Assembly: GCF_031457275.1 (NCBI RefSeq)
Contig: NZ_JAVDWH010000001.1
Span: 2,170,001-2,234,000, forward strand
Direction of reading: 5' to 3'
Origin: Aeromicrobium panaciterrae
Lineage (GTDB): Bacteria > Actinomycetota > Actinomycetes > Propionibacteriales > Nocardioidaceae
Length of the DNA stretch: 64,000 nt
Shown piece by piece: positions 1-64,000 of the stretch; position 1 is the stretch's first letter; each line of letters starts with the position of its first letter. The notes under the pieces were generated by a model. That model had not been told where the DNA came from. It did no database searches and saw only the letters and a program-made list of their open reading frames with translations. A program made the translations under genes and the position numbers.

Positions 1-17
1 CCTGTGCACGAGATTAT

Positions 18-33
18 CCGAACGTCTGTTCGA
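18..33 (-). promoter_or_regulatory. LexA (SOS) box, probable recA promoter
   Basis: Bases 19-32 read CGAAC-GTCT-GTTCG, a perfect dyad matching the actinobacterial LexA box TCGAAC-N4-GTTCGA except at the first base. On the minus strand a -10-like GATAAT (13-18) follows immediately, so a repressor here would cover a promoter firing out of the left edge. DUF3046 genes usually sit just before recA in actinobacteria, so the target is probably recA outside the window (inference). A second palindrome, GTTCGAAC, is at 41-48. Nothing else is seen in bases 1-70. Confidence 0.75.
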
Positions 34-70
34 TCACGGTGTTCGAACCCGGCGTGTCGCGGAAGTTTTT

Positions 71-268
71 CTAGCGCTCCGAGGCGGGCAGGCCGAGGGT
101 TTCGTGGATCGCGCGCCACACGGTCTTGGGCGTCTCGCCATCTTCGAGCGCAGCGGTCGCCGTACGGCCGCCAAGCTCGCGCATCACGTGGTTGTCGGCC
201 CAAACGCGGGCATAGCCACGATCGCCGAAATGCTGGTCCATGCGGACCCAGAATTCGCTGTACTTCAT
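71..268 (-). CDS. DUF3046 family protein
   Basis: A 65-residue protein whose N-terminus (MKYSEFWVRMDQHFG) and central ADNHVMRELGGRTA segment fit the DUF3046 family, short actinobacterial proteins typically encoded immediately upstream of recA. No biochemical role is established for the family as far as I know. There is no signal peptide or membrane segment. The gene starts 17 bases after the clgR stop on the same strand. No convincing ribosome binding site precedes the ATG, so translation may depend on clgR. The LexA-box promoter follows its stop, which agrees with the DUF3046-recA arrangement. Confidence 0.85.
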   Translation of the reverse strand: MKYSEFWVRMDQHFGDRGYARVWADNHVMRELGGRTATAALEDGETPKTVWRAIHETLGLPASER

Positions 269-284
269 TTAGTCAGCAGAGGAT

Positions 285-587
285 TCAGGCAGCGGAAGCG
301 GAAACGTCACCGCGAGCGATGGACGAGATGCTCGCGATATGTGCTTCTGCGGCTTCTTCGACTTCGAGCAGCGAGCTGACGTCGAGCAGAACCTTTGACA
401 GCGGAACCTCGAGTGCGGCGGCAAGAGCGGCGAGCAACTCAGAGCTCGGCTCCTTCTGCCCACGCTCAACCTCGGAGATGTAGCCGAGGCTGACCCGGGC
501 CTTGCCTGACACATCGCGGAGCGTCAGCCCCTGCGAGATGCGGCGCGCACGGAGGACCTCGCCGACCAGCTGTCGCATTGCGGTCAT
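285..587 (-). CDS. clgR: XRE-family regulator, ClgR-like
   Basis: A 100-residue DNA-binding protein with one XRE helix-turn-helix (about residues 8-62; core LRDVSGKARVSLGYISEVER) and a short alanine-rich tail. ClgR activates clp protease genes in actinobacteria, and its gene lies beside pgsA in mycobacteria as it does here. The ATG at 587 is chosen because a perfect AGGAGG sits six bases upstream; an upstream in-frame start at 614 would place this site inside the gene. The protein ends in SASAA. A terminal Ala-Ala is reported to send Streptomyces ClgR to ClpP, so self-limiting turnover is plausible (family knowledge plus inference). Confidence 0.85.
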   Translation of the reverse strand: MTAMRQLVGEVLRARRISQGLTLRDVSGKARVSLGYISEVERGQKEPSSELLAALAAALEVPLSKVLLDVSSLLEVEEAAEAHIASISSIARGDVSASAA

Positions 588-600
588 CGGGCACCTCCTC

Positions 601-624
601 GGTTGTTCATACAAACCTACAACC
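601..624. repeat. Inverted repeat upstream of clgR
   Basis: GGTTGT at 601-606 and ACAACC at 619-624 form a perfect 6-base inverted repeat with a 12-base spacer, 14 bases upstream of the clgR start. It could be an operator in the clgR promoter. It does not match the CGC..GCG-type ClgR box that I remember, so its protein partner is unknown. Confidence 0.3.
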
Positions 625-633
625 CTGTGTGGA

Positions 634-1107
634 TCAGGTTTCTTCCCTCAGCCTACCGACCAGTTGCGACAGCAGCGCGTCGACCGTCCCATTGCGGACC
701 GTGTCGCGGTCACCAGCGAGTTCCAGGGCGGTCGTGACCACGCCGTCGGGGCCCGCAATGGCGATAAACACAGTCCCGGCGGGCTTTCCTTCGCTGTCCC
801 CCGGGCCGGCGACTCCCGTCGTCGCGAGGCCGTACGTCGCGTTGAACCGTTCCTGAGCGCCGAATGCCATCTGAGCCGCAACATCGGCGTCAACAGTGCC
901 GTGATCTTCGATCAGCTCGACATCGACGTCGAGCAACTCGATCTTGGCTTCGGCCGCATAGGCGACGACTCCCCCGAGCACGACATCAGACGCACCAGGG
1001 ACGTTGATGAGCGTCGCGCAGACGAGTCCGCCTGTCAGCGACTCACCAGTGGCCACTGTTGCACCGGCCGTACGAAGTGCGCCGATGACGTCATCGGCGA
1101 GGCTCAT
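634..1107 (-). CDS. CinA C-terminal domain protein (PncC-type amidohydrolase)
   Basis: A 157-residue stand-alone CinA C-terminal domain. This fold deamidates nicotinamide mononucleotide to nicotinic acid mononucleotide in pyridine-nucleotide salvage; the activity is inferred from family. Visible motifs are TGESLTGG (about residues 20-27), the LGGVVAYA segment, and TTGVAGPGDSEGKPAGT near residue 100. The N-terminal molybdopterin-binding-like domain of full CinA is absent, as is usual for short PncC proteins. Its start overlaps the pgsA stop by four bases, so the two are co-translated. The pgsA-cinA-clgR order fits actinobacterial genomes. Confidence 0.88.
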   Translation of the reverse strand: MSLADDVIGALRTAGATVATGESLTGGLVCATLINVPGASDVVLGGVVAYAAEAKIELLDVDVELIEDHGTVDADVAAQMAFGAQERFNATYGLATTGVAGPGDSEGKPAGTVFIAIAGPDGVVTTALELAGDRDTVRNGTVDALLSQLVGRLREET

Positions 1108-1724
1108 GTGCGAGCTGCAGCCTTGGAGTCACGGCGCAGCTTGCGGGCATCGCGTACGTACGCGACCGCTGTGCTCACCGTGATGAAGAACGCCGCGGCC
1201 ATGAAGCCGTGCGTGATCCAGCGAAGAATGTCGGAGATCGTGTTGTCCCAGATCTCGAACGGGAGCAGGTAGCCACCGATCGCGACGGCCTGGAGGGTCG
1301 TCTTGATCTTGCCGTTCTGGCCGGCCGGCATGACGCCGTACTTCTTGACCACGAACCGCATGAGGGTGATGCCCCACTCGCGAACCAGCACGATGATCGT
1401 GACGGTCCAGAACAGCCAGCCAAACCGTGTGTCCGTGAAGATGATCGCGAGTCCGACGAATGCCATGCCGGTGAGCGCTTTGTCAGCGATCGGGTCGGCC
1501 AGCTTGCCGAAGTTGGTCACCAGGTTGTGCTTGCGCGCGAGGTCGCCGTCGATCTTGTCGGTGGCCATGAGCAAGAGGAACGCGACCCACGACCAGACGC
1601 GGAACTCGACCGACTGTCCGTCCTGTGTCAGCAACAGCCAACCGAACAACGGGACGCCGGCAATGCGAAGGACGGTCAGCACGTTGGCAATGTTGAGCCT
1701 GCTCGGCTGGTGTGCCGTTTCCAT
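1104..1724 (-). CDS. pgsA: CDP-diacylglycerol-glycerol-3-phosphate phosphatidyltransferase
   Basis: A 206-residue integral membrane enzyme of the CDP-alcohol phosphotransferase family, predicted to make phosphatidylglycerophosphate from CDP-diacylglycerol and glycerol-3-phosphate. The full signature D-x2-DG-x2-AR-x8-G-x3-D-x3-D is present at residues 56-81 (from DKIDGDLAR to DPIAD). Several hydrophobic helices follow. The ATG at 1724 has GAGGG nearby as a ribosome site. It lies downstream of ftsK and a small membrane protein, and overlaps the cinA-type gene by four bases. Substrate choice within the family cannot be read from the motif, but length and context favour PgsA. Confidence 0.9.
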   Translation of the reverse strand: METAHQPSRLNIANVLTVLRIAGVPLFGWLLLTQDGQSVEFRVWSWVAFLLLMATDKIDGDLARKHNLVTNFGKLADPIADKALTGMAFVGLAIIFTDTRFGWLFWTVTIIVLVREWGITLMRFVVKKYGVMPAGQNGKIKTTLQAVAIGGYLLPFEIWDNTISDILRWITHGFMAAAFFITVSTAVAYVRDARKLRRDSKAAART

Positions 1725-1747
1725 GGGTCCCTCTCGCTGGTGACGTC

Positions 1748-2191
1748 TCAGTATGCGGCAGCGGGACGGCGCCGCGCCAACTGGACTTCGGCCTCCCCCG
1801 GCGAGGTGTCAGTCGCCAGGCCCAGCGGTGAGGTGTAGAAACGGGTGCCGTCCTTGCTGACGACCTTGACCCGCGGATCGTGGCGGCCAGCACGGCGTTC
1901 AATCCGGATTTCAGCCATCTCGCTCCACAGCAGGCCAACCCAGCCCTCGCGGCCACGAAGACGTACGCCGTGGTCGTCCGCGACGAACAGCGGCGCACGG
2001 GCGTCACTAGTTCCACGCAGGTGGATCAGACCCAGCATCGCCAGCAGCGCAGCAGGAACCCAGAGGAGCGGTTCGCTGCGGTCGTAGGCGAGCCAGCCGA
2101 AGCCGGCAGCGGACGCGAGGCTCAGCAATCCGAGGAGCGCGAACAGTTTCACGCGCCGTCGGATCTCGAACGGCTCAAGACCTGTGCTCAT
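1748..2191 (-). CDS. Small membrane protein of unknown function
   Basis: A 147-residue protein I do not recognise. Two hydrophobic segments lie near the N-terminus (LFALLGLLSLASAAGFGWLA and WVPAALLAMLGLIHL), followed by a soluble part of about 90 residues with a basic stretch (RIERRAGRHDPR). This resembles two-helix proteins with a PH-like cytoplasmic domain, but that is only an impression. The ATG at 2191 starts two bases after the ftsK stop. A TTG at 2197 would give a four-base overlap and is possible. Placement between ftsK and pgsA suggests co-transcription. Confidence 0.65.
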   Translation of the reverse strand: MSTGLEPFEIRRRVKLFALLGLLSLASAAGFGWLAYDRSEPLLWVPAALLAMLGLIHLRGTSDARAPLFVADDHGVRLRGREGWVGLLWSEMAEIRIERRAGRHDPRVKVVSKDGTRFYTSPLGLATDTSPGEAEVQLARRRPAAAY

Positions 2192-2193
2192 GT

Positions 2194-4644
2194 TCAACCC
2201 GCTTGGATGCTTGCGAGGACCTGGTCGAGGTCATCGGGCTTGATGAGTACGTCGCGGGCCTTCGAACCCTCACTGGGTCCGACGATGCCGCGGCTCTCGA
2301 GGATGTCCATCAGGCGACCGGCCTTGGCGAAGCCGACGCGCAGCTTGCGCTGCAGCATCGACGTCGAGCCGAACTGGGTCGTCACGCAGAGCTCAATCGC
2401 CTGCAGCACGAGATCCATGTCGTCGCCGATGTCGTCGTCGAGTTCGCGCCTGGAAGCCGCCGCGGGAGCTGTGACGTCCTCACGATAGATCGGCTGCAGC
2501 TGCTTCTTGCAGTGCTCCACGATCGAGTGGATCTCGGCTTCGGTGATCCAGGCACCCTGCATACGCATGGCCTTGTTCTGGCCCATGGGCAGGAACAGTC
2601 CGTCACCCTGACCGACGAGCTTCTCAGCGCCAGGCTGGTCGAGGATGACGCGGCTGTCGGTGACCGACGACGTCGCGAACGCGAGACGGCTGGGCACGTT
2701 GGCCTTGATCAGACCCGTGACGACATCGACCGAGGGTCGCTGCGTGGCGAGCACGAGGTGGATGCCGGCCGCACGAGCAAGCTGCGTGATGCGGACGATC
2801 GAGTCCTCAACATCACGCGGCGCAACCATCATCAGGTCGGCGAGCTCGTCGACAACCACGAGCAGGTACGGGTAGGGCGCCAGAATGCGCTCACTGCCCG
2901 GAGGCAGCTGCACCTTGCCCGCTCGTACGGCCTTGTTGAAGTCGTCGATGTGGCGGTAGCCGAAGTTGGCCAGGTCGTCGTAACGCATGTCCATCTCGCG
3001 TACGACCCACTGAAGCGCCTCGGCAGCCTTCTTGGGGTTGGTGATGATCGGCGTGATCAGGTGCGGAACACCCTCGTACGCGGTCAGCTCGACCCGCTTG
3101 GGGTCGACGAGGATCATGCGCACCTCTTCAGGCGTCGACCGCATCAGGATCGAGCCGATCATCGAGTTGACGAACGACGACTTGCCCGAGCCGGTCGCAC
3201 CCGCGACGAGCAGGTGAGGCATCTTCGCGAGGTTGGCCACGACGTAGCCACCCTCGACGTCCTTGCCGAGGCCGATGACCATCGGGTGGTGGTCGCTGCG
3301 GGCCTTGCCGGAGCGCAGGACGTCGCCGAGCGACACCATCTCCTTGTCGACGTTGGGGATCTCGACGCCAATCGCAGACTTGCCCGGAATCGGGCTCAGG
3401 ATGCGCACTTCGGCCGAGGCCACGGCGTACGAGATATTGCGCGACAACGCGGTGACCTTCTCCACCTTGACCGCGGGGCCGAGCTCGACCTCGTAGCGGG
3501 TGACGGTCGGGCCACGGGTGTAGCCGGTGACAGTGGCGTCGATCTGGAACTGCTCGAGCACCTCCGTGAGGCGTTCGACGACCTCATCCGAGGCGGTCGA
3601 GCGTGCCTTGTGTGGCGTACCTTCGCGGAGCACGGACGGCTCCGGGAGCGTGTAGATGACGTCGCTGGCCAGTGCGAGCTGCTCCGCCGAAGCCGGGATC
3701 GGCTCGATCGCACGGATCGGACCAGTGTCGTCAATATCCGCCTGGGGCTCATGGACCTCGAAGACGCGTGCGGGAACCTGGCGGTCCTCGTCGGGTCCTT
3801 CGACGAGCGGACTCTCGAACTCTTCAACGACAGGAGTCTTGGGGTGCCTGGGTCGCTTGGGCTTCTCGTCCTCGACCTCTTCTTCGGTCGTACGGCCGAG
3901 GGCCTTGTCGCGGAGCTCGGTCAGGCGGCCGGGTACGGCGTGCAGCGGCGTATTGGTCACCACAAGCAGGCCAAACGCGACGACGAGCACGAGAAGCGGC
4001 GCGACGACGTACGGGCTCTTGAGCAGGTCAACCATCAGAGCAGAGAACAGGAAGCCGATCGCTCCGCCTGCCTCGCGCATCGCGTCGGGGTTGGCGTCAC
4101 TGGGGCGCGGCACACCGTGTGACAGGTGCACGAGTCCGAGGATGCCGCCGGTGATCGCGCTCCAGCCGATGATCTGACGACCAGCGGGACCATTGCGATC
4201 GGGGTGACGCAGTGTGCGCCAGGCGATGACGGCGAGCAGCACGGGGACGGCCCACGCGAGGATGCCGACGCTGCCGGACGTGATCGTGCGGACCAGACCG
4301 CCGACGCGTCCTGGAATGTCCCACCACACCGACGCGGCAACGATGATGCTGATGCCGAGCAGACCAAAGCCGACACCGTCACGCCGTTGCGCAGGGTCGA
4401 GCTCTTTGGCACTGCTGCCAATGCTTCGGGCAATCGCGCCAGTCAGTCCGGCAAGGCCGAACCAGATGGAGCGCAGCAGATTGATCAGGCCGCTGAAAGC
4501 AGCACTGATTGGGCCAGGTCCGGAACTGCGCGGCTTGCGCGGTCGCTGCGGCCTCTTTGGCTGCGGCTTGCGTGCTGCCGGCTTCTTTCGAGCCTGGCTA
4601 CCGGACGGCCGCTTGCGCGGCGGGGAAGACGTTCGGGTCGCCAT
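2194..4644 (-). CDS. ftsK: DNA translocase FtsK/SpoIIIE
   Basis: An 816-residue septal DNA pump that moves chromosome ends out of the closing division septum. It begins with a Lys/Pro/Arg-rich tail (about 45 residues), then four or five membrane segments to about residue 230, a charged linker, and the RecA-like motor. Walker A is GATGSGKS, Walker B is LLVVVDELADLM, and the C-terminal gamma winged helix (from about residue 745, LCVTTQFGSTSMLQRKL) reads KOPS-type guide sequences in other species. The length is usual for actinobacteria. Only 68 bases and a hairpin separate it from the end of the nitrate module. Confidence 0.95.
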   Translation of the reverse strand: MATRTSSPPRKRPSGSQARKKPAARKPQPKRPQRPRKPRSSGPGPISAAFSGLINLLRSIWFGLAGLTGAIARSIGSSAKELDPAQRRDGVGFGLLGISIIVAASVWWDIPGRVGGLVRTITSGSVGILAWAVPVLLAVIAWRTLRHPDRNGPAGRQIIGWSAITGGILGLVHLSHGVPRPSDANPDAMREAGGAIGFLFSALMVDLLKSPYVVAPLLVLVVAFGLLVVTNTPLHAVPGRLTELRDKALGRTTEEEVEDEKPKRPRHPKTPVVEEFESPLVEGPDEDRQVPARVFEVHEPQADIDDTGPIRAIEPIPASAEQLALASDVIYTLPEPSVLREGTPHKARSTASDEVVERLTEVLEQFQIDATVTGYTRGPTVTRYEVELGPAVKVEKVTALSRNISYAVASAEVRILSPIPGKSAIGVEIPNVDKEMVSLGDVLRSGKARSDHHPMVIGLGKDVEGGYVVANLAKMPHLLVAGATGSGKSSFVNSMIGSILMRSTPEEVRMILVDPKRVELTAYEGVPHLITPIITNPKKAAEALQWVVREMDMRYDDLANFGYRHIDDFNKAVRAGKVQLPPGSERILAPYPYLLVVVDELADLMMVAPRDVEDSIVRITQLARAAGIHLVLATQRPSVDVVTGLIKANVPSRLAFATSSVTDSRVILDQPGAEKLVGQGDGLFLPMGQNKAMRMQGAWITEAEIHSIVEHCKKQLQPIYREDVTAPAAASRRELDDDIGDDMDLVLQAIELCVTTQFGSTSMLQRKLRVGFAKAGRLMDILESRGIVGPSEGSKARDVLIKPDDLDQVLASIQAG

Positions 4645-4672
4645 GGGGAAAGGCTAAAGCAGAACATGAGTG

Positions 4673-4708
4673 TTTCAGCGGATCCCACGCTGCTCGGCCA
4701 CGCTGAAA
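4673..4708 (-). terminator. Hairpin after the nitrate-module operon
   Basis: TTTCAGCG at 4673-4680 and CGCTGAAA at 4701-4708 form a perfect 8-base stem with a 20-base loop, four bases after the stop of the last CbiX-type gene and before ftsK. No run of T follows on the minus strand, which is common for actinobacterial terminators. It may insulate ftsK from nitrate-regulated transcription. Confidence 0.5.
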
Positions 4709-4712
4709 TCGG

Positions 4713-5426
4713 TCAGTTCCAGCTGGCTTTGGTGAGGTCATTCGTGTTGGCGCCCTCGCCGCGAGCGCGTGCCATCACGAGGCTCACGAGACGCTGATCA
4801 GGCGGGTTGTTGTCCAACAACGGGTCGGTGACGACATCGGCACCGCACTCACGCATGGCGTCGTGAGCCGTACCGGCCGTGAGGAGATAGCTCGAGACCA
4901 CGACGCGGTGCCCGTACGCACGCGCGACATCGACCGCTTCGACGAGCGCTGTGTCGGGACCCCCGAGTGCTCCGACATGTACGCGTCCTCCCCATACGGC
5001 GCTGAGAAGTCGTGCAGCCTTGGCAACGTCAGCGAGCGCACGCTCATCTGTCGTTGTGTCTGCCGCCAGCACGATGGTGTCGTTCGAACGTGCCCCAGCC
5101 TCGAACAGTCGACGTACGCCGACCTCCGCAAGCACCCAGTCGGGTCCGAGCGGCGGCGTGACGGTTACCGACGGATCAAGATGCGATGCCCTCACGATGT
5201 CGACGCTGACCGAGCGGTCGTACGCCAGCATCAATGGCACCAACGCCCGCGGACCTGATGTCGCCTCGACCGTGCTGACGATCGAAGGCTCCTGCAGATC
5301 GACGTACGCGTCCATCACGTCGAGGTCGTGCGCCTCTCGCCTGACTGCATTGACCAGTCCGGCGAGGGCGGCACGTCCGCGTGTGCTCTGCGGGCCATGC
5401 GCGCACAGTAGGAGGCTGCGCGTCAT
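4713..5426 (-). CDS. CbiX/SirB-type paralogue lacking one metal-site histidine
   Basis: A 237-residue member of the sirohydrochlorin chelatase (CbiX/SirB) family, paralogous to the gene at 5536-6252. The first catalytic histidine remains (LLLCAHGPQ). In the segment that reads LAPGFHVDVDI in the paralogue, this protein has LAYDRSVSVDI, so the second metal-binding histidine is replaced by serine. Chelatase activity is therefore doubtful; a regulatory, partner or altered-substrate role is possible (inference). The ATG at 5426 is preceded by GCAGGAA and gives the family-typical start MTRSLLL. It is separated from its paralogue by 109 bases, so it may have its own promoter. Confidence 0.75.
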   Translation of the reverse strand: MTRSLLLCAHGPQSTRGRAALAGLVNAVRREAHDLDVMDAYVDLQEPSIVSTVEATSGPRALVPLMLAYDRSVSVDIVRASHLDPSVTVTPPLGPDWVLAEVGVRRLFEAGARSNDTIVLAADTTTDERALADVAKAARLLSAVWGGRVHVGALGGPDTALVEAVDVARAYGHRVVVSSYLLTAGTAHDAMRECGADVVTDPLLDNNPPDQRLVSLVMARARGEGANTNDLTKASWN

Positions 5427-5501
5427 TTCCTGCACCCCCGAGGGCCGCAATTGCGTAAACCACGACCGGATGCAGGCACATCTCCAGAGTCGCGGCGGGA
5501 T

Positions 5502-5518
5502 GTTACCCGGGCGTTAAC
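5502..5518. promoter_or_regulatory. GTTAC-N6-GTTAAC element, partial GlnR-like site
   Basis: GTTAC (5502-5506), six bases, then GTTAAC (5513-5518) lies in the gap upstream of the divergent CbiX paralogue. GlnR, the actinobacterial nitrogen regulator, binds GTnAC-n6-GaAAC pairs, so the first half and the spacing fit but the second half does not. CGCAATTGCG (5446-5455), a 10-base palindrome, lies in the same gap. Weak evidence only. Confidence 0.25.
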
Positions 5519-5535
5519 AGCACAACGAGGTTCGG

Positions 5536-6252
5536 TTACATCCATCGTTCGAGGGCTGTATGCGTCTGATCGAGCAGATCCGCCGCCTCTGCGTACCGGT
5601 CAATCACCAACGAGACCAGGTCCGGATCGGCCACCGGTCCATCGAGCAACGGCTGCGTGACGACGTCAGCGCCACATTGCGTCAGCTTGTCGAAGAAGTA
5701 GCCGGGGGCCATTAGATAGCTCGCCACGACCACACGGCGGCCGGATCGTGCAACGTCGCGCACGACGTCTTCGATCGGATTGGCCTTGCCACCCACGTGG
5801 CCGACCGGGATCGGCGAGCCCCACGCAGTGCCCAGCATTCGTGCGGCAGCGTCAACGCTTCGCAACGCGATGTCATTGGTCGAGCCGGCGCCAGCCAGGA
5901 CGACCACGTCGTCGCGGGTCGCACCCACGTCGGCCAAGCGTTTAAGGAGTACCCGGGTCAGTCGCGCATCCGGACCGAGCGTGCGGGCTGCGGCAGCCGT
6001 CGGACGCGCAGCGGCATTCACGATGTCGACGTCGACATGGAATCCGGGCGCAAGAAGCAGCGGTACGACCACGGCAGCACCATCGATCTGCTCGACGACA
6101 TCGCCGACGTACGGATCCTGGACGTCGACAAACGCCTCGTGCACGTCCAAGTGAGGTGCAGCCTCGCGTACGCCGTCAATCAGCGAGGTGATCGCCTCGC
6201 GAGCTTCAGGAACGCTGGTTCCGTGGCTGGTCGCCACGAGCGAGATCGTCAT
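5536..6252 (-). CDS. Sirohydrochlorin chelatase, CbiX/SirB type
   Basis: A 238-residue two-domain member of the CbiX/SirB family, predicted to insert ferrous iron into sirohydrochlorin to give siroheme, the cofactor of NirB. The N-terminal half keeps both metal-site histidines, in LVATSHGTS and in LLLAPGFHVDVDI. The C-terminal half repeats the fold (SYLMAPGYFFDKLTQCGADV). The start codon overlaps the stop of the HemD-like gene (ATGA), so it belongs to the nitrite-reductase operon. Cobalt as the alternative metal is unlikely because no cobalamin genes are nearby. Confidence 0.85.
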   Translation of the reverse strand: MTISLVATSHGTSVPEAREAITSLIDGVREAAPHLDVHEAFVDVQDPYVGDVVEQIDGAAVVVPLLLAPGFHVDVDIVNAAARPTAAAARTLGPDARLTRVLLKRLADVGATRDDVVVLAGAGSTNDIALRSVDAAARMLGTAWGSPIPVGHVGGKANPIEDVVRDVARSGRRVVVASYLMAPGYFFDKLTQCGADVVTQPLLDGPVADPDLVSLVIDRYAEAADLLDQTHTALERWM

Positions 6253-7364
6253 GAATCCTCCGCAACTGCGAGGCGGTAGCCACGCTTGACCACGGTCTGG
6301 ATGATGGGCTGCCCCATGGCCTCGCGCAGGCGGGCCACGGCAACCTCGGCCGAGTGCGGATCGTCCGACTCCCCCGGCAAGACGGCAAGAAGCTCCCCGC
6401 GGGAGCGCACTGAACCCGGCTCGCTCGCAAGCGCCCGCAGGATGGCGAGACCGCTGGGCGACACGGGCAGAATTTCGTGATTGAGGGTCGCAGCGGTTGC
6501 ACGCACCCGCAGCTGACCGGCGGTGGTCTGTACGTTCTCGGATGCGTCGCCGAGGAACATGACGAGCGATCGTACGAGCGCTCCAAGCCGTGCTCGCTCC
6601 GGCAACAGCGGGTCGAAGCCCGCGGCGCGTAGTGGATCAGCTGTTACGGGGCCGACCGCTGCGAGCACGAGACGACGATCCTTCTCGAGCCGACGAATCT
6701 CGTCGACGGCGCCGTGCTCGATGACGGATGCCAGCCACGCTGCGGCGCCTGGTGCTGACGTAAACACGACGGCGTCGTACAGACCTGCTGCGGTGTCGAA
6801 GACCGAACGCTCAACTGCGGCGGGGTCCGGCGGCGGGCCCCAGCGATAGACAACGAGGCCGAACGGCCTTCCACCGGCGGCAGCCAGTCGCTTCTCGAGC
6901 CCGTCGTCACCTGCTCCGTGATGCTGCACGGCGATCGACATCCCACGGACGCCTTCGGCCGACAGGAAGTCAGCGATCTCGGCCGACGTCTCCGACTCAG
7001 CAACCCAGTCAGGCATGAGGCCGGCGGCCTGAAGCGCTCCGCGCGCCTTGGGACCTCGGGCAATCAGTCGTACGGATCGCAATGCCTCGACGAGCTCGTG
7101 GCCGATACCGGCTGCCTCGGCGGTATCGAGCCAGCCACGAAAACCAATGCCGGTGGTGACGACGACGATGTCGGTGCCCGCGGCAATCATCTGTCGGGTC
7201 TGTGCGATCAGGGTGCTCTCATCGATGTGCGACTCAACACCGAGTGACGCTGCCGTCGTGACGACGGCACCGCGTCGGCCAAGCGCCAGCGATAGATCCT
7301 CGGCCCGGCGCTGAGCCGTGACGAGGATCTGGGTTCCAGCAAGAACTGGTCCGAGTGGGGTCAC
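6249..7364 (-). CDS. HemD-like domain fused to winged-helix regulator (NnaR type)
   Basis: A 371-residue fusion. Residues 1 to about 255 resemble uroporphyrinogen-III synthase; residues about 285-371 form an OmpR-like winged helix (LAILRALASEPGSVRSRGEL, ending VKRGYRLAV). This architecture matches NnaR, which works with GlnR to control nitrate and nitrite assimilation in Streptomyces and mycobacteria. It starts with GTG inside the nirD stop (GTGA). Position between nirD and a siroheme chelatase supports that role. Whether the HemD half still makes uroporphyrinogen III, or only senses a tetrapyrrole, cannot be judged here. Confidence 0.82.
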   Translation of the reverse strand: MTPLGPVLAGTQILVTAQRRAEDLSLALGRRGAVVTTAASLGVESHIDESTLIAQTRQMIAAGTDIVVVTTGIGFRGWLDTAEAAGIGHELVEALRSVRLIARGPKARGALQAAGLMPDWVAESETSAEIADFLSAEGVRGMSIAVQHHGAGDDGLEKRLAAAGGRPFGLVVYRWGPPPDPAAVERSVFDTAAGLYDAVVFTSAPGAAAWLASVIEHGAVDEIRRLEKDRRLVLAAVGPVTADPLRAAGFDPLLPERARLGALVRSLVMFLGDASENVQTTAGQLRVRATAATLNHEILPVSPSGLAILRALASEPGSVRSRGELLAVLPGESDDPHSAEVAVARLREAMGQPIIQTVVKRGYRLAVAEDS

Positions 7365-7708
7365 GGGGGTCCTACACGTTCGGGAAGTTCAACCTCGACC
7401 CAACCGTCAGATACGCGTGTGGGCCACACCTGGAGCGAGACTTCGGGATCGTCGAGGCATTGACCGGTCTTGAGATCAAACGCTTGTTTGTGCATCGGGG
7501 ATGCGACCGTTGCTACGCCGCCACGGCTGCCGACCAGTCCGCGAGCCATCACATTGGCCTGGCTGAACGGGTCGAGGTGGTCGACCGCGTGTACGTATTC
7601 GGTGTCGCTGAGACGGAACAGCGCGACCTGGTGATCGCCAACGAGAGCCGCGGCACCGCGATCGGGCACCAAGGCGTCGAGCGTGCACACGCGCTGCCAT
7701 CCGCTCAT
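7361..7708 (-). CDS. nirD: Assimilatory nitrite reductase small subunit
   Basis: A 115-residue Rieske-like subunit of NADH-dependent assimilatory nitrite reductase. It fits NirD in length and sequence (start GWQRVCTLDALVPDRGAA; later ASPMHKQAFDLKTGQCLDDP). NirD-type proteins keep the Rieske fold but lack the paired Cys-His cluster ligands; here only the SPMHKQ histidine and one later Cys are present, as expected for this clade. It overlaps nirB and the NnaR-like gene by four bases each, so it sits in one translationally coupled unit. Confidence 0.92.
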   Translation of the reverse strand: MSGWQRVCTLDALVPDRGAAALVGDHQVALFRLSDTEYVHAVDHLDPFSQANVMARGLVGSRGGVATVASPMHKQAFDLKTGQCLDDPEVSLQVWPTRVSDGWVEVELPERVGPP

Positions 7709-10278
7709 ACGACTACCTCCGCCTCGCGCACTGGAATGCTTGTACCGGCGATCAGTACAGCTCGTTCATCGCCGTTTGCGGGTCGTCGTTGACCACGTTC
7801 CTCGACATATACAAGATCGGGGTCTGGTGTTTCCGGCGCGTTAACGAATGATGCGAACCGCGCTAACTTCTCGTCGTCAGCGAGAGTTGCCGCCCATTCA
7901 TCCTCGTATGCGTCCACGTGAGCCTCCATCGCGGCGTCGAGATCGGCAGCGATTCCGAGGCTGTCCTCGAACACGACGGCACGTACGGCTTCGATGCCAC
8001 CCTCGACCGACTCGAGCCACGGCGCGGTGCGCTGCAGGCGGTCAGCCGTGCGTACGTAGTACATGAGGAAGCGATCGATCGCGCGTACAAGGTCCTCGGT
8101 GCTGAGGTCCTCAGCGAACAGTTGCGCGTGGCGCGGTGTGAACCCGCCGTTGCCGCCGACGTACATGTTCCAACCCTTGTCGGTCGCGATGATGCCGACG
8201 TCCTTGCCGCGGGCCTCAGCGCACTCGCGGGCGCAGCCAGACACGGCGAGCTTGAGCTTGTGCGGCGACCTGAGGCCGCGATAGCGGAGCTCCAGGTCGA
8301 CCGCGAGAGTCGTCGAGTCCTGCACTCCGTAACGGCACCACGACTGCCCGACACAGGACTTCACCGTGCGAAGCGACTTGCCGTACGCGTGACCCGACTC
8401 GAAGCCTGCGTCGACGAGGCGCTTCCAGATCGCGGGCAGCTGCTCGATGCGAGCGCCGAACAAATCGATGCGCTGACCGCCGGTGATCTTCGTGTAGAGC
8501 CCATAGTCAGCGGCCACCTGACCGATCACGATCAGTCCTTCGGGGGTGACTTCACCGCCGGGGATGCGGGGTACGACCGAGTAGGTGCCGTCCTTCTGCA
8601 GGTTGGCCATGACGTGGTCGTTGGTGTCCTGGATCGCCGCGTTCTCGCCGTCGAGGACGTGTCCGTTGCCGAGCGAGGCGAGGATCGATGCCGCGACGGG
8701 GCGGCAGATGTCGCAACCGCGGCCAGTGCCGTGCTTCTCGACGAGCTCGGAGAACGTCGTGATCTCGCTGACCCTGACGACGTCGAACAACTGAGCGCGG
8801 GTGTACGCGAAGTGCTCGCACAACGCGGTGTTGACCTCGAGGCCCTCCTCGGCCATCTGGGTCTCCATGAGCTTCTTGACCAGGGAGACGCACGAGCCGC
8901 AGCTCGTGCCGGCCTTCGTGCACGCCTTCACCGCAGCGATGTCGGTGCACTGGTGGTCAGTCACAGCACCGCGTACGGTTCCGGCCGTCACGTTGTTGCA
9001 GGAGCAGACGTTGGCGTCGTCCGGCAGCGTGCCACCGGTCGGCGGCTCCATACCTTCGGGCAGCAGCCACGCCGTCGGATCGCTGCCGAGCGCGCGGCCC
9101 ACCATGGGTCGGAGATTCGTGTAGGCGCTGGCGTCACCGACGAGCATGCCGCCCAGCAGTGTCTGTGCGTCGTCACTCATGACGAGCTTCTTGTAGATGC
9201 CCGCCAGCGGATCGGCATAGACAACCTCGAGGCTGCCGTTGGTCGCGGCGAAGGCATCGCCGAAGCTGGCGACGTCGACACCGAGCAACTTGAGCTTGGT
9301 CGACAGATCCGCACCCTCGAACGTCGCGTCGCCACCGAGGAGTCGGTCAGCGACGACCTCGGCCATCGAGTAGCCCGGTCCCACGAGACCCCACAGGCGG
9401 CCGGCGATGTGCGCAACCTCGCCGATCGCGAAGATCGATTCGTCGCTGGTGGCGCAGTACTTGTCGGCGATCACTCCCCCGCGTTCGCCCACCTCAAGCC
9501 CTGCCTCGCGGGCGAGCTCGTCGCGCGGTCGTACACCGGTCGCGAAGACCACGACATCGGCCTGGATCTTCTCGCCGTCGGCGAACTGCATGCGTGCGAC
9601 CTTGCCGTCGCGGTCCGCGCGCAGCTTGGAGGTCGCGGTGGACGTACGAACTTCGACACCCATCTGTTCGATGATCCGCTGGAGTGCGCCGCCGCCGGCC
9701 TGATCGACCTGCATCGGCATCAGCCAGTCGGCAAACTCGATGACTGTGGTCTCGGCGCCGAGCGCCGTCAGCGCGCCAGCCGCTTCGAGCCCGAGTAGTC
9801 CGCCACCCACGACGGCTCCCTTGACTTTGCGGCCCAGCGCAGCCTCGCGGTCAGTCACCCAGGCGCGGAGCTCCGCGACGTCATCGACGGTGCGGTAGAC
9901 GAAGCAGCCCGGCAGGTCAGAGCCCTCGACGGGAGGCACCGTGGCGTACGAACCGGTGGCAATCACCAAGCGGTCGTACTCAAAAGTCGTGTTGCGAGCG
10001 TGAATCTGCTTCGCTTCGCGATCGATATGACTGACGATCGATCCGCGGTAGAGGCGTACGCCCGGGCGCTTCCACAGTTCGCCGTCGCCGAGAAGCAGGT
10101 CGTCGGGATCGCTGTTGGAGAAGAAGGACGTCAGTGCGACGCGGTCGTACGGGGGGCGAGTCTCGTCGCCGAAGACTTCGATGTCCCACTCTTGGTCGGC
10201 TCCACGCTCGACCATCGCCTCGACAAGACGATGAGCGACCATGCCGGCGCCAACAACTGCGAGCTTCTTCTTAGTCAT
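7705..10278 (-). CDS. nirB: Assimilatory nitrite reductase large subunit
   Basis: An 857-residue siroheme enzyme that reduces nitrite to ammonium with NAD(P)H. In order: FAD/NAD(P) oxidoreductase domain (VVGAGMVAHR near the start; second Rossmann motif GGGLLGLEAAG), a BFD-like [2Fe-2S] domain (VCSCNNVTAG with SCGSC), a further Cys-rich segment (GRGCDICRP), then the ferredoxin-like and siroheme/[4Fe-4S] domains. The cluster ligands are C-x5-C in SCVGQSWC and C-x3-C in SGCAREC. Length is normal. The gene follows the NasB-like gene after 45 bases and overlaps nirD by four. Confidence 0.96.
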   Translation of the reverse strand: MTKKKLAVVGAGMVAHRLVEAMVERGADQEWDIEVFGDETRPPYDRVALTSFFSNSDPDDLLLGDGELWKRPGVRLYRGSIVSHIDREAKQIHARNTTFEYDRLVIATGSYATVPPVEGSDLPGCFVYRTVDDVAELRAWVTDREAALGRKVKGAVVGGGLLGLEAAGALTALGAETTVIEFADWLMPMQVDQAGGGALQRIIEQMGVEVRTSTATSKLRADRDGKVARMQFADGEKIQADVVVFATGVRPRDELAREAGLEVGERGGVIADKYCATSDESIFAIGEVAHIAGRLWGLVGPGYSMAEVVADRLLGGDATFEGADLSTKLKLLGVDVASFGDAFAATNGSLEVVYADPLAGIYKKLVMSDDAQTLLGGMLVGDASAYTNLRPMVGRALGSDPTAWLLPEGMEPPTGGTLPDDANVCSCNNVTAGTVRGAVTDHQCTDIAAVKACTKAGTSCGSCVSLVKKLMETQMAEEGLEVNTALCEHFAYTRAQLFDVVRVSEITTFSELVEKHGTGRGCDICRPVAASILASLGNGHVLDGENAAIQDTNDHVMANLQKDGTYSVVPRIPGGEVTPEGLIVIGQVAADYGLYTKITGGQRIDLFGARIEQLPAIWKRLVDAGFESGHAYGKSLRTVKSCVGQSWCRYGVQDSTTLAVDLELRYRGLRSPHKLKLAVSGCARECAEARGKDVGIIATDKGWNMYVGGNGGFTPRHAQLFAEDLSTEDLVRAIDRFLMYYVRTADRLQRTAPWLESVEGGIEAVRAVVFEDSLGIAADLDAAMEAHVDAYEDEWAATLADDEKLARFASFVNAPETPDPDLVYVEERGQRRPANGDERAVLIAGTSIPVREAEVVV

Positions 10279-10323
10279 GATTCGACGGTAGGAAACGCAG
10301 ATTTCAGGGCGTGCGTGTCCGTG

Positions 10324-11796
10324 TTACCTCGACGGAACGGTTGCCTCACGTGCCTCGTCCGACGCCTGTGAGATCTCCGGCGGATCGGTCTCCTGCAGCC
10401 AGTCAACGATGCCGCAGACGAGCTTCTTGCACCCGCCACAACCCGTGGTCGCGAGCGTCGCGCTGGCAAGCGCTTCGACCGTCGTGGAGCCGCAATCCCA
10501 AGCGTGCACAAGGTCACCTTTGGTCACGCCGTTGCATCGGCACACCGTGGTAGCTGCCGGCATCGTCGTCGGCGATGCGCTCTCGACGACTCCCATCGAA
10601 CCGGTGCCCATCAGCAGGAGCATCGGGTCGGCCGGGAGCATGCCCGGACGGTCGAACTGGGTCGAGAGGTGCGCGGCAAGATCAGGCGCTCCGACGCAGG
10701 TCACTCCGACGAGCGTGTCGCCACGGGCGACGAGCTCAACATGGCGACGTTCGCGGGGGTCGGACAGCGTCACGACACGGTCGCGCTCGGACGCCGTCGA
10801 GGCGCGGATGCCCATCGTCACGACGCTCATACCGACCGCCTTCAGTCGCATGGCCGATCCGGAGATGGGTGGGAGTTCTAGTTCGGTGTCGTGCGCGATG
10901 CTGCGAGCCAGGGCTCGGGCCTGAGCCCAGCCCGGCGCGACCAGACCGCTGACTCCACTGGGAGTTTCGGCGCAGTCACCGATGGCTGAGATTCGCGGAT
11001 CCAGAGTTGTCCGCAGATCCTCGCCAACGACGATGCCCATGTTGGTCTCAAGTCCGGCAGCACCGGCGAGACCTGTCTCGGGGGCCGTGCCGGCAGCCAG
11101 CACGACGAGTCCCGCGGGATACGACGTTCCGTCTTCGAGGCGGACTGCCGTGACTCGGCCATCGGAAACTGCGACGGATGCGATCTGGGCGTTACCGACG
11201 AAGTCGATGCCCAAATCCTTGGCGGTGCTCTCGGCGATCTGAGCGACTACCGGGTCGAGATCGCGATCGAGCATCGTCGGCATGATCGACATGACCGTGA
11301 CGCTGACACCGCGATGCTGCAGGCCACAGGCGAGCTCGATGCCCAGCGGACCACCGCCGATCACGACCGCACGATCGACGTTGAGCGCTGCGGCCGAGAT
11401 GTCGCGTGCGTCGTCAAGGCTGCGGAGAACGTGGGCACCGCGAGGCAAGCCGTCGCGAAGACCCGGGATCGGGATGACTCGCCCGCGGGCACCGGTGGCC
11501 AGCACGAGGTGGTCGTACTCGAACTCGCCCTGCGCCGTGACGACACAGCGGCGCTCCCGGTCGATCTCGAGTGCGGCGGCACCCGGGCGTACGCGCACGC
11601 GGCCTTCATCCGGAGTCGGCAGGGCCAATCCAGCCAAGTCCACACGACCCGCGACGAGCTCAGTCAGCAGCACACGGTTATAGGGCTCGTACGACTCCTC
11701 GCCGAGCAGGTCGACGTCGACGTCGGGCGCAATGCGTCCCAGCTCATCGACGAAACGGTTGCCCACCATGCCGGCACCAATGACTACAACCTTCAT
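10324..11796 (-). CDS. NirB-like FAD/NAD(P) oxidoreductase with BFD [2Fe-2S] domain (NasB type)
   Basis: A 490-residue flavoprotein paralogous to the N-terminal half of NirB: FAD motif VVIGAGMVGNRF, second nucleotide motif VIGGGPLGIELA, and a C-terminal BFD-like cluster domain (VCRCNGVTKG, then TGCGGCKKL). It lacks siroheme domains. Together with its place directly after nasA, this suggests it is the electron-transfer subunit feeding nitrate reductase, like Bacillus NasB. The ATG at 11796 overlaps the nasA stop (ATGA), so a longer reading starting at 11829 is rejected. Confidence 0.85.
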   Translation of the reverse strand: MKVVVIGAGMVGNRFVDELGRIAPDVDVDLLGEESYEPYNRVLLTELVAGRVDLAGLALPTPDEGRVRVRPGAAALEIDRERRCVVTAQGEFEYDHLVLATGARGRVIPIPGLRDGLPRGAHVLRSLDDARDISAAALNVDRAVVIGGGPLGIELACGLQHRGVSVTVMSIMPTMLDRDLDPVVAQIAESTAKDLGIDFVGNAQIASVAVSDGRVTAVRLEDGTSYPAGLVVLAAGTAPETGLAGAAGLETNMGIVVGEDLRTTLDPRISAIGDCAETPSGVSGLVAPGWAQARALARSIAHDTELELPPISGSAMRLKAVGMSVVTMGIRASTASERDRVVTLSDPRERRHVELVARGDTLVGVTCVGAPDLAAHLSTQFDRPGMLPADPMLLLMGTGSMGVVESASPTTMPAATTVCRCNGVTKGDLVHAWDCGSTTVEALASATLATTGCGGCKKLVCGIVDWLQETDPPEISQASDEAREATVPSR

Positions 11797-13877
11797 GCCG
11801 TCGCCTCCCTGCTGATCTGTACGGCGCACACCTTGAATTCCGGCATTCCGGACACTGGATCTGTCGCGGAGCTCGTCACGGCGTTGACCATCCCCTCGTC
11901 TGCGAAATGGAACGGGACGAACACTGTGTCCGGGCGGATGTCGGGGCTGATGCGCGCCTGAGCGACCATCGAGCCGCGCCTGGACGTGATACTGATGTTG
12001 TCGATGCCTTCGACGCCGATCCGCTGCGCGAGTACGGGATGGATCTCCACGTACGCGCGCGGCATCGAGTCGTTGAGCTTCGCGACGCGACGGGTCTGGG
12101 CTCCGGATTGGTAGTGCTGAAGCACCCGCCCAGTCACGAGCCAGACGGGTGCATCAGCGCGCAGGACGTCGTCGGGTCCGACAGCCCGAACGGCGATCAT
12201 CTTTGCTTTTCCAGTCGGAGTGGGGAACGACTCAGCGAACAGTCGCGGCGTGCCGGGGTGGTCCTCGGACGGGCACGGCCAATAGAGCGCTTCACCTGCG
12301 TCGAGGCGGTCGTACGAGATGCCTGCATAGTCAGCACGCCCGCCTGCACTGGCGAGACGAAGCTCGTCGTACACCTCACGCGGTTCGGTGGGCCAGGTGC
12401 TTGGCGCGTCGAGACGTGCCGCGAGCTCGGAGAAGATCTCGAGCTCCGAGCGAACGCCGTCGGGCGCTTCGACTGCCTTTCGGCGTCGGAGCACACGGCC
12501 TTCGAGGCCCGTCATCGTTCCCTCCTCCTCGGCCCACTGCGTGACCGGGAGGATGTAGTCGGCGAGCATGGCGGTTTCGGACGGGATGAAGTCACAGACG
12601 ACAACCAGATCGAGTGACTCGACGCGGCGACGTATGGTGCCGGCATCCGGCGCACTGACCAGGACGTTGCTGCCGTGCACGAACAGTGCACGCGGGCCGT
12701 CGGGTTGACCCAAGCTCATCAGCAGTTGGACTGCCGGCACACCGGCGCCAGGGATCGCGTCGGGATCGACGCCCCATACGGCGGCGACATGTTCGCGGGC
12801 TGCCGGGTCAACGATCATCCGGTAGCCGGGAAGCTGGTCGGACTTCTGGCCGTGCTCGCGGCCACCTTGGCCGTTGCCCTGACCCGTGATCGCGCCGTAA
12901 CCACCGCGCTCGGCTCCGACGAGTCCGAGCGTCAGCGCAAGATTGATGACAGCGGTCACCGTGTCAGTGCCGTCGACGTGTTGTTCGGAGCCGCGGCCGG
13001 TCAACAGGAAGGCGCCCTTGCCTCCGCGATGAGGGCTGGCGTCCGCCAGGATACGAGCGATACGACGCAGCTGCGTCTCGGAGACGCCCGTCGTCGCGGC
13101 GACCCGCTCGGGCCACCACTCCGCGACACTGCGACGTACGGCATCGACACCATCGACCCGTGCCGCGAGGTAGTCGCTGTCGAACAGTGACTCGGCGAAC
13201 ACAATGTGCAGGAGTCCGAGGATGAACACGAGGTCGGTGCCGGGAACGAGCTGAACGTGCTCTCCCCCGCCTTCCTCGGTGAGCTTGGCAGTCGCACTGA
13301 CACGCGGATCCACGACGATCAACCCGCCGCGCTCGCGTACGCCGCCGAGGTGCTGGACCGCTGGCGGCATGGTGTCTGCCAGGTTGCTGCCGAACAGTAC
13401 GACCACGTCCGCGTCGTTGAGATCCGTCAGCGGGAACGGCAACCCACGGTCAATACCGAGCGTGCGATTCGCGGCGGCCGCAGCGGACGACATACAGAAG
13501 CGACCGTTGTAGTCGATCAACCTCGTGCGAAGTGCGAGCCGGGCGAACTTGCCCAACTGATAGGCCTTCTCGTTGGTCAGGCCTCCCCCGCCGAACACAG
13601 CAACACCGTCCGGCCCGTGCTCTGCCTGGATCGCCTGCACGCGAGCGGCGATGTCATCGAGCGCCTCGTCCCATCCGACAGGCTCAAACCCTGTCGGAGT
13701 ACGGCGAAGCGGCGTGGTGATGCGATCCTGCGCCCGAAGAAGTTCCGCACTGGTCCAGCCCTTTTGGCACATTCCGCCGACATTGGTCGGGAACGCCCGC
13801 GGCTCGGCGGCGATGGGATCGCCGCCGAGCTTCTGGGCGCATTGGAGTGCGCAGTAGGGACAGTGCGTGTCGGTCAT
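11793..13877 (-). CDS. nasA: Assimilatory nitrate reductase catalytic subunit
   Basis: A 694-residue molybdopterin guanine dinucleotide enzyme reducing nitrate to nitrite in the cytoplasm. The N-terminal [4Fe-4S] motif is CPYCALQC followed by GGMCQKGW; molybdopterin-binding segments include LFGSNLADTMPP and LFVHGSNVLVSAPDAG. There is no C-terminal [2Fe-2S] domain as found in some enterobacterial NasA, which fits use of a separate flavoprotein encoded next. ATG at 13877 gives the usual MTDTHCPYC start; a GTG at 13892 overlapping narK is the alternative. Confidence 0.93.
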   Translation of the reverse strand: MTDTHCPYCALQCAQKLGGDPIAAEPRAFPTNVGGMCQKGWTSAELLRAQDRITTPLRRTPTGFEPVGWDEALDDIAARVQAIQAEHGPDGVAVFGGGGLTNEKAYQLGKFARLALRTRLIDYNGRFCMSSAAAAANRTLGIDRGLPFPLTDLNDADVVVLFGSNLADTMPPAVQHLGGVRERGGLIVVDPRVSATAKLTEEGGGEHVQLVPGTDLVFILGLLHIVFAESLFDSDYLAARVDGVDAVRRSVAEWWPERVAATTGVSETQLRRIARILADASPHRGGKGAFLLTGRGSEQHVDGTDTVTAVINLALTLGLVGAERGGYGAITGQGNGQGGREHGQKSDQLPGYRMIVDPAAREHVAAVWGVDPDAIPGAGVPAVQLLMSLGQPDGPRALFVHGSNVLVSAPDAGTIRRRVESLDLVVVCDFIPSETAMLADYILPVTQWAEEEGTMTGLEGRVLRRRKAVEAPDGVRSELEIFSELAARLDAPSTWPTEPREVYDELRLASAGGRADYAGISYDRLDAGEALYWPCPSEDHPGTPRLFAESFPTPTGKAKMIAVRAVGPDDVLRADAPVWLVTGRVLQHYQSGAQTRRVAKLNDSMPRAYVEIHPVLAQRIGVEGIDNISITSRRGSMVAQARISPDIRPDTVFVPFHFADEGMVNAVTSSATDPVSGMPEFKVCAVQISREATA

Positions 13878-13884
13878 GTGGTTC

Positions 13885-15408
13885 TCAAACACCAGCCTTT
13901 GCCATCGTGGCCGACTTGCGTACGTAGAAGAACCACGTCACGGCGAGGCAGATGACATAGAACGCGGTGAAGATTCCGAACGCGGTCTTGACGGCCTCGA
14001 CAGGGTTGTCGACCCACGGCGAACCGAAGGTGATCGGGATCAGGAACCCGCCCAGAGCACCGATCGCTCCGGCGATGCCGATCACTGCCGACGATTCCTT
14101 GGTGGCCTTGGTGCCCTTGGCCAGGTTCTTCCAGATCAGCGGGATCATCCGGTACGTCGAGCCGTTGCCGATACCGGTGGCGGCGAAGACGAACAGGAAT
14201 GCGATCAGGAAGAACGGGAAGATGTCGGAGTTGTGGTTGACGGCCGAGACGATCTCCGGGCTGAAGCCGGGGAACGCCGACGGATCCTTGGCCCACAGAG
14301 CGAGCTTCTCCGGCGGTGCGACAGGAACGGGCTTCAGCAGCGTCAGCGTGTAGAGCACCGTCAGCGTGCCGACGATCATCGCGATGAACGTCCAGAAGGT
14401 GACGCGCGCTCCGCCGAACTTGTCGGCCAGCTTGCCGCCGATGGGACGGGCGATGGAGCCGACGAGAGCGCCGAGGAACGCGTAGTACGCGAAGTTGATA
14501 CCGATGGACTCAGTGGGGATCGGTGAGCGGAAGAAGTTGATCTTGATCAGCAGCGGCATGGCGGCCGAGTAGCCGATGAACGATCCGAACGTACCGATGT
14601 AGAGGAACGACATGATCCACGTGTGCTTGTACTTCACGACGGCCATCTGCTCGCGCGGCTTGGAGTACGCGGACGTCAGGTTGTTCATGAAGAGGTACGC
14701 GCAGACTGCGGCAATGACAGCGAGAGCTGCGTACAGGTAGCCAGCGCGCTGGAGGACCAGACCGCTCTGGCTCGCCTTGACGAGACCGAAGGCTCCGGCG
14801 CCACCGACGATGATCGGCAGGAAGAACTGGATGATCGCCACACCGAGGTTGCCGCCGGCTGCGTTCAGGCCGAGAGCCGAACCCTTCTTGCGTGCGGGGT
14901 AGAAGAAGTTGATGTTGGCCATCGAGGAGGCAAAGTTGCCGCCACCCAGGCCGGCCGTTGCCGCGATCGCGACGAACACGCCGTACGGAGTGTCAGGGCG
15001 CTGCACGAAGTAGGCGAACAGCAGCGTCGGGATCAGCAGCAGCAGAGCGCTGACAATCGTCCAGTTGCGGCCACCGAATTTCGGTACGGCAAATGTGTAG
15101 GGCAGTCGGATGAGCGCACCGACCAGGTTGGGCACGGCGACAAGGAAGAACAGCTGCTGCGGGGTGAAGTTGAACCCGACCTTGACCAGCATGACCGAGC
15201 TGACGCTCCACAGCAGCCACACCGAGAAGCCGAGGTGTTCGCTGAAGATGGACCAGATCAGGTTGCGGCGTGCGATCGGCTTGCCGGTGGACTCCCAGAA
15301 CGCTTCGTCCTCGGGATCCCAATCGTCGATCCAGCGACCGGTGCGATGAGTGGCAGAGGGTTGTGGGGCCGACGAGTTGTCGGGAGGACTAGTGATGACG
15401 CTTGTCAT
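13885..15408 (-). CDS. narK: Nitrate/nitrite transporter, MFS NarK type
   Basis: A 507-residue major facilitator protein with about 12 membrane segments for nitrate uptake (or nitrate/nitrite exchange). The nitrate-signature-like segment GLGGGNFASSMANINFFYP and the second one LNAAGGNLGVA are the diagnostic parts. The ATG at 15408 is chosen because GGAG lies seven bases upstream and because longer in-frame reading would run into moeA. A roughly 60-residue soluble N-terminus rich in Ser/Pro and acidic residues (DDWDPEDEAFWESTG) precedes the first helix, as in other actinobacterial NarK proteins. First gene of the nitrate operon; upstream dyads are listed separately. Confidence 0.93.
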   Translation of the reverse strand: MTSVITSPPDNSSAPQPSATHRTGRWIDDWDPEDEAFWESTGKPIARRNLIWSIFSEHLGFSVWLLWSVSSVMLVKVGFNFTPQQLFFLVAVPNLVGALIRLPYTFAVPKFGGRNWTIVSALLLLIPTLLFAYFVQRPDTPYGVFVAIAATAGLGGGNFASSMANINFFYPARKKGSALGLNAAGGNLGVAIIQFFLPIIVGGAGAFGLVKASQSGLVLQRAGYLYAALAVIAAVCAYLFMNNLTSAYSKPREQMAVVKYKHTWIMSFLYIGTFGSFIGYSAAMPLLIKINFFRSPIPTESIGINFAYYAFLGALVGSIARPIGGKLADKFGGARVTFWTFIAMIVGTLTVLYTLTLLKPVPVAPPEKLALWAKDPSAFPGFSPEIVSAVNHNSDIFPFFLIAFLFVFAATGIGNGSTYRMIPLIWKNLAKGTKATKESSAVIGIAGAIGALGGFLIPITFGSPWVDNPVEAVKTAFGIFTAFYVICLAVTWFFYVRKSATMAKAGV

Positions 15409-15427
15409 AGGACGCTCCGAGGTCGGC

Positions 15428-15448
15428 GATTCCGCACGGTGCGGTATC
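15428..15448. promoter_or_regulatory. Imperfect palindrome upstream of narK
   Basis: CCGCAC (15432-15437), one base, GTGCGG (15439-15444), extended outward by GAT/ATC with one T:T mismatch, gives a 21-base near-perfect palindrome 19 bases upstream of the narK ATG. Position fits an operator or a leader hairpin controlling the nitrate operon. A shorter dyad, ACTCC-N5-GGAGT, lies at 15493-15507. The binding protein is unknown; the NnaR-like regulator is a candidate. Confidence 0.45.
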
Positions 15449-15556
15449 TCGTGACCCTGAACGTATGGACCTCGTGTTTCGGTCGAAGGTGAACTCCGAT
15501 CAGGAGTGGGTAACACTCTCTGCACGGTCGCAACATGCCCGTTGTGAGATCGGCAC

Positions 15557-16741
15557 TCATGCGTGCCTCCACACCGCGGGGAGCGTCTCGATCGACGTAC
15601 CGGCAGTCGCTGCACCTGGCCGTACGACCAGTAGTCCGTCAGACGACGCGAGTCCGCGGAGCATCGACGAGCCCGTCCACGATGTCGGCACGACTCCCGC
15701 ATCGGACCTGATGAACGGCACAATCCGGGTCCCGCCGTCGAATCGGTCCAAGTCGGTACCGAGCAGTTCACGGGTGTTTGGGCGTTCTGTTTCGAGGGTC
15801 ATCGCACGGAGGGCCGGCTCAACCACGGCCAGGAATCCGACGACGGCTGCGAGCGGGTTTCCGGGCAGTCCGGCAACCAGTCGGCCGTCGGGAAGGATCG
15901 CCAGAACAGTTGGTCCTCCGGGTCGCACGGCGACTCGGTCGACGATGATTTCGGCCCGCACCCGGCGCAGCGCCTCGTGCAAATGGTCTGCCTCGCCGAC
16001 GGCGGTTCCGCCGGTCGTGATGACGATGTCCGCGGTCGAGGCAAGCAGTTGCGCGGCAAGCGCCTCGACATCGTCGGGCACGGCGAGAACGTTCTCGACT
16101 GAGCCGCCCGCACCTCGCACCATGCCGGTGAGGGCTGGGCTGACTGAGTCGCGTACGCGCCCTGGCACTGGTCGGCCGCTCAGATCGACTTCGTCGCCGG
16201 TAACCAGTAGATCGATCGTCGGGACGATCGCCACTTCAAGCTCGTCGTGTCCTGTGCTGGCGGCCAGAGCGATCGACATCGAGTCGAGTCTCGCGCCGGC
16301 ATGGACCATCACGTCTCCGCGATGTGCTTCGTCGCCGCGCGGACGTACATCTTTGAGGCTGAGTGCAACGCCAGTCGGTGGAGCCCACTGCAGTTGTCCG
16401 TCGATGATGTCGCCATGCTCGCGTCGTATGATCGCGGTCGCTCCAGCCGGGACGACTCCCCCGGTGCCGATTCCGATGGCTTCCTGCGCTCCAAGCGGTC
16501 CATCCGGCGTCGTGCCGTTGACCAGCCGTCCGCGGACCTGCCACGGGCCTTCACCGGACACTGCCCACCCGTCCATTGCCGAAACATCAGCGGCGGGCAG
16601 GTCGATCAGGGATCGTACGTCGCTTGCGAGGACCCGACCGTGCGCATCGGCAAGATCGCACATTTCGCTGGCGAGAGGCTTGGCACGGCTCGTCGAGACG
16701 CGACGAACCGCATCCCAATCACCACGTACGAGTGCTGCCAT
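15557..16741 (-). CDS. moeA: Molybdopterin molybdenumtransferase
   Basis: A 394-residue MoeA that inserts molybdenum into adenylated molybdopterin, the cofactor needed by NasA. Domains in order: MoeA N-terminal (SLIDLPAADVSAMDGWAV is the typical substrate-binding segment), the MoCF domain (VIVTTGGTAVGEADHL-like segment, here ITTGGTAVGEADHLHEAL), and the C-terminal beta-barrel. It is upstream of narK on the same strand, 148 bases away, so it may be co-regulated with the nitrate genes but has a separate spacer. Other molybdenum cofactor genes are not in the window. Confidence 0.93.
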   Translation of the reverse strand: MAALVRGDWDAVRRVSTSRAKPLASEMCDLADAHGRVLASDVRSLIDLPAADVSAMDGWAVSGEGPWQVRGRLVNGTTPDGPLGAQEAIGIGTGGVVPAGATAIIRREHGDIIDGQLQWAPPTGVALSLKDVRPRGDEAHRGDVMVHAGARLDSMSIALAASTGHDELEVAIVPTIDLLVTGDEVDLSGRPVPGRVRDSVSPALTGMVRGAGGSVENVLAVPDDVEALAAQLLASTADIVITTGGTAVGEADHLHEALRRVRAEIIVDRVAVRPGGPTVLAILPDGRLVAGLPGNPLAAVVGFLAVVEPALRAMTLETERPNTRELLGTDLDRFDGGTRIVPFIRSDAGVVPTSWTGSSMLRGLASSDGLLVVRPGAATAGTSIETLPAVWRHA

Positions 16742-16807
16742 GGCTTGAGGCTATGAACACGAGGTTTCCGCGACCACGAGGTCGCGTGATCGCGGCGTAA
16801 CAGTGTT

Positions 16808-16835
16808 CTCACAGTCGGACTAGTCCGACTGTGAG
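16808..16835. terminator. 28-base perfect palindrome between rnj and moeA
   Basis: The half-site CTCACAGTCGGACT (16808-16821) is followed directly by its exact reverse complement (16822-16835), centred on ACTAGT. It starts eight bases after the rnj stop on the minus strand and 66 bases before the moeA start. As RNA it would form a 12- to 13-base-pair hairpin, so a rho-independent-like terminator without a T run is the simplest reading. A dimeric-repressor operator for moeA is the alternative. Confidence 0.65.
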
Positions 16836-16843
16836 GTTGCGAA

Positions 16844-18523
16844 TCAGGCTTCGAGGACGACCGGGAGGATCATCGGGCGCCGGCGCAGCTTGCGTCCGAC
16901 GAACGATCCGAGCACCCTGCGGATGACCTGTTCGAGCTGCCTGGAGTCATGGGTGCCCTCCTTGAGGGCCTCCTCGATCGCCGAAATGATCTTGGGCATG
17001 ACCTCGTCGAATGCCGAATCCTCCTCGGCGATACCGCGGGCGTGAATCTCGGGACCGGACAGGATCTTGCCGTTCGTCGAGTCGATCACGACGACGACGG
17101 AGATGAAGCCCTCTTCGCCCAGAACGCGGCGGTCCTTGAGCTCAGAATCGGTGAGGTCGCCGACCGACGAGCCGTCGACGTACACATAGCCACACTGGAC
17201 CGCGCCGACAATCGAGGCGTGACCATCGACGAGGTCGATGACGTAGCCATCTTCAGCCAGGATCACGTTGGGAACACCGGTCGCCGTGGCGAGCTTGGCG
17301 TTGGAGTGCAGGTGGCGGATCTCGCCGTGCACCGGGAGCACATTGGTCGGCTTGACGATGTTGTAGCAGTAGAGCAGCTCGCCAGCAGACGCGTGACCCG
17401 AGACGTGGACGAGGGCATTGCCCTTGTGAACGACGTTGGCGCCGAGCTTGGTGAGGCCGTCGATCACGCGGTAGATCGCGTTCTCGTTGCCCGGAATCAG
17501 CGACGAGGCCATCAGCACGGTGTCGCCCGGTTCGAGGCTGACCTGCTGGTGGCTGTTGTTGGCCATCCGCGACAAGGCGGCCATCGGCTCGCCCTGCGAA
17601 CCGGTCGACATCAGCACCATCTTGTTGGGCGGCGCCGCATCGATCTTGTCGACCACGACGCCGTCGGGCACGTTGAGGTAGCCCAGGTCGCGAGCGATCT
17701 GCATGTTGCGAACCATCGAGCGGCCGACGTACGCAACCTTGCGTCCGTGCTTGTGCGCTGCGTCGATGACCTGCTGGATGCGGTGAACGTGCGAGGCGAA
17801 CGACGCGACAATGATCCGGCCGTTGCTGCTGGCAAAGACGTTGTCGATCGCCGGTGTGATGCTGCGCTCCGACGTCGTGAATCCTGGTACTTCCGCGTTG
17901 GTCGAGTCCGTGAGGAACAGGTCGACTCCCTGCTCGCCGAGCCGCGCGAAGGCGCGAAGGTCGGTGATGCGGCCGTCCAGGGGCAGCTGGTCCATCTTGA
18001 AGTCGCCCGTATGCAGCGCGACTCCCGCAGGGGTCTTGATCGCAACGGCGAGTGCGTCGGGGATCGAGTGGTTGACGGCAACGAACTCGAGCTCGAAGGG
18101 GCCGAACTTCTCGATCTGGCCCTCGGTGACGGTGTGTGTCGGGGCGTCCTTGAGGCGGTGTTCCTTGAGCTTGGGCGCCAATAGAGCCAGCGTCAGCCTG
18201 GATCCGATCACCGGAATGTCGCCACGCTCGCGCAGGAGGTAGGGCACGCCACCGATGTGGTCCTCGTGGCCATGCGTCAGCATGATGCCGACGACGTCCT
18301 TGAGTCGGTCGCGGATCGGACCAAAGTCCGGGAGGATCAGGTCGACGCCGGGCTGGTGCTCCTCGGGGAACAGCACTCCGCAGTCGACGATCAGCAGTTT
18401 GCCGTCGTACTCGAAGACCGTCATGTTGCGGCCGATCTCGCCGAGTCCTCCGAGCGGGATGACGCGAAGTGCGCCTCGCGGGAGTGCTGGGGGTAGATCA
18501 AGTTCGAGGTGCATGTGGCTCAT
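16844..18523 (-). CDS. rnj: Ribonuclease J
   Basis: A 559-residue metallo-beta-lactamase/beta-CASP ribonuclease used in mRNA decay and rRNA maturation. The zinc motif HGHEDHIGG is present near residue 85, with GDFKMD and the beta-CASP segment (STGSQGEPMAAL) further on, and a C-terminal domain ending VGRKLRRRPMILPVVLEA. The ATG at 18523 (MSHMHLELDLPP) gives the normal family length; reading farther upstream would overlap dapA. It follows dapA by ten bases, the conserved actinobacterial dapA-rnj pairing. Confidence 0.95.
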   Translation of the reverse strand: MSHMHLELDLPPALPRGALRVIPLGGLGEIGRNMTVFEYDGKLLIVDCGVLFPEEHQPGVDLILPDFGPIRDRLKDVVGIMLTHGHEDHIGGVPYLLRERGDIPVIGSRLTLALLAPKLKEHRLKDAPTHTVTEGQIEKFGPFELEFVAVNHSIPDALAVAIKTPAGVALHTGDFKMDQLPLDGRITDLRAFARLGEQGVDLFLTDSTNAEVPGFTTSERSITPAIDNVFASSNGRIIVASFASHVHRIQQVIDAAHKHGRKVAYVGRSMVRNMQIARDLGYLNVPDGVVVDKIDAAPPNKMVLMSTGSQGEPMAALSRMANNSHQQVSLEPGDTVLMASSLIPGNENAIYRVIDGLTKLGANVVHKGNALVHVSGHASAGELLYCYNIVKPTNVLPVHGEIRHLHSNAKLATATGVPNVILAEDGYVIDLVDGHASIVGAVQCGYVYVDGSSVGDLTDSELKDRRVLGEEGFISVVVVIDSTNGKILSGPEIHARGIAEEDSAFDEVMPKIISAIEEALKEGTHDSRQLEQVIRRVLGSFVGRKLRRRPMILPVVLEA

Positions 18524-18533
18524 ACAGAAAGGC

Positions 18534-19448
18534 CTAGCTTTCGAGAAGGCCCGACGCCACCAGTCCGGCGCGAATGATCGCGACTTCCTCTTCGGTGGCT
18601 TCGGGGAGGGGTGCACGCATCGTGCGGTGCTCGAGAACACCGAGCAGCTGGAGCGTCGCCTTGGCGGAGATCGCACCTTGCGTGTAGTTCATGATCGCCT
18701 TGACGGCGGGAAGGAGCCGGTCGTTGATCGACCGCGCTTCGGCGAGGTTGCCTGCGTCGACTGCGGCAACCATGTCGGCGTACTGGCGTGCGGCCGCGTG
18801 GGACGCGACGCTGACGACACCGCTGGCGCCCATGGCGAGCCACGGGAGGTTGAGCGGGTCGTCACCGGAGTAGATCTTGATGCCGGTCTCGCGCATCAGC
18901 CAGGCGCCGCGGTTGAGGTCGCCGACGGCATCCTTGACTGCAACGATCAGCGGGTTGTCCGCCATCGCGGCATACGTCTCGTCGGCGATCGTGATCACGC
19001 TGCGGCTCGGAATGTCATAGAGCATCACGGGCGTGTCATCGCCAGCACGAGCGACTTCAGTGAAGTGCGAGAGCAGGCCGGACTGCGGTGGCTTGCTGTA
19101 GTAAGGCGTCACGATGAGGAGGCCATCGGCACCGGCCTTCTTGGCCTGCTGGGCGAGCTCGATCGAGTGACGCGTGTCGTTGGTGCCGACACCAGCAACG
19201 ATCGAGGCGCGATCTCCGACTGCTTCGATCACGGCGGTGAGGAGTCGACCGTCTTCGGCGATGGTCGTCGTGGGCGACTCGCCAGTCGTTCCGCTGACGA
19301 CGAGGCCGTCGCTGCCGCTGTCGACAAGGTGTGACGCCACCTTCTGCACAGCATCGAGATCGAGTTCACCCTCGCGGGTGAACGGCGTGACCATTGCGGT
19401 CAGCACACGCCCAAAAGGCGCGGCCTCGGTGGCGAGTGGCGACGTCAT
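18534..19448 (-). CDS. dapA: 4-hydroxy-tetrahydrodipicolinate synthase
   Basis: A 304-residue class I aldolase condensing pyruvate with aspartate semialdehyde in the lysine/diaminopimelate pathway. Visible are the VSGTTGESPTT motif, YYSKPPQSGLLSHF, the Schiff-base lysine in IVAVKDAVGD, and YSGDDPLNLP. Length is typical. It is transcribed towards rnj and lies divergent from a thioesterase gene across a 129-base gap. dapB is encoded on the same strand about 4.3 kb upstream, separated by inserted plus-strand genes. Confidence 0.96.
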   Translation of the reverse strand: MTSPLATEAAPFGRVLTAMVTPFTREGELDLDAVQKVASHLVDSGSDGLVVSGTTGESPTTTIAEDGRLLTAVIEAVGDRASIVAGVGTNDTRHSIELAQQAKKAGADGLLIVTPYYSKPPQSGLLSHFTEVARAGDDTPVMLYDIPSRSVITIADETYAAMADNPLIVAVKDAVGDLNRGAWLMRETGIKIYSGDDPLNLPWLAMGASGVVSVASHAAARQYADMVAAVDAGNLAEARSINDRLLPAVKAIMNYTQGAISAKATLQLLGVLEHRTMRAPLPEATEEEVAIIRAGLVASGLLES

Positions 19449-19534
19449 ACGTCGAGGTTACCGCTTCGAACGTCCCCGGCGACGGGCAGGATGGGAGCTG
19501 CCCGAGCGCCAGCGAGGGCACCATGAGGTAGCAA

Positions 19535-19579
19535 ATGCCGCTGCCTCCGTATCTTTGCCTTCAACGGAGGTTGCGGCAT
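19535..19579 (+). promoter_or_regulatory. Hairpin covering ribosome site and start codon of thioesterase gene
   Basis: Bases 19535-19550 can pair with 19564-19579 around a 13-base loop: 14 Watson-Crick pairs, one G:U and one T:T mismatch. The core is CCTCCGT pairing with ACGGAGG, the Shine-Dalgarno sequence, and the outer stem reaches into the ATG at 19578. If transcribed from upstream, the mRNA would hide its own start. It could also be a DNA operator. See findings. Confidence 0.55.
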
Positions 19580-20369
19580 GGCCGAGGACATTTACGACAT
19601 CGACACCGCGTCAACGCCCCGCGGAGACGGCATACGCGACTTGGTGCTGACCGACCGCTGGAACACGCCGCTCGGCAAGCCCAACGGCGGCTACATCCTC
19701 GCGGCCATGCTGCGCGGTCTCGGCGAGGAGATGGAGGCCGACGACCCGATGGTCGCCGCGATCTCCTATCTCGCCTCGCCGGAGACCGGAGCAGCCGAAC
19801 TTCGTACGACCGCGCTGCGTCGTGGACGCCGCGTACAGACCGGTGAAGCGGCGCTGTGGGAAGGCGACCGACACATCGCCCATCTGCTGGCGAGCTTCGG
19901 CGCTCGTACGGGTGGGCGGTCCGTCGAGCTTGGCACTCCCCCGGCGCTGCCTGCGCCCGACGAGTGCTTCGACCCGAAGGATTTTCCCGACGCCTTGCCC
20001 TCGTCCAGCATCTTCGATCGCGTCGACTATCGGCTCACCGAAGCCCCGGGCTGGGCGCTCGGCGAGCCCAGCGGCGATCCCACTGCGGAGCTCTGGCAGC
20101 GGCTCGCAGGAGGCCGCGAGATCGACTTCCCAGCTCTTGCGTTTCTCTGCGACGCGTACGCCCCACCGGTGCTCGAGATCGGCGAGTTCATGTCGATGAC
20201 GGTGCAGCTCACGGTGCACTTGCACCGACGCCCCGTCCCGGGCTGGATCGCCACTCGGCTGACGACGCGGCACGTCATCAACGGCTATCACGAAGAGGAC
20301 TGCGAGCTTTGGGACGAAGCCGGCAACCTCGTCGCGCAGAGCCGCCAGCTCGCGATCCTGCTCAGTTAG
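19578..20369 (+). CDS. Acyl-CoA thioesterase-like double-hotdog protein
   Basis: A 263-residue protein resembling the TesB-like thioesterase-family proteins of actinobacteria, with two hotdog halves. Recognisable parts are WNTPLGKPNGGYILAAML near residue 30, a short linker near residue 115, and a second half containing LSMTVQLTVHLHRRP-like sequence (here FMSMTVQLTVHLHRRPVPGW) and the end segment LVAQSRQLAILL. The likely role is hydrolysis of an acyl-CoA, substrate unknown. A GGAGG site precedes the ATG but lies in a strong hairpin. Its end overlaps the convergent dfrA gene by eight bases. Confidence 0.8.
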   Translation: MAEDIYDIDTASTPRGDGIRDLVLTDRWNTPLGKPNGGYILAAMLRGLGEEMEADDPMVAAISYLASPETGAAELRTTALRRGRRVQTGEAALWEGDRHIAHLLASFGARTGGRSVELGTPPALPAPDECFDPKDFPDALPSSSIFDRVDYRLTEAPGWALGEPSGDPTAELWQRLAGGREIDFPALAFLCDAYAPPVLEIGEFMSMTVQLTVHLHRRPVPGWIATRLTTRHVINGYHEEDCELWDEAGNLVAQSRQLAILLS

Positions 20370-20850
20370 CGCGGTCGAAGCGAGTGATCGTGAACGGCGG
20401 AACGTCGTCGGGGTGGTCGCTGCGCTCTACGACGGTCCACTCAGCCCAGTCGACCTCGGGGAAATAGGTGTCGCCCTCAGGCGCCAGCTCGACCCGAGTA
20501 ACGACCATCGAGTCGACGAGTCCGGCGTCAAGCGCTTCAGCGTAGATCTGCGCGCCACCGACCAGGAAGATCTCGTTGTCGAGCTCTGCCGCCTGCCTGA
20601 GTGCGTCGGGCAGGCTCGGGGCGACCAAGACACCCGGTGCGGACCACACGACCTGTCGGGTGACGACGATCGTCGTACGACCTGGGAGCGGTCGACCGAT
20701 CGAGTCATAGGTCGCGCGACCCATCACCATCGGATGGCCCATGGTCAGCGCCTTGAAGTTGGCGAGGTCAGCGGGCAGGCGCCACGGGATACCGCCGTCG
20801 GCGCCAATGACGCCGTTGGTGCCCATCGCCACGACGAGCGTCAGCGTCAC
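20362..20850 (-). CDS. folA: Dihydrofolate reductase
   Basis: A 162-residue dihydrofolate reductase that regenerates tetrahydrofolate, coupled in function and position to ThyA. Motifs: VVAMGTNGVIGADGGIPWRL, NFKALTMGHPMVMGRATYDS and the NADPH-binding EIFLVGGAQIYAEAL. The GTG at 20850 is chosen because GAGG lies eight bases upstream and the protein then starts two residues before the conserved core; a longer reading would overlap thyA. It lies 25 bases downstream of thyA and overlaps the convergent thioesterase gene by eight bases. Confidence 0.95.
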   Translation of the reverse strand: MTLTLVVAMGTNGVIGADGGIPWRLPADLANFKALTMGHPMVMGRATYDSIGRPLPGRTTIVVTRQVVWSAPGVLVAPSLPDALRQAAELDNEIFLVGGAQIYAEALDAGLVDSMVVTRVELAPEGDTYFPEVDWAEWTVVERSDHPDDVPPFTITRFDRAN

Positions 20851-20875
20851 TCTGTTGACCTCATTCGGCTCCGCC

Positions 20876-21670
20876 TCATACTGCGATCGGAGCCTTGATG
20901 CCGGGGTGAGGCTCGTAGCCGGTGATCTTGATCGAGTCGAAGGTGAAGTCATCGATCGAGGTGACCGACGGATCAAGCCACAACTCCGGAAGCGGGCGCG
21001 GCTCGCGGGAAAGCTGTTCGTGAGCCTGGTCGAGGTGGTTGATGTAGAGGTGCGCGTCACCGAACGTGTGCACGAAATCACCGACCTCGAGCCCCGCCAC
21101 CTGCGCGACCATGTGGGTCAGCAGGGCGTAGGACGCGATGTTGAACGGCACACCTAGGAACACGTCAGCCGAGCGCTGGTACATCTGGCAGGAGAGCTTG
21201 CCGTCGGCAACGTAGAACTGGAAGAACGCGTGGCACGGCATCAGCGCCATGGCATCGAGATCAGCCACGTTCCATGCGCTGACAATGTGGCGGCGTGAGT
21301 TGGGATTGGCCTTGATCTGCTCAATGACCTGCGCGAGCTGGTCGATGTGCTGACCGTCGGGGGCCGGCCAGGAGCGCCACTGGTAGCCATAGATCGGCCC
21401 GAGGTCGCCATCCTCAGCGGCCCATTCGTCCCAGATCGTGACGCCCTTGTCGCGAAGTGCGTTGTTGTCGGTCGATCCAGCGATGAACCAGAGAAGCTCT
21501 TCGATGATCGAACGGGTGTGGACCTTCTTGGTCGTGACGAGCGGGAAACCCTCGCTCAGGTCGAACCGCATCTGATGGCCGAAAACACTCTTGGTGCCGG
21601 TGCCTGTGCGGTCACCTTTGTCGACTCCTTCGTCGAGGATCCGTTGGACAAGATCGAGGTAAGCCCGCAT
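20876..21670 (-). CDS. thyA: Thymidylate synthase ThyA
   Basis: A 264-residue folate-dependent thymidylate synthase, methylating dUMP with methylenetetrahydrofolate and releasing dihydrofolate for the enzyme encoded next. The catalytic cysteine is in [12 protein letters not shown]; the folate and dUMP segments [28 protein letters not shown] and the C-terminal [10 protein letters not shown] are all intact. Length is exactly that of the compact ThyA family. It is first of the thyA-folA pair. Presence of ThyA rather than ThyX is a useful lineage detail. Confidence 0.97.
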
Positions 21671-21720
21671 GACCGCAGAGTATCAATCGGCGATGACAGA
21701 TCGTGTGCGAAACTCGCACC

Positions 21721-22221
21721 ATGCCGAGCGCTGAATACAACACCACGCCTCGCGAGATTCGTAACTTCGCAACGCTGCAGCTCGGCCTCACTGGCGCGTT
21801 CCTCCTGGCCCTGTTCTGGTTCTGCGGGGCCACCGATGCCAGTTATCCCCCGCCGTGGCTCGCGGGAGCGCTCGTCGTGCCGATTGTCATCGCGGCTGTC
21901 TTCGCCGAGCGAGTCTGGTTGTCGGGCAAACCGCTCGCGGGCGACGACGATGCCGTCCGACTCAAATCCGCCGGGCTTGACGCATTTGCGGCTCAGACCG
22001 TCCGCAAGATGTTGATCGTCGAGGCTTCCATGCTTCCCGCAGTCATCGTCGGCTTCGTGGGTTCGTACGGCGGGTGGCCCATCGTGATTGCTGGTTTCCC
22101 GGGGATTCTGCTCCTCGCCTGGGAGATCTGGCCGACCCTCCGCAACGTTTCCCGTACGGCCGCAATGCTCGACTCAAGCGGCGTCGACTCCGGCCTGATT
22201 GAAGGATTCTCATCCCTGTGA
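21721..22221 (+). CDS. Four-helix membrane protein of unknown function
   Basis: A 166-residue protein I do not recognise. It has four predicted membrane segments: QLGLTGAFLLALFWFCGA, LAGALVVPIVIAAVFAERVW, MLIVEASMLPAVIVGFVG and WPIVIAGFPGILLLAWEIW, with a charged loop (AGDDDAVRLKSAGLDAF) between the second and third. The ATG at 21721 is favoured over one at 21703 because it starts with a short polar tail before the first helix. The stop overlaps the GTG of the following acetyltransferase gene, so the two are co-translated. Confidence 0.65.
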   Translation: MPSAEYNTTPREIRNFATLQLGLTGAFLLALFWFCGATDASYPPPWLAGALVVPIVIAAVFAERVWLSGKPLAGDDDAVRLKSAGLDAFAAQTVRKMLIVEASMLPAVIVGFVGSYGGWPIVIAGFPGILLLAWEIWPTLRNVSRTAAMLDSSGVDSGLIEGFSSL

Positions 22222-22751
22222 ACGCAGATGTCAGCGCTCGTCTTGCCTGGCCGGACGATGCAAGCCCGATGGCGCGCGTACAAATTGCTGCATGGCGCGC
22301 CAACTACGCCGAACTGATTCCGGCCGCCGAGCTCGACGCTCTCGACCCTGCTCAGCTCGCCGAGCGCTGGGCCATGACGATCAGCACGCCCAAGGAGGCC
22401 CGCATGCGGGTACTCGTAGCGCTCGAACGTGCCGACGTCCGCGGCTTCACGTTGGTGCACCCTTCGTACGACCCCGACAGCGATCAGGTCACGGACGGCG
22501 AGATCGGTGAGTTCATCATCGATCCGGAGCACCAGCGTGAAGGCCACGGCTCGCGCCTGCTCCAGGCTGCGATCGACACTCTCTCGGCCGACAAGTTCAC
22601 CCGCGCTGTCTGGTGGATCGGTTCGACCGACGATGCGCTGCGCCGGTTCGTCAGCGAGTCCGGCTGGGAGCCCGACGGGGCGCACCGCGAGCTCGCCGCC
22701 GACGACGGCAGCACGGTCAAGCAGATTCGGCTGCACACGAGTCTCGCGTGA
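22218..22751 (+). CDS. GNAT-family N-acetyltransferase
   Basis: A 177-residue GCN5-related acetyltransferase. The acetyl-CoA motif A is visible as GEIGEFIIDPEHQREGHGSR, with the Q/R-x-x-G-x-G/A pattern in QREGHGS; a typical N-terminal WRANYAELIP segment precedes it. Substrate is unknown; many such proteins acetylate amino acids, small amines or antibiotics. It starts with GTG overlapping the upstream membrane-protein stop, and its stop overlaps the azlC GTG, forming a four-gene coupled unit. Confidence 0.85.
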   Translation: MNADVSARLAWPDDASPMARVQIAAWRANYAELIPAAELDALDPAQLAERWAMTISTPKEARMRVLVALERADVRGFTLVHPSYDPDSDQVTDGEIGEFIIDPEHQREGHGSRLLQAAIDTLSADKFTRAVWWIGSTDDALRRFVSESGWEPDGAHRELAADDGSTVKQIRLHTSLA

Positions 22752-23419
22752 CGACAGATCGCTCGGTCATCGTCGATTCGCTTGGCGTCGGCATCGCGAC
22801 CGGAACGTACGGCGCCTCGTTCGGCGCGATCTCAGCCACGTCGGGCCTCAGCGTCCTGCAGACCTGCTTGCTCTCGCTCTTGGTCTTCACAGGCGCGTCC
22901 CAGTTCGCTTTCGTCGGAGTCATCGCCTCGGGCGGCAACCCGTTCGCGGGCGCGTTCACCGCGATTCTGCTGGGCAGCCGCAACATGTTCTATGGCGTGA
23001 GCATCGCCCCGAAGCTGGGACTCGACGCGCGATCACGCTTCGCCTCGGCGCACCTGGTGATCGATGAGTCCACCGCGATGGCCGTGACCCGTGAGACGCA
23101 GCGGCAAGCTCGTCTCGGTTTCTACTGGACCGGGCTCTCAATCTTCGTGCTCTGGAATCTCTTCACGTTCCTCGGCGCACTGGCCGGCAACGCGATCGGT
23201 GACCCACGAACGTACGGACTAGATGCGGCCGTCGGCGCAGCGTTCCTCGGGTTGCTCTGGCCACGCCTCGCCACGTGGCAAGGCCGGATGGTCGCGTTGA
23301 TCGGCTCGGCCGTCGCGCTTGGTCTCGTACCTTTCACCAGCGCTGGGATGCCGATCATCATCGGTGGTGCCGTCGCCGTGTTGATCGGCATGCTGTGGGG
23401 ATCGAGGAAGCCCTCATGA
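22748..23419 (+). CDS. azlC: AzlC-family branched-chain amino acid exporter subunit
   Basis: A 223-residue membrane protein of the AzlC/BrnF family, the large subunit of branched-chain amino acid exporters. Typical segments are GTYGASFGAISATSGLS, FTGASQFAFVGVIASGG and LGSRNMFYGVSIAP. Six to seven membrane helices are predicted. The GTG at 22748 overlaps the acetyltransferase stop (GTGA). The small partner AzlD is encoded next. Exported substrate (leucine, isoleucine, valine or an analogue) is inferred from family only. Confidence 0.9.
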   Translation: MTTDRSVIVDSLGVGIATGTYGASFGAISATSGLSVLQTCLLSLLVFTGASQFAFVGVIASGGNPFAGAFTAILLGSRNMFYGVSIAPKLGLDARSRFASAHLVIDESTAMAVTRETQRQARLGFYWTGLSIFVLWNLFTFLGALAGNAIGDPRTYGLDAAVGAAFLGLLWPRLATWQGRMVALIGSAVALGLVPFTSAGMPIIIGGAVAVLIGMLWGSRKPS

Positions 23420-23721
23420 CTCCGCTGTGGGGCGGCATTGCCGTCATGATCGCTGGCTGCTTCGCGCTGAAGTACGCGGGACTGTCGGTGCCTGAACGAG
23501 TCCTCCAACACCGGCTGACCGTACGGGCCACCGATCTGATCCCAGCCGGACTGCTCGGCGCGCTCATCGCGGTGCAGGTCTTCGCGAGAGACGGTGAGAT
23601 TGAGGTCGACGCCCGGTTGCTTGCGTTGGGTGTCGCGGCGGTTCTGCTGACTCTTCGCGTGCCGTTCCTGCCGATGGTATTCGCGGCAGCGCTAGTGGCC
23701 GCCCTCGTACGGCAGTTCTAG
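23416..23721 (+). CDS. azlD: AzlD-family exporter small subunit
   Basis: A 101-residue membrane protein of the AzlD/BrnE family with three to four helices, partner of the upstream AzlC. Family-like features are small size, the segment DLIPAGLLGALIAVQVF, and the ending LPMVFAAALVAALVRQF. The start overlaps the azlC stop (ATGA), giving one-to-one translation. Its stop overlaps the convergent dapB stop by four bases, leaving no space for a separate terminator. Confidence 0.85.
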   Translation: MTPLWGGIAVMIAGCFALKYAGLSVPERVLQHRLTVRATDLIPAGLLGALIAVQVFARDGEIEVDARLLALGVAAVLLTLRVPFLPMVFAAALVAALVRQF

Positions 23722-24449
23722 AGACCGAGGACGCTCTCGAGGCCGACAGTCACACCCGGCTTGTCGCTGACGGCCTTGACTGCTGCGACGACGCCCGGCA
23801 TGAACGAGTCACGATTGCTTGAGTCGTGGCGGATCGACAGGGTCTCGCCCACTCCCCCGAACACGACGTCTTGAGATGCGACGAAACCGCGTGCGCGGAG
23901 CGAATGCACTGGTACGCCGGCGACCTTGGCACCTCGAGCACCATCGGGATCGGTGGTGGTGGCATCCGGCAGCGGCGCCGACCCGGCGTCCTTGCGAGCC
24001 GAGGCGATGAGTTCAGCAGTACGTGTCGCTGTGCCGGACGGCGCATCGACTTTGTCCGGATGGTGCATCTCGATGACCTCGACGGACTCGAAGAATGGGG
24101 CCGCGGTTGCGGCGAACTTCATCATCAGCACTGCGCCAATCGAGAAGTTGGGCACGATCAGCACGCCGGTCTTGGGATCAAGCGCGCTCACCTCGGCGAT
24201 CTTGGCATCGTCGAAGCCCGACGTACCGACCACAACGTGCACGCCGTGTTCGATGCACCACTTCACGTTGTCGAGCGCGACACCCGGCTGGGTGAAGTCG
24301 AGCGCGACCTCTGCCCCGGCGTCGGCCAGCTGGTCGATCGAGTCATCAACGTCGACCTCGGCCACGACGTCGAGTCCAGCCGCCTTCAACGCCTCGACGG
24401 AAGCTGTGCCCATACGTCCCTTGGCACCCAGGACCGCGACTCGTGTCAT
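23718..24449 (-). CDS. dapB: 4-hydroxy-tetrahydrodipicolinate reductase
   Basis: A 243-residue NAD(P)H-dependent reductase acting after DapA in diaminopimelate synthesis. The nucleotide-binding loop is VAVLGAKGRMG at the N-terminus, followed by LDFTQPGVALDNVKW, GTSGFDD, and the catalytic EMHHPDKVDAPSGT. Length is normal. It is nine bases downstream of kynU on the same strand. In many actinobacteria dapB, thyA and dapA lie together; here the azlCD unit separates dapB from thyA. Confidence 0.96.
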   Translation of the reverse strand: MTRVAVLGAKGRMGTASVEALKAAGLDVVAEVDVDDSIDQLADAGAEVALDFTQPGVALDNVKWCIEHGVHVVVGTSGFDDAKIAEVSALDPKTGVLIVPNFSIGAVLMMKFAATAAPFFESVEVIEMHHPDKVDAPSGTATRTAELIASARKDAGSAPLPDATTTDPDGARGAKVAGVPVHSLRARGFVASQDVVFGGVGETLSIRHDSSNRDSFMPGVVAAVKAVSDKPGVTVGLESVLGL

Positions 24450-24458
24450 GGGCCAAGC

Positions 24459-25649
24459 CTAGAGCGTGACTGCGATGAGTACCGCGACCGCCGCATCGAC
24501 TTCGGCGAACGATGTCGTGAGCGGTGAGAGACCCAGGCGAATGAAGTCCGGTTCGCGGTAGTCCGGGATCACTCCCCGCTCGATCAGCGCATCCGTGATC
24601 CAGCGTGCATCTGGATGCCGGACTGTCACGTGACTCCCTCGTCCAGAGCTGTCGCGCGGCGTCGCGATGTCGAATCCCGCGTCGTCCAGCCGTTCCACCA
24701 GATAGTCGGTCAGCGCGATCGACTTCGTACGAATGGCGTCGATGCCTGCCTCAGCAACCAGGCGCACACCCTCCTGCACGGCGATGATCCCGCCAATCGG
24801 CGGCGTACCGCTTAGCATCCGGGTGATAGTCGGCGATGCGTCGTAGCGGTCGGCCATCGCAAACAGGTCGGCTGCACTCCACCATCCGGCAATCGGCTGA
24901 GTCGCGGCAGCGAGGTGGCGCTCTGCGACGTACAGGAACGCCGGCGCTCCCGGCCCTGCGTTGAGGTACTTGTAGGTGCACCCGACCGCGAAGTCGACAT
25001 TGTTGTCGTCGAGATCAATCGGGACGGCTCCCGCTGAGTGGCAAAGGTCCCAGATGATCACCGCACCCGCATCGTGCACCTGCGCAGTGAGCCCAGGCAG
25101 GTCCAGCAGGGTCGCCGACCGGTAGTCGACATGTCCTAGCAGTACGGCTGCCGTCCGATCACTGAGAACACTGGCAAGTACGTCCGTGGTGACGTTCTCA
25201 ACCAGGTCAGGCTCAATCCACCGCACGTCGAGACCGCGCGAAGCAGCGACCGATTCCACGATGTATCGATCGGTCGGGAAGCTCGTCGAATCGATCACAA
25301 GCTCCGTGCGATCGGGACGCACCGATGCAGCAGCATGTAGGAGCTTGTAGATGTTGACCGAGGTCGAGTCGGCGATCACCGTCTGGCCAGCCGCAGCGCC
25401 CAGCACAGCGGCACCCAGCTCATCGCCCACTGTCACCGGCAGTTCGACCCAGCCTTCCGACCATCCGCGGATGAGCCGCCCTCCCCATTCGTCCTGGACG
25501 AACGTCGCGAGTCGCTCGGCCGTCGCCTTCGGGAGGCGTCCGAGTGAGTTGCCGTCGAGGTATGCCACAACGTCGTCGGTGATCACGAAGCGATCGCGGA
25601 ACTGAGCCAACGGATCTGCTGCGTCGAGGACGTCAGGCGGTGTCGTCAC
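24459..25649 (-). CDS. kynU: Kynureninase
   Basis: A 396-residue PLP enzyme splitting kynurenine to anthranilate (or 3-hydroxykynurenine to 3-hydroxyanthranilate) and alanine. Family marks are VVAYLDGNSLGRLPKATAE, the PLP-phosphate segment IADSTSVNIYKLLHAA, LCHSAGAVPIDL, and the lysine region CTYKYLNAGPGAPAFLYV. No tryptophan dioxygenase or formamidase gene is in the window, so the pathway context is missing here. It starts 18 bases after the terminator hairpin following pnp and runs into dapB with a nine-base gap. Confidence 0.92.
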   Translation of the reverse strand: MTTPPDVLDAADPLAQFRDRFVITDDVVAYLDGNSLGRLPKATAERLATFVQDEWGGRLIRGWSEGWVELPVTVGDELGAAVLGAAAGQTVIADSTSVNIYKLLHAAASVRPDRTELVIDSTSFPTDRYIVESVAASRGLDVRWIEPDLVENVTTDVLASVLSDRTAAVLLGHVDYRSATLLDLPGLTAQVHDAGAVIIWDLCHSAGAVPIDLDDNNVDFAVGCTYKYLNAGPGAPAFLYVAERHLAAATQPIAGWWSAADLFAMADRYDASPTITRMLSGTPPIGGIIAVQEGVRLVAEAGIDAIRTKSIALTDYLVERLDDAGFDIATPRDSSGRGSHVTVRHPDARWITDALIERGVIPDYREPDFIRLGLSPLTTSFAEVDAAVAVLIAVTL

Positions 25650-25666
25650 CGAGTGATGCTCTCATG

Positions 25667-25703
25667 CAGAAGGACCCCGCCGCAGTGCGACGGGGTCCTT
25701 CTG
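25667..25703 (-). terminator. Terminator after pnp
   Basis: CAGAAGGACCCCG (25667-25679) and its reverse complement (25691-25703) form a perfect 13-base stem; inside, CGC-AGT-GCG extends it after one mismatch, ending in a three-base loop. It begins 14 bases after the pnp stop on the minus strand and before kynU. There is no T run, as is usual in this lineage. Confidence 0.85.
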
Positions 25704-25717
25704 ACGTACTGGGTAGA

Positions 25718-27934
25718 TCAGGCGTCGGCCGTGGCCGGCTCTTCAGCAGCAGCCTCAGCGCCACCTTCGATGACCGGAACCAGCGAGAGCTTGCCGCGGT
25801 CGCCGAGCTCGGCGATCTCGACCTGGATCTTCTGACCGACCGACACAACGTCTTCGACGTTGTTGACGCGCTGGCCACCGTTGAGCTCACGGAGCTTGCT
25901 GATGTGCAGCAGTCCGTCGCGGCCCGGTGACAGCGACACGAAGGCGCCGAAGTCGACAACCTTGACGACCGTGCCGAGGTAGCGCTCGCCGACCTCGGGC
26001 ATCGTCGGGTTGGCGATCGCGTTGATCGCGTCACGAGCAGCCTCAGCCGCTTCGCCGTTCTCAGCGCCGACGTAGACGGTGCCGTCATCTTCGAGTGAGA
26101 TGTTGGCGCCAGTCTCGTCCTGGATCTGGTTGATGATCTTGCCCTTCGGGCCGATGACCTCACCGATCTTGTCCACGGGGATCTTGATCGTGATGATCCG
26201 CGGCGCGTAGGGGCTCATCTCGTCGGGCTCGTCGATGGCTTCAGCCATGACGTCGAGGATCGCAACGCGAGCGCCGTATGCCTGCGTCAGCGCGCCAGCC
26301 AGAACGTCGGCGGGGATGCCGTCGAGCTTGGTGTCGAGCTGCAGGGCGGTGACGAACTCACGCGTACCGGCGACCTTGAAGTCCATGTCGCCGAATGCGT
26401 CCTCAGCACCGAGGATGTCGGTCAGCGTGACGAATGTCTGCTTGCCGTCAACCTCACCGGAGATGAGGCCCATTGCGATACCGGCAACCGGCGCGCGCAG
26501 CGGGACACCAGCGTTGAGCAGGCCGAGCGTCGAAGCGCAGACCGAACCCATCGAGGTGGAACCGTTGGAGCTGAGCGCCTCGGACACCTGGCGGATCGCG
26601 TAGGGGAACTCCTCGCGCGTCGGCAGCACGGGCAGCAGCGCACGGCCCGCGAGGGCACCGTGGCCGATCTCGCGACGCTTCGGCGAACCAACGCGACCGG
26701 TCTCACCAGTCGAGTAGGGCGGGAAGTTGTAGTTGTGCATGTAGCGCACCGAGGTGACGGGCGACAGCGTGTCGAGCTTCTGCTCGAGACCAAGCATGTT
26801 GAGCGTCGTGATTCCCATGATCTGGGTCTCGCCACGCTGGAACAGTGCCGAACCGTGGACGCGGGGGACGACGCCGACTTCAGCGCTCAGGGCGCGGATG
26901 TCAGCGAGGCCACGGCCATCGATGCGGATGTTCTCGCGGAGGACACGGTCACGAACGACGGACTTGGTGACGGCGCGAACCGCAGCACCAATCTCCTTCT
27001 CGCGACCTTCGAACTGTGCACCGAGCTGGTCAAGAACGTCAGCCTTGATCTCAGACTCACGAGCCTCACGGTCAGCCTTGAACAGGATCGTCATGGCCTC
27101 GGCGAGCGGCGCGGCGGCAACAGCCTTGACCGCGTCGTACACATCGTCCTGGTAGTCGAGGAAGACCGGGAAGTCCTGGACGGGCTTGGCAGCGGACTTC
27201 GCAAGCTCGATCTGCGCTTCGCAGAGCTGCTTGATGAAGACCTTGGCTGCGTCGAGGCCGCCAGCGACGATCTCTTCGGTCGGAGCCTGGACACCGCTCT
27301 GGACGAGCTCCCAGGTCTTCTCAGTCGACTCGGCTTCAACCATCATGATCGCGACGTCGTCGTCGGCGATGCGGCCGGCAACAACCATGTCGAACACGGC
27401 GTTCTCGAGCTGGCTGTGTGTCGGGAAGCCGACCCACTGACCGTCGATCAGGGCGACGCGGGTGGCGCCGACCGGGCCGGTGAACGGCAGACCCGAGATC
27501 TGCGTCGACGCGGAGGCCGCGTTGATCGCGAGAACGTCGTACGGGGTGTCGGGGTTAAGTGCCAGAACCGTGATGACGACCTGGACCTCGTTGCGCAGAC
27601 CCTTCTTGAAGGTCGGGCGAAGCGGGCGGTCGATCAGGCGGCAGGTCAGGATGGCGTCTTCGGACGGACGACCTTCGCGACGGAAGAACGAGCCCGGGAT
27701 GCGACCCGCGGCGTACATGCGCTCTTCGACGTCAATCGTCAGCGGGAAGAAGTCGAACTGGTCCTTGGGGTGCTTGCCAGCCGTGGTGGCCGACAGAAGC
27801 ATGGTGTCGTCATCGATGAACGCGGAGACCGAACCTGCGGCCTGCTGGGCGAGGATGCCCGTCTCGAATCGGATGGTGCGCTTGCCGAAGGTGCCGTTGT
27901 CAATAACGGTTTCGGCTGTGTGGAGTTCCGACAT
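25718..27934 (-). CDS. pnp: Polyribonucleotide nucleotidyltransferase (PNPase)
   Basis: A 738-residue 3'-5' phosphorolytic exoribonuclease. Domains in order: first RNase PH domain, helical linker, second RNase PH domain ([37 protein letters not shown]), KH ([20 protein letters not shown]), S1 ([21 protein letters not shown]) and an acidic tail ending [11 protein letters not shown] at 27934 (MSELHTAE) has GAAGGGA upstream; an in-frame ATG at 27967 is a weaker alternative. It follows rpsO with a hairpin between, the common rpsO-pnp order. Confidence 0.97.
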
Positions 27935-28120
27935 GGAAGTCCCTTCCGCAGGACAAAGCCTGCTCATTGGGACGAGCTGCGTGCCGGCGGTGAAACTCTG
28001 TCGGTCTTCGATCGAGGCCTGCGGGAGCCGCTCTGAGCGGATCCGAGGGCCACTACCGAGGACCGAACGCGTCTGCCGGTGCTACTCGTCATGGGTGTTT
28101 CTGTGTGCAGTTTTGAAGAA

Positions 28121-28149
28121 GGCGGTCACTTCACGAAGAAGTGACCGCC
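28121..28149 (-). terminator. Hairpin between rpsO and pnp
   Basis: GGCGGTCACTTC (28121-28132) and GAAGTGACCGCC (28138-28149) form a perfect 12-base stem with loop acgaa, ten bases after the rpsO stop on the minus strand. TTCTTC and AAAACTG follow. It may end or attenuate rpsO transcripts before pnp, or serve as an RNase processing site as in other bacteria. Confidence 0.8.
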
Positions 28150-28159
28150 CCCGGGGGTC

Positions 28160-28450
28160 TTAGCGGCGCAGACCGAGACGCTCAATGAGCGCGCGGTAGC
28201 GTTCGATGTCGTTGTTCTGCAAGTAGTTGAGCAGACGACGACGCTGGCCAACGAGGAGCAGCAGACCACGACGGCTGTGGTGGTCGTGCTTGTGCTCCTG
28301 CAGGTGACCGGTCAGGTGCGAGATGCGGCCCGTGAGGAGCGCGATCTGGACCTCAGGGGATCCGGTGTCGCCGTCCTTGAGCGCGTACTGCTTGATGATT
28401 TCGTCCTTGGGCATGTCTGCGACCGTGGGCGCAGCAGTCTTCTTCGACAC
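28160..28450 (-). CDS. rpsO: 30S ribosomal protein S15
   Basis: A 96-residue S15, which binds 16S rRNA and starts platform assembly. The core [21 protein letters not shown]-type sequence ([16 protein letters not shown], then [20 protein letters not shown]) is intact, ending ERLGLRR. The GTG at 28450 is chosen because AGAGGAG lies four bases upstream. This gives a slightly extended N-terminus ([17 protein letters not shown]) compared with the usual 89 residues; the internal ATG at residue 13 would be too short. A hairpin separates it from pnp. Confidence 0.96.
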
Positions 28451-28504
28451 TTTTCTCCTCTGAGGGTTTCGTTGCACGGCGCGCTCGGGCTTGTCCACCG
28501 GGGC

Positions 28505-28533
28505 ACTATCAATCCGTGGCCGTTACACGGCAA
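28505..28533 (-). promoter_or_regulatory. Candidate rpsO promoter
   Basis: On the minus strand TTGCCG (-35, 28528-28533), a 17-base spacer and GATAGT (-10, 28505-28510) precede rpsO, predicting a leader of about 45-50 bases. The spacer holds a dyad CCGTG-N7-CACGG (28514-28530) that overlaps the -35 element and could be an operator. Sequence match only. Confidence 0.4.
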
Positions 28534-28635
28534 CATTCAGGGTATCAGCGGGAGTACGCCAACTGCGAATCCAGTCGGATAGACGTACGCTGCAGGCAAT
28601 CTCGGGATCATCGCCACACCAGAGGGAGATCGATC

Positions 28636-29451
28636 ATGAGTGACAGCGCTGCTCCAGACATCAAGGCCAAGAACCGCGCCATGTGGGCGTCCGGCGACTA
28701 CGCAACTGTCGCCGCCGATCTCATCTCCGCATTCGGCCCGACCCTCGTTGCGGCGACCGGGATCAAGCCGGGCGACCGCGTGCTCGACATCGGCGCCGGT
28801 TCGGGCAACGCCTCGATACCCGCGGCACGGACGGGAGCCGACGTGATCGCCTCCGACCTGACTCCGGAGCTGCTCGAGAAGGGTCGCAAGCAGGCCGAGT
28901 CCGAAGGGCTCACGCTCGAATGGCGCGTGGCCGACGCGGAGGCGCTGCCGTTCGGCGATGACGAGTTCGACGTCGCGATCTCCTGTGTCGGCATCATGTT
29001 CGCTCCACACCATCACGAAAGCGCTGACGAGCTCGTACGCGTGTTGCGCCCGGGCGGATCCATCGGGCTCATCAACTGGACGCCCGAGGGTTTCATCGGC
29101 CAGATGTTCGGCGTCATGAAGCCCTACGCTCCGCCGCCACCTCCTGGTGCCCAGCCTGCTCTTCTGTGGGGTAGCGAGGAGCACGTCGCTGCACTGTTTG
29201 GTGACCGCGTGACTGACGTTGTGGCACGGCGCCAGACGATCACCATCGACATGTTCAGCACGGCAGCGGAGTTCCGCGACTTCTTCAAGAGCTTCTACGG
29301 GCCGACCATCTCGGTCTACTCGTTCATCGGCGACGACGCCGAGCGCGCCGCATCGTTGGATCGCGAGCTTGCCGACCTCGCCGTACGTCACGGTGTCGGT
29401 AGCGGACCGATGGAGTGGGAGTACCTGCTCTACACGGCGAAGAAGGCGTAG
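28636..29451 (+). CDS. SAM-dependent methyltransferase, UbiE/MenG-like
   Basis: A 271-residue class I methyltransferase. The SAM-binding motif I is VLDIGAGSGNASIPAA, followed by DLTPELLEKGRKQ, then DAEALPFGDDEFDVAIS, the pattern of the Methyltransf_11/UbiE group. A proline-rich YAPPPPPGAQPALLWG segment in the second half is typical of small-molecule members. Substrate unknown. ATG at 28636 has AGAGGGAG upstream; earlier in-frame starts lack one. It is divergent from rpsO and followed by two SGNH lipoprotein genes. Confidence 0.85.
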   Translation: MSDSAAPDIKAKNRAMWASGDYATVAADLISAFGPTLVAATGIKPGDRVLDIGAGSGNASIPAARTGADVIASDLTPELLEKGRKQAESEGLTLEWRVADAEALPFGDDEFDVAISCVGIMFAPHHHESADELVRVLRPGGSIGLINWTPEGFIGQMFGVMKPYAPPPPPGAQPALLWGSEEHVAALFGDRVTDVVARRQTITIDMFSTAAEFRDFFKSFYGPTISVYSFIGDDAERAASLDRELADLAVRHGVGSGPMEWEYLLYTAKKA

Positions 29452-29494
29452 CCAGCACGACCGACGGTCTTGGGCAGCCAGATAATCTCGCGGC

Positions 29495-30361
29495 ATGGTT
29501 CATGCTCGACATGCTGGAGTGGCTCTGGTCGCCCTTGCTCTCCTCGCGACGGCAGCCTGCTCGAGCGACAAGCAAGCTCCCCAACCCACGAACCCGTTCG
29601 ACTCGTACGTTGCCATGGGCGACTCATCGGTCGCTGGTCCTGGCATCGACCCGACCAACCTGCTCTCGGGGCCGTGCGCCCGCTCGAAGAACAACTGGCC
29701 CGCGCTGCTCGCCAAAGAACTGAAGACCAAGAATCTGGACGACGTGAGCTGCAGCGGCGCCGTCTCTGCCGACATCCTCCTCACCAAGACTGCGGCAAAC
29801 GCCACGACGGCTGATGCGCAGATCGATGCCGTCACGGCCGATACCGATCTGGTGACGGTCAGCATCGGGGGAAACGACGAAGGCGTCTACACCAAGATCA
29901 TCCTTGCCTGCCTTGCCGGAAAATACGCCTCCGACAGCGCGTGCGCTTCCTTCATGGACACCAAGCTCGACGCGATCCTCAAGCGAACGACTGACCACGT
30001 CGCCACGACCCTCGAGCGCATCCGCACCAAAGCACCGAAGGCCCGAGTCGTCATGGTCGGCTACCTCCGCCTCCTCCCGGACACCAGTGGGTGCGACGTG
30101 CCCGGCATCACGGATTCGCGTCTTCAGCCATCCGCTGATGCATGGACCGCCCTGAATCAGGCACTGACAACCGCAGCCAAACGCGCAGACGTCGACTACG
30201 TGTCGCTGGCGGACCAGAGCATCGGACACGAGTCCTGCAATGGCGACCAGGCCTGGGTCAACGGTCTGCAGGCTGTTCCGGGCGACGGCGCTTTCCTGCA
30301 CCCCAACGCAGCAGGGATGCATGCCGTGGCCAAGGTCGTGGCCGACCACCTCGAGCGTTAG
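29495..30361 (+). CDS. Secreted SGNH/GDSL hydrolase lipoprotein (copy 1)
   Basis: A 288-residue exported esterase-like protein. The signal peptide ends in a lipobox (LLATAACSS), so it should be anchored to the outer face of the membrane at about Cys22. SGNH blocks are present: catalytic serine in AMGDSSVAGPG, SCSGAVSAD, TVSIGGNDEG, and the Asp-His pair in the C-terminal GDGAFLHPNAAGMHAV. Family members hydrolyse acyl esters of lipids or polysaccharides; the substrate is unknown. A paralogue follows after 31 bases, showing a tandem duplication. Confidence 0.85.
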   Translation: MVHARHAGVALVALALLATAACSSDKQAPQPTNPFDSYVAMGDSSVAGPGIDPTNLLSGPCARSKNNWPALLAKELKTKNLDDVSCSGAVSADILLTKTAANATTADAQIDAVTADTDLVTVSIGGNDEGVYTKIILACLAGKYASDSACASFMDTKLDAILKRTTDHVATTLERIRTKAPKARVVMVGYLRLLPDTSGCDVPGITDSRLQPSADAWTALNQALTTAAKRADVDYVSLADQSIGHESCNGDQAWVNGLQAVPGDGAFLHPNAAGMHAVAKVVADHLER

Positions 30362-30392
30362 CCCAGACCCACCCCACCTATAACCTCGTGCC

Positions 30393-31256
30393 ATGGCTCG
30401 TCGACTCCTCTTGATGCTGGCGATGGCCGGACTCGTGGCGACGGCCGCCTGCGCCAGCAACGAGCCGACACCCAGGGTCGATAAGCCGCACGGCGCGTTC
30501 AGGACGTACGTCGCGATCGGCGACTCAAGTACTGCAGGTCCCGGCATCCACCCAGTGGATCGCAGCTCTGGTGCGTGCTCTCGCGCCAAGAAGAACTACC
30601 CCGCCTTGTTGGCCAAGGCCCTGAAGATCCCCTCGGTGCGCGATGTGAGCTGCAGCGGCGCCTTGACGAAGGACATCACCGAGGCACGACCGATCGTCAG
30701 CGAAGTACCTGGAGCAATGCTTGACGCCGTCACGGCCGACACCGAGCTGGTGACCGTCAGCATTGGCGGCAACGACGGTGGGGCATCGAGCGGCATCGTC
30801 GTCTCATGCTTGTTCTACGAATATGACGCCGCGAAGTGCGCAAAGTTCCTTGACACCAAGCTCGACAAGATCTTGAAGAAGACAGTCAAGCGATTGGCAT
30901 CCGCCCTGGAGAGCATCAAAACCAAGGCACCAAACGCGCGCGTCATCCTGATCGGCTACCTGCCAGTCATGCCTGAGGACGGCGGCTGCGTCATGCCAGA
31001 CCTTGATCCGGCGCGCATCGCCCCTACGCGCTCTGGACTGATGGCGATCAACCAGGCATTCAAGAAGGCCGCCGACAGCGCCGACGTCGACTTCATTTCC
31101 TTAGTCGATCGGGGCGCCGACCACATTTCGTGCGACGGCGACAAGGCGTGGGTCACCGGCATGGAGGGCGAACCGGGCAACGGCGCACTTCTCCACCCCA
31201 ACAAGAGGGGAATGCGCGCCGTGGCGAACATCCTGGCGGCGTACCTCGAGAAGTAG
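30393..31256 (+). CDS. Secreted SGNH/GDSL hydrolase lipoprotein (copy 2)
   Basis: A 287-residue paralogue of the preceding gene with the same layout: lipobox LVATAACAS, catalytic serine in AIGDSSTAGPG, SCSGALTKD, TVSIGGNDGG and terminal GNGALLHPNKRGMRAV. Paired cysteines in the middle (VVSCLFYEYDAAKC, EDGGCVMPD, HISCDGD) match those of copy 1 and may form disulfides outside the cell. Copies differ over much of the surface, so the duplication is not recent. The end faces ribF, three bases away. Confidence 0.85.
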   Translation: MARRLLLMLAMAGLVATAACASNEPTPRVDKPHGAFRTYVAIGDSSTAGPGIHPVDRSSGACSRAKKNYPALLAKALKIPSVRDVSCSGALTKDITEARPIVSEVPGAMLDAVTADTELVTVSIGGNDGGASSGIVVSCLFYEYDAAKCAKFLDTKLDKILKKTVKRLASALESIKTKAPNARVILIGYLPVMPEDGGCVMPDLDPARIAPTRSGLMAINQAFKKAADSADVDFISLVDRGADHISCDGDKAWVTGMEGEPGNGALLHPNKRGMRAVANILAAYLEK

Positions 31257-31259
31257 TCG

Positions 31260-32189
31260 TTACGGCGCAAGCCGTGCGCGAGCGTCCTCGACGTCCTGGT
31301 TCATCTGCTCGATGAGCGGCTCAATGCCTTCGTACTTCACCATTCCGCGCAGTCGATCGACGAGCTCGACCCTGATCAGCTCGTCATAGAGATCCAGGTC
31401 AGTGCGGTCGAGTACGTACGACTCCACGCGTCGCTCGACGCCATCGAACGTGGGGTTGGTGCCGATCGAGATCGCCGCCGGCAGGCGTTCGCTGCTGGCT
31501 CGTACGACCCACCCCGCGTAGACACCGTCGGGAGGCACTGCGTACGTATCGTCGACTGGGACGTTGGCGGTCGGGAACCCAAGCTCGCGTCCGCGCTGGT
31601 CACCGCGGGTCACCACGCCGCTCACCTCGTGCGGGCGGCCCAGCACGTCGGCCGCTTCAACTAGCTCACCGGCTGCAATGTGCGTGCGCACCCGAGTAGA
31701 TGAGAGCACCTCGCCGTCGCCAATCAGCGGCAGACCGACAGCACGGAACCCGTGCTGCTCCCCCGCCGTACCGAGGAATGCGACATCGCCCGCTGCCTTG
31801 TGACCAAACCGGAACTTCTCGCCTACGACCACGACACTGCTGCGGAGCTCGTCCACCAAGACTCGTTCGACGAACTCGGCGGGCGACCAGCCCGACATCT
31901 CTGCGCTGAACGCGAGCACACGTACTTCGTCGGCGCCGTGCTCGCGCAAGAGCTCGACCCGGCGCTCGAGCGTCGTCAGCTTGCGAGGCTCGCGATCGGG
32001 TCGCACCACAGCCATTGGATGAGGATCGAACGTGACCGCCACGACCGGTGCGCCATCGGCGAGCTCACGAGTGCGGTCAAGAACATGCTGGTGACCACGG
32101 TGAACGCCGTCGAATGTGCCTATCGCGATTGCGGCTCGCGAGGTGCGCGGATTCGTCGCTGCACCCTCAGTGTCGCGCCACATCATCAC
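31260..32189 (-). CDS. ribF: Bifunctional riboflavin kinase/FAD synthetase
   Basis: A 309-residue enzyme making FMN and then FAD from riboflavin. The N-terminal adenylyltransferase domain has AIGTFDGVHRGHQHVL; the C-terminal kinase domain has GVVTRGDQRGRELGFPTANV and YVLDRTDLDLY. Three ATG codons in series occur at the start (MMMWRD); any may be used. In many actinobacteria truB, ribF and rpsO are contiguous; here ribF is separated from truB by about 6 kb of accessory genes. Confidence 0.95.
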   Translation of the reverse strand: MMMWRDTEGAATNPRTSRAAIAIGTFDGVHRGHQHVLDRTRELADGAPVVAVTFDPHPMAVVRPDREPRKLTTLERRVELLREHGADEVRVLAFSAEMSGWSPAEFVERVLVDELRSSVVVVGEKFRFGHKAAGDVAFLGTAGEQHGFRAVGLPLIGDGEVLSSTRVRTHIAAGELVEAADVLGRPHEVSGVVTRGDQRGRELGFPTANVPVDDTYAVPPDGVYAGWVVRASSERLPAAISIGTNPTFDGVERRVESYVLDRTDLDLYDELIRVELVDRLRGMVKYEGIEPLIEQMNQDVEDARARLAP

Positions 32190-32213
32190 GGGGAAACTTT
32201 GCCATACGGCCCA

Positions 32214-32609
32214 TCACGAATTATTCGGGCTCGGCGTCGGAACGGTCAGACCATGGGCCTCCGCGCTGATCTGAAGTTCGACTCGCGCGCCAGTCAACAT
32301 TTCACGCACTGTGTGCAATTCGCTCAGGCGCTGCTCGACATCGGCGAGCTTGGCGTCGACCAACGCCATTCCGTCGAGACAATTGATCGAGCTGTCACGC
32401 ATATGGCTGAGGATGCTGGCAATCTCGGCCAGGCCGAACCCCAGAGGCTGAGCCTTCTGGATGAACTCAAGCTCGGCAATCACCGACTCGTCATAGTCGC
32501 GATAGTTGTTGTCACCACGCTCAGGGGACGCGATGACACCGCGTCGCTCGTAGAAGCGCAGCGAGTGACGACTGAGACCCGTACGTTGCTCGACTTCGCC
32601 GACCTTCAC
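32214..32609 (-). CDS. MerR-family transcriptional regulator
   Basis: A 131-residue regulator with the MerR winged helix-turn-helix at residues 1-70 (MKVGEVEQRTGLSRHSLRFY, then ERRGVIASPERGDNNYRDYD) and a coiled-coil dimer region. Only one cysteine (INCLDGM) is present, so mercury-type metal sensing is unlikely and a small organic ligand or redox signal is more probable. It is divergent from an NAD-dependent epimerase/dehydratase gene, and a MerR-like dyad lies between them, so it probably controls that gene. Confidence 0.87.
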   Translation of the reverse strand: MKVGEVEQRTGLSRHSLRFYERRGVIASPERGDNNYRDYDESVIAELEFIQKAQPLGFGLAEIASILSHMRDSSINCLDGMALVDAKLADVEQRLSELHTVREMLTGARVELQISAEAHGLTVPTPSPNNS

Positions 32610-32616
32610 GAGCGGA

Positions 32617-32647
32617 CTTGACTGTAGACCATGGTCGATACTTTACC
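32617..32647 (+). promoter_or_regulatory. Candidate MerR-type promoter/operator
   Basis: In the 66-base gap between the divergent MerR and epimerase genes, TTGACT (32618-32623) is followed by the dyad GACCATGGTC (32627-32636) and then TACTTTACC. If TTTACC is the -10, the spacer is 18 bases, near the long spacing that MerR-family activators correct by twisting DNA. Pattern match only. Confidence 0.45.
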
Positions 32648-32675
32648 GTCGTTTTACGACGACGTAGGAGATGCC

Positions 32676-33734
32676 ATGAAAGTCATGCTGACCGGAGCCA
32701 CCGGCTTCATTGGGAGCTGGACCATTCCAACGCTGACCTCGGCGGGTCACGACGTGATCGCCCTCATCCGCCGGCCCGACCAGGCCGCGACCCTCGCCCA
32801 GCTCGTGACGGAGCGCGGTGGTGACGCTGACAGGGTGTCGAGCGTGATCGGCGATCTCGCCCAACCCGGTCTCGGACTCACTGAATCGGTCGACCCGGAC
32901 GTCATTGTTCATCTGGGCGCGTCCTTCGCGTGGAACCTCGACCACGACGTGGCTCGTGCGACCAATGTCGAGGGCAGCCTCGACGTCGTGCGACTCGCGG
33001 CTCGCCACAACGCGCACCTCGTGCTCATTGGTGGCTACATGCTGACCAATCGAACTCATCTCGGCGAGCTCGGCATCGATCTCGCCCAACCCGATGACAC
33101 CGACTGGGCCGCCGTCGCAGCGAAGACCGGTGTTTACGAAGCGAGCAAGATCGAGAGCCACGCACGCGCCGTCGCTCTCGCCGTCGAATTGGGCGTGACC
33201 TGGCAGGCCATCCATCCGGCGACCCTGAGTGGACACAGCGTCGCGGGCCACCTCGCCGCGGGACAGCCGCTGTACGACCTGATCGACACCGTGAAGTCGG
33301 GACGCATGGCGGCCATACCCGGGTCACGGGATCACTGGCTCCCCCTCGTGACTGTCGATCACCTGGCAACTCTGATCACCCGCGCGATCGAAGACCCACA
33401 CGCGCACGGGCGCGAGCTCCTTGCGCTGGACGACAACTCCCCCAGCCTGGGCGAGTTGATCAATCTCATTGCGACGACCGCCGGCCGACGACGGGTTCGT
33501 GCTCACGTCCCGGTCGGCGTCCTGCGGTTCGCGCTGTCAGTTCCAGGGCTGCGCCGCGCCGTGCCGACCAGCCGCGAAAGTCTTGGATTCATACGGACCG
33601 ATCGGTTCGACGTCACGGCACTGAAGGCGTTTGAACGGTCGCACGGCATCGATCGACCCGACATCCGGAAGGCCATCGCCGCATCGACTCGAGCGTGGAG
33701 TCCTACGTCACCAAACCCCATGCTGATCTCATAG
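32676..33734 (+). CDS. NAD-dependent epimerase/dehydratase family protein
   Basis: A 352-residue extended short-chain dehydrogenase. The nucleotide motif is MLTGATGFIGSWTIP, and the catalytic Tyr-x3-Lys is YEASK in GVYEASKIESHARAV. HLGASFAWNLDHDVAR and the substrate-side HPATLSGHS segment fit the family. The ATG at 32676 is preceded by GTAGGAG; an upstream in-frame ATG at 32631 would lie inside the promoter dyad. Substrate unknown. Divergent MerR gene suggests inducible expression. Confidence 0.82.
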   Translation: MKVMLTGATGFIGSWTIPTLTSAGHDVIALIRRPDQAATLAQLVTERGGDADRVSSVIGDLAQPGLGLTESVDPDVIVHLGASFAWNLDHDVARATNVEGSLDVVRLAARHNAHLVLIGGYMLTNRTHLGELGIDLAQPDDTDWAAVAAKTGVYEASKIESHARAVALAVELGVTWQAIHPATLSGHSVAGHLAAGQPLYDLIDTVKSGRMAAIPGSRDHWLPLVTVDHLATLITRAIEDPHAHGRELLALDDNSPSLGELINLIATTAGRRRVRAHVPVGVLRFALSVPGLRRAVPTSRESLGFIRTDRFDVTALKAFERSHGIDRPDIRKAIAASTRAWSPTSPNPMLIS

Positions 33735-33836
33735 TTGCCAATCAGGCTGCGTTGGTTGGTTCGGTTGGGCCGAGTCTAAGAACACTCTCACCGCGGATCC
33801 GTCGACCCTCTGGGCTGGGTGAGGCACCCTTAGACC

Positions 33837-34220
33837 ATGCCCTTCCGTCAGCGCGTCCCGGCCTTCCTCATCGCCGTGATCGCACTCGCTCTCGTGACCG
33901 TGATCGGTCAACGCATATCGGCTGGCGCGAACCCCGCACCCGAGGGCACGTCACCTGTCGTCCTGAGCCCGACAACCGTCCCCACCAACGCGGACCCGAC
34001 ACCTTCCCCTTCGGCCAATTCTCCGTCCCCTTCGGCCAAATCTCCACCCTCACCGTCGCACTCCGGCTCTCGCGACGATGACGACGGTTACACGTCCATC
34101 ACACCCGAGCCGCGCGACGTCGATGACCACAGCGGCGAGGGACACGACGAGGGCGACGATGACGACGACGAGAACTCCGGCAGTAGCGGGTCCGGGCGAG
34201 ACCATCCCGAGGACGACTGA
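33837..34220 (+). CDS. Exported or anchored Asp-rich low-complexity protein (1)
   Basis: A 127-residue protein with no recognisable domain. A hydrophobic N-terminus (RVPAFLIAVIALALVTVIG) serves as signal or anchor, followed by a Pro/Ser/Thr stretch with a seven-residue repeat (SPSANSP, SPSAKSP; the DNA repeats every 21 bases), then an acidic tail rich in Asp/Glu with His and Gly. Such tails can bind divalent cations. The gene ends directly before the kinase GTG, so it is co-transcribed with the two-component system. A second Asp-rich exported protein lies on the far side. Confidence 0.7.
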   Translation: MPFRQRVPAFLIAVIALALVTVIGQRISAGANPAPEGTSPVVLSPTTVPTNADPTPSPSANSPSPSAKSPPSPSHSGSRDDDDGYTSITPEPRDVDDHSGEGHDEGDDDDDENSGSSGSGRDHPEDD

Positions 34221-35624
34221 GTGGTGAAGGCCCTGCCCCTGTCGCGCCTGTCGGTGAGGCAGAGGCTCACCACGACCGTCGCCCTCGCGACCACACTCGG
34301 GCTCGTGGTCGTCGGCGTCACGATGTACGTCGTTGAGTCGCGCCGCATCGACCGCTCAGTTTCCGTAGCGCTGACCTCAGAACTCGGTGAGATGCGCGCG
34401 TTCCAGAAGTCTGGCCGTGACCCTGACACGCTCAAGCCGTTCGCCTCGCCGGATCTTCTCGTCACATCGTTCCTTGAGCGCAACCTCCCAGACCAGAACG
34501 AGATCCTGTTCGGCTTTCCCAGCACGGGCAAGCCACAGTTCGTCGGTGACGCCCCATCCTCGCTGCAGACGTCCGATGCTTTCCGCACGACGGTCGGCCG
34601 CGACCGGGTAGCCGGTGGCACCTCGACCGTGATTGTTGCCGGTAACGAGTACCGCGTGGCCGTGCTTCCCATCACGGACGGCAAGGTCACGGCGGCGTTC
34701 GTCGTCGTGCATGACGTGACATTGACGCTCGCACCTCTGCGCGACCTGATGGTTACCTACGCCGTGCTGGCAGCTCTCGCCGTACTCATCATTGCGGCTC
34801 TCGCCTCGTGGCTCGCAGGACGCCTACTCAGCCCCGTCCGACGCCTACGGGACACAGCCCAGGGCATCACCGACGGCGACCTCAGTCGACGAATAGAGGT
34901 GACCGGGCAGGACGACCTCGCCGACCTTCAGCGAACGTTCAACGACATGCTCGATCGCCTCGAGTCGGCGTTCACGGCGCAACGCCAGATGCTCGATGAC
35001 GCCGGCCACGAGCTGCGCACCCCATTGACGGTTCTACGTGGCCAACTCGAAGTGCTGGATCCCGACGATCCCGATGACGTCATCGCCACCCGCAACCTTC
35101 TGCTCGACGAGGTCGATCGCATGACCCGACTCGTCGGAGACCTTCTGATGCTTGCGAAGGCACGCCGGCCCGACTTCGTGTCGCCCAAACCGACAGACAT
35201 CGAGACCCTGACCCACGGGATCCTTAACCGCGCCAAATCGCTGGGACATCGCACCTGGCTCCTCGACGGGGTAGCCCGAGGGCATCACGACCTGGACGAG
35301 CAGCGCATCACTCAGGCGATGCTCCAGCTCGCCGAGAATGCTGCACGCCACACCGAGCAGGGCATCGAGATCGGCATCGGGTCCAGAATCGCGGATGGAC
35401 AGCTCGAGCTATGGGTTCGCGACACCGGTCCCGGTGTGGATCCACAGTTGCGGCATGAGGTATTCGAGCGGTTCGCACGCGGGCAGCGCAGTGACGAGGG
35501 GTTCGGTCTGGGGCTTTCAATCGTTCGCGCGATCGTCGAGGCCCATGGAGGTGCGATCCTGCTTGACGACACGTCCACCGGAGCGACGTTTCGCATGCGC
35601 ATCCCGACGGGAGTTACCTGGTGA
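34221..35624 (+). CDS. Sensor histidine kinase with HAMP domain
   Basis: A 467-residue membrane sensor kinase. Order: membrane helix (about 16-36), extracytoplasmic domain of about 130 residues, second helix (about 172-195), HAMP (RLLSPVRRLRDTAQGI), HisKA with the phosphorylated histidine in DDAGHELRTPLTVLRG, and HATPase (N box LAENAARH, G1 DTGPGVD, G2 GFGLGLSIV). GTG at 34221 starts right after the stop of the Asp-rich gene. It overlaps the response-regulator gene by four bases, so the pair is made together. Ligand unknown; the Asp-rich partners suggest a cation or surface-charge signal (inference). Confidence 0.9.
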   Translation: MVKALPLSRLSVRQRLTTTVALATTLGLVVVGVTMYVVESRRIDRSVSVALTSELGEMRAFQKSGRDPDTLKPFASPDLLVTSFLERNLPDQNEILFGFPSTGKPQFVGDAPSSLQTSDAFRTTVGRDRVAGGTSTVIVAGNEYRVAVLPITDGKVTAAFVVVHDVTLTLAPLRDLMVTYAVLAALAVLIIAALASWLAGRLLSPVRRLRDTAQGITDGDLSRRIEVTGQDDLADLQRTFNDMLDRLESAFTAQRQMLDDAGHELRTPLTVLRGQLEVLDPDDPDDVIATRNLLLDEVDRMTRLVGDLLMLAKARRPDFVSPKPTDIETLTHGILNRAKSLGHRTWLLDGVARGHHDLDEQRITQAMLQLAENAARHTEQGIEIGIGSRIADGQLELWVRDTGPGVDPQLRHEVFERFARGQRSDEGFGLGLSIVRAIVEAHGGAILLDDTSTGATFRMRIPTGVTW

Positions 35625-36283
35625 GTCGGATCCTGATCGTCGAGGACGAAGAACGCATCTCGTCGTTTGTGGCGAAGGGCCTTCGCGCGGAGGGATTCAC
35701 TCCCACAGTGGTGGCTGATGGGTTGACCGGACTCGACTACGCGCTCACCGGCGAGTTCGACCTGATGATCCTGGACATCGGGTTGCCGGGAATCGATGGA
35801 TTCAGCGTCCTCGAGCGGGTATCAAAGGATCGGCCAGCACTTCCAGTCATCGTCCTCACGGCGCGTGACTCAGTCACCGACACAGTCACGGCTCTCGAGG
35901 GCGGCGCTGCTGACTACATGTCGAAACCGTTCCGGTTCGGTGAGCTGCTCGCCCGCGTACGGCTGCGTCTTCGCGCACCTTCCGGCGGGCAGCCTCTTGC
36001 AGAGAACCTCGCGAGCGGAACCGTACGGCTGAATCTTCGTTCCAGGCGCGCGCACGTCGGCCAGGACGAGGTCGAGCTCTCGGCACGCGAGTTCGCGCTG
36101 GCGGAGGTGCTACTCGTCAATCGCGGCCAGGTCCTCTCACGGGAGCAACTACTTTCCCAGGTCTGGGGGTACGACTTCGATCCAGGATCCAACATCGTCG
36201 ACGTGTACATCGGCTATCTCCGCAAGAAGCTCGGCACCGAGTTTGTCGCGACCGTGCGGGGCATGGGCTACCGCGTCGAGTGA
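35621..36283 (+). CDS. OmpR/PhoB-family response regulator
   Basis: A 220-residue regulator paired with the preceding kinase. Receiver: acidic pair in VEDEERISSF, phosphorylation Asp in LMILDIGLPG, and Lys in MSKPFRFGELL. The C-terminal winged helix (SAREFALAEVLLVNRGQVLS to VRGMGYRVE) binds DNA. GTG start overlaps the kinase stop (GTGA). A strong hairpin terminator follows eight bases after the stop. The convergent Asp-rich gene beyond the terminator is a likely regulon member by position. Confidence 0.93.
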   Translation: MSRILIVEDEERISSFVAKGLRAEGFTPTVVADGLTGLDYALTGEFDLMILDIGLPGIDGFSVLERVSKDRPALPVIVLTARDSVTDTVTALEGGAADYMSKPFRFGELLARVRLRLRAPSGGQPLAENLASGTVRLNLRSRRAHVGQDEVELSAREFALAEVLLVNRGQVLSREQLLSQVWGYDFDPGSNIVDVYIGYLRKKLGTEFVATVRGMGYRVE

Positions 36284-36291
36284 ACAAGAAA

Positions 36292-36317
36292 CCGGGACGA
36301 CCATGCGGTCGTCCCGG
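36292..36317. terminator. Bidirectional terminator between convergent genes
   Basis: CCGGGACGACC (36292-36302) and GGTCGTCCCGG (36307-36317) form a perfect 11-base stem with loop ATGC. It lies eight bases after the response-regulator stop (+) and 15 bases after the Asp-rich gene stop (-), so it can serve both convergent transcripts. Confidence 0.9.
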
Positions 36318-36332
36318 CTCCCACAGGGAGAG

Positions 36333-36824
<492 letters not shown>

Positions 36825-36897
36825 GGCTCTCTCTCCTCCATTTGTGTGTTCCTGTTGAGAAGCAGACTCCCGCTGACGCGTGAGGTGGAGGTGAGCG

Positions 36898-36921
36898 GCA
36901 GATGAGACAACTCTCATCTGC
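36898..36921. promoter_or_regulatory. Perfect 10-base inverted repeat upstream of Asp-rich gene
   Basis: GCAGATGAGA (36898-36907), caac, TCTCATCTGC (36912-36921). It lies 74-97 bases upstream of the Asp-rich gene start and 62 bases after the end of the cardiolipin-synthase-like gene, both on minus. It can be the terminator of the latter or an operator of the former; position allows both. Confidence 0.6.
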
Positions 36922-36982
36922 GTTTGGCCCGACCGCGAGAAGTTCTGGAGCCGCGAACCACACCTGGCCTGTGGCGGCGCTT

Positions 36983-38221
36983 CTACAGCAGAGGTCGCAG
37001 CGGCCGCACGATCAGTTCGCACGCCCTAGCGACCCACGGCCGGGACTCCCATTCCTCAAGGCTCAGCTCGCGGGCGATGGAGGAGTCGTTCTCAAAGATC
37101 GTCTCCATCTCAGCGGCGAGCCCGGCGTCGAGGAACTCCATGTTGATCTCGTAGTTGCCGGTGAGGCTGAGGCGGTCGATGTTCGCGGTACCGATGGTCG
37201 TCCAGCGACCATCGATCGTCGCGGTCTTCGCGTGCACCATCCAGTCTTGATAGAGCAGGATCCGTACGCCGCCACGCAGCAACGAGCCATAGAACCCGCG
37301 TGACAGCACGTCGGTCGCAGCGTGGTTGGAGACCTCAGGCATCAGGATGCGTACGTCGACGCCCCTCGCTGCAGCATCGAGCAGACCTTGCAGGATGTCG
37401 CGGTCGGGGATGAAATAGGCGGCCGTGATGAAGATGCGGTCCTTCGCCCGGTCGATGGCTTCGAGGTACATCCCTCGGATCGGGAACATCAGCTGGCGCG
37501 GCACGTTGCGGTGAGCGCGGACCTGCGGCTCCCAACTCGCCTCCCCCAGCTGCTCGAGAGGGCGTGCCGTGATGTCGTCGCGCAGATTCCAGAAGTCGAC
37601 GAAGGCGTTGTCGAGATCCCAGACCGACGGTCCAACGATCTTGATGTGGGTGTCGCGCCATTCGGTGGCGTACAAGGCTCCGATGTTGAATCCGCCGACG
37701 TAACCGACGGCCTTGTCCACAACCAGGATCTTGCGGTGATCGCGACCGTAGCTGCGGAAGCTGAACACCTTCCATCCTGCGGAGTAGATCGGATAGCGAA
37801 GCACGTGGACGTTCGAAGGGAAACGCAGGAAGCTGGGCCGTACGACGAGGTTCGCGAAAGCGTCATAGACGACATAGACATCAACACCGCGGTCGGCGGC
37901 GCGAATCAACGCCTGCTTGAAGCGCTACCCCATCGCATCGCCCTTGATGATGTACGTCTCGAAGAGGATGCGGTCCTGCGCGGCGTCGATTTCCGCGAGC
38001 ATGTCCTCGTACAGGTCGGCGCCGTATGTGAACGCCGTGGCAATCCCTTGATCACCGATCGGGATGGGTCGTGGCGGGGTGACTGGGAACGGTGTCGCCG
38101 AGCGGCCACGAATGACCTTGCGGACCTTCGTGACGATCATCAACGTTCCGATGGTGAGGAACTGAAGCGTGATCATGGTCAGGAACCCGCGTCGGAGGAT
38201 CGTGCGGGCCCGAAGTCTCAT
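36983..38221 (-). pseudogene. Cardiolipin synthase-like (phospholipase D family), interrupted by in-frame TAG
   Basis: Reading one frame from 38221 to 36983 gives a 413-codon gene with a single internal TAG at 37925-37927, between GDAMG and RFKQALIRAADRG. The upstream part has one or two membrane segments and the start of the first PLD domain (DRILFETYIIKG); the downstream part keeps both HKD motifs, HRKILVVD and HAKTATID. So nothing is lost except continuity. Gln (CAG) would be a natural residue there. It could be a recent nonsense mutation, a sequencing error, or read-through. A TTG at 37909 could start the C-terminal part but has a poor ribosome site. It follows truB by 11 bases. Confidence 0.75.
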
Positions 38222-38232
38222 GGAGCCAAACC

Positions 38233-39105
38233 CTAGACGAACACTGCAATGGCCTTGGCATCCGCGCCGTGCTGCTCGTACAACGCCAAGAACGTTCCGG
38301 TCGGCGCGAACACCGCAACCGGGCCCGGCACGCCGAGATCCACGCCCGACAGAGCGCGCCCGAACGTCACGTCCGTCGCCTGCGCTTCCGTGAGCTCGTA
38401 CGTTGCGAAGCTCGCTCGTGCGACGTCATCGAGGGGTACGACCGTGAGCTCCTTCTCGAGCTCTTCGAGGGTGCCCGCGCGATCGATTCCGAACCCGCCC
38501 ACGCGCGTACGCCGCAGGGCCGTGAGATGGCCGCCGACTCCGAGAGCCGAACCGAGGTCGCGGGCCAGGGCGCGTATGTAGGTACCGCTCGAGCACACGA
38601 CGCGTACGTCAACGTCGAATGTTTCTCCCACGTGCCGTGACTCGGTCACCTCGAAGACCGCGACTGTGACGGGGCGAGCCTTGAGCGCGACCTCTTCACC
38701 CGAACGAACGCGGGCGTACGAGCGAACTCCGTCGACCTTGATTGCCGACACCGATGACGGGACCTGCTCAATGTCGCCGGTCAAGGGCAGCAGCGCAGCT
38801 CGTACGGCGTCCTCATCCAGGTGCGCTGCAGACGTCGTCTCGACAACGTCACCCTCGGCATCGTCTGTCACGGTGGACTGGCCGAGACGGATCGTGGCGA
38901 CGTACTCCTTGTCGGCGAGTGTCAGATGTCCGAGCAGACGGGTTGCACGGTTGATGCCGAGCACCAAGACACCCGTGGCCATGGGGTCGAGCGTGCCGCT
39001 GTGTCCGACCTTGCGGGTGCCAGCGAGTCGACGCATACGGCCGACCACGTCATGCGAGGTCCAGCCTGAAGGCTTGTCGACGATGACAAGGCCTGACTCC
39101 GTCAC
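38233..39105 (-). CDS. truB: tRNA pseudouridine-55 synthase
   Basis: A 290-residue enzyme making pseudouridine at position 55 in the T-loop of tRNAs. The N-terminus [17 protein letters not shown] and the catalytic-Asp segment [16 protein letters not shown] are diagnostic; [14 protein letters not shown] is also present. GTG at 39105 overlaps the rbfA stop (GTGA). It ends the rimP-nusA-ylxR-infB-rbfA-truB run. An actinobacterial C-terminal extension with a PUA-like end ([15 protein letters not shown]) is visible. Confidence 0.96.
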
Positions 39106-39539
39106 TCGGAGTCGGCCTCGTCAACGTGCGGCTTCTTGTAAGGATCAGCGTCGCCGGCGTAGGTCGCCCCGGTCGACTGCGCGGCGACAGCGTCGTCAGC
39201 CGCCTTGGCCCTGGCGAGCAGATCTTCGATCTCCTTGGCCGTCTCGGGCACTGCGTCGAGGTAGAAGTCGATCGACGGAGTGATCCGCGTACCGAGCTGC
39301 TTGCCGACTTCGGACCGGATGAGACCGGTGGCGCTCTTGAGCGCCGCCGCGGTCTCAGCCCGGGCCGTCTCGTCACCCATGACGGTGTAGAACACCGAGG
39401 CCTGCTGGCCGTCTCCGGTCATCCGGACGTCGGTGATCGTCACAAAGCCGAGGCGCGGGTCTTTGACCCGACGCTCCAGCATCTGTGCGACGACCACCTT
39501 GATCCGGTCACCGACCTTGGCATTCCTTGGACCGGCCAT
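39102..39539 (-). CDS. rbfA: Ribosome-binding factor A
   Basis: A 145-residue KH-fold factor for 16S rRNA maturation. Conserved segments are [40 protein letters not shown] and the [20 protein letters not shown]-like segment. A 35-residue Asp/Ala-rich tail extends past the core. The ATG at 39539 starts two bases after the infB stop; upstream reading would run into infB and lacks family similarity. It overlaps truB by four bases. Confidence 0.95.
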
Positions 39540-39541
39540 GG

Positions 39542-42304
39542 TTACGCGCGAACCTTTTCTCGCATTTCGTACGTTTCGATGATGTCGCCGACCTTGATGT
39601 CGTTGTAGCCCTTGAGCACGATGCCGCACTCAAAGCCCTCGCGGACCTCGGACGCGTCATCCTTCTCACGACGCAGGCTGCCGAGATCGAGGTTCTCGGC
39701 GACGACAGCGCTGTCGCGAAGCAGACGTGCCTTGGCATTGCGCTTGATGACGCCACCCGTGACCATGCAACCGGCGATGTTGCCGATCTTGCTGGAGCGG
39801 AAGATGTCGCGGATCTCGGCGGTACCGAGCTGCGCCTCTTCGAACTCCGGCTTGAGCAGGCCCTTGAGCGATGCCTCAATCTCCTCGATCGCGTTGTAGA
39901 TGATCGAGTAGTAGCGGATCTCGACGCCTTCGCGGTCAGCCAGCTCCGTCGCCTTGCCCTGCGGGCGGACGTTGAAGCCGATGATCACGGCGTTGGACGC
40001 GGCGGCCAGCATGACGTTGGTCTCCGTGATCGCACCGACACCGCGGTCGATGACGCGCAGTGCGACACCTTCGCCGACGTCGATCTGTGCGAGCGCATCC
40101 TCGAGAGCCTCGACCGAACCTGAACCATCACCCTTGAGGATGAGGAGCAGCTCGTCGGTCTCGCCCTTCTCGAGCGAGGACATGAAGTCCTCGAGCGTAC
40201 GGCGACCACTGCGCTGCGCCAGGAGAGCGTTGCGCTCACGCGCTTCGCGCTTCTCAGCGATCTGGCGAGCCAGGCGGTCATCAGCGACAACCATGAAGTT
40301 GTCACCTGCGCCGGGTACTGCCGTCAGACCGAGCACCAGCGCAGGACGCGACGGTGTGGCTTCTTCGATGTTCTCGCCGTGCTCGTCGAGCAGGGCGCGA
40401 ACGCGACCGAACGCCGGGCCGGCGACGATCGAGTCGCCCACCTTGAGCGTTCCACGGTGCACGAGGATCGTTGCGACAGGACCGCGACCACGGTCGAGGT
40501 GCGCCTCGATGACGAGGCCCTCGGCGTTCTGGTCGGGGTTGGCGCGCAGATCGAGCGATGCGTCAGCCGTGAGGACAACCGCTTCAAGAAGCTCATTGAG
40601 ACCCGTACCGGCCTTGGCCGAGACGTCGACGAACATCGTGTCTCCGCCGTACTCCTCGGGCTGGAGCCCGTACTCGGTGAGCTGACCGCGTGCCTTGATC
40701 GGATCTGCACCGGGCTTGTCGACCTTGTTTACCGCGACCACGATCGGAACGCCGGCGGCCTTGGCGTGGTTGAGCGCCTCGATCGTCTGCGGCATGACAC
40801 CGTCATCGGCTGCGACCACGAGGATCACGATGTCGGTTGCCTGCGCACCACGGGCACGCATGGCGGTGAACGCCTCGTGGCCCGGTGTATCGATCAGCGT
40901 GATGCGACGCTCGGTGCCGTCAACTTCGGTCGCGACCTGGTAGGCGCCGATGGACTGCGTGATGCCACCGGCTTCCTTGTCGACAACGTTGGCGTTGCGG
41001 AGTGCGTCGAGCAGCTTGGTCTTACCGTGATCGACGTGACCCATGACGGTCACGACCGGCGGACGCGGAGCGAGGTCCTTGTCGTCGCCCTCGTGCTCAC
41101 CGAACTCGAGGTCGAACGACTCGAGCAGCTCGCGGTCCTCGTCTTCGGGCGAGATGATCTCAACGTTGTAGTTGAGCTCTTCGCCGAGCAGCAGCAGCGT
41201 CTCGTCATTGGCCGACTGAGTGGCCGTGACGATCTCACCGAGGTGGAACAGCACCTCGACGAGCGACGCGGAGTCTGCGCCAATCTTCTCGGCGAAGTCG
41301 CTCAGCGACGAGCCGCGAGTCAGGCGTACGTTCTCGCCGTCGCCCTTGCGTACGCGGACTCCGCCGATGGCAGGAGCCTGCATCTGGTCGTATTCCTGGC
41401 GCTTGGCGCGCTTGCTCTTGCGTCCACGACGTACGGGACCGCCGGCGCGACCGAACGCGCCCTGGGTGCCACCACGCGTGTTGCGACCAGCAGGACCGCC
41501 ACCGCTGCGCGGAGGACCGAATCCTCCACCGCCACCGGGTGCTCCGCCGGGTCCACCGCGACCGGGTGCGCCTCCGCCACCGGGTGCTCCGCCTGGACGG
41601 CCTTGGTAACCACCGGGTGCACCGCGACCGGGTGCGCCACCGGGTCCACCGCGACCGGCGCCGGGTCCGCCACGAGCCTGGTCACGGCTCGTCGGAGGAC
41701 CGCCGAGGCCGGACTGACGCGGCATCATCGCGGGGTTGGGGCGAGGCATACCGGGAACTGCCGGTGCTGCCGCTGCGCCACCTTCGCGTGCTGCAGGGGG
41801 ACGCGGGGCGCGCTGCATGCCCTGCGTCGATGAGAACGGGTTGTTGCCGGGGCGTGCGCCACCTGCACCAGGCGCGCGGGGGCCGGGGCTGGGAGCGCCA
41901 CCGGGGCGCGGGGCCGCGGGGGCTTCAGTTGCGGCAGCGGGAGCCTCGACGGGCGCTTCAGCGACCGGCTCAGGCTCGGGCTCCGCGACAACGCGCGGGC
42001 CGGGCGTAGGACCGGTGGGCTTCTCGGCGACCGGCTCGGGCGCTTCGACAACCTCGGCCGGAGCCTCAGCAGGCGCTGCAGCCTTGGCGGGGGCAGCCTT
42101 CTTGGCGGCGGGCTTGCCGCCGGACTTCTTGGCACCTTGGGCGCGCAGCGCTTCACCGTGTTCTTCGGTGAGGCGGCGTACGACGGGCGCTTCGACGGTC
42201 GAGGAAGCCGACTTTACGTACTCACCCATGTCTTTCAGGGTGGACAGGACGACTTTGCTCTCGACACCGAACTCGCGGGCGAGCTCGTGGACTCTTACAG
42301 CCAC
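39542..42304 (-). CDS. infB: Translation initiation factor IF-2
   Basis: A 920-residue GTPase that brings initiator tRNA to the ribosome. After the N-terminal IF2_N motif ([15 protein letters not shown]) comes a long Ala/Pro/Glu region and a Gly/Pro/Arg-rich low-complexity stretch (about residues 130-300) typical of actinobacteria. The G domain has [16 protein letters not shown] and NKVDKPGA; the C-terminal tRNA-binding domain is complete. It starts with GTG at 42304; AAGGAG lies four bases upstream but inside a hairpin, with a chain of minigenes above it (separate entries). Confidence 0.97.
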
Positions 42305-42308
42305 TTTT

Positions 42309-42336
42309 CTCCTTCAGGGGGTCCGACCCAAAGGAG
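42309..42336 (-). promoter_or_regulatory. Hairpin hiding the infB ribosome binding site
   Basis: On the minus strand CTCCTT (42336-42331) is complementary to the infB Shine-Dalgarno AAGGAG (42314-42309). Between them GGGT and ACCC form an inner stem around a three-base loop. As RNA this folds into a hairpin whose outer stem occupies the ribosome site. The last minigene stop (42345) is eight bases upstream, close enough for a terminating ribosome to open it. Confidence 0.6.
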
Positions 42337-42344
42337 GATCAGAC

Positions 42345-42404
42345 CTAGTTGACGTGCAGGCTCATCGGTCAGTACTCATCGGTGAGTACTCATCGGTTCG
42401 TCAT
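42345..42404 (-). promoter_or_regulatory. Chain of four ATGA-linked minigenes in infB leader
   Basis: Read on minus: ATG at 42404 (MTNR, stop 42390), ATG at 42393 (MSTHR, stop 42376), ATG at 42379 (MSTDR, stop 42362) and ATG at 42365 (MSLHVN, stop TAG 42345). Each TGA overlaps the next ATG as ATGA. The DNA is a tandem repeat of period 14, with ctcatcggt at 42361, 42375 and 42389 on plus. GGAG lies ten bases before the first ATG. Sequence facts are certain; translation is untested. Confidence 0.6.
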
Positions 42405-42456
42405 GAGCGGGGTGCTCCGATTCGTGGTCTGGGAACGCTGTGTGCGTTCCTCGTGG

Positions 42457-42762
42457 TCATTCAGCAGGTGGTGATTCGCTGATCATGGCACTCAGCGCAT
42501 TCAGGTCAAGCGACCCTTCGACTCGAAGGGCCCGACCAAACGCTTTGCGTCGTGTCGCGAGCTCCAGGCACCGTGCCGTTGGGTGCAGATGCGCCCCGCG
42601 GCCCGGCAACGATCGGCTCAGATCGGGTGTCACGACCGTGGTCGTGGACTCCTTAGCTGCGACGACTCGCACCAGAGTGGTCTTGTCCGCACGCTCTCGG
42701 CAGCCGATGCACGTACGAAGGACCTCGGTCAGTCTACCCGTTTCGCGAGGCGGCTGCGCCAT
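42457..42762 (-). CDS. ylxR: YlxR family (DUF448) RNA-binding protein
   Basis: A 101-residue small basic protein encoded between nusA and infB, the standard YlxR position. The family signature [19 protein letters not shown] is present, with [17 protein letters not shown] and the RKAFGRALR segment. YlxR is thought to bind RNA and has been linked to RNase P or transcription in some bacteria. The ATG at 42762 overlaps nusA by 29 bases; a CTG or other start after the nusA stop is possible. 152 bases separate it from infB. Confidence 0.9.
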
Positions 42763-43801
42763 CGGTTCCCGTGCCGTCTCCCGTGGCGGGGACTTCGGTG
42801 TCGGAGCGGATGTCGATGCGCCATCCGGTCAGCTTGGCGGCGAGCCGCGCATTCTGACCTTCCTTGCCGATCGCGAGCGACAGCTGAAAATCGGGTACGA
42901 CAACCCGCGCCGAGCGCGTCGTCGGGTCGACCAGCGTGACGCCCTTGACCTGCGAGGGCGACAGTGCGTGCGCGATGAATTCCGCGGGATCGTCGCTGTA
43001 ATCGACGATGTCGATCTTTTCGCCGTGCAGCTCGTGCATGACGTTGCGTACGCGTGACCCCATGGGACCGATGCAGGAACCCTTGGCGTTGATGCCCGGC
43101 ACATTGGCGCGTACGGCGATCTTGGTGCGGTGACCTGCTTCGCGGGCAATCGCGACGATTTCGACCGATCCGTCAGCGATTTCGGGCGCTTCAAGCGCGA
43201 AAAGAAGCTTCACGAGGTTGGGGTGGGTGCGCGAAACCTTGACGCGCGGTCCCCGCAATCCCTTTTCGACCTCGTACACGTACGCCTTGAGGCGCTCGCC
43301 GTGGGCGTACTTCTCCTCGGGCACCCGCTCGGACGCCACGAGAATTGCCTCAATACGACCGAGATCGAGGGCAACATCACCCGGACGGCTCTGCTGGATG
43401 ACACCGGAGACGATGTCGCCGACGCGGCCAGAGAACTCGCCGTACTTCGCCTCGTCCTCGGCGTCGCGGATGCGCTGCATGATCAGCTGGCGCGCGATCG
43501 TCGCGGCAAAGCGGCCGAAGTCGTCAGGAGTGTGCTCGAACTCCTCAGTGAAGTTGGGTTCGGGCCGTTCAACGGGCCCATCGCCCTCCGCCTCGACGGG
43601 CTCGTCGTCGGCGAGGCGCTCCTTGGCCCACACGATGACGTGGCCGGTCTTGCGGTTGAGCTCAACGCGCGCATTCGGGAACGATCCCGGCGACTTGTGA
43701 TAGGCCGAGAGGAGCGCGGTCTCGATGGCCTCGACGACCACCTCGAACGAGATGTCCTTCTCGTGCTCGAGAGCTCTCAGGGCTGCCATGTCGATGTCCA
43801 T
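42734..43801 (-). CDS. nusA: Transcription termination/antitermination factor NusA
   Basis: A 355-residue RNA-polymerase-associated factor. Order: N-terminal domain ([20 protein letters not shown]), S1 domain ([20 protein letters not shown]), KH1 ([20 protein letters not shown]) and KH2 ([20 protein letters not shown]). There is no C-terminal acidic repeat, as is normal in actinobacteria. Its ATG shares one base with the rimP stop (TGATG), giving tight coupling in the rimP-nusA unit. Confidence 0.97.
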
Positions 43802-44253
43802 CAGGCGTCCTTCCTGTTCAGCTCGGTCTGTACGAGCGCCGTCACGATCTGGTCATACGCGATCCGCGTCGTGTCTTTCTTGGTGGTCAGCTGGACTCCG
43901 GTGTCATCGCTGTCTCCGATGCGACCGTCCAGGGTGATGTCGTCCTCAAGCGTCACGCGTACGAGGCGCCCTGCGTTGCGTCGCCAATGGCGGGGCAAGG
44001 TGAGCGGGCGTTCGACACCGCGGGAGGTCACCTCGAGCGTGTAGGGCTCGGCACCCATCACATCGGAGCTGTCGAGAGCCTCAGACAGCGCGCGGGTGGC
44101 GTCGGTGATGTGGTCGATCCCGATGCCACCGTCGACATCCAGAGCGATACGAAGGACCTTGCGTCGGCCGCCGGAGCTGAGCTCAACGGCTTCAACATCC
44201 AGGCCGAGTGCGGACACACAGTCGTTCACGAGGGTCTCAAGCCTGTCAGTCAT
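43801..44253 (-). CDS. rimP: Ribosome maturation factor RimP
   Basis: A 150-residue two-domain factor for 30S subunit assembly. Conserved parts: [20 protein letters not shown] near the N-terminus, [20 protein letters not shown], and [20 protein letters not shown]; the Sm-like C-terminal domain follows. It is the first gene of the rimP-nusA-ylxR-infB-rbfA-truB run and is divergent from a small exported-protein gene across 138 bases, where the operon promoter should lie, although I see no clear -35/-10 pair. Confidence 0.94.
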
Positions 44254-44391
44254 TGGCTCGTCCTCCTCTGTTCTGTTGTCGGCATGTTCTGCCGTCCCGC
44301 GTTGCGTGTGCCCCCACCCTATCGAACCTCGCGGGACCTACGAACCGTATCGACGCGCGCCCGACGCGGCACCGTCGGATAGCCTGCCGAG

Positions 44392-44877
44392 GTGATCAGC
44401 CGTCGCGCCCTCCTCGGCACCGGAGCGGCAACTGCCATCACCGCTGCTGCCCTCGGAGGCGCCGCGCTCACTCACCGGCTCGACGACCTCGCACGAGGCG
44501 TCGGCATCAAGCCTCATCCCGAGCCCGATCCATCGGACTCGAAGCTGCTCGCACGGGTCGCCGTCGACCAGAACACCTTGCTCGCCATGGTCGAAGCGAC
44601 GGCTGGCGCGCACTCGACCTTGAAGCTGGACCGCTACCTCTCGATCAGCACGTCACATGCGAAGGCGGTCGGTGTGGCTGCCAGCGTGCCCGACGTCGCA
44701 CCACCGTCCGCCGACCCGGAAACGGCTGTCAGCGACCTATCGTCCGCCTACGCGAACGCCGCTCGTGCGAGAGCTGCCGATGCCCTCGAGGCTGCCTCCC
44801 CCGCCCTCGTGCGCGTGCTCGCTTCCATGTCCGCCGGGCTGTACCAGTGCGCCGACGCGATCAAGGACCTGCGATGA
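44392..44877 (+). CDS. Exported protein of unknown function with Tat-like signal
   Basis: A 161-residue protein starting with GTG. The N-terminus has SRRALLG followed by a hydrophobic Ala/Gly stretch, a twin-arginine-like signal. The mature part is helical and Ala-rich (SSAYANAARARAADALEAAS) without cysteines apart from one near the end (LYQCADAIKD). It overlaps the DUF4439 ferritin-like gene by four bases, and the helical pattern suggests that both are four-helix-bundle-type proteins acting together. No function is assigned. Confidence 0.65.
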   Translation: MISRRALLGTGAATAITAAALGGAALTHRLDDLARGVGIKPHPEPDPSDSKLLARVAVDQNTLLAMVEATAGAHSTLKLDRYLSISTSHAKAVGVAASVPDVAPPSADPETAVSDLSSAYANAARARAADALEAASPALVRVLASMSAGLYQCADAIKDLR

Positions 44878-45287
44878 GCGCGACCGAGGCCATGCAGAAC
44901 TGGCTCGCACTTGAGCACGAGTCGGTGTGGCTCTATCCCGTCATCGGAGCGCGGTTCGACCAGCTGACCCAACGGGCCCGCGAGGCTCACGATGCCCACC
45001 TCAGCACCCGCGACCACCTGCTGGCGCGGTTGCACACCCTCGACATCGAGCCCGTACCCGCGAAACTGTCGTATGCCGTCGGCTCGCTGAGCTCACCGCA
45101 GGTGGCGATCAAGTTGGCACGTCGGCTTGAGCAGGCCATCGCTGCAGCGTGCCTCGACTTGGCTGGCGAGTCGTCAGAGCAGGGCGACCAGAAGTACGCC
45201 ATCACCCGACTGCGACGGGCCGCCCGGGCCGAGATGGCGTGGGGCGGCGAACCGCGCGCGTTCCCTGGCTTGGCTGCTCAGTCCTGA
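44874..45287 (+). CDS. DUF4439 ferritin-like domain protein
   Basis: A 137-residue all-helical protein fitting the DUF4439 ferritin-like family found in actinobacteria next to rimP. Features: the N-terminal ALEHESVWLYPVIGARFD with Glu-His residues, REAHDAHLSTRDHLLARL in the second helix, and EQAIAAACLDLAG later. Glu and His spacing resembles ferritin-like metal sites, but a full diiron site is not clear. ATG at 44874 overlaps the previous stop (ATGA). Its end overlaps the convergent methyltransferase gene by ten bases. Confidence 0.82.
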   Translation: MSATEAMQNWLALEHESVWLYPVIGARFDQLTQRAREAHDAHLSTRDHLLARLHTLDIEPVPAKLSYAVGSLSSPQVAIKLARRLEQAIAAACLDLAGESSEQGDQKYAITRLRRAARAEMAWGGEPRAFPGLAAQS

Positions 45288-46144
45288 GACAAGCGGACAA
45301 AGCGCAGTCGAGCGGCATCGTCGATACGTTCAAAATCCGTACGTTCTGCGAAGAACTCGTCAACGGCCTTGGCGCAGCCCGACCACGAGCGGTAGTCGTC
45401 GATGGCGAGTACGCCGCCGACGCTGAGGTGCGGGACCACTCGCTCCAGCGAAACTATGGTCGACTCGTACCAATCGCCGTCGAGGTGCGCGAAGGCGATC
45501 GGGCCATCCGGGTGCAGCGTGTCCTCGAACAGGCCCTGAACCAGGCTCACCCGATTGTCGTCCACCGGATAGCCAGCAGCTGAGAATGCTGCCGAGACCT
45601 TGCCCAGGAGGTCATCTTCGTAGCCGTAGTAGTCGCTGCCGCCCGGCCCCACAGCTTCGCCGCTGACGATCGTTTCGTAGCGCTTGTGGACGTCCTTGCC
45701 GTCCTCGGATGATGGCGGCGGGATCTGGCCAAACACGTCGTAGACCGCCAGTTCGCGGTCGGGTTCCTTGAGCGCCGTCAGCAAGATCGCGGAACCGCCA
45801 TTGGCTGTCCCCGTCTCCAAGAACGAACCCTTGATGCCTCTGGCCTGGAGATCCGTCACGACTGCACACATCTCGACCAGCTCCGGAACTCTGATCATGG
45901 TCAACCTGTTGGAGACGACATGCAGCAGGACACGGCCAACCTCGGGCGATAGCTCGGTGTCCCCGGCCAGAATTCTGAGCACACCGAAGTAGTCGGCCTG
46001 CAGGCGTTCGTACCGCGCCCGCAAGAGGCGGAGCACTTTCGGCTCCTTCTTGGGCTGGTCAGGCGTACCGGCAGTCCGCGCCTTCGCTGGTTTCGGAACA
46101 GTTCCACCGAGACGACGTATGACGGCCGACCTGATCCGGTTCAC
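45278..46144 (-). CDS. TylF/MycF-type SAM-dependent methyltransferase
   Basis: A 288-residue protein like the TylF family of metal-dependent O-methyltransferases. A basic N-terminal tail of about 35 residues precedes the domain. Key parts are FLETGTANGGSAILLTAL (SAM site), AVYDVFGQIPPP, and AFAHLDGDWYESTIVSLERV followed by LAIDDYRSWSG, where the Asp residues bind the metal. Family members methylate sugar hydroxyls in macrolides, and related copies act on cell-surface glycans. Here it sits two bases after proS with no biosynthetic cluster, so a glycan role is only a guess. Confidence 0.83.
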   Translation of the reverse strand: MNRIRSAVIRRLGGTVPKPAKARTAGTPDQPKKEPKVLRLLRARYERLQADYFGVLRILAGDTELSPEVGRVLLHVVSNRLTMIRVPELVEMCAVVTDLQARGIKGSFLETGTANGGSAILLTALKEPDRELAVYDVFGQIPPPSSEDGKDVHKRYETIVSGEAVGPGGSDYYGYEDDLLGKVSAAFSAAGYPVDDNRVSLVQGLFEDTLHPDGPIAFAHLDGDWYESTIVSLERVVPHLSVGGVLAIDDYRSWSGCAKAVDEFFAERTDFERIDDAARLRFVRLSQD

Positions 46145-46146
46145 GG

Positions 46147-47898
46147 TTACCCCTGGCTTGAAACTGCGTGGACGAGGTCCGCGAGGGCCACGTCGGTGCG
46201 TTCTCCGGTCGATCGATCCTTGACTTCGACAACACCGTCGACGATGCCCTTGCCGACAACAACGATCGTAGGCACGCCGATCAACTCGGCATCCTTGAAC
46301 TTCACGCCGGGCGACACCTTGCCCACGCGGTCGTCGTACAGGACCTCGAGGCCTGCACCGATGAGCTCCGCGTACACACCCTCGGCTGCGGCCAGGACCG
46401 CCTCATCCTTGCCAGCAGCGACCAGGTGTACGTCGAATGGCGCGAGCTCGCGCGGCCAGACCAGGCCGAGCTCATCGTGCGCGTACTCGGCGACAGCGGC
46501 GACAGCGCGGGACACGCCCACACCGTACGAACCCATCGTGACCGTCACGAGCTTGCCGTTCTCGTCGAGCACCTTGAGCCCGAGTGCCTCGGCGTACAGG
46601 CGACCGAGCTGGAAGATGTGACCCATCTCGATGCCGCGAGCGAGCTCGAGCGGACCCGAGCCGTCAGGTGCCTCGTCGCCGGCGCGGACCTCGGCGGCCT
46701 CGATCGTGCCGTCGGCGGTGAAGTCCCGTCCGGCGACCAGGTCGATCACATGTGAGCCCTGGACGTTGGCTCCGGTGACCCAGCGGGTGCCGTCGACGAC
46801 GCGCGGATCGGTCAGGTAGCGGATGCCGGTGCTGCTCTCGCTACCGAGCGCGGCGGGGCCGATGTAGCCCTTGACGAGACCAGGATTGGCCGCAAAGTCC
46901 TTCTCCTCGAACGGCTCGACCTCGGCCGGCGCGACCTGCGCCTCGAGCCGCTTGGCGTCGACCTCACGGTCGCCGGGAACGCCGATCGCCACAGGCTCAC
47001 GTGTCCCGTCCGGGTGGCGCAGGATGACGAGCACGTTCTTGAGCGTGTCGCCCGCCGCCCAGGGACGATCCTCGCGGGGGAACTTCTCGTTGAGATGGTC
47101 CACGAGCGTCTCGATCGTGGGCGTGTCAGGGGTCTGCTCGGCGTGCGCGGCCGGTGCGTTGTCGTACGGGATCGCGTCGGGGGCGACGGTCGTGACGGCC
47201 TCGATGTTGGCTGCGTAGCCGCCGGGTGAGCGCACGAACGTGTCCTCACCCGTATCGGAGACGGCGAGGAATTCCTCGCTCGCTGAGCCGCCCATCGCGC
47301 CTGAGGTTGCCTTGACGATGACGTAGTCGAAGCCGAGACGCTCGAAGATGCGTACGTATGCCTCGCGGTGCGCCTGGTAGGACGCGTCCAGTCCAGCGTC
47401 GTCGATGTCGAACGAGTAGGAGTCCTTCATGATGAACTCGCGGCCGCGCAGGATGCCGGCGCGGGGACGCGCTTCGTCGCGGTACTTCGTCTGGATCTGA
47501 TAGAGGCTGAGCGGCAGGTCCTTGTAGGACGAGTAGAGGTCCTTCACCAGCAGCGTGAAGAACTCCTCGTGGGTCGGACCGAGCATCATGTCGTTGCCCT
47601 TGCGGTCCTTGAGCCTGAACACGTTGGGTCCGTAGTCGGTCCAGCGCCCGGAGACCTCGTACGGCTCGCGCGGCAGCAGCGCGGGGAACCGCACCTCCTG
47701 CGAGCCGATCGACTCCATTTCCTCGCGGATGATGCGCTCGACCTTGGCGAGCACCTTCAGGCCCAGCGGGAGCCACGAGTAGATGCCGGGAGCGACACGA
47801 CGCACGTATCCGGCGCGCACCAGCAGGCGGTGGCTTGGGACCTCGGCATCGGCCGGATCGTCTCGCAGGGTTCGCAGGAACATCCGGGACATACGCAT
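46147..47898 (-). CDS. proS: Prolyl-tRNA synthetase
   Basis: A 583-residue bacterial-type class II prolyl-tRNA synthetase with the insertion editing domain between motifs 2 and 3. Start region [20 protein letters not shown], motif 2 region [20 protein letters not shown], the editing domain around residues 220-400, and motif 3 near [13 protein letters not shown] are visible. The ATG at 47898 ([10 protein letters not shown]) gives the usual actinobacterial start; ATG codons at 47892 and 47883 are close alternatives. It follows the DoxX gene by 31 bases. Confidence 0.96.
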
Positions 47899-47929
47899 GA
47901 CGCCGAGCCTAACGGTGAGACCGGTCGAG

Positions 47930-48292
47930 CTAGCTGCGGGCAGCCTTCTGGGCAATCCGGATCATCGGCAGCTGCAACGGCAGTCGCCCAATGGCAGCAG
48001 CCTTGAACAACGTCGGCGCCTTTTCATCGCGCACGACGTCCATCGCCATCTGCACATTGGCCGGGAACACGGCCGCAAGCAGCCCCACAGAGGCCCGACC
48101 ACCCAGCCGACGAGTACGCGGATGCAGCATCATCGCGCCGAGCGCGATCTCGAGGACACCCGAACCGAGCACGAGCTCCTTCTTGAACGGGAGCGGCTTC
48201 GGAACGATCGCGACATACGGTTCCGGCTTCACCAGATGCAAAACACCCGATGCGGCGAATCCGAGGGCAAGGCCTGTTATGTCACGACTCAT
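47930..48292 (-). CDS. DoxX-like small membrane protein
   Basis: A 120-residue protein with three to four membrane helices and the general look of the DoxX/DUF-like family ([20 protein letters not shown] at the start, [20 protein letters not shown] in the middle, [16 protein letters not shown] near the end). Members have been tied loosely to redox or membrane stress; no specific function is claimed. GGAGG lies six bases before the ATG. It sits between the GNAT gene and proS. Confidence 0.75.
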
Positions 48293-48395
48293 GCCGTCAC
48301 CTCCGTTGGAAAGGCAGAGTACGGATGCGTCGGCATGATCCCTGCCTCATGATTCGTTCGCTGGCGCTCACTCATGTCACGACCCTATGGCCAGA

Positions 48396-49238
48396 TCAGA
48401 AAAGGATCGAGGCGAACGTCTCGGTGTGGGTGAAGCCGACTCGCTCGTAGGCGCGTCGAGCAGGGGTGTTGTGACCGTTGACGTACAGCGTCACCGACGG
48501 CGCGACTGACGCACGCACTTGCTCCACGACAGCTGCAACAGCCGCCGCTGCGATGCCCTGTCCTCGCAGGTCAGGGCGTACGTAGACGCCTTGAAGCTGG
48601 CAGGCGTAGGAGGTTGCCGCGCCGACTTCAGTCTTGAACAGCACATCGCCGTCTTCGATGATCGCGAACGCCCAGCCTTGCGTGATGAGTTGGGCGACGC
48701 GGGCGCGGTAACCGTTGCGGTTGCCCAGCTCTGGGTCGACACCGACTTCCTCAGTGAACATGGCGACACAGGACGGATAAACGAGGTCGAACTCATCTAT
48801 CGCGACCGGCCGTACGCGGGGATCTGGCCGGATGTCCGGATCGTGCTCGAGCACCATGAATGGTTGGTCGAGCCGTGGAGAGCGGGCGGGGCCCCAGTGC
48901 GGTTCGAGGATCTCCCACATCGGCTCGACTGCGGAACGGGGCCCGACGATCGACGACGGACGCATGTTCTCGCGGAGCGCGCGATCGGCAAACGCCTCGA
49001 TGGCTCTTGGTGTTGCCTGGACCGGGACGATATTGGCGCCGGCGTGGCAGGCCGAGACGAGTTCGTCGTCCTCGAAGTAGCCCCAGATCTCACCGCCCAG
49101 CCATCTGGTCTGCAGTCGACTCGCGTCAACACGACCGCGTACGAACAGGTTGACCAGCGGATCTTGGTCCAGGAGCTCACGAAGAACGGGCACGTCGGCG
49201 GCCGTCAACGCGCGTACCTGCGTTGTGGTCTCGAGCAC
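48396..49238 (-). CDS. GNAT-family acetyltransferase with DUF4081-like N-terminus
   Basis: A 280-residue two-domain protein resembling mycobacterial Rv2867c, which is also encoded just after ispG. The N-terminal half (LRELLDQDPLVNLFVRGRVD) fits DUF4081; the C-terminal half is a GNAT domain with the acetyl-CoA loop LQGVYVRPDLRGQGIAAAAV and LYVNGHNTPARRAYERVGF. Substrate unknown. Conserved linkage with ispG-rseP-dxr in actinobacteria suggests a housekeeping role. Confidence 0.85.
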   Translation of the reverse strand: MLETTTQVRALTAADVPVLRELLDQDPLVNLFVRGRVDASRLQTRWLGGEIWGYFEDDELVSACHAGANIVPVQATPRAIEAFADRALRENMRPSSIVGPRSAVEPMWEILEPHWGPARSPRLDQPFMVLEHDPDIRPDPRVRPVAIDEFDLVYPSCVAMFTEEVGVDPELGNRNGYRARVAQLITQGWAFAIIEDGDVLFKTEVGAATSYACQLQGVYVRPDLRGQGIAAAAVAAVVEQVRASVAPSVTLYVNGHNTPARRAYERVGFTHTETFASILF

Positions 49239-49285
49239 GACAGCCTCCGGGAGTGAAGTAGCTCCAGCCTACTTGTCGACCGGGT

Positions 49286-50431
49286 TCAGCTGACCGTGAC
49301 GGCTGCGCCAGCGCCTTCGACGGGCTCCATGCCCTCGGCGAGACGCATGGCCTCTTCGATCAAGGTCTCGACGATCTTGGACTCGGGGACGGTCTTGATG
49401 ACCTCGCCCTTGACGAAGATCTGGCCCTTGCCGTTGCCGGAAGCAACCCCGAGGTCGGCCTCGCGGGCTTCGCCCGGACCGTTGACGACGCAACCCATGA
49501 CCGCGACGCGCAGCGGTACTTCGAGACCTTCAAGGCCAGCGGTGACCTGCTCGGCGAGCGTGTAGACGTCGACCTGCGCGCGACCGCACGACGGGCACGA
49601 CACGATCTCGAGCTTGCGCTCACGCAGGTTGAGCGACTGAAGGATCTGGATCCCGACCTTGACCTCTTCGACAGGCGGAGCCGAGAGCGACACACGAATC
49701 GTGTCGCCGATGCCCTTGCTGAGCAGCGAACCGAAGGCGACCGAGCTCTTGATCGTGCCCTGGAATGCCGGACCGGCTTCGGTCACGCCGAGGTGGAGCG
49801 GCCAATCGCCGCGCTCCGAGAGCATTTCGTAGGCCTGCACCATCACGACGGGGTCGTTGTGCTTGACCGAGATCTTGAAGTCGTGGAAGTCGTGCTCTTC
49901 GAACAGCGATGCTTCCCAGACAGCCGACTCGACGAGGGCCTCTGGTGTCGCCTTGCCGTACTTCTCAAAGATGCGCTTGTCGAGCGATCCGGCGTTGACC
50001 CCGATGCGGATCGAGACGCCAGCATCCTTGGCAGCCTTGGCAATTGCGCCGACCTGATCGTCGAACTTGCGGATGTTGCCGGGATTGACGCGTACGGCCG
50101 CACAGCCAGCGTCGATCGCAGCGAACACGTACTTCGGCTGGAAGTGAATGTCCGCGATGACGGGGATGTTGGAGTGCTGAGCGATCTCGGCGAGCGCGTC
50201 AGCGTCGTCCTGGCTCGGGCACGCCACTCGTACGATGTCGCAGCCCGCGGCCGTGAGCTCCGCGATCTGCTGAAGCGTCGTATTGACGTCGGACGTCAGC
50301 GTCGTCGTCATCGACTGGACTGAGACAGGAGCGTCGCCACCCACGTCGATCGAGCCGACCTTGATCTTGCGGGTCTTGCGCCGAGGAGTGAGCACCGGAG
50401 GCGGCATCGCCGGCAGGCCGAGATCAGTCAT
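49286..50431 (-). CDS. ispG: 4-hydroxy-3-methylbut-2-enyl diphosphate synthase
   Basis: A 381-residue [4Fe-4S] enzyme of the MEP isoprenoid pathway, same pathway as dxr encoded two genes upstream. The TIM-barrel part has [19 protein letters not shown] and [19 protein letters not shown]; the cluster-binding Cys pair is in [14 protein letters not shown], with the third Cys in [17 protein letters not shown] at 50431 overlaps the rseP stop (ATGA), so an upstream extension is rejected. Confidence 0.97.
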
Positions 50432-51726
50432 GAGAGCTTCACAGGGTTGACGATGTCGGCGTAAATCAAGATCACACTCATCAGCATAAGGAGAGCACCC
50501 ACGCCATACGCGACCGGCAACATCTTGGCGACGTCGACGTAGCCCGGATCCGGACGGCCGCGCAGCTTGGCGATGGGTCGCCGGATGGCTTCCCACAGCG
50601 CACCCGCGATGTGTCCGCCGTCGAGTGGAAGCAGCGGAATGAAGTTGAACATCGCGAGGAAGAGGTTGAGGCCGGCGAGGAGCACGAGCACTCGCTGCGC
50701 CCTTTCGGCCCAGGTCGGATCGTCGACGGTGACGAGTTCACCTGCGACGCGACTCGCGCCGACGACACTGATCGGGCCGTTGGCTTCGCGCTCGCCACCG
50801 AAGGCCGCCTTGACGACGCTCACCATGCGCTCGGGCAGATGCACGATCGCTGATGCCGTCTCCCCGACGTAGTCCCCCATCACCTGAGCGACGTAGACAG
50901 GGCCTTGGCGCTGCATCGATTCGGTCGGGCCCACACCAAGAAAGCCGACGTTAACCGTCTTGGTTGGATCGTCGACGTCGAGTCGAGCGAGCACGGACGT
51001 GTCGACCGTGACCGACTTGGCGGCGCCGTCCCGCTCATACTCAATCGTTGCCTCGTTGTTGCCGTTGGCGCGGATCAGCGCGGTGAGCTGATCCCACTCC
51101 TCGATCTTCGTGCCATTGAACGAATCGATGCGATCGCCGGGCTTGAGTCCTGCCTGACGTGCCGGGGCGACCGGGTCGTCTGCCTTGCACGCGCGGCCCT
51201 TTTCAGCGGCGCTGATCGCACAGTCCGACACCGAAGCAACCGTGGTCGTCGGCTTCAGCGCGCCAAAGCCCATGAACACGACGGAGAACAGGAACACGGC
51301 GATGATGATGTTGACGGTCGGCCCGCCCGCCATGACGATCAGCTTCTGCCACCACGGCTTGCGATAAAACAGCCGGTCGAGATCCTTGTCGTCGACGTGC
51401 TCGTACTCGGCGTTGCGGGCATCGGAAACGAGCTGGGTGAACAGTCCCGTGTTGGTCTCACGCACCTCGTGCGGGTCGGCGTCCTTGGCCGGCGGCAGCA
51501 TGCCGACGAGCTTGACGTAGCCACCGAGCGGAATCGACTTGAAGCCGTACTCCGTCTCGCCGCGCTTGGTCGACCAGACGGTGTTGCCGAAGCCGACGAA
51601 GAACTGGGTGACTTTGATCCCGAACTTCTTGGCGGGATACATGTGCCCGAGCTCGTGCAGGGCGATCGAGAGCACAACACCAAACACGAAGACCACGACG
51701 CCGAGCGTGTAGATCAGGGCGTTCAT
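50428..51726 (-). CDS. rseP: Site-2 intramembrane metalloprotease (RseP/Rip1 type)
   Basis: A 432-residue membrane protease that cuts anti-sigma factors and other membrane proteins. The zinc motif HELGH is at residues 24-28 in the first helix; the third ligand region is [18 protein letters not shown] near the C-terminus. A PDZ domain lies between ([20 protein letters not shown]). A membrane helix ([20 protein letters not shown]) precedes it. It overlaps both dxr and ispG by four bases. The dxr-rseP-ispG linkage matches mycobacterial dxr-rip1-gcpE. Confidence 0.95.
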
Positions 51727-52925
51727 CGCTGCTCCACCAGTTGTGCGGCCCGGGTGCGGGCCCATGCGTCGGCGCCGAGAACGCCGTCGAGGGTCATGTC
51801 CTGTCGAGCAACGTCCGGATCGCCGAGATGCTCGTCGAGGACCGCGCCCACCGTGTCAACAATGCCGAGGAAGTCCAAATGTCCGGCGACGAACGCGTCC
51901 ACACAGACCTCGTTGGCCGCGTTGAAGACGGCAGGGCCCGTACGTCCGAACTCCCCCGCCTTGCGAGCCAGAGTCACCGCCGGGAACGCCTCGTTGTCGA
52001 GTGGGAAGAACTCCCAGGTCGTGGGGTTCGTCCAGTCGCACGCTGCCGCCGAGCCCGGTACGCGATCGGGCCAGTTGAGGCCGAGGGCGATCGGCAACTT
52101 CATGTCGGGCGGTGAGGCCTGCACCATCGTCGAACCATCCGTGAACTCGACCATCGAATGGACTACCGACGACGGATGCACGACGACGTCGATGCGGTCA
52201 TAGCCGATGTCGAACAGCAGGTTGGCCTCGATCACTTCGAGACCCTTGTTGACCAGCGTTGCCGAGTTGATCGTGATGACCGGGCCCATGTCCCAGGTCG
52301 GGTGAGCCATGGCCTGCTCGGGAGTGACGTTGGCGAGATCTGCACGCGTACGACCGCGGAACGGTCCACCACTTGCAGTGACGATGAGGCGTTGTACGTC
52401 CTCACGGCGTTCACCACGCATCGCCTGCGCCAGCGCTGAATGCTCGGAATCAACCGGGACGAGCTGGCCGGGTTTGGCAGCGCCGGTCACGAGTTCCCCG
52501 CCGATGATCAACGATTCCTTGTTGGCGAGCGCGAGGGTCGTACCTGCCTCGAGCGCAGCAAGCGTGGGAAGGAGGCCAACCGAGCCAGTCATGCCGTTGA
52601 GCACGACATCGCAGTCGACGCGCGCCACATCACTCGCAGCCTCAGGTCCGGCAAGGAGTCGCGGCACCCGATGGTCACCGTTCTCGTACCCGTGCCTCTG
52701 CGCCTCGGCGTAGAGCGCAAGCTGTACGTCCTCAGCGGCACTCGCTTTGGCGACAGCTACGAGCGGGACGCCGAACTCGATGGCCTGTTGCGCGAGGAGA
52801 GCTGGGTTGCCACCACCGGCTGCGAGCGCGACGACCTCGAAGCGTTCGGGGTTGGTGGCAATCAACTCGAGGGCTTGCGTGCCGATCGAGCCCGTCGAAC
52901 CCAGAATGGCGACACGCTTGCGCAT
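51723..52925 (-). CDS. dxr: 1-deoxy-D-xylulose 5-phosphate reductoisomerase
   Basis: A 400-residue NADPH-dependent enzyme catalysing the second step of the MEP isoprenoid pathway. NADPH motif [14 protein letters not shown] is at the N-terminus; [13 protein letters not shown] and [14 protein letters not shown] bind substrate and metal, and [20 protein letters not shown] is the catalytic flexible loop. The ATG at 52925 places the Rossmann motif at the usual position; an in-frame ATG at 52943 is an alternative. It heads the dxr-rseP-ispG unit. Confidence 0.96.
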
Positions 52926-52976
52926 GTCGCCATTCTCTCGCACGGACGGACCTTCGGCCTATTCGCCCAGACAAAG

Positions 52977-53009
52977 CGATGGCGACACCCCCCGAGGGTG
53001 CCGCCATCG
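52977..53009 (-). terminator. Terminator hairpin upstream of dxr
   Basis: CGATGGCG (52977-52984), a, CACCC, loop cccga, GGGTG, c, CGCCATCG (53002-53009): a 13-pair stem with one mismatch. It lies 64 bases after the ABC-2 permease stop and before dxr on the same strand, as the second of two stacked hairpins. No T run. Confidence 0.75.
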
Positions 53010-53020
53010 TGTGTAGCCCC

Positions 53021-53056
53021 GGGACGAGGCAGGCGGTAGTCCCACTGCCCTGTCCC
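53021..53056 (-). terminator. First hairpin after the ABC-2 permease gene
   Basis: GGGAC-GA-GGCAG (53021-53032), a 12-base loop, then CTGCC-CT-GTCCC (53045-53056): two five-base stems around an internal loop, 16 bases after the permease stop. CCCCGGG flanks it on both sides (53017, 53061). With the next hairpin it forms a double terminator. Confidence 0.6.
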
Positions 53057-53072
53057 CCCGCCCCGGGAGTCG

Positions 53073-53864
53073 TTACTTGACCTCTGACCTCAACACCGAC
53101 CAGATGCCGAACGTCAACGGGATGACCAACCACGGAAGGCTGGAGACTCCGAGTTGGGCCCACTGCTCAGCAGTCGGGTTGCTGCCGTCGAACAACGGCG
53201 TCTGAGCGAAGCCGAAGTCGACCCAAGGCTGCAGATCGCGGAACCACTCCACGAATGCCGCGAGCGCTCCGAAGATGCCGGGCAGCACGAACGAGTAGAC
53301 GAAGTAACCGACGATCGCGCCCGGTGTGTTGCGGATGAGAACACCGAGCATGAATCCGACCAGCAGTCCGAGCACGTTGGCGAAGATGATCACGATCATC
53401 TGCCTCAAGCTGACGTCCCAGTCCGTAGATACGCCGTTGACCGCTGCGCCGACCACGTTGCCGAGAGCGCCGATCGCAAACGCGATGACCATCGACACCA
53501 CACCGACGAGGACCGAGGCAATGAGCTTGGCCCAGATGACCTGGCCACGATGCGGTACGAGCGTGAACGTGATGAGTCCAGTGCGCTGACTCCACTCACC
53601 GGTCACCGACAGGATCGCGATGACGGGCAACAGGATGGCCATCGGAACGCCTACGGCTGTGCCGAAGGAGTTGTACGAAATGATGTCGTCCGGCGCGAAC
53701 AGAATCACACCGAGCGTGGCCAAGGCGGCCAAGATGCCGATGCTCATCATGAGCCAGAAGCCCGAGCGGGTGTCGAACATCTTGCGAAGCTCAACCTTCA
53801 CCAGCCGACCCAGCGGAACGCCCGGTTTGGCGGTGTCGATCTTTTCCACGGTTGCGGTACTCAT
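53073..53864 (-). CDS. ABC-2 type transporter permease
   Basis: A 263-residue membrane protein with six predicted helices and a cytoplasmic start (VKVELRKMFDTRSGFWLMMS) typical of ABC-2 export permeases. It pairs with the ATPase encoded immediately upstream; the genes overlap by four bases. Similar actinobacterial pairs divergent from a NarL-type two-component system often export or resist membrane-active compounds, but the substrate here is unknown. Two stacked hairpins follow the stop. Confidence 0.87.
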   Translation of the reverse strand: MSTATVEKIDTAKPGVPLGRLVKVELRKMFDTRSGFWLMMSIGILAALATLGVILFAPDDIISYNSFGTAVGVPMAILLPVIAILSVTGEWSQRTGLITFTLVPHRGQVIWAKLIASVLVGVVSMVIAFAIGALGNVVGAAVNGVSTDWDVSLRQMIVIIFANVLGLLVGFMLGVLIRNTPGAIVGYFVYSFVLPGIFGALAAFVEWFRDLQPWVDFGFAQTPLFDGSNPTAEQWAQLGVSSLPWLVIPLTFGIWSVLRSEVK

Positions 53865-54775
53865 GCTGTGACTCCTTGGGTGGGCAGGGTTTCACGCTGG
53901 GTGTCACCGGTGAGCTCGAGGAACATCTCCTCGAGGCCGGCACCTTCTGCGGGACGCAGCTCGACAAGCGCCACGCCGGCGGCGGCGGCGGCTTGTCCGA
54001 CAACTTCGGGAGCGGCTTCGGTACGAAGTCCCCCGTCACCGGAAGGCGAAGCCTCGAGGCCCGCCTTGGTCAACGCGTGGGCGAGTGCCGACGTGTCGGA
54101 CGCCTTCACGAACGTTCCAGCCGTCTGGAGAAGTTCAGCCTTGGTGCCCTGGGCGACGATCTTGCCGCGACCGATCACGATGATCTCGTCGGCAATGACT
54201 TCGATCTCGTGCAGCAGGTGCGATGAGAGGAGAACCGTGCCGCCTCGGTTGGCGTACTCGCGCAACAGGATGCGCATCCAGTGGATGCCTGCGGGGTCGA
54301 GGCCGTTGGCCGGCTCATCCAGCATCAGGATCTTGGGATCGCCAAGAAGCGCGTTGGCAATACCAAGGCGCTGGCGCATACCGAGCGAGTAGTTCTTGAC
54401 GCGACGCTTCGACTCATCCTTGGTCAGGCTGACCAGCTCGAGCATCTCGTCGATGCGCGACGAGGGGAGGTCCATCGTGAGCGCGCTGATCGTCAGGATC
54501 TCGCGACCCGTACGACCTGCGTGCTGGGCCGATGCATCCAGGAGGACACCCATCTGCGTGCCTGGATTGGGGATCGACTGGTACTTGACCCCCGAAATGG
54601 TCGCTTCGCCTGAGGATTGCGGCGTAAGACCCGCGATGATGCGCATGGTCGTGGACTTGCCTGCGCCGTTCGGGCCCAGGAATCCGGTGACTGAGCCCGG
54701 TCGGGCTTCGAAAGAGACGTCATCAACAGCTTTGAAGCCGCCGTACGTCTTTGAGAGGTTCTCAACTTTGATCAT
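53861..54775 (-). CDS. ABC transporter ATP-binding protein
   Basis: A 304-residue ATPase of a drug/lipid-type ABC exporter. Walker A is GPNGAGKST, the signature is YSLGMRQRLGIA, and Walker B is ILMLDEPANGLDPAG; a C-terminal extension of about 90 residues follows the nucleotide domain. The ATG at 54775 (MIKVENLSKTYGG) matches family starts; earlier in-frame codons lie in the promoter gap. It is divergent from the sensor-kinase gene over 129 bases, so the two-component system is a likely regulator. Confidence 0.92.
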   Translation of the reverse strand: MIKVENLSKTYGGFKAVDDVSFEARPGSVTGFLGPNGAGKSTTMRIIAGLTPQSSGEATISGVKYQSIPNPGTQMGVLLDASAQHAGRTGREILTISALTMDLPSSRIDEMLELVSLTKDESKRRVKNYSLGMRQRLGIANALLGDPKILMLDEPANGLDPAGIHWMRILLREYANRGGTVLLSSHLLHEIEVIADEIIVIGRGKIVAQGTKAELLQTAGTFVKASDTSALAHALTKAGLEASPSGDGGLRTEAAPEVVGQAAAAAGVALVELRPAEGAGLEEMFLELTGDTQRETLPTQGVTA

Positions 54776-54904
54776 GTCGATCAGTCTGCCCGAGCGTGCG
54801 AGGCGCGCACATCCACCGGAGGGCGACAATCGCTAGCCGAAAGTATGAGACGCACAAGACGCTTGGACGACGCGCCGCGGCTGCCAGACCCCTAGCCTTG
54901 GGAC

Positions 54905-56059
54905 GTGATCGCCGTCGACTACCAACCACCACTCAGCTGGTGGAGCCACACGTGGCGCTACGCGATCATGCTTTCGATTTCGGCCGCAGCGTGGGCCGAA
55001 GCGTTCGCCTGGCAGTGGGACCACGACCGCTGGTGGTTCTGGACTGACCTGGGCATCGGCGTCTTCACCTACGTGCTCATCGCCTGGCGCCGGTCGTTCC
55101 CCGTGCCCGTCGCCGTGGTCATCAACGCGCTGTCGTTCGTCTCGTTCTCTGCGGCGGGGCCCGCGACGCTTGCCCTCGTCTCGCTGGCAACACGCAGACG
55201 CTGGCGCGAGATCATCCCCGTCGGAATCCTGTCGCTCATCGGCGGACTGGTGCTGGAGAGCTTCAACCCAGTCAACAACGACGAGTTCGCGTTCACGATC
55301 CCGTTCATCGTGGCCATCGTCGCGGTAACGGTCGGCTGGGGCATGTACATCGGCTCGCGGCGCGAACTGCTTGCCACCCTTCGCGAGCGTGCGAACATCT
55401 CTGAAGCCGCTCAGGCGGCCAAGGTCGAACAGGCGCGTACGGCTGAGCGCGCACAGATCGCCCGCGAGATGCACGACGTCCTCGCCCACCGCATCTCGCT
55501 GGTGACGATGCACGCCGGCGCGTTGACCTACCGAACAGACCTCAGTGCCGACGAGATGCGGGCGACTGCGGAAGTCATCCAGGACAACTCACACCAAGCG
55601 ATGGTCGAGCTTCGTGAGGTGCTGGGCCTGCTGCGCGACGGTCCCGGCGATTCCGCACCAGAACTCCCTCAGCCGTCGGCCACCGATCTGCCCGCCTTGC
55701 TCGACGAAGCCCGGCAGGCGGGCATGCGGGTCGAGTCGCAACTCATCGACCTCGACGGGATCCCCGAGACGCTCGGCCGCACTGCGTACCGAGTGATCCA
55801 GGAGGGCCTGACGAATGCCCGCAAGCACGCGCCCAACACGTCGGTCAACGTCAGCCTCGAGGGTGGTCCCGGTGATGGTCTGAAGGCGGAAGTGCGCAAC
55901 CCGCTGCCCATTGGTTCCAAGCTGTCGGGCGAACCCGAGTCCGGTCTCGGCCTCATCGGCTTGGCCGAGCGCGCCGCACTGGCGGGTGGCCTGTTGACTC
56001 ACCGCGTGACGCCCGAGCACGAGTTCGTGCTCTCAACGTGGCTACCGTGGCCGTCATGA
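54905..56059 (+). CDS. NarL-type sensor histidine kinase
   Basis: A 384-residue kinase with four to five membrane helices in the first 150 residues and no large external domain, suggesting membrane-stress sensing. The HisKA_3 region carries the phosphorylated histidine in AQIAREMHDVLAHRISLVTM; the ATPase domain ends with GLGLIGLAERAALAGG. GTG start at 54905. Its stop overlaps the response-regulator ATG (ATGA). The ABC exporter genes are divergent, a common sensor/exporter layout in actinobacteria. Confidence 0.9.
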   Translation: MIAVDYQPPLSWWSHTWRYAIMLSISAAAWAEAFAWQWDHDRWWFWTDLGIGVFTYVLIAWRRSFPVPVAVVINALSFVSFSAAGPATLALVSLATRRRWREIIPVGILSLIGGLVLESFNPVNNDEFAFTIPFIVAIVAVTVGWGMYIGSRRELLATLRERANISEAAQAAKVEQARTAERAQIAREMHDVLAHRISLVTMHAGALTYRTDLSADEMRATAEVIQDNSHQAMVELREVLGLLRDGPGDSAPELPQPSATDLPALLDEARQAGMRVESQLIDLDGIPETLGRTAYRVIQEGLTNARKHAPNTSVNVSLEGGPGDGLKAEVRNPLPIGSKLSGEPESGLGLIGLAERAALAGGLLTHRVTPEHEFVLSTWLPWPS

Positions 56060-56709
56060 CCACTCGGGTGCTGCTCACGGACGACGATCCGCTGGTCCGT
56101 GCGGGGTTGTCGCTGATCCTCGGCGGATCCCCAGACATCACCGTCGTCGGCGAGGCAGTCAACGGCGCCGAAGCCGTGAAGATCGTCCAGGCGGGCGGGG
56201 TCGACCTCGTACTGATGGACATCCGCATGCCAATCATGGATGGCATTGCCGCCACGGCGGCCCTGCTCGACCTGCCGGATGCACCCAAGGTCATAGTGCT
56301 GACAACCTTCGACGCCGACGAATACGTCGTACGAGCGCTGGCGGCCGGAGCTCACGGATTCCTGCTCAAGGACACACCGCCAGCCGACATCGTCGCGGCG
56401 ATCGGCAAGGTTGTCGATGGCGAGCCGATGCTGTCGCCCACCATCACAGCGCAGCTCATCCGACAGGTCACCGAGGCGGCGCCCGACGAACGAAGCGATG
56501 AAGCCTTGGTTCTGGCCGACAGCCTGACTGCCCGCGAGCGCGAGGTCGCCATCGCTGTGGGCCAAGGCTCCTCGAACGCAGAAATTGCTGCTGACCTGCA
56601 CATGAGCATTGCGACTGTGAAGGCGCACATCTCCCACATCTTCACCAAGCTCGACGTGACAAACCGCGTACAAGTGGCAATTTGCATGCATGACGCCGGA
56701 CTGCTCTGA
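56056..56709 (+). CDS. NarL/LuxR-family response regulator
   Basis: A 217-residue regulator paired with the preceding kinase. Receiver motifs: TDDDPLVRAG, phosphorylation site in LVLMDIRMPIMDG, and LKDTPPADI. The LuxR helix-turn-helix is at the C-terminus (LTAREREVAIAVGQGSSNAE, then TVKAHISHIFTKL). ATG at 56056 overlaps the kinase stop; an upstream start inside the kinase gene is rejected. Probable control of the divergent ABC exporter (inference). Confidence 0.93.
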   Translation: MTTRVLLTDDDPLVRAGLSLILGGSPDITVVGEAVNGAEAVKIVQAGGVDLVLMDIRMPIMDGIAATAALLDLPDAPKVIVLTTFDADEYVVRALAAGAHGFLLKDTPPADIVAAIGKVVDGEPMLSPTITAQLIRQVTEAAPDERSDEALVLADSLTAREREVAIAVGQGSSNAEIAADLHMSIATVKAHISHIFTKLDVTNRVQVAICMHDAGLL

Positions 56710-56729
56710 CAGCCGCTACATTTCTGCGC

Positions 56730-57557
56730 ATGGCTGACGACTATCGCGACGTAAATCGCGCCAACTGGGACGAGCGCGCGCCAGCCCACATCGACTCGCC
56801 CGGCTATGCCGTCGACAAGTTCCGCGCGGACCCGGAGTTCATCTCTGACGTGGTGCGGTTCGACCTCCCGTTGCTCGGATCCGTCGCCGGACTCCGCGGA
56901 GTCCACCTGCAGTGCCACATCGGCACCGACACAATCTCGCTCGCCCGACTTGGCGCGCACATGACGGGTCTCGACTTCAGCGGTGTCGCCATCGCCGAAG
57001 CGCAGAAGCTCGCTACCGAGCTCGGTCACGACGTGAAATTCGTCGAAGCCGAGCTGTACGAGGCGACGGCAGTACTGCCACCGCATTCGTTCGATCTGGT
57101 CTTCACGGGGATCGGGGCCATCGGTTGGCTGCCCGACATCAAGAAGTGGGCGTCCGTTGTCTCGGGCTTGCTCGCTCCTGATGGTCGACTCTTCATCCGC
57201 GAGGGTCATCCCGTGCTCTGGTCGCTGGGAGACCGTACGGATGGGGTGCTTGCGATCGAGCACCCGTACTTCGAGCATGAAGAGCCCACGGTTTGGGATG
57301 AGCCGGGCACCTACGTCGAGACGGACACCGAGTTCGCTCACACCGTCACCCACGAGTGGAATCACGGCATGGGCGAGATCATCACCGCGCTACTCGAAGC
57401 GGGATTGACCATCACAGGCTTTGTCGAGCACGACAGCGTGCCCTGGGAAGCGATCGACGACCAGATGGAGCTGCTCCCCAATGGCGAGTGGCGCCTGCGC
57501 GATCGACCGCACCGACTCCCCCACACCTACACGCTGCAGGCCATCAAGCAGGGCTGA
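56730..57557 (+). CDS. Class I SAM-dependent methyltransferase
   Basis: A 275-residue methyltransferase. The start DDYRDVNRANWDERAPAHI is typical of an actinobacterial methyltransferase group; the SAM loop is VHLQCHIGTDTISLARLGA, an unusual variant of the G-x-G-x-G motif in which LQCHIGTDT replaces glycines, followed by MTGLDFSGVAIAEAQKLA. Substrate unknown. It follows the response regulator by 20 bases and overlaps the convergent amine oxidase gene by 14 bases. Confidence 0.83.
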   Translation: MADDYRDVNRANWDERAPAHIDSPGYAVDKFRADPEFISDVVRFDLPLLGSVAGLRGVHLQCHIGTDTISLARLGAHMTGLDFSGVAIAEAQKLATELGHDVKFVEAELYEATAVLPPHSFDLVFTGIGAIGWLPDIKKWASVVSGLLAPDGRLFIREGHPVLWSLGDRTDGVLAIEHPYFEHEEPTVWDEPGTYVETDTEFAHTVTHEWNHGMGEIITALLEAGLTITGFVEHDSVPWEAIDDQMELLPNGEWRLRDRPHRLPHTYTLQAIKQG

Positions 57558-58881
57558 CTGGCTCCCAAGCATCCGCAATGGGGATGTCCCGGCCCAGGAT
57601 GTTGACCGCAGCCCGGTGACCTGACCACATCGCGGCCGTCACGGTGGCCGGGTCGTCAGTCCAGGTGGCCTCGCCGGCGATATGCAGCACTCCACCCACG
57701 GGCGTTGCAAGGGTGTCGTGGTCGTCCGTCGACGCACCCACCGTCATGTACGCGAACGAGCCGCGAGCGAAAAGATCGTCCTGCCAACCGGTGACATGCA
57801 CGGCCGTCGGCTCTTCCACCCGGTCGCCGTACAGACGCCTCAACTGGGCGAGAACTGACTCGGCTAGCCGCGCGTCATCCCAGCCTCGCGTCGCCTTGGC
57901 TGCCGGTCCCGCCGCAAACGTGAGCAACGTGGGCGTGCCATCCACGGCCGTCAGGTCGTACCAGGAATGCCACCATTCGCCCTCTGGCCCCAGCTGACGG
58001 ATCGCATAGACGCCCTCATCCCAGAACTTGGTCGGGAATCGCAGAAACACCTTCTCGAAGGCGTTCATCTCCAGTCGGCCCAAGGCACTGGCAACGGGCT
58101 CAGGCAGCGAGGGCGAGATGACGAAGTCATCGCTTTGCAGCACTCCCACCGGCACCGTCACAACCGCGGAGTCAGCTGAGAACGTTTCATCGCCGACTAT
58201 GACTGTCACGCCGTCGGCTGCCCAGCGAACCTGCGAGACGACGTGCTCGAGGCGAAGGTCGAGACCCTTCGCCAGATTCTCGGGCAAGCGGCCGTAGCCG
58301 TCGGGGAACACAACCTCGTCGCCGTCGATTTCGTCGTTGTCCAGGCCGTGCGCGGCGAGATCCTCGATCCACGCGCCGAGTTGTTCCTCGGTTCGATGAC
58401 TGAGGAACTCACGCACTCGGTCGGCCCGAGCTGTCTCCCAGCCCAGCGACGCAAGAGCGGCTTCTGACATCTCGGCGTACGTCGCGTCAGCGGCCGACGT
58501 CGCGATGAGGCTAGCCATCTCGCGATCGACTGCGCGAACGTCGTCGGCGAAGAGCTGGACCTCACTGTCCGACAGCCGCTCTGCTCCCGGCCCGAAATAG
58601 ACGATGGGACGGCCGTCCGGCTGATAACTGCCGATCGTGTACTCGTGCGTCGGCATCCCGAACGCTTCTACGGCCGCGGCGACGGGGTTGTCGTCGACAC
58701 CGTGGATCCACGACGCGCCACGATCCATCACGTGTCCGTCCGCACGGTCGGTCCAGACCCGGCCACCCACCCGGTCGCGAGCCTCGAGCACCACGACTCG
58801 ACGGCCAGACCGCGCAAGTAGACGGGCTGCCGTGAGGCCGGAGACTCCCGCCCCGACCACGATGGTGTCGTAGCGATCCAT
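57544..58881 (-). CDS. Flavin amine oxidase, polyamine-oxidase-like
   Basis: A 445-residue FAD enzyme of the monoamine/polyamine oxidase family. The FAD motif is IVVGAGVSGLTAARLL with LEARDRVGGRVWTD, the polyamine-oxidase-like GASWIHGVDDNP follows, and the C-terminal flavin segment is LHIAGEATWTDDPATVTAAM. The ATG at 58881 puts the Rossmann fold at residue 8. The divergent gene is a class III aminotransferase and an Lrp-type regulator lies near, which together suggest amine (putrescine or similar) catabolism. Substrate not proven. Confidence 0.85.
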   Translation of the reverse strand: MDRYDTIVVGAGVSGLTAARLLARSGRRVVVLEARDRVGGRVWTDRADGHVMDRGASWIHGVDDNPVAAAVEAFGMPTHEYTIGSYQPDGRPIVYFGPGAERLSDSEVQLFADDVRAVDREMASLIATSAADATYAEMSEAALASLGWETARADRVREFLSHRTEEQLGAWIEDLAAHGLDNDEIDGDEVVFPDGYGRLPENLAKGLDLRLEHVVSQVRWAADGVTVIVGDETFSADSAVVTVPVGVLQSDDFVISPSLPEPVASALGRLEMNAFEKVFLRFPTKFWDEGVYAIRQLGPEGEWWHSWYDLTAVDGTPTLLTFAAGPAAKATRGWDDARLAESVLAQLRRLYGDRVEEPTAVHVTGWQDDLFARGSFAYMTVGASTDDHDTLATPVGGVLHIAGEATWTDDPATVTAAMWSGHRAAVNILGRDIPIADAWEPVSPA

Positions 58882-58922
58882 GGCTTCATCCAACCGCATG
58901 CGTCAAGACAGCGGCAACGGAA

Positions 58923-58984
58923 ATCGCAATGAAACACGGATTGTACGACGAAATCCCTTGTCTTCGCCGGTCGCGTATTGCGAT
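58923..58984. promoter_or_regulatory. Widely spaced inverted repeat in amine-gene promoter
   Basis: ATCGCAAT (58923-58930) and ATTGCGAT (58977-58984) are exact reverse complements, 46 bases apart, in the 112-base gap between the divergent amine oxidase and aminotransferase genes. The spacing suits a looping or multimeric regulator such as an Lrp/AsnC protein. A shorter GGATT-N9-AATCC lies between. Binding is untested. Confidence 0.35.
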
Positions 58985-58985
58985 C

Positions 58986-58997
58986 ATGGCCCAATGA
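58986..58997 (+). promoter_or_regulatory. Three-codon minigene overlapping aminotransferase start
   Basis: ATGGCCCAATGA encodes Met-Ala-Gln-stop, and its TGA overlaps the ATG of the aminotransferase gene at 58994. No Shine-Dalgarno sequence is seen before either ATG. If the mRNA is leaderless at 58986, the minigene would be read first and re-initiation would start the enzyme. It may equally be a chance overlap. Confidence 0.3.
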
Positions 58998-60373
58998 CCT
59001 ACTCCGACGAGGAATTTGCCCGACTCCAGAAGGCCGGCAAGCGCCACCTGTGGATGCACTTCTCGCGCCACGGCTCGTACGCCGACCACGACATCCCGGT
59101 CATCACCAAGGGTGACGGCATGTACATCTGGGACGCACAGGGCAAGCGCTACCTCGACGGACTCGCAGGTCTCTTTGTCGTGCAGGCAGGACACGGGCGC
59201 GAAGAGCTTGCCGAGGCGGCGGCCAAGCAGGCCAAGGAGCTGGCGTTCTTCCCGCTGTGGACGTTCGCGCACCCGATGGCGATCGAGCTGGCCGAACGCA
59301 TCGCGTCGTACGCCCCCTCCGACCTCAACCGCGTGTTCTTCACGACGGGTGGCGGCGAGGCAGTCGAGACAGCATGGAAGGCCGCCAAGCAGTACTTCAA
59401 GCTGACGGGCAAGCCCAACAAGACCAAGGTCATCAGCCGCGAGATCGCCTATCACGGCACCACCCAAGGAGCGCTCTCGATCACCGGCATCCCGGGGCTG
59501 AAGGAGCCGTTTGAGCCGCTGGTCCCGACCACAGTTCACGTCGCCAACACCAACTACTACCGCGCTCCTGATCAGACGATGGATGAAAAGGCGTTCGGGC
59601 AGTGGGCCGCTGACGAGATCGAGAACGCGATCATCGCCGAGGGCCCCGACACCGTATGTGCCGTGTTCCTCGAGCCGGTGCAGAACGCCGGCGGCTGCTT
59701 CCCTCCCCCGCCCGGTTACTTCCAGCGGGTACGCGAAATCTGCGACCGCCATGACGTATTGCTCGTGTCAGACGAGGTCATCTGCGCATTCGGCCGCCTC
59801 GGCGACATGTTCGGAGCCAACCGCTACGGCTACGTCCCCGACATGATCACCTGCGCCAAGGGCCTGACCTCGGGCTACTCGCCGCTCGGCGCGATGATCG
59901 CCTCTGATCGCATCATGGAACCGTTCCTGGAGGGCACCACGAGCTTCCTCCACGGCTACACGTTCGGCGGCCACCCGGTCTCGACAGCGGTGGCGATGGC
60001 GAACCTCGACATCTTCGAGCGCGAGAAGATCAACGAGCACGTACGTGACACAGAGGGCGCGTTCCGCGGGACCCTCGAGAAGTTGCTCGACCTCGACATC
60101 GTCGGCGACGTACGCGGTGATGGCTTCTTCTACGGCATCGAACTCGTCAAGGACAAAGCCACGAAGGAAAGCTTCAACGACGCTGAGTCGGAGAAGCTCC
60201 TCCGTGGCTTCCTCTCAAAGGCGTTGTTCGACGGCGGTCTGTACTGCCGAGCCGACGATCGAGGCGACCCTGTCATCCAGCTCTCGCCACCTCTGATCGC
60301 TGACCAGTCCCACTTCGATGAGATCGAGTCGATCCTGCGCAGTGTCCTCAGCGAGGCGCAGAACCTGCTCTGA
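58994..60373 (+). CDS. Class III PLP-dependent aminotransferase
   Basis: A 459-residue aminotransferase of the putrescine/beta-alanine/omega-amino-acid group. Features: IWDAQGKRYLDGLAGLFVVQ, FTTGGGEAVETAWKAAKQY for PLP phosphate binding, EPVQNAGGCFPPP, DEVICAFGRLG, and the PLP lysine in TCAKGLTSGYSPLG. The start MTYSDEEFARLQKAGKRHLW is typical of actinobacterial members linked to polyamine use. It is divergent from a polyamine-oxidase-like gene and near an Lrp/AsnC gene. Amino donor not proven. Confidence 0.9.
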   Translation: MTYSDEEFARLQKAGKRHLWMHFSRHGSYADHDIPVITKGDGMYIWDAQGKRYLDGLAGLFVVQAGHGREELAEAAAKQAKELAFFPLWTFAHPMAIELAERIASYAPSDLNRVFFTTGGGEAVETAWKAAKQYFKLTGKPNKTKVISREIAYHGTTQGALSITGIPGLKEPFEPLVPTTVHVANTNYYRAPDQTMDEKAFGQWAADEIENAIIAEGPDTVCAVFLEPVQNAGGCFPPPPGYFQRVREICDRHDVLLVSDEVICAFGRLGDMFGANRYGYVPDMITCAKGLTSGYSPLGAMIASDRIMEPFLEGTTSFLHGYTFGGHPVSTAVAMANLDIFEREKINEHVRDTEGAFRGTLEKLLDLDIVGDVRGDGFFYGIELVKDKATKESFNDAESEKLLRGFLSKALFDGGLYCRADDRGDPVIQLSPPLIADQSHFDEIESILRSVLSEAQNLL

Positions 60374-60378
60374 TCGAG

Positions 60379-60393
60379 CCGCCTGCAAGGCGG
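60379..60393. terminator. Short hairpin between convergent genes
   Basis: CCGCCT (60379-60384), loop gca, AGGCGG (60388-60393). A six-pair GC-rich stem five bases after the aminotransferase stop and 12 bases beyond the convergent VOC gene. Possibly a shared weak terminator. Confidence 0.45.
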
Positions 60394-60405
60394 GTGAGCA
60401 CATGT

Positions 60406-60807
60406 TCAGACCTGGTTGAAGCGGAGCATGTTGCCTGCTGGGTCCCGTACGGCACAGTCGCGTACACCCCACGGCTGATCGATGGGCTCCTGCACGACGT
60501 CGGCTCCCGAAGCCTGGAGCTTCTCGAACGTCGCGTCCAAGTCGTCGGTCGTGAACTGCATGAGGCCGATCATGCCCTTGGCCATCATGTCGAGGAGCAG
60601 CTTGCGCTCGGCGGGAGGCGCTTCGGGGGCTGCCGGGCCGAGTACGACTGAGACGTCCGGCTGCGAGGCCGGACCGACGGTGATCCAGCGCATTTCTCCC
60701 TGGCCCACGTCGTTGCGAACGTCGTACCCGAGCACGTCGCGATAGAAGACGAGAGCCGCGTCGGGATCGTCGACATTGAGGTAGCTGGTTGAGATCTTGA
60801 TATCCAT
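60406..60807 (-). CDS. VOC-family (glyoxalase-like) protein
   Basis: A 133-residue protein of the vicinal oxygen chelate superfamily. Start KISTSYLNVDDPDAALVFYR and the later segment VQEPIDQPWGVRDCAVRDPAGN are characteristic. Members include glyoxalases, dioxygenases and antibiotic-binding proteins; the metal ligands and substrate cannot be fixed here. The ATG at 60807 lies 17 bases after the AraC-type gene on the same strand, so the two form a pair in which the regulator probably controls both. Confidence 0.87.
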   Translation of the reverse strand: MDIKISTSYLNVDDPDAALVFYRDVLGYDVRNDVGQGEMRWITVGPASQPDVSVVLGPAAPEAPPAERKLLLDMMAKGMIGLMQFTTDDLDATFEKLQASGADVVQEPIDQPWGVRDCAVRDPAGNMLRFNQV

Positions 60808-60824
60808 GACGCCCACGCTATGGG

Positions 60825-61235
60825 TCAACCGAGAGTTCGCGCTTCTCCATTCCTGATCGGTCTGGTGTAGATCTTCTCGATGCAGGGCAGTGTGGTGTTC
60901 GGGTCGTGGGGACGGGCGCGATAGGCGCTGGGACTCTCGCCGACAAGCTCGGAGAACTTCGCGCTGAACGAGCCAAGCGACGAACAACCGACTTCGAAGC
61001 ACACCTCGGTGACGGATAGGTCGCCGCGACGCAGCAGAGCCATCGCGCGCTCGATGCGTCGAGTCATCAGATAGCCGTACGGCGTCTCGCCAAAAGCGTC
61101 GCGGAAACTACGCGAGAAGTGACCCGGAGACATCAGGGCTGTGCGCGCCAGCACCGTCACATCGAGGGGGCGCGCGTACTCGCGATCCATCTGGTCGCGC
61201 GCCTTGCGCAACAGCACAAGGTCCGAGGTTTCCAC
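60825..61235 (-). CDS. AraC-family regulator (DNA-binding domain only)
   Basis: A 136-residue regulator made mostly of the two AraC helix-turn-helix motifs: LARTALMSPGHFSRSFRDAF with GETPYGYLMTRRIERAMALL, then VCFEVGCSSLGSFSAKFSEL. There is no separate ligand domain, only about 35 extra residues at the C-terminus. It is upstream of the VOC gene on the same strand and divergent from the Lrp/AsnC gene over 43 bases. It resembles small AraC proteins paired with VOC genes in actinobacteria. Confidence 0.88.
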   Translation of the reverse strand: METSDLVLLRKARDQMDREYARPLDVTVLARTALMSPGHFSRSFRDAFGETPYGYLMTRRIERAMALLRRGDLSVTEVCFEVGCSSLGSFSAKFSELVGESPSAYRARPHDPNTTLPCIEKIYTRPIRNGEARTLG

Positions 61236-61278
61236 GCGCTGAGTATTTCACGCAGGGTCAGCGAGTGCATGCGGCACA

Positions 61279-61749
61279 ATGACTCGCATGACGGACCGCG
61301 CCATCTCTCTCGACGACAAGGCTCGCAAGATCATCGAGCTGCTCCAGGGCGACGGCCGCCTCTCCTACTCCGCGATCGCCAAGCAGGTTGGTCTCTCGGA
61401 GGCCGCCGCTCGTCACCGCGTGCAGAAGCTGATCGACAGCGGAGTCATGCAGATCGTCGCTGTCACGGATCCGTTGCAGATGGGGTTCGCCCGTCAGGCC
61501 ATGATCGGCATCAAGGTGTCCGGTGACGTACGCGTTGTGGCTGCTGAGCTCGCCCAGATGGATCAACTCGACTACATCGTGATCACGACCGGCCGCTTCG
61601 ACATTCTGGCCGAGCTCGTTGCCGAAAGCGACGATGAGCTCCTCGACATCGTGTCTGGCCAGATCAGCGCGCTGGAGCAGGTTGTGATGACCGAGACGTT
61701 CGTCTACCTGCAGCTCGAGAAGCAGACGTACGCCTGGGGTACTAGGTAG
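61279..61749 (+). CDS. Lrp/AsnC-family transcriptional regulator
   Basis: A 156-residue regulator with an N-terminal winged helix-turn-helix (LDDKARKIIELLQGDGRLSY, then VGLSEAAARHRVQKLIDSGV) and a C-terminal RAM ligand-binding domain (FARQAMIGIKVSGDVRVVAA, later YIVITTGRFDILAELV). Such proteins sense amino acids or amines. The nearby aminotransferase and amine oxidase genes are likely targets (inference). Its end overlaps the convergent AMP-binding-like gene by eight bases. Confidence 0.92.
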   Translation: MTRMTDRAISLDDKARKIIELLQGDGRLSYSAIAKQVGLSEAAARHRVQKLIDSGVMQIVAVTDPLQMGFARQAMIGIKVSGDVRVVAAELAQMDQLDYIVITTGRFDILAELVAESDDELLDIVSGQISALEQVVMTETFVYLQLEKQTYAWGTR

Positions 61750-62185
61750 CCGTTCCACCTGCCAGCAATGAGCTGAACAGGTCCGGGAACGCCTCGCGCA
61801 TCACGTCCTCATAGCCCTCAGGGTCACTGTCGGGTGCTGGCGACGGTTCGGATCGCCCTGCCCGCATCAGCAGATCCCACGGGACCTCAGTCTCAGGCGT
61901 GTAGAAAGTCTCACCTTCAAAGCGATAGATGCCACCAGCACTCGGCACAGCGCCAAGACGCGCGCATGCAAGGACCGCGATCGCCAGGTTGCGACCCGAC
62001 GGGATGTCGATCGAAACTTCCGTACCGCTCTCGACCCCGAGGTGGTTGATGGCGCCAGCGACGCAGGCCGACTCGTGGGTGAGCTCTGCATACGACAACG
62101 GGCCGAGCTCGTCCTCGACGGCGGTGTCGTCGGCAAGTCCGCCGACCACGTGCTGGTCGAGGGCGCGGAACACCAGGCTCGTCAT
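61742..62185 (-). CDS. AMP-binding enzyme N-terminal fragment-like protein
   Basis: A 147-residue protein resembling only the first subdomain of acyl-CoA/acid synthetases (LSYAELTHESACVAGAINHL, then SIDIPSGRNLAIAVLACARL). The ATP-binding P-loop (TSGTTG type) and the catalytic C-terminal domain are absent, so it cannot be a complete synthetase. Its ATG overlaps the enoyl-CoA hydratase stop (ATGA), so it is a coupled second gene and not an obvious wreck. It may be a binding partner or a remnant; function unknown. Confidence 0.7.
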   Translation of the reverse strand: MTSLVFRALDQHVVGGLADDTAVEDELGPLSYAELTHESACVAGAINHLGVESGTEVSIDIPSGRNLAIAVLACARLGAVPSAGGIYRFEGETFYTPETEVPWDLLMRAGRSEPSPAPDSDPEGYEDVMREAFPDLFSSLLAGGTAT

Positions 62186-62901
62186 CGGCCGGTGAACTTC
62201 GGCGGGCGCTTCTCGTCGCGTGCCGCGGCAGACTCTCGTACGTCTTCGCTGGCCCAGACAGCCGCAAAGCTCGCGTCGATCGCCGGGTCATCAGCCGACG
62301 TGCTGTTGAGGATGAGCTTGTTGTGCGCGAGCGCGAGCGGTGCGAACTCAGCAATCTCGTGCGCCCAAGCGATCGCGTGAGCAAGGGTGCCTGCTCGGTC
62401 GGCGAGACCCACAGCAAGGGCGGCTTCTACATCGAGCGACTCGGCGCCAAGCATCAGTCGGCGCGCCGTACCCCCGCCAGCCAGCGCAGCCAGCGTACGA
62501 ATCGTCCAGGCGTCGACCGCCATACCGTTGCGGGCCGTAGGAACGGCGAACTTTGAGGTGACGTCGGCGACTCGGAGGTCGCACGCCATCGCGAGCTGTG
62601 TGCCGGCACCAATTGCAGGTCCGTTCACCGCAGCGATGAGTGGGACCGGCACCTGGGTCAGGCGCGTCAACATCCCGTAGAGAGCCTCGAGGAACTCGTC
62701 GCCGTACACACCTCCGAGGTCAGCACCAGCGCAGAAGGCCGAGCCCTGTCCCGTGATGACGATGACTCTGGCACCGTCGTCGACAGCTTGGTCGACGCCG
62801 GCGTGGATCTCGCGGCACAGCTCGAGGTTGAGCGCATTGCGTCGCTCCTCGCGCTGGAGCTCGAGGATGACGACTTCGCCGTCGGTGGTCGCACTCAGCA
62901 T
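62182..62901 (-). CDS. Enoyl-CoA hydratase/isomerase family protein
   Basis: A 239-residue crotonase-fold protein. Oxyanion-hole segments are SAFCAGADLGGVYGD and PLIAAVNGPAIGAGTQLAMA; VADVTSKFAVPTARNGM follows. In the usual glutamate position near GPAIGAG..., the sequence around residue 115-135 does not make the reaction type certain, so hydratase, isomerase or other crotonase activity is possible. ATG at 62901 has AAGGAG four bases upstream. It heads a two-gene unit with the AMP-binding-like gene. Confidence 0.87.
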   Translation of the reverse strand: MLSATTDGEVVILELQREERRNALNLELCREIHAGVDQAVDDGARVIVITGQGSAFCAGADLGGVYGDEFLEALYGMLTRLTQVPVPLIAAVNGPAIGAGTQLAMACDLRVADVTSKFAVPTARNGMAVDAWTIRTLAALAGGGTARRLMLGAESLDVEAALAVGLADRAGTLAHAIAWAHEIAEFAPLALAHNKLILNSTSADDPAIDASFAAVWASEDVRESAAARDEKRPPKFTGR

Positions 62902-63030
62902 GGTTCTCCTTGGTGCCTGAAACTGTGTCCCATCATCCTCGCGTGCCCCACCCGAAACCCGTTCGGCGACCCAATGTGACCTGAGACTCATATAGCCGTC
63001 ACTTCACTGACATTGAATCGTTACTTCACC

Positions 63031-64000
63031 ATGGACCTGTCTCGTCGCAAACTGATTCAATCTGGCGTTGTCATCGGCGGGGCGATGGCTCTGACGGACC
63101 TGGCGCTCTCGCCGGCCGCATGGGCTGTGGAAGGTCAGACCGCTCCCCCAGTGACCACTCTCGCTGGCACGCTCAAGCGTGGCACTCCCGGACCTGGCGG
63201 CTACACGCCGGTCGTTGAGGCGTCACACGAGCCCCACATCGCGCGTACCGACCTCGGAACACCTGCCAGCTCCACACCGATCTCCGGCCGTCAGTCAGTC
63301 ACCGCGTTCGCGCACCTGACCGACGTACACCTCGTCGACGCCCAGTCGCCGATGCGAGTTGAGTACGTCGACCGCCTCGAGGACAAGTACACCGGCAGCG
63401 AGCCGACGCTCGGACTGCTGCAGTCGAGCTACCGGCCCCAGGAAATGCTGACTCTGCAGACCGCCGACGCCATGGTCCGGGCGGTCAACAAGGCAAAGTA
63501 CGGTCCCGTACGAGGCGGCCTGCTCGAATTTGCGATCCAGACTGGCGACAACGCCGACAACTGCCAGCTCAATGAATTCCGCTGGAACATCGACATCCTC
63601 GACGGCAAGAGCGTCACACCGGACTCAGGCGACCTGACGAAGTACCAGGGTGTCTCCGACAACGTCGACTATGACGTCCACTACTGGCACCCGGATCCCG
63701 CGCCAGCCAACAAGCCGAACGACATCTTCAAGACTCGCTACGGATTCCCGCAGGTCACCGGACTGCTGAACGCCGCGCGTGCTCCGTTCCAGGCCGAAGG
63801 CATCAAGATGCCGTGGTACTCCGTCTTCGGCAACCACGACGGCCTCGTACAGGGCAACTTCCCGCCCGCACTGCAGCTTGGTGTCGTCGCCACCGGACCG
63901 CTCAAGGCGACCGCACTGCCTCCGGGCCTGTCCCAGTCGGACGTCATCTCCAGCCTCACGGCAGCCGATCCGAGCATCCTGGTGGCCGCAGCAGGTCTGG
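63031..64000 (+). CDS. Tat-exported metallophosphoesterase (TIGR03767-like), partial
   Basis: The gene runs off the right edge; about 323 codons are visible. The N-terminus [12 protein letters not shown] plus a hydrophobic stretch ending SPAAWAVEG is a twin-arginine signal. Calcineurin-type metal motifs are visible: [17 protein letters not shown] and FGNHDG. The layout and the [20 protein letters not shown] segment resemble the TIGR03767 family of actinobacterial phosphoesterases. Likely extracellular hydrolysis of a phosphoester, substrate unknown. No strong ribosome site is seen before the ATG, and the preceding 129-base gap shows no clear promoter. Confidence 0.82.

Follow-up and report, generated by a model that had tools for sequence, protein, structure and literature searches.

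The upstream region of infB, the gene of initiation factor IF-2 (IF2), in Aeromicrobium panaciterrae was found to contain four minigenes linked by ATGA overlaps, followed by a leader that is predicted to fold into either of two structures, one next to the last minigene stop and the other with the infB start region. We hold, with slightly better than even confidence, that this arrangement is a ribosome-controlled translational switch in which a ladder of termination and re-initiation serves as the sensor and exerts negative feedback on IF2. The analysis covered a 64,000-nucleotide stretch of the genome (referred to as the window, to which all the coordinates belong) and the infB upstream regions read in its genus, family, order, class and phylum, the sample being the loci returned and the regions picked among the listed matches.

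Organization of the minigene chain in the window

All the features of the chain lie on the minus strand. The ylxR gene (101 aa, 42457..42762) ends at an ATGA, which opens a 19-codon ORF (42401..42460) that is closed in turn at the ATGA of the first minigene. This link from ylxR to the minigenes was present in the window and not general among the genus relatives, as judged by reading. The first minigene (MTNR*, 42390..42404) is preceded by a Shine-Dalgarno-like GGAG (CGGAGCACCCCGCTC, 42405..42419), which by reading recurs in the genus, and is followed by minigene 2 (MSTHR*, 42376..42393), minigene 3 (MSTDR*, 42362..42379), which is a 14-nt repeat of minigene 2, and the last minigene (MSLHVN*, 42345..42365), which ends with TAG. 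Direct reading of the sequence between 42404 and 42345 thus returned the same four ATGA-linked minigenes before infB that the first-pass annotation had described. The infB gene (920 aa, 39542..42304) starts with GTG at 42304-42302, 40 nt after the last minigene stop. The 14-base tandem repeat, also claimed earlier, was recovered by TRF at 42361-42397 as 2.6 copies with 95% matches, and it looks like a duplication of the middle minigene. Relatives within the genus contain 3, 4 or 5 linked minigenes, and a number that varies from 3 to 5, in the window by duplication of a unit, fits with rungs that are interchangeable.

A second chain of at least three ATGA- or GTGA-linked ORFs of up to 9 codons was not found on either strand of the 64-kb window. 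The pattern ATGA-N7to13-ATGA-N7to13-ATGA, which covers minigenes of 4-6 codons only, gave 15 matches in the 2.8 Mb genome and both gaps were in frame in only two of them, both at infB. Known types of control were also searched for. There were 0 terminator-like sites (hairpin and U tract) in 42200-42900 of the window, and a transcription attenuator or terminator reading was ruled out on this basis. Similarly, a known riboswitch or Rfam cis-element was ruled out by Rfam scans, which gave no match up to E=1 in 42000-42900 of the window and, among 20 relatives, only a microRNA match in one locus (L120) with 34 bits against a gathering score of 79. A sigma-70-like promoter match (TTGACC-16 nt-CATGAT, with TG before CATGAT) was noticed at 42509-42482 on the minus strand, inside the end of ylxR and upstream of the chain; if this promoter is real, the transcription of the ladder and infB could be separate from that of ylxR.

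Conservation of the chain in Actinomycetes

The ylxR query matched 45 of the 49 genomes of the window's genus. When loci identical around infB were merged into one, at least three linked minigenes were found before infB in 126 of the 126 distinct same-class loci first examined, 37 of which come from the window's genus; 124 were recognized by script and two (L044 and L046, both with MSTR, MNTSK and MSLHINL) by reading. The comparison with relatives that had been proposed as a check of the ATGA chain supported a conserved minigene element before infB. One more locus, which has no InfB match and whose contig ends early (L021), was left out of this count and its chain is nonetheless visible. Among 20 further regions, 19 belong to infB, and 18 of these 19 contain at least three minigenes (17 recognized by script, L347 by reading); in L350, two linked minigenes are accompanied by a third ORF that is longer. 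The remaining region belongs to an infB-like paralogue (L352, genome G338, family f7), which by reading has no visible minigene chain and makes a natural control; some of the f7 genomes carry extra genes with an InfB-like N-terminus. In the phylum comparison, at least three linked minigenes were present in 12 of 12 same-class loci, which include the window itself and some genomes already read, whereas none of the 18 loci that belong to other classes had so many; in one of these, two ORFs are linked.

The named genomes were searched with a pattern that spans the first minigene and extends into the second, and at least 118 loci were obtained. All the 118 that were listed precede infB (117 assigned by regex and L236, with an ATG start, by reading) and 117 of them have at least three minigenes, the exception being L292 with two, the number that is built into the search pattern. 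Among the matches listed were Streptomyces, Actinomadura, Kitasatospora, Nocardiopsis, Microtetraspora, Nocardioides, Tessaracoccus, Microlunatus and Propionibacteriaceae, and the element was sampled across 38 GTDB families.

The dimensions of the chain were found to be nearly constant. Of 106 loci from the class but not from the genus, 86 have a third-last minigene of 4 codons, 93 a second-last one of 5 and 96 a last one of 5 or 6, and 198 of the 212 junctions are ATGA, 4 are GTGA and 10 are TGATG or TAATG. Minigene starts thus follow one another at typical distances of 11 and 14 bases, and one ribosome would therefore span more than one rung. The peptides differ among families (MSTR, MSAR, MTTR, MTAQ and MKLK are examples of the third-last one) with length and junctions constant, and functional peptides were ruled out. 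Similarly, no conserved stalling codons or arrest peptide emerged, the peptides and codons varying between families. As the codons vary across the class, the earlier suggestion that the chain senses the supply of specific tRNAs (Thr, Asp/His, CGA-Arg) was not supported. The conserved part is the layout, namely the spacing and the ATGA junctions, and not the peptide. The chain in the window is partly a tandem repeat, and this would be the argument for taking it as chance or as a by-product of the 14-base repeat; the chain is kept class-wide, mostly without such a repeat, and this explanation, refuted by the conservation, retains practically no probability. The presence of the minigene chain throughout the class with its spacing kept is thus well supported by the sequence comparison.

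The infB gene neither overlaps nor adjoins the stop of the last minigene, the gap being 40 nt in the window and mostly 35-65 nt elsewhere in the class. In one locus (L340), the chain is present, but the gap is 20 nt and there is no clear hairpin.

Predicted alternative structures of the infB leader

The leader between the last minigene and infB is predicted to form hairpin A, which directly follows the last stop codon. The 5' arm (GGTCTGATCC, 42336..42345, minus strand) starts in the final base of this codon, where a terminating ribosome would sit, and pairs with the 3' arm (GGGTCGGACC, 42320..42329, minus strand). When 165 distinct segments were folded with the infB codons left off, all the 165 paired one or more bases of the stop codon or the next 10 nt with a position farther downstream. 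Pairing between this stretch (the stop and 10 nt) and the remaining leader was better than in shuffled sequences (p<=0.05) in 17 of 22 genus loci and in 54 of 150 loci outside the genus, so there hairpin A is less secure than the second structure, helix B. On these folding results, hairpin A appears less well supported than the chain and helix B. A long fold of the window also paired CAGACC (42431-42426, within the 19-codon ORF) with GGTCTG (42345-42340) of the hairpin A 5' arm, and such a pairing upstream of the minigenes is a possible third state.

Helix B is the pairing of the leader with the infB start region. In the window, its 5' side, the sequestor (CTCCTTTGGG, 42327..42336, minus strand), shares bases with both the arms of hairpin A, and thus the two structures are mutually exclusive; its 3' side (CCTGAAGGAG, 42309..42318, minus strand) contains the infB Shine-Dalgarno sequence (SD) AAGGAG (42314-42309). 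The first-pass annotation had noted that CTCCTT (42336-42331), located 8 bases after the last stop, can pair with this AAGGAG, and reading of the sequence agreed with it. As a general rule this kind of helix held only within the genus, most of which is without the codon motif described below and has helix B as a CTCCTT-like loop pairing with the SD: the mean was 7.7 continuous pairs (9 in the window), and 20 of 25 distinct loci surpassed shuffled sequences at p<=0.1. Elsewhere in the class, SD pairing was mostly at chance (p<=0.1 in 6 of 150 loci) and infB codons are used instead. There, in most cases, the 3' arm of hairpin A, typically CGGACC, is complementary to infB codons 3-7 (AAG GTC CGN GTN), and both the SD and the start codon are enclosed by the resulting helix, which in L089 and L155 attains 11 continuous pairs. 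The SD-type helix in the genus and the codon-type elsewhere indicate that the sequestering strand seems to have been exchanged and the logic retained. Both types were found in a locus of the window's genus (L020), where 11 pairs involve the codons and 7 the SD, and long SD-type complementarity was read in L164 and in the Nocardioides locus L289. In two other Nocardioides loci (L237 and L238), the sequestering strand by reading seems to pair from the infB GUG onward (GGCCA:UGGCC, then AAGACC), which would put the start codon itself within the helix.

The specificity of helix B was assessed by several comparisons. With one locus taken from each of 38 families, the duplex of the leader with its own infB had -21.4 kcal/mol against -18.7 kcal/mol with foreign ones, and 0 of 10,000 permutations was as stable. 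Measured by duplex energies with the leader taken up to -9, the pairing with infB was better than that of shuffled leaders at p<=0.05 in 115 and at p<=0.1 in 128 of the 150 loci outside the genus. In a variant based on the longest helix with the leader cut at -16, codon pairing had p<=0.1 in 47 of these 150 loci, and with mononucleotide shuffles and the genus included, z<-2 was obtained in 72 of 124 loci; for 49 of the 124, the own infB start ranked in the top 10% relative to foreign ones. Furthermore, the Arg codon of infB has a synonymous third position, and in 91% of 116 distinct triplets this base was found to pair with the arm (68 G-C, 15 A-U and 14 C-G pairs, plus G-U types). Since the 6-nt core pairs by construction, only the positions beyond it inform this count, which was made after exclusion of 19 among the 178 loci outside the genus (16 without the GG[TC][CT]CG motif and 3 without a partner). 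With one locus per family (35 families), the third base pairs in 90%, and shuffling gave a mean of 59% and a maximum of 80% in 2000 draws. The hairpin A 5' arm pairs at the same arm base in 67% of the triplets and in 50% per family. The A-U type at the Arg site occurs only in family f1, and a mismatch was seen in f13, f15 and f26. In two loci of family f1 (L165 and L170), infB reads AAG ACC CGA and the leader carries CGGGUCUU instead. Helix B was weak in L169, L171, L130 and L131, and no core arm was recognized in L130, L131 and L135. The permutation, shuffle and synonymous-site results together with the change in L165 and L170 argue for selection on helix B, which is well supported.

These results also bear on the idea that the chain merely keeps ribosomes on the ylxR-infB gap, which reaches 188 nt in the genus, and thereby shields the mRNA from Rho or RNases, the structures being incidental. 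A gap of this length would suit such a role; however, one longer ORF would serve it equally, whereas short lengths and ATGA junctions have been kept, and the leader covaries with the infB codons. We consider this explanation very improbable.

Predicted response to terminating ribosomes and a possible feedback on IF2

The effect of a terminating ribosome was modelled on equilibrium folds of short segments: a growing stretch that begins with the first base of the last stop codon was hidden, and for each length the opening cost of the infB site was calculated. In the window, opening the SD costs 3.8 kcal/mol with no base hidden and 6.6-10.1 kcal/mol with 8-13 nt hidden, the peak of about 10 kcal/mol being at 8-11 nt and the values at 12-13 nt being 7.6-6.6, and the SD is nearly open again (4.1 kcal/mol) when at least 15 nt are hidden. 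The genus median for the SD (n=32) was 3.9 kcal/mol for no base hidden, 9.9-11.6 for 8-13 nt and about 4 from 18 nt on. In the rest of the class (n=133), the cost of the whole 30S site increased from 13.4 to 16.9-18.9 kcal/mol with 10-20 nt hidden and was about 12 or less from 26 nt on; the SD alone barely shifts outside the genus (3.6 to 4.7 kcal/mol), and the increase falls in the start codon and the first codons. With 13 nt hidden, 156 of 165 loci had a cost above the shuffled-leader mean (median difference +4.8 kcal/mol); z was greater than 2 in 77 of the 165, and the whole site of the window was at par with shuffled leaders (13.5 vs 13.2). When the stop codon is in the A site, the ribosome covers about 12-13 bases from the first base of the stop on, and thus a terminating ribosome would remove hairpin A and hinder infB. 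The higher cost with about 10-14 nt hidden suggests that translation of the minigenes probably represses infB, which is the reverse of the polarity given in the first-pass annotation. That proposal, in which a ribosome at the last minigene frees infB, had missed hairpin A, and hiding 8-13 nt raises the SD cost; it would hold for the window if at least 15 nt are hidden. As the SD of the window is closed at 8-13 nt and nearly open at 15 nt or more, its polarity hangs on the footprint.

The opposite, positive coupling would mean that ribosomes at the last minigene open infB, either by covering the strand that pairs with the SD or by moving on to infB. The near freeing of the window SD beyond 15 nt speaks for it, and in a study on an archaeon and E. 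coli, coupling at ATGA/TGATG was strict in 13 of 14 gene pairs (PMC6728339). However, the rest of the class shows a higher opening cost for 10-20 hidden nt, because the 5' arm adjoins the stop and the closing strand lies farther on, the gap to infB is long for direct coupling and infB carries its own SD. Positive coupling is therefore unlikely in our view, though it keeps an appreciable chance.

We infer that the minigenes are translated, that the terminating ribosome represses infB and that IF2 is the quantity sensed. In the negative switch that we favour, a ribosome starting at minigene 1 would end and restart at each ATGA and would reach the last stop only after at least two re-initiations. 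A ribosome parked there would mask the 5' arm of hairpin A, and the freed partner strand would pair with the infB start region, through the SD-type helix in the genus and codons 3-7 in most of the class, hindering initiation. When few ribosomes finish the ladder, hairpin A would form and infB would remain open. The co-transcriptional order would favour hairpin A first, helix B forming only with a ribosome that arrives in time. Plentiful IF2 would let ribosomes climb the ladder and shut infB.

The sensed quantity is suggested by work in E. coli, where overexpressed IF2 led to an increase of about 2.5-fold in re-initiation when one mutant initiator tRNA was used and overexpressed IF3 led to a decrease; in the view of its authors, the requirement for IF2 may be greater in re-initiation than in de novo initiation (PMC2268962). 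With IF2 and initiator tRNA needed for restarting and IF3 acting against it, the ladder would report initiation capacity, and since it precedes infB, its completion would shut infB and re-initiation needs IF2 in E. coli, the outcome would be negative feedback on IF2. This E. coli result may fail to carry over to the present element. The same switch could respond to another signal such as termination and recycling (RF2 at the UGA stops, RRF), initiator tRNA or the general ribosome supply. The stops joined by ATGA are necessarily UGA, and in a coat-lacZ system RRF sets ribosomes free at junctions of the UAAUG and AUGA type (PMC9955659). The gene under control is, however, that of IF2 itself, a factor of importance for E. 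coli re-initiation (PMC2268962), and we regard the other signals as improbable. The broader proposal that Actinomycetes control IF-2 by a re-initiation ladder, in which the probability of restart is raised to the power of the rung number and yields negative feedback through a ribosome-gated RNA switch, is a tentative one that falls a little short of even confidence.

The element shares with translational attenuation the short leader ORFs before the gene and a leader helix with the gene start region. In attenuation of the ermC type, a ribosome stalls with the drug on the leader peptide and thereby opens the gene. Two mutually exclusive structures, one of which closes the start region, and selection between them by ribosome position would also be common to both, but stalling opens ermC, whereas here a minigene chain of varying peptides would, on completion, most likely close the gene. 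Feedback loops are also known for other translation factors, namely the prfB frameshift for RF2 and the AUU start of infC for IF3; in these, as here, the activity of the factor would set its own synthesis, but the sensor differs from a minigene ladder. A paper of 1985 is reportedly, by its title, on autoregulation of the E. coli nusA-infB operon. A translational loop of the prfB/infC kind for IF2 was not found in open-licence PMC literature, and neither this literature, searched by title and the start of the abstract, nor Rfam returned a description of a minigene ladder before infB.

Coupling by termination and re-initiation (PMC6728339) has the same ATGA/TGATG junctions; however, protein genes are coupled there, and here minigenes of 4-6 codons stand in series with infB outside the chain. 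The rimP-leader, described in PMC2965389 as a terminator motif before the first gene of rimP-nusA-infB operons in many bacteria, is a regulatory element of the same operon but lies before the first gene and not before infB. The E. coli infB gene is cold-induced by transcriptional and post-transcriptional events (PMC6511841). If the present reading is true, the leader would represent a novel type of sensor, one that responds to the activity of an initiation factor and that an entire bacterial class has kept, and in it ATGA overlaps are used, it seems, as a measuring device and not to couple proteins. It would also be a natural in vivo read-out of re-initiation efficiency that is short and easily cloned. 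As infB is essential and the element is common to Streptomyces, Actinomadura, Kitasatospora, Nocardioides and Propionibacteriaceae and to the 38 families sampled, one short leader may explain the level of IF-2 class-wide.

Elsewhere in the window, dense short tandem repeats with periods of 6, 12, 24, 36 and 63 bases were seen at 36347-36679, downstream of 34221-35624, which looks like a sensor histidine kinase gene.
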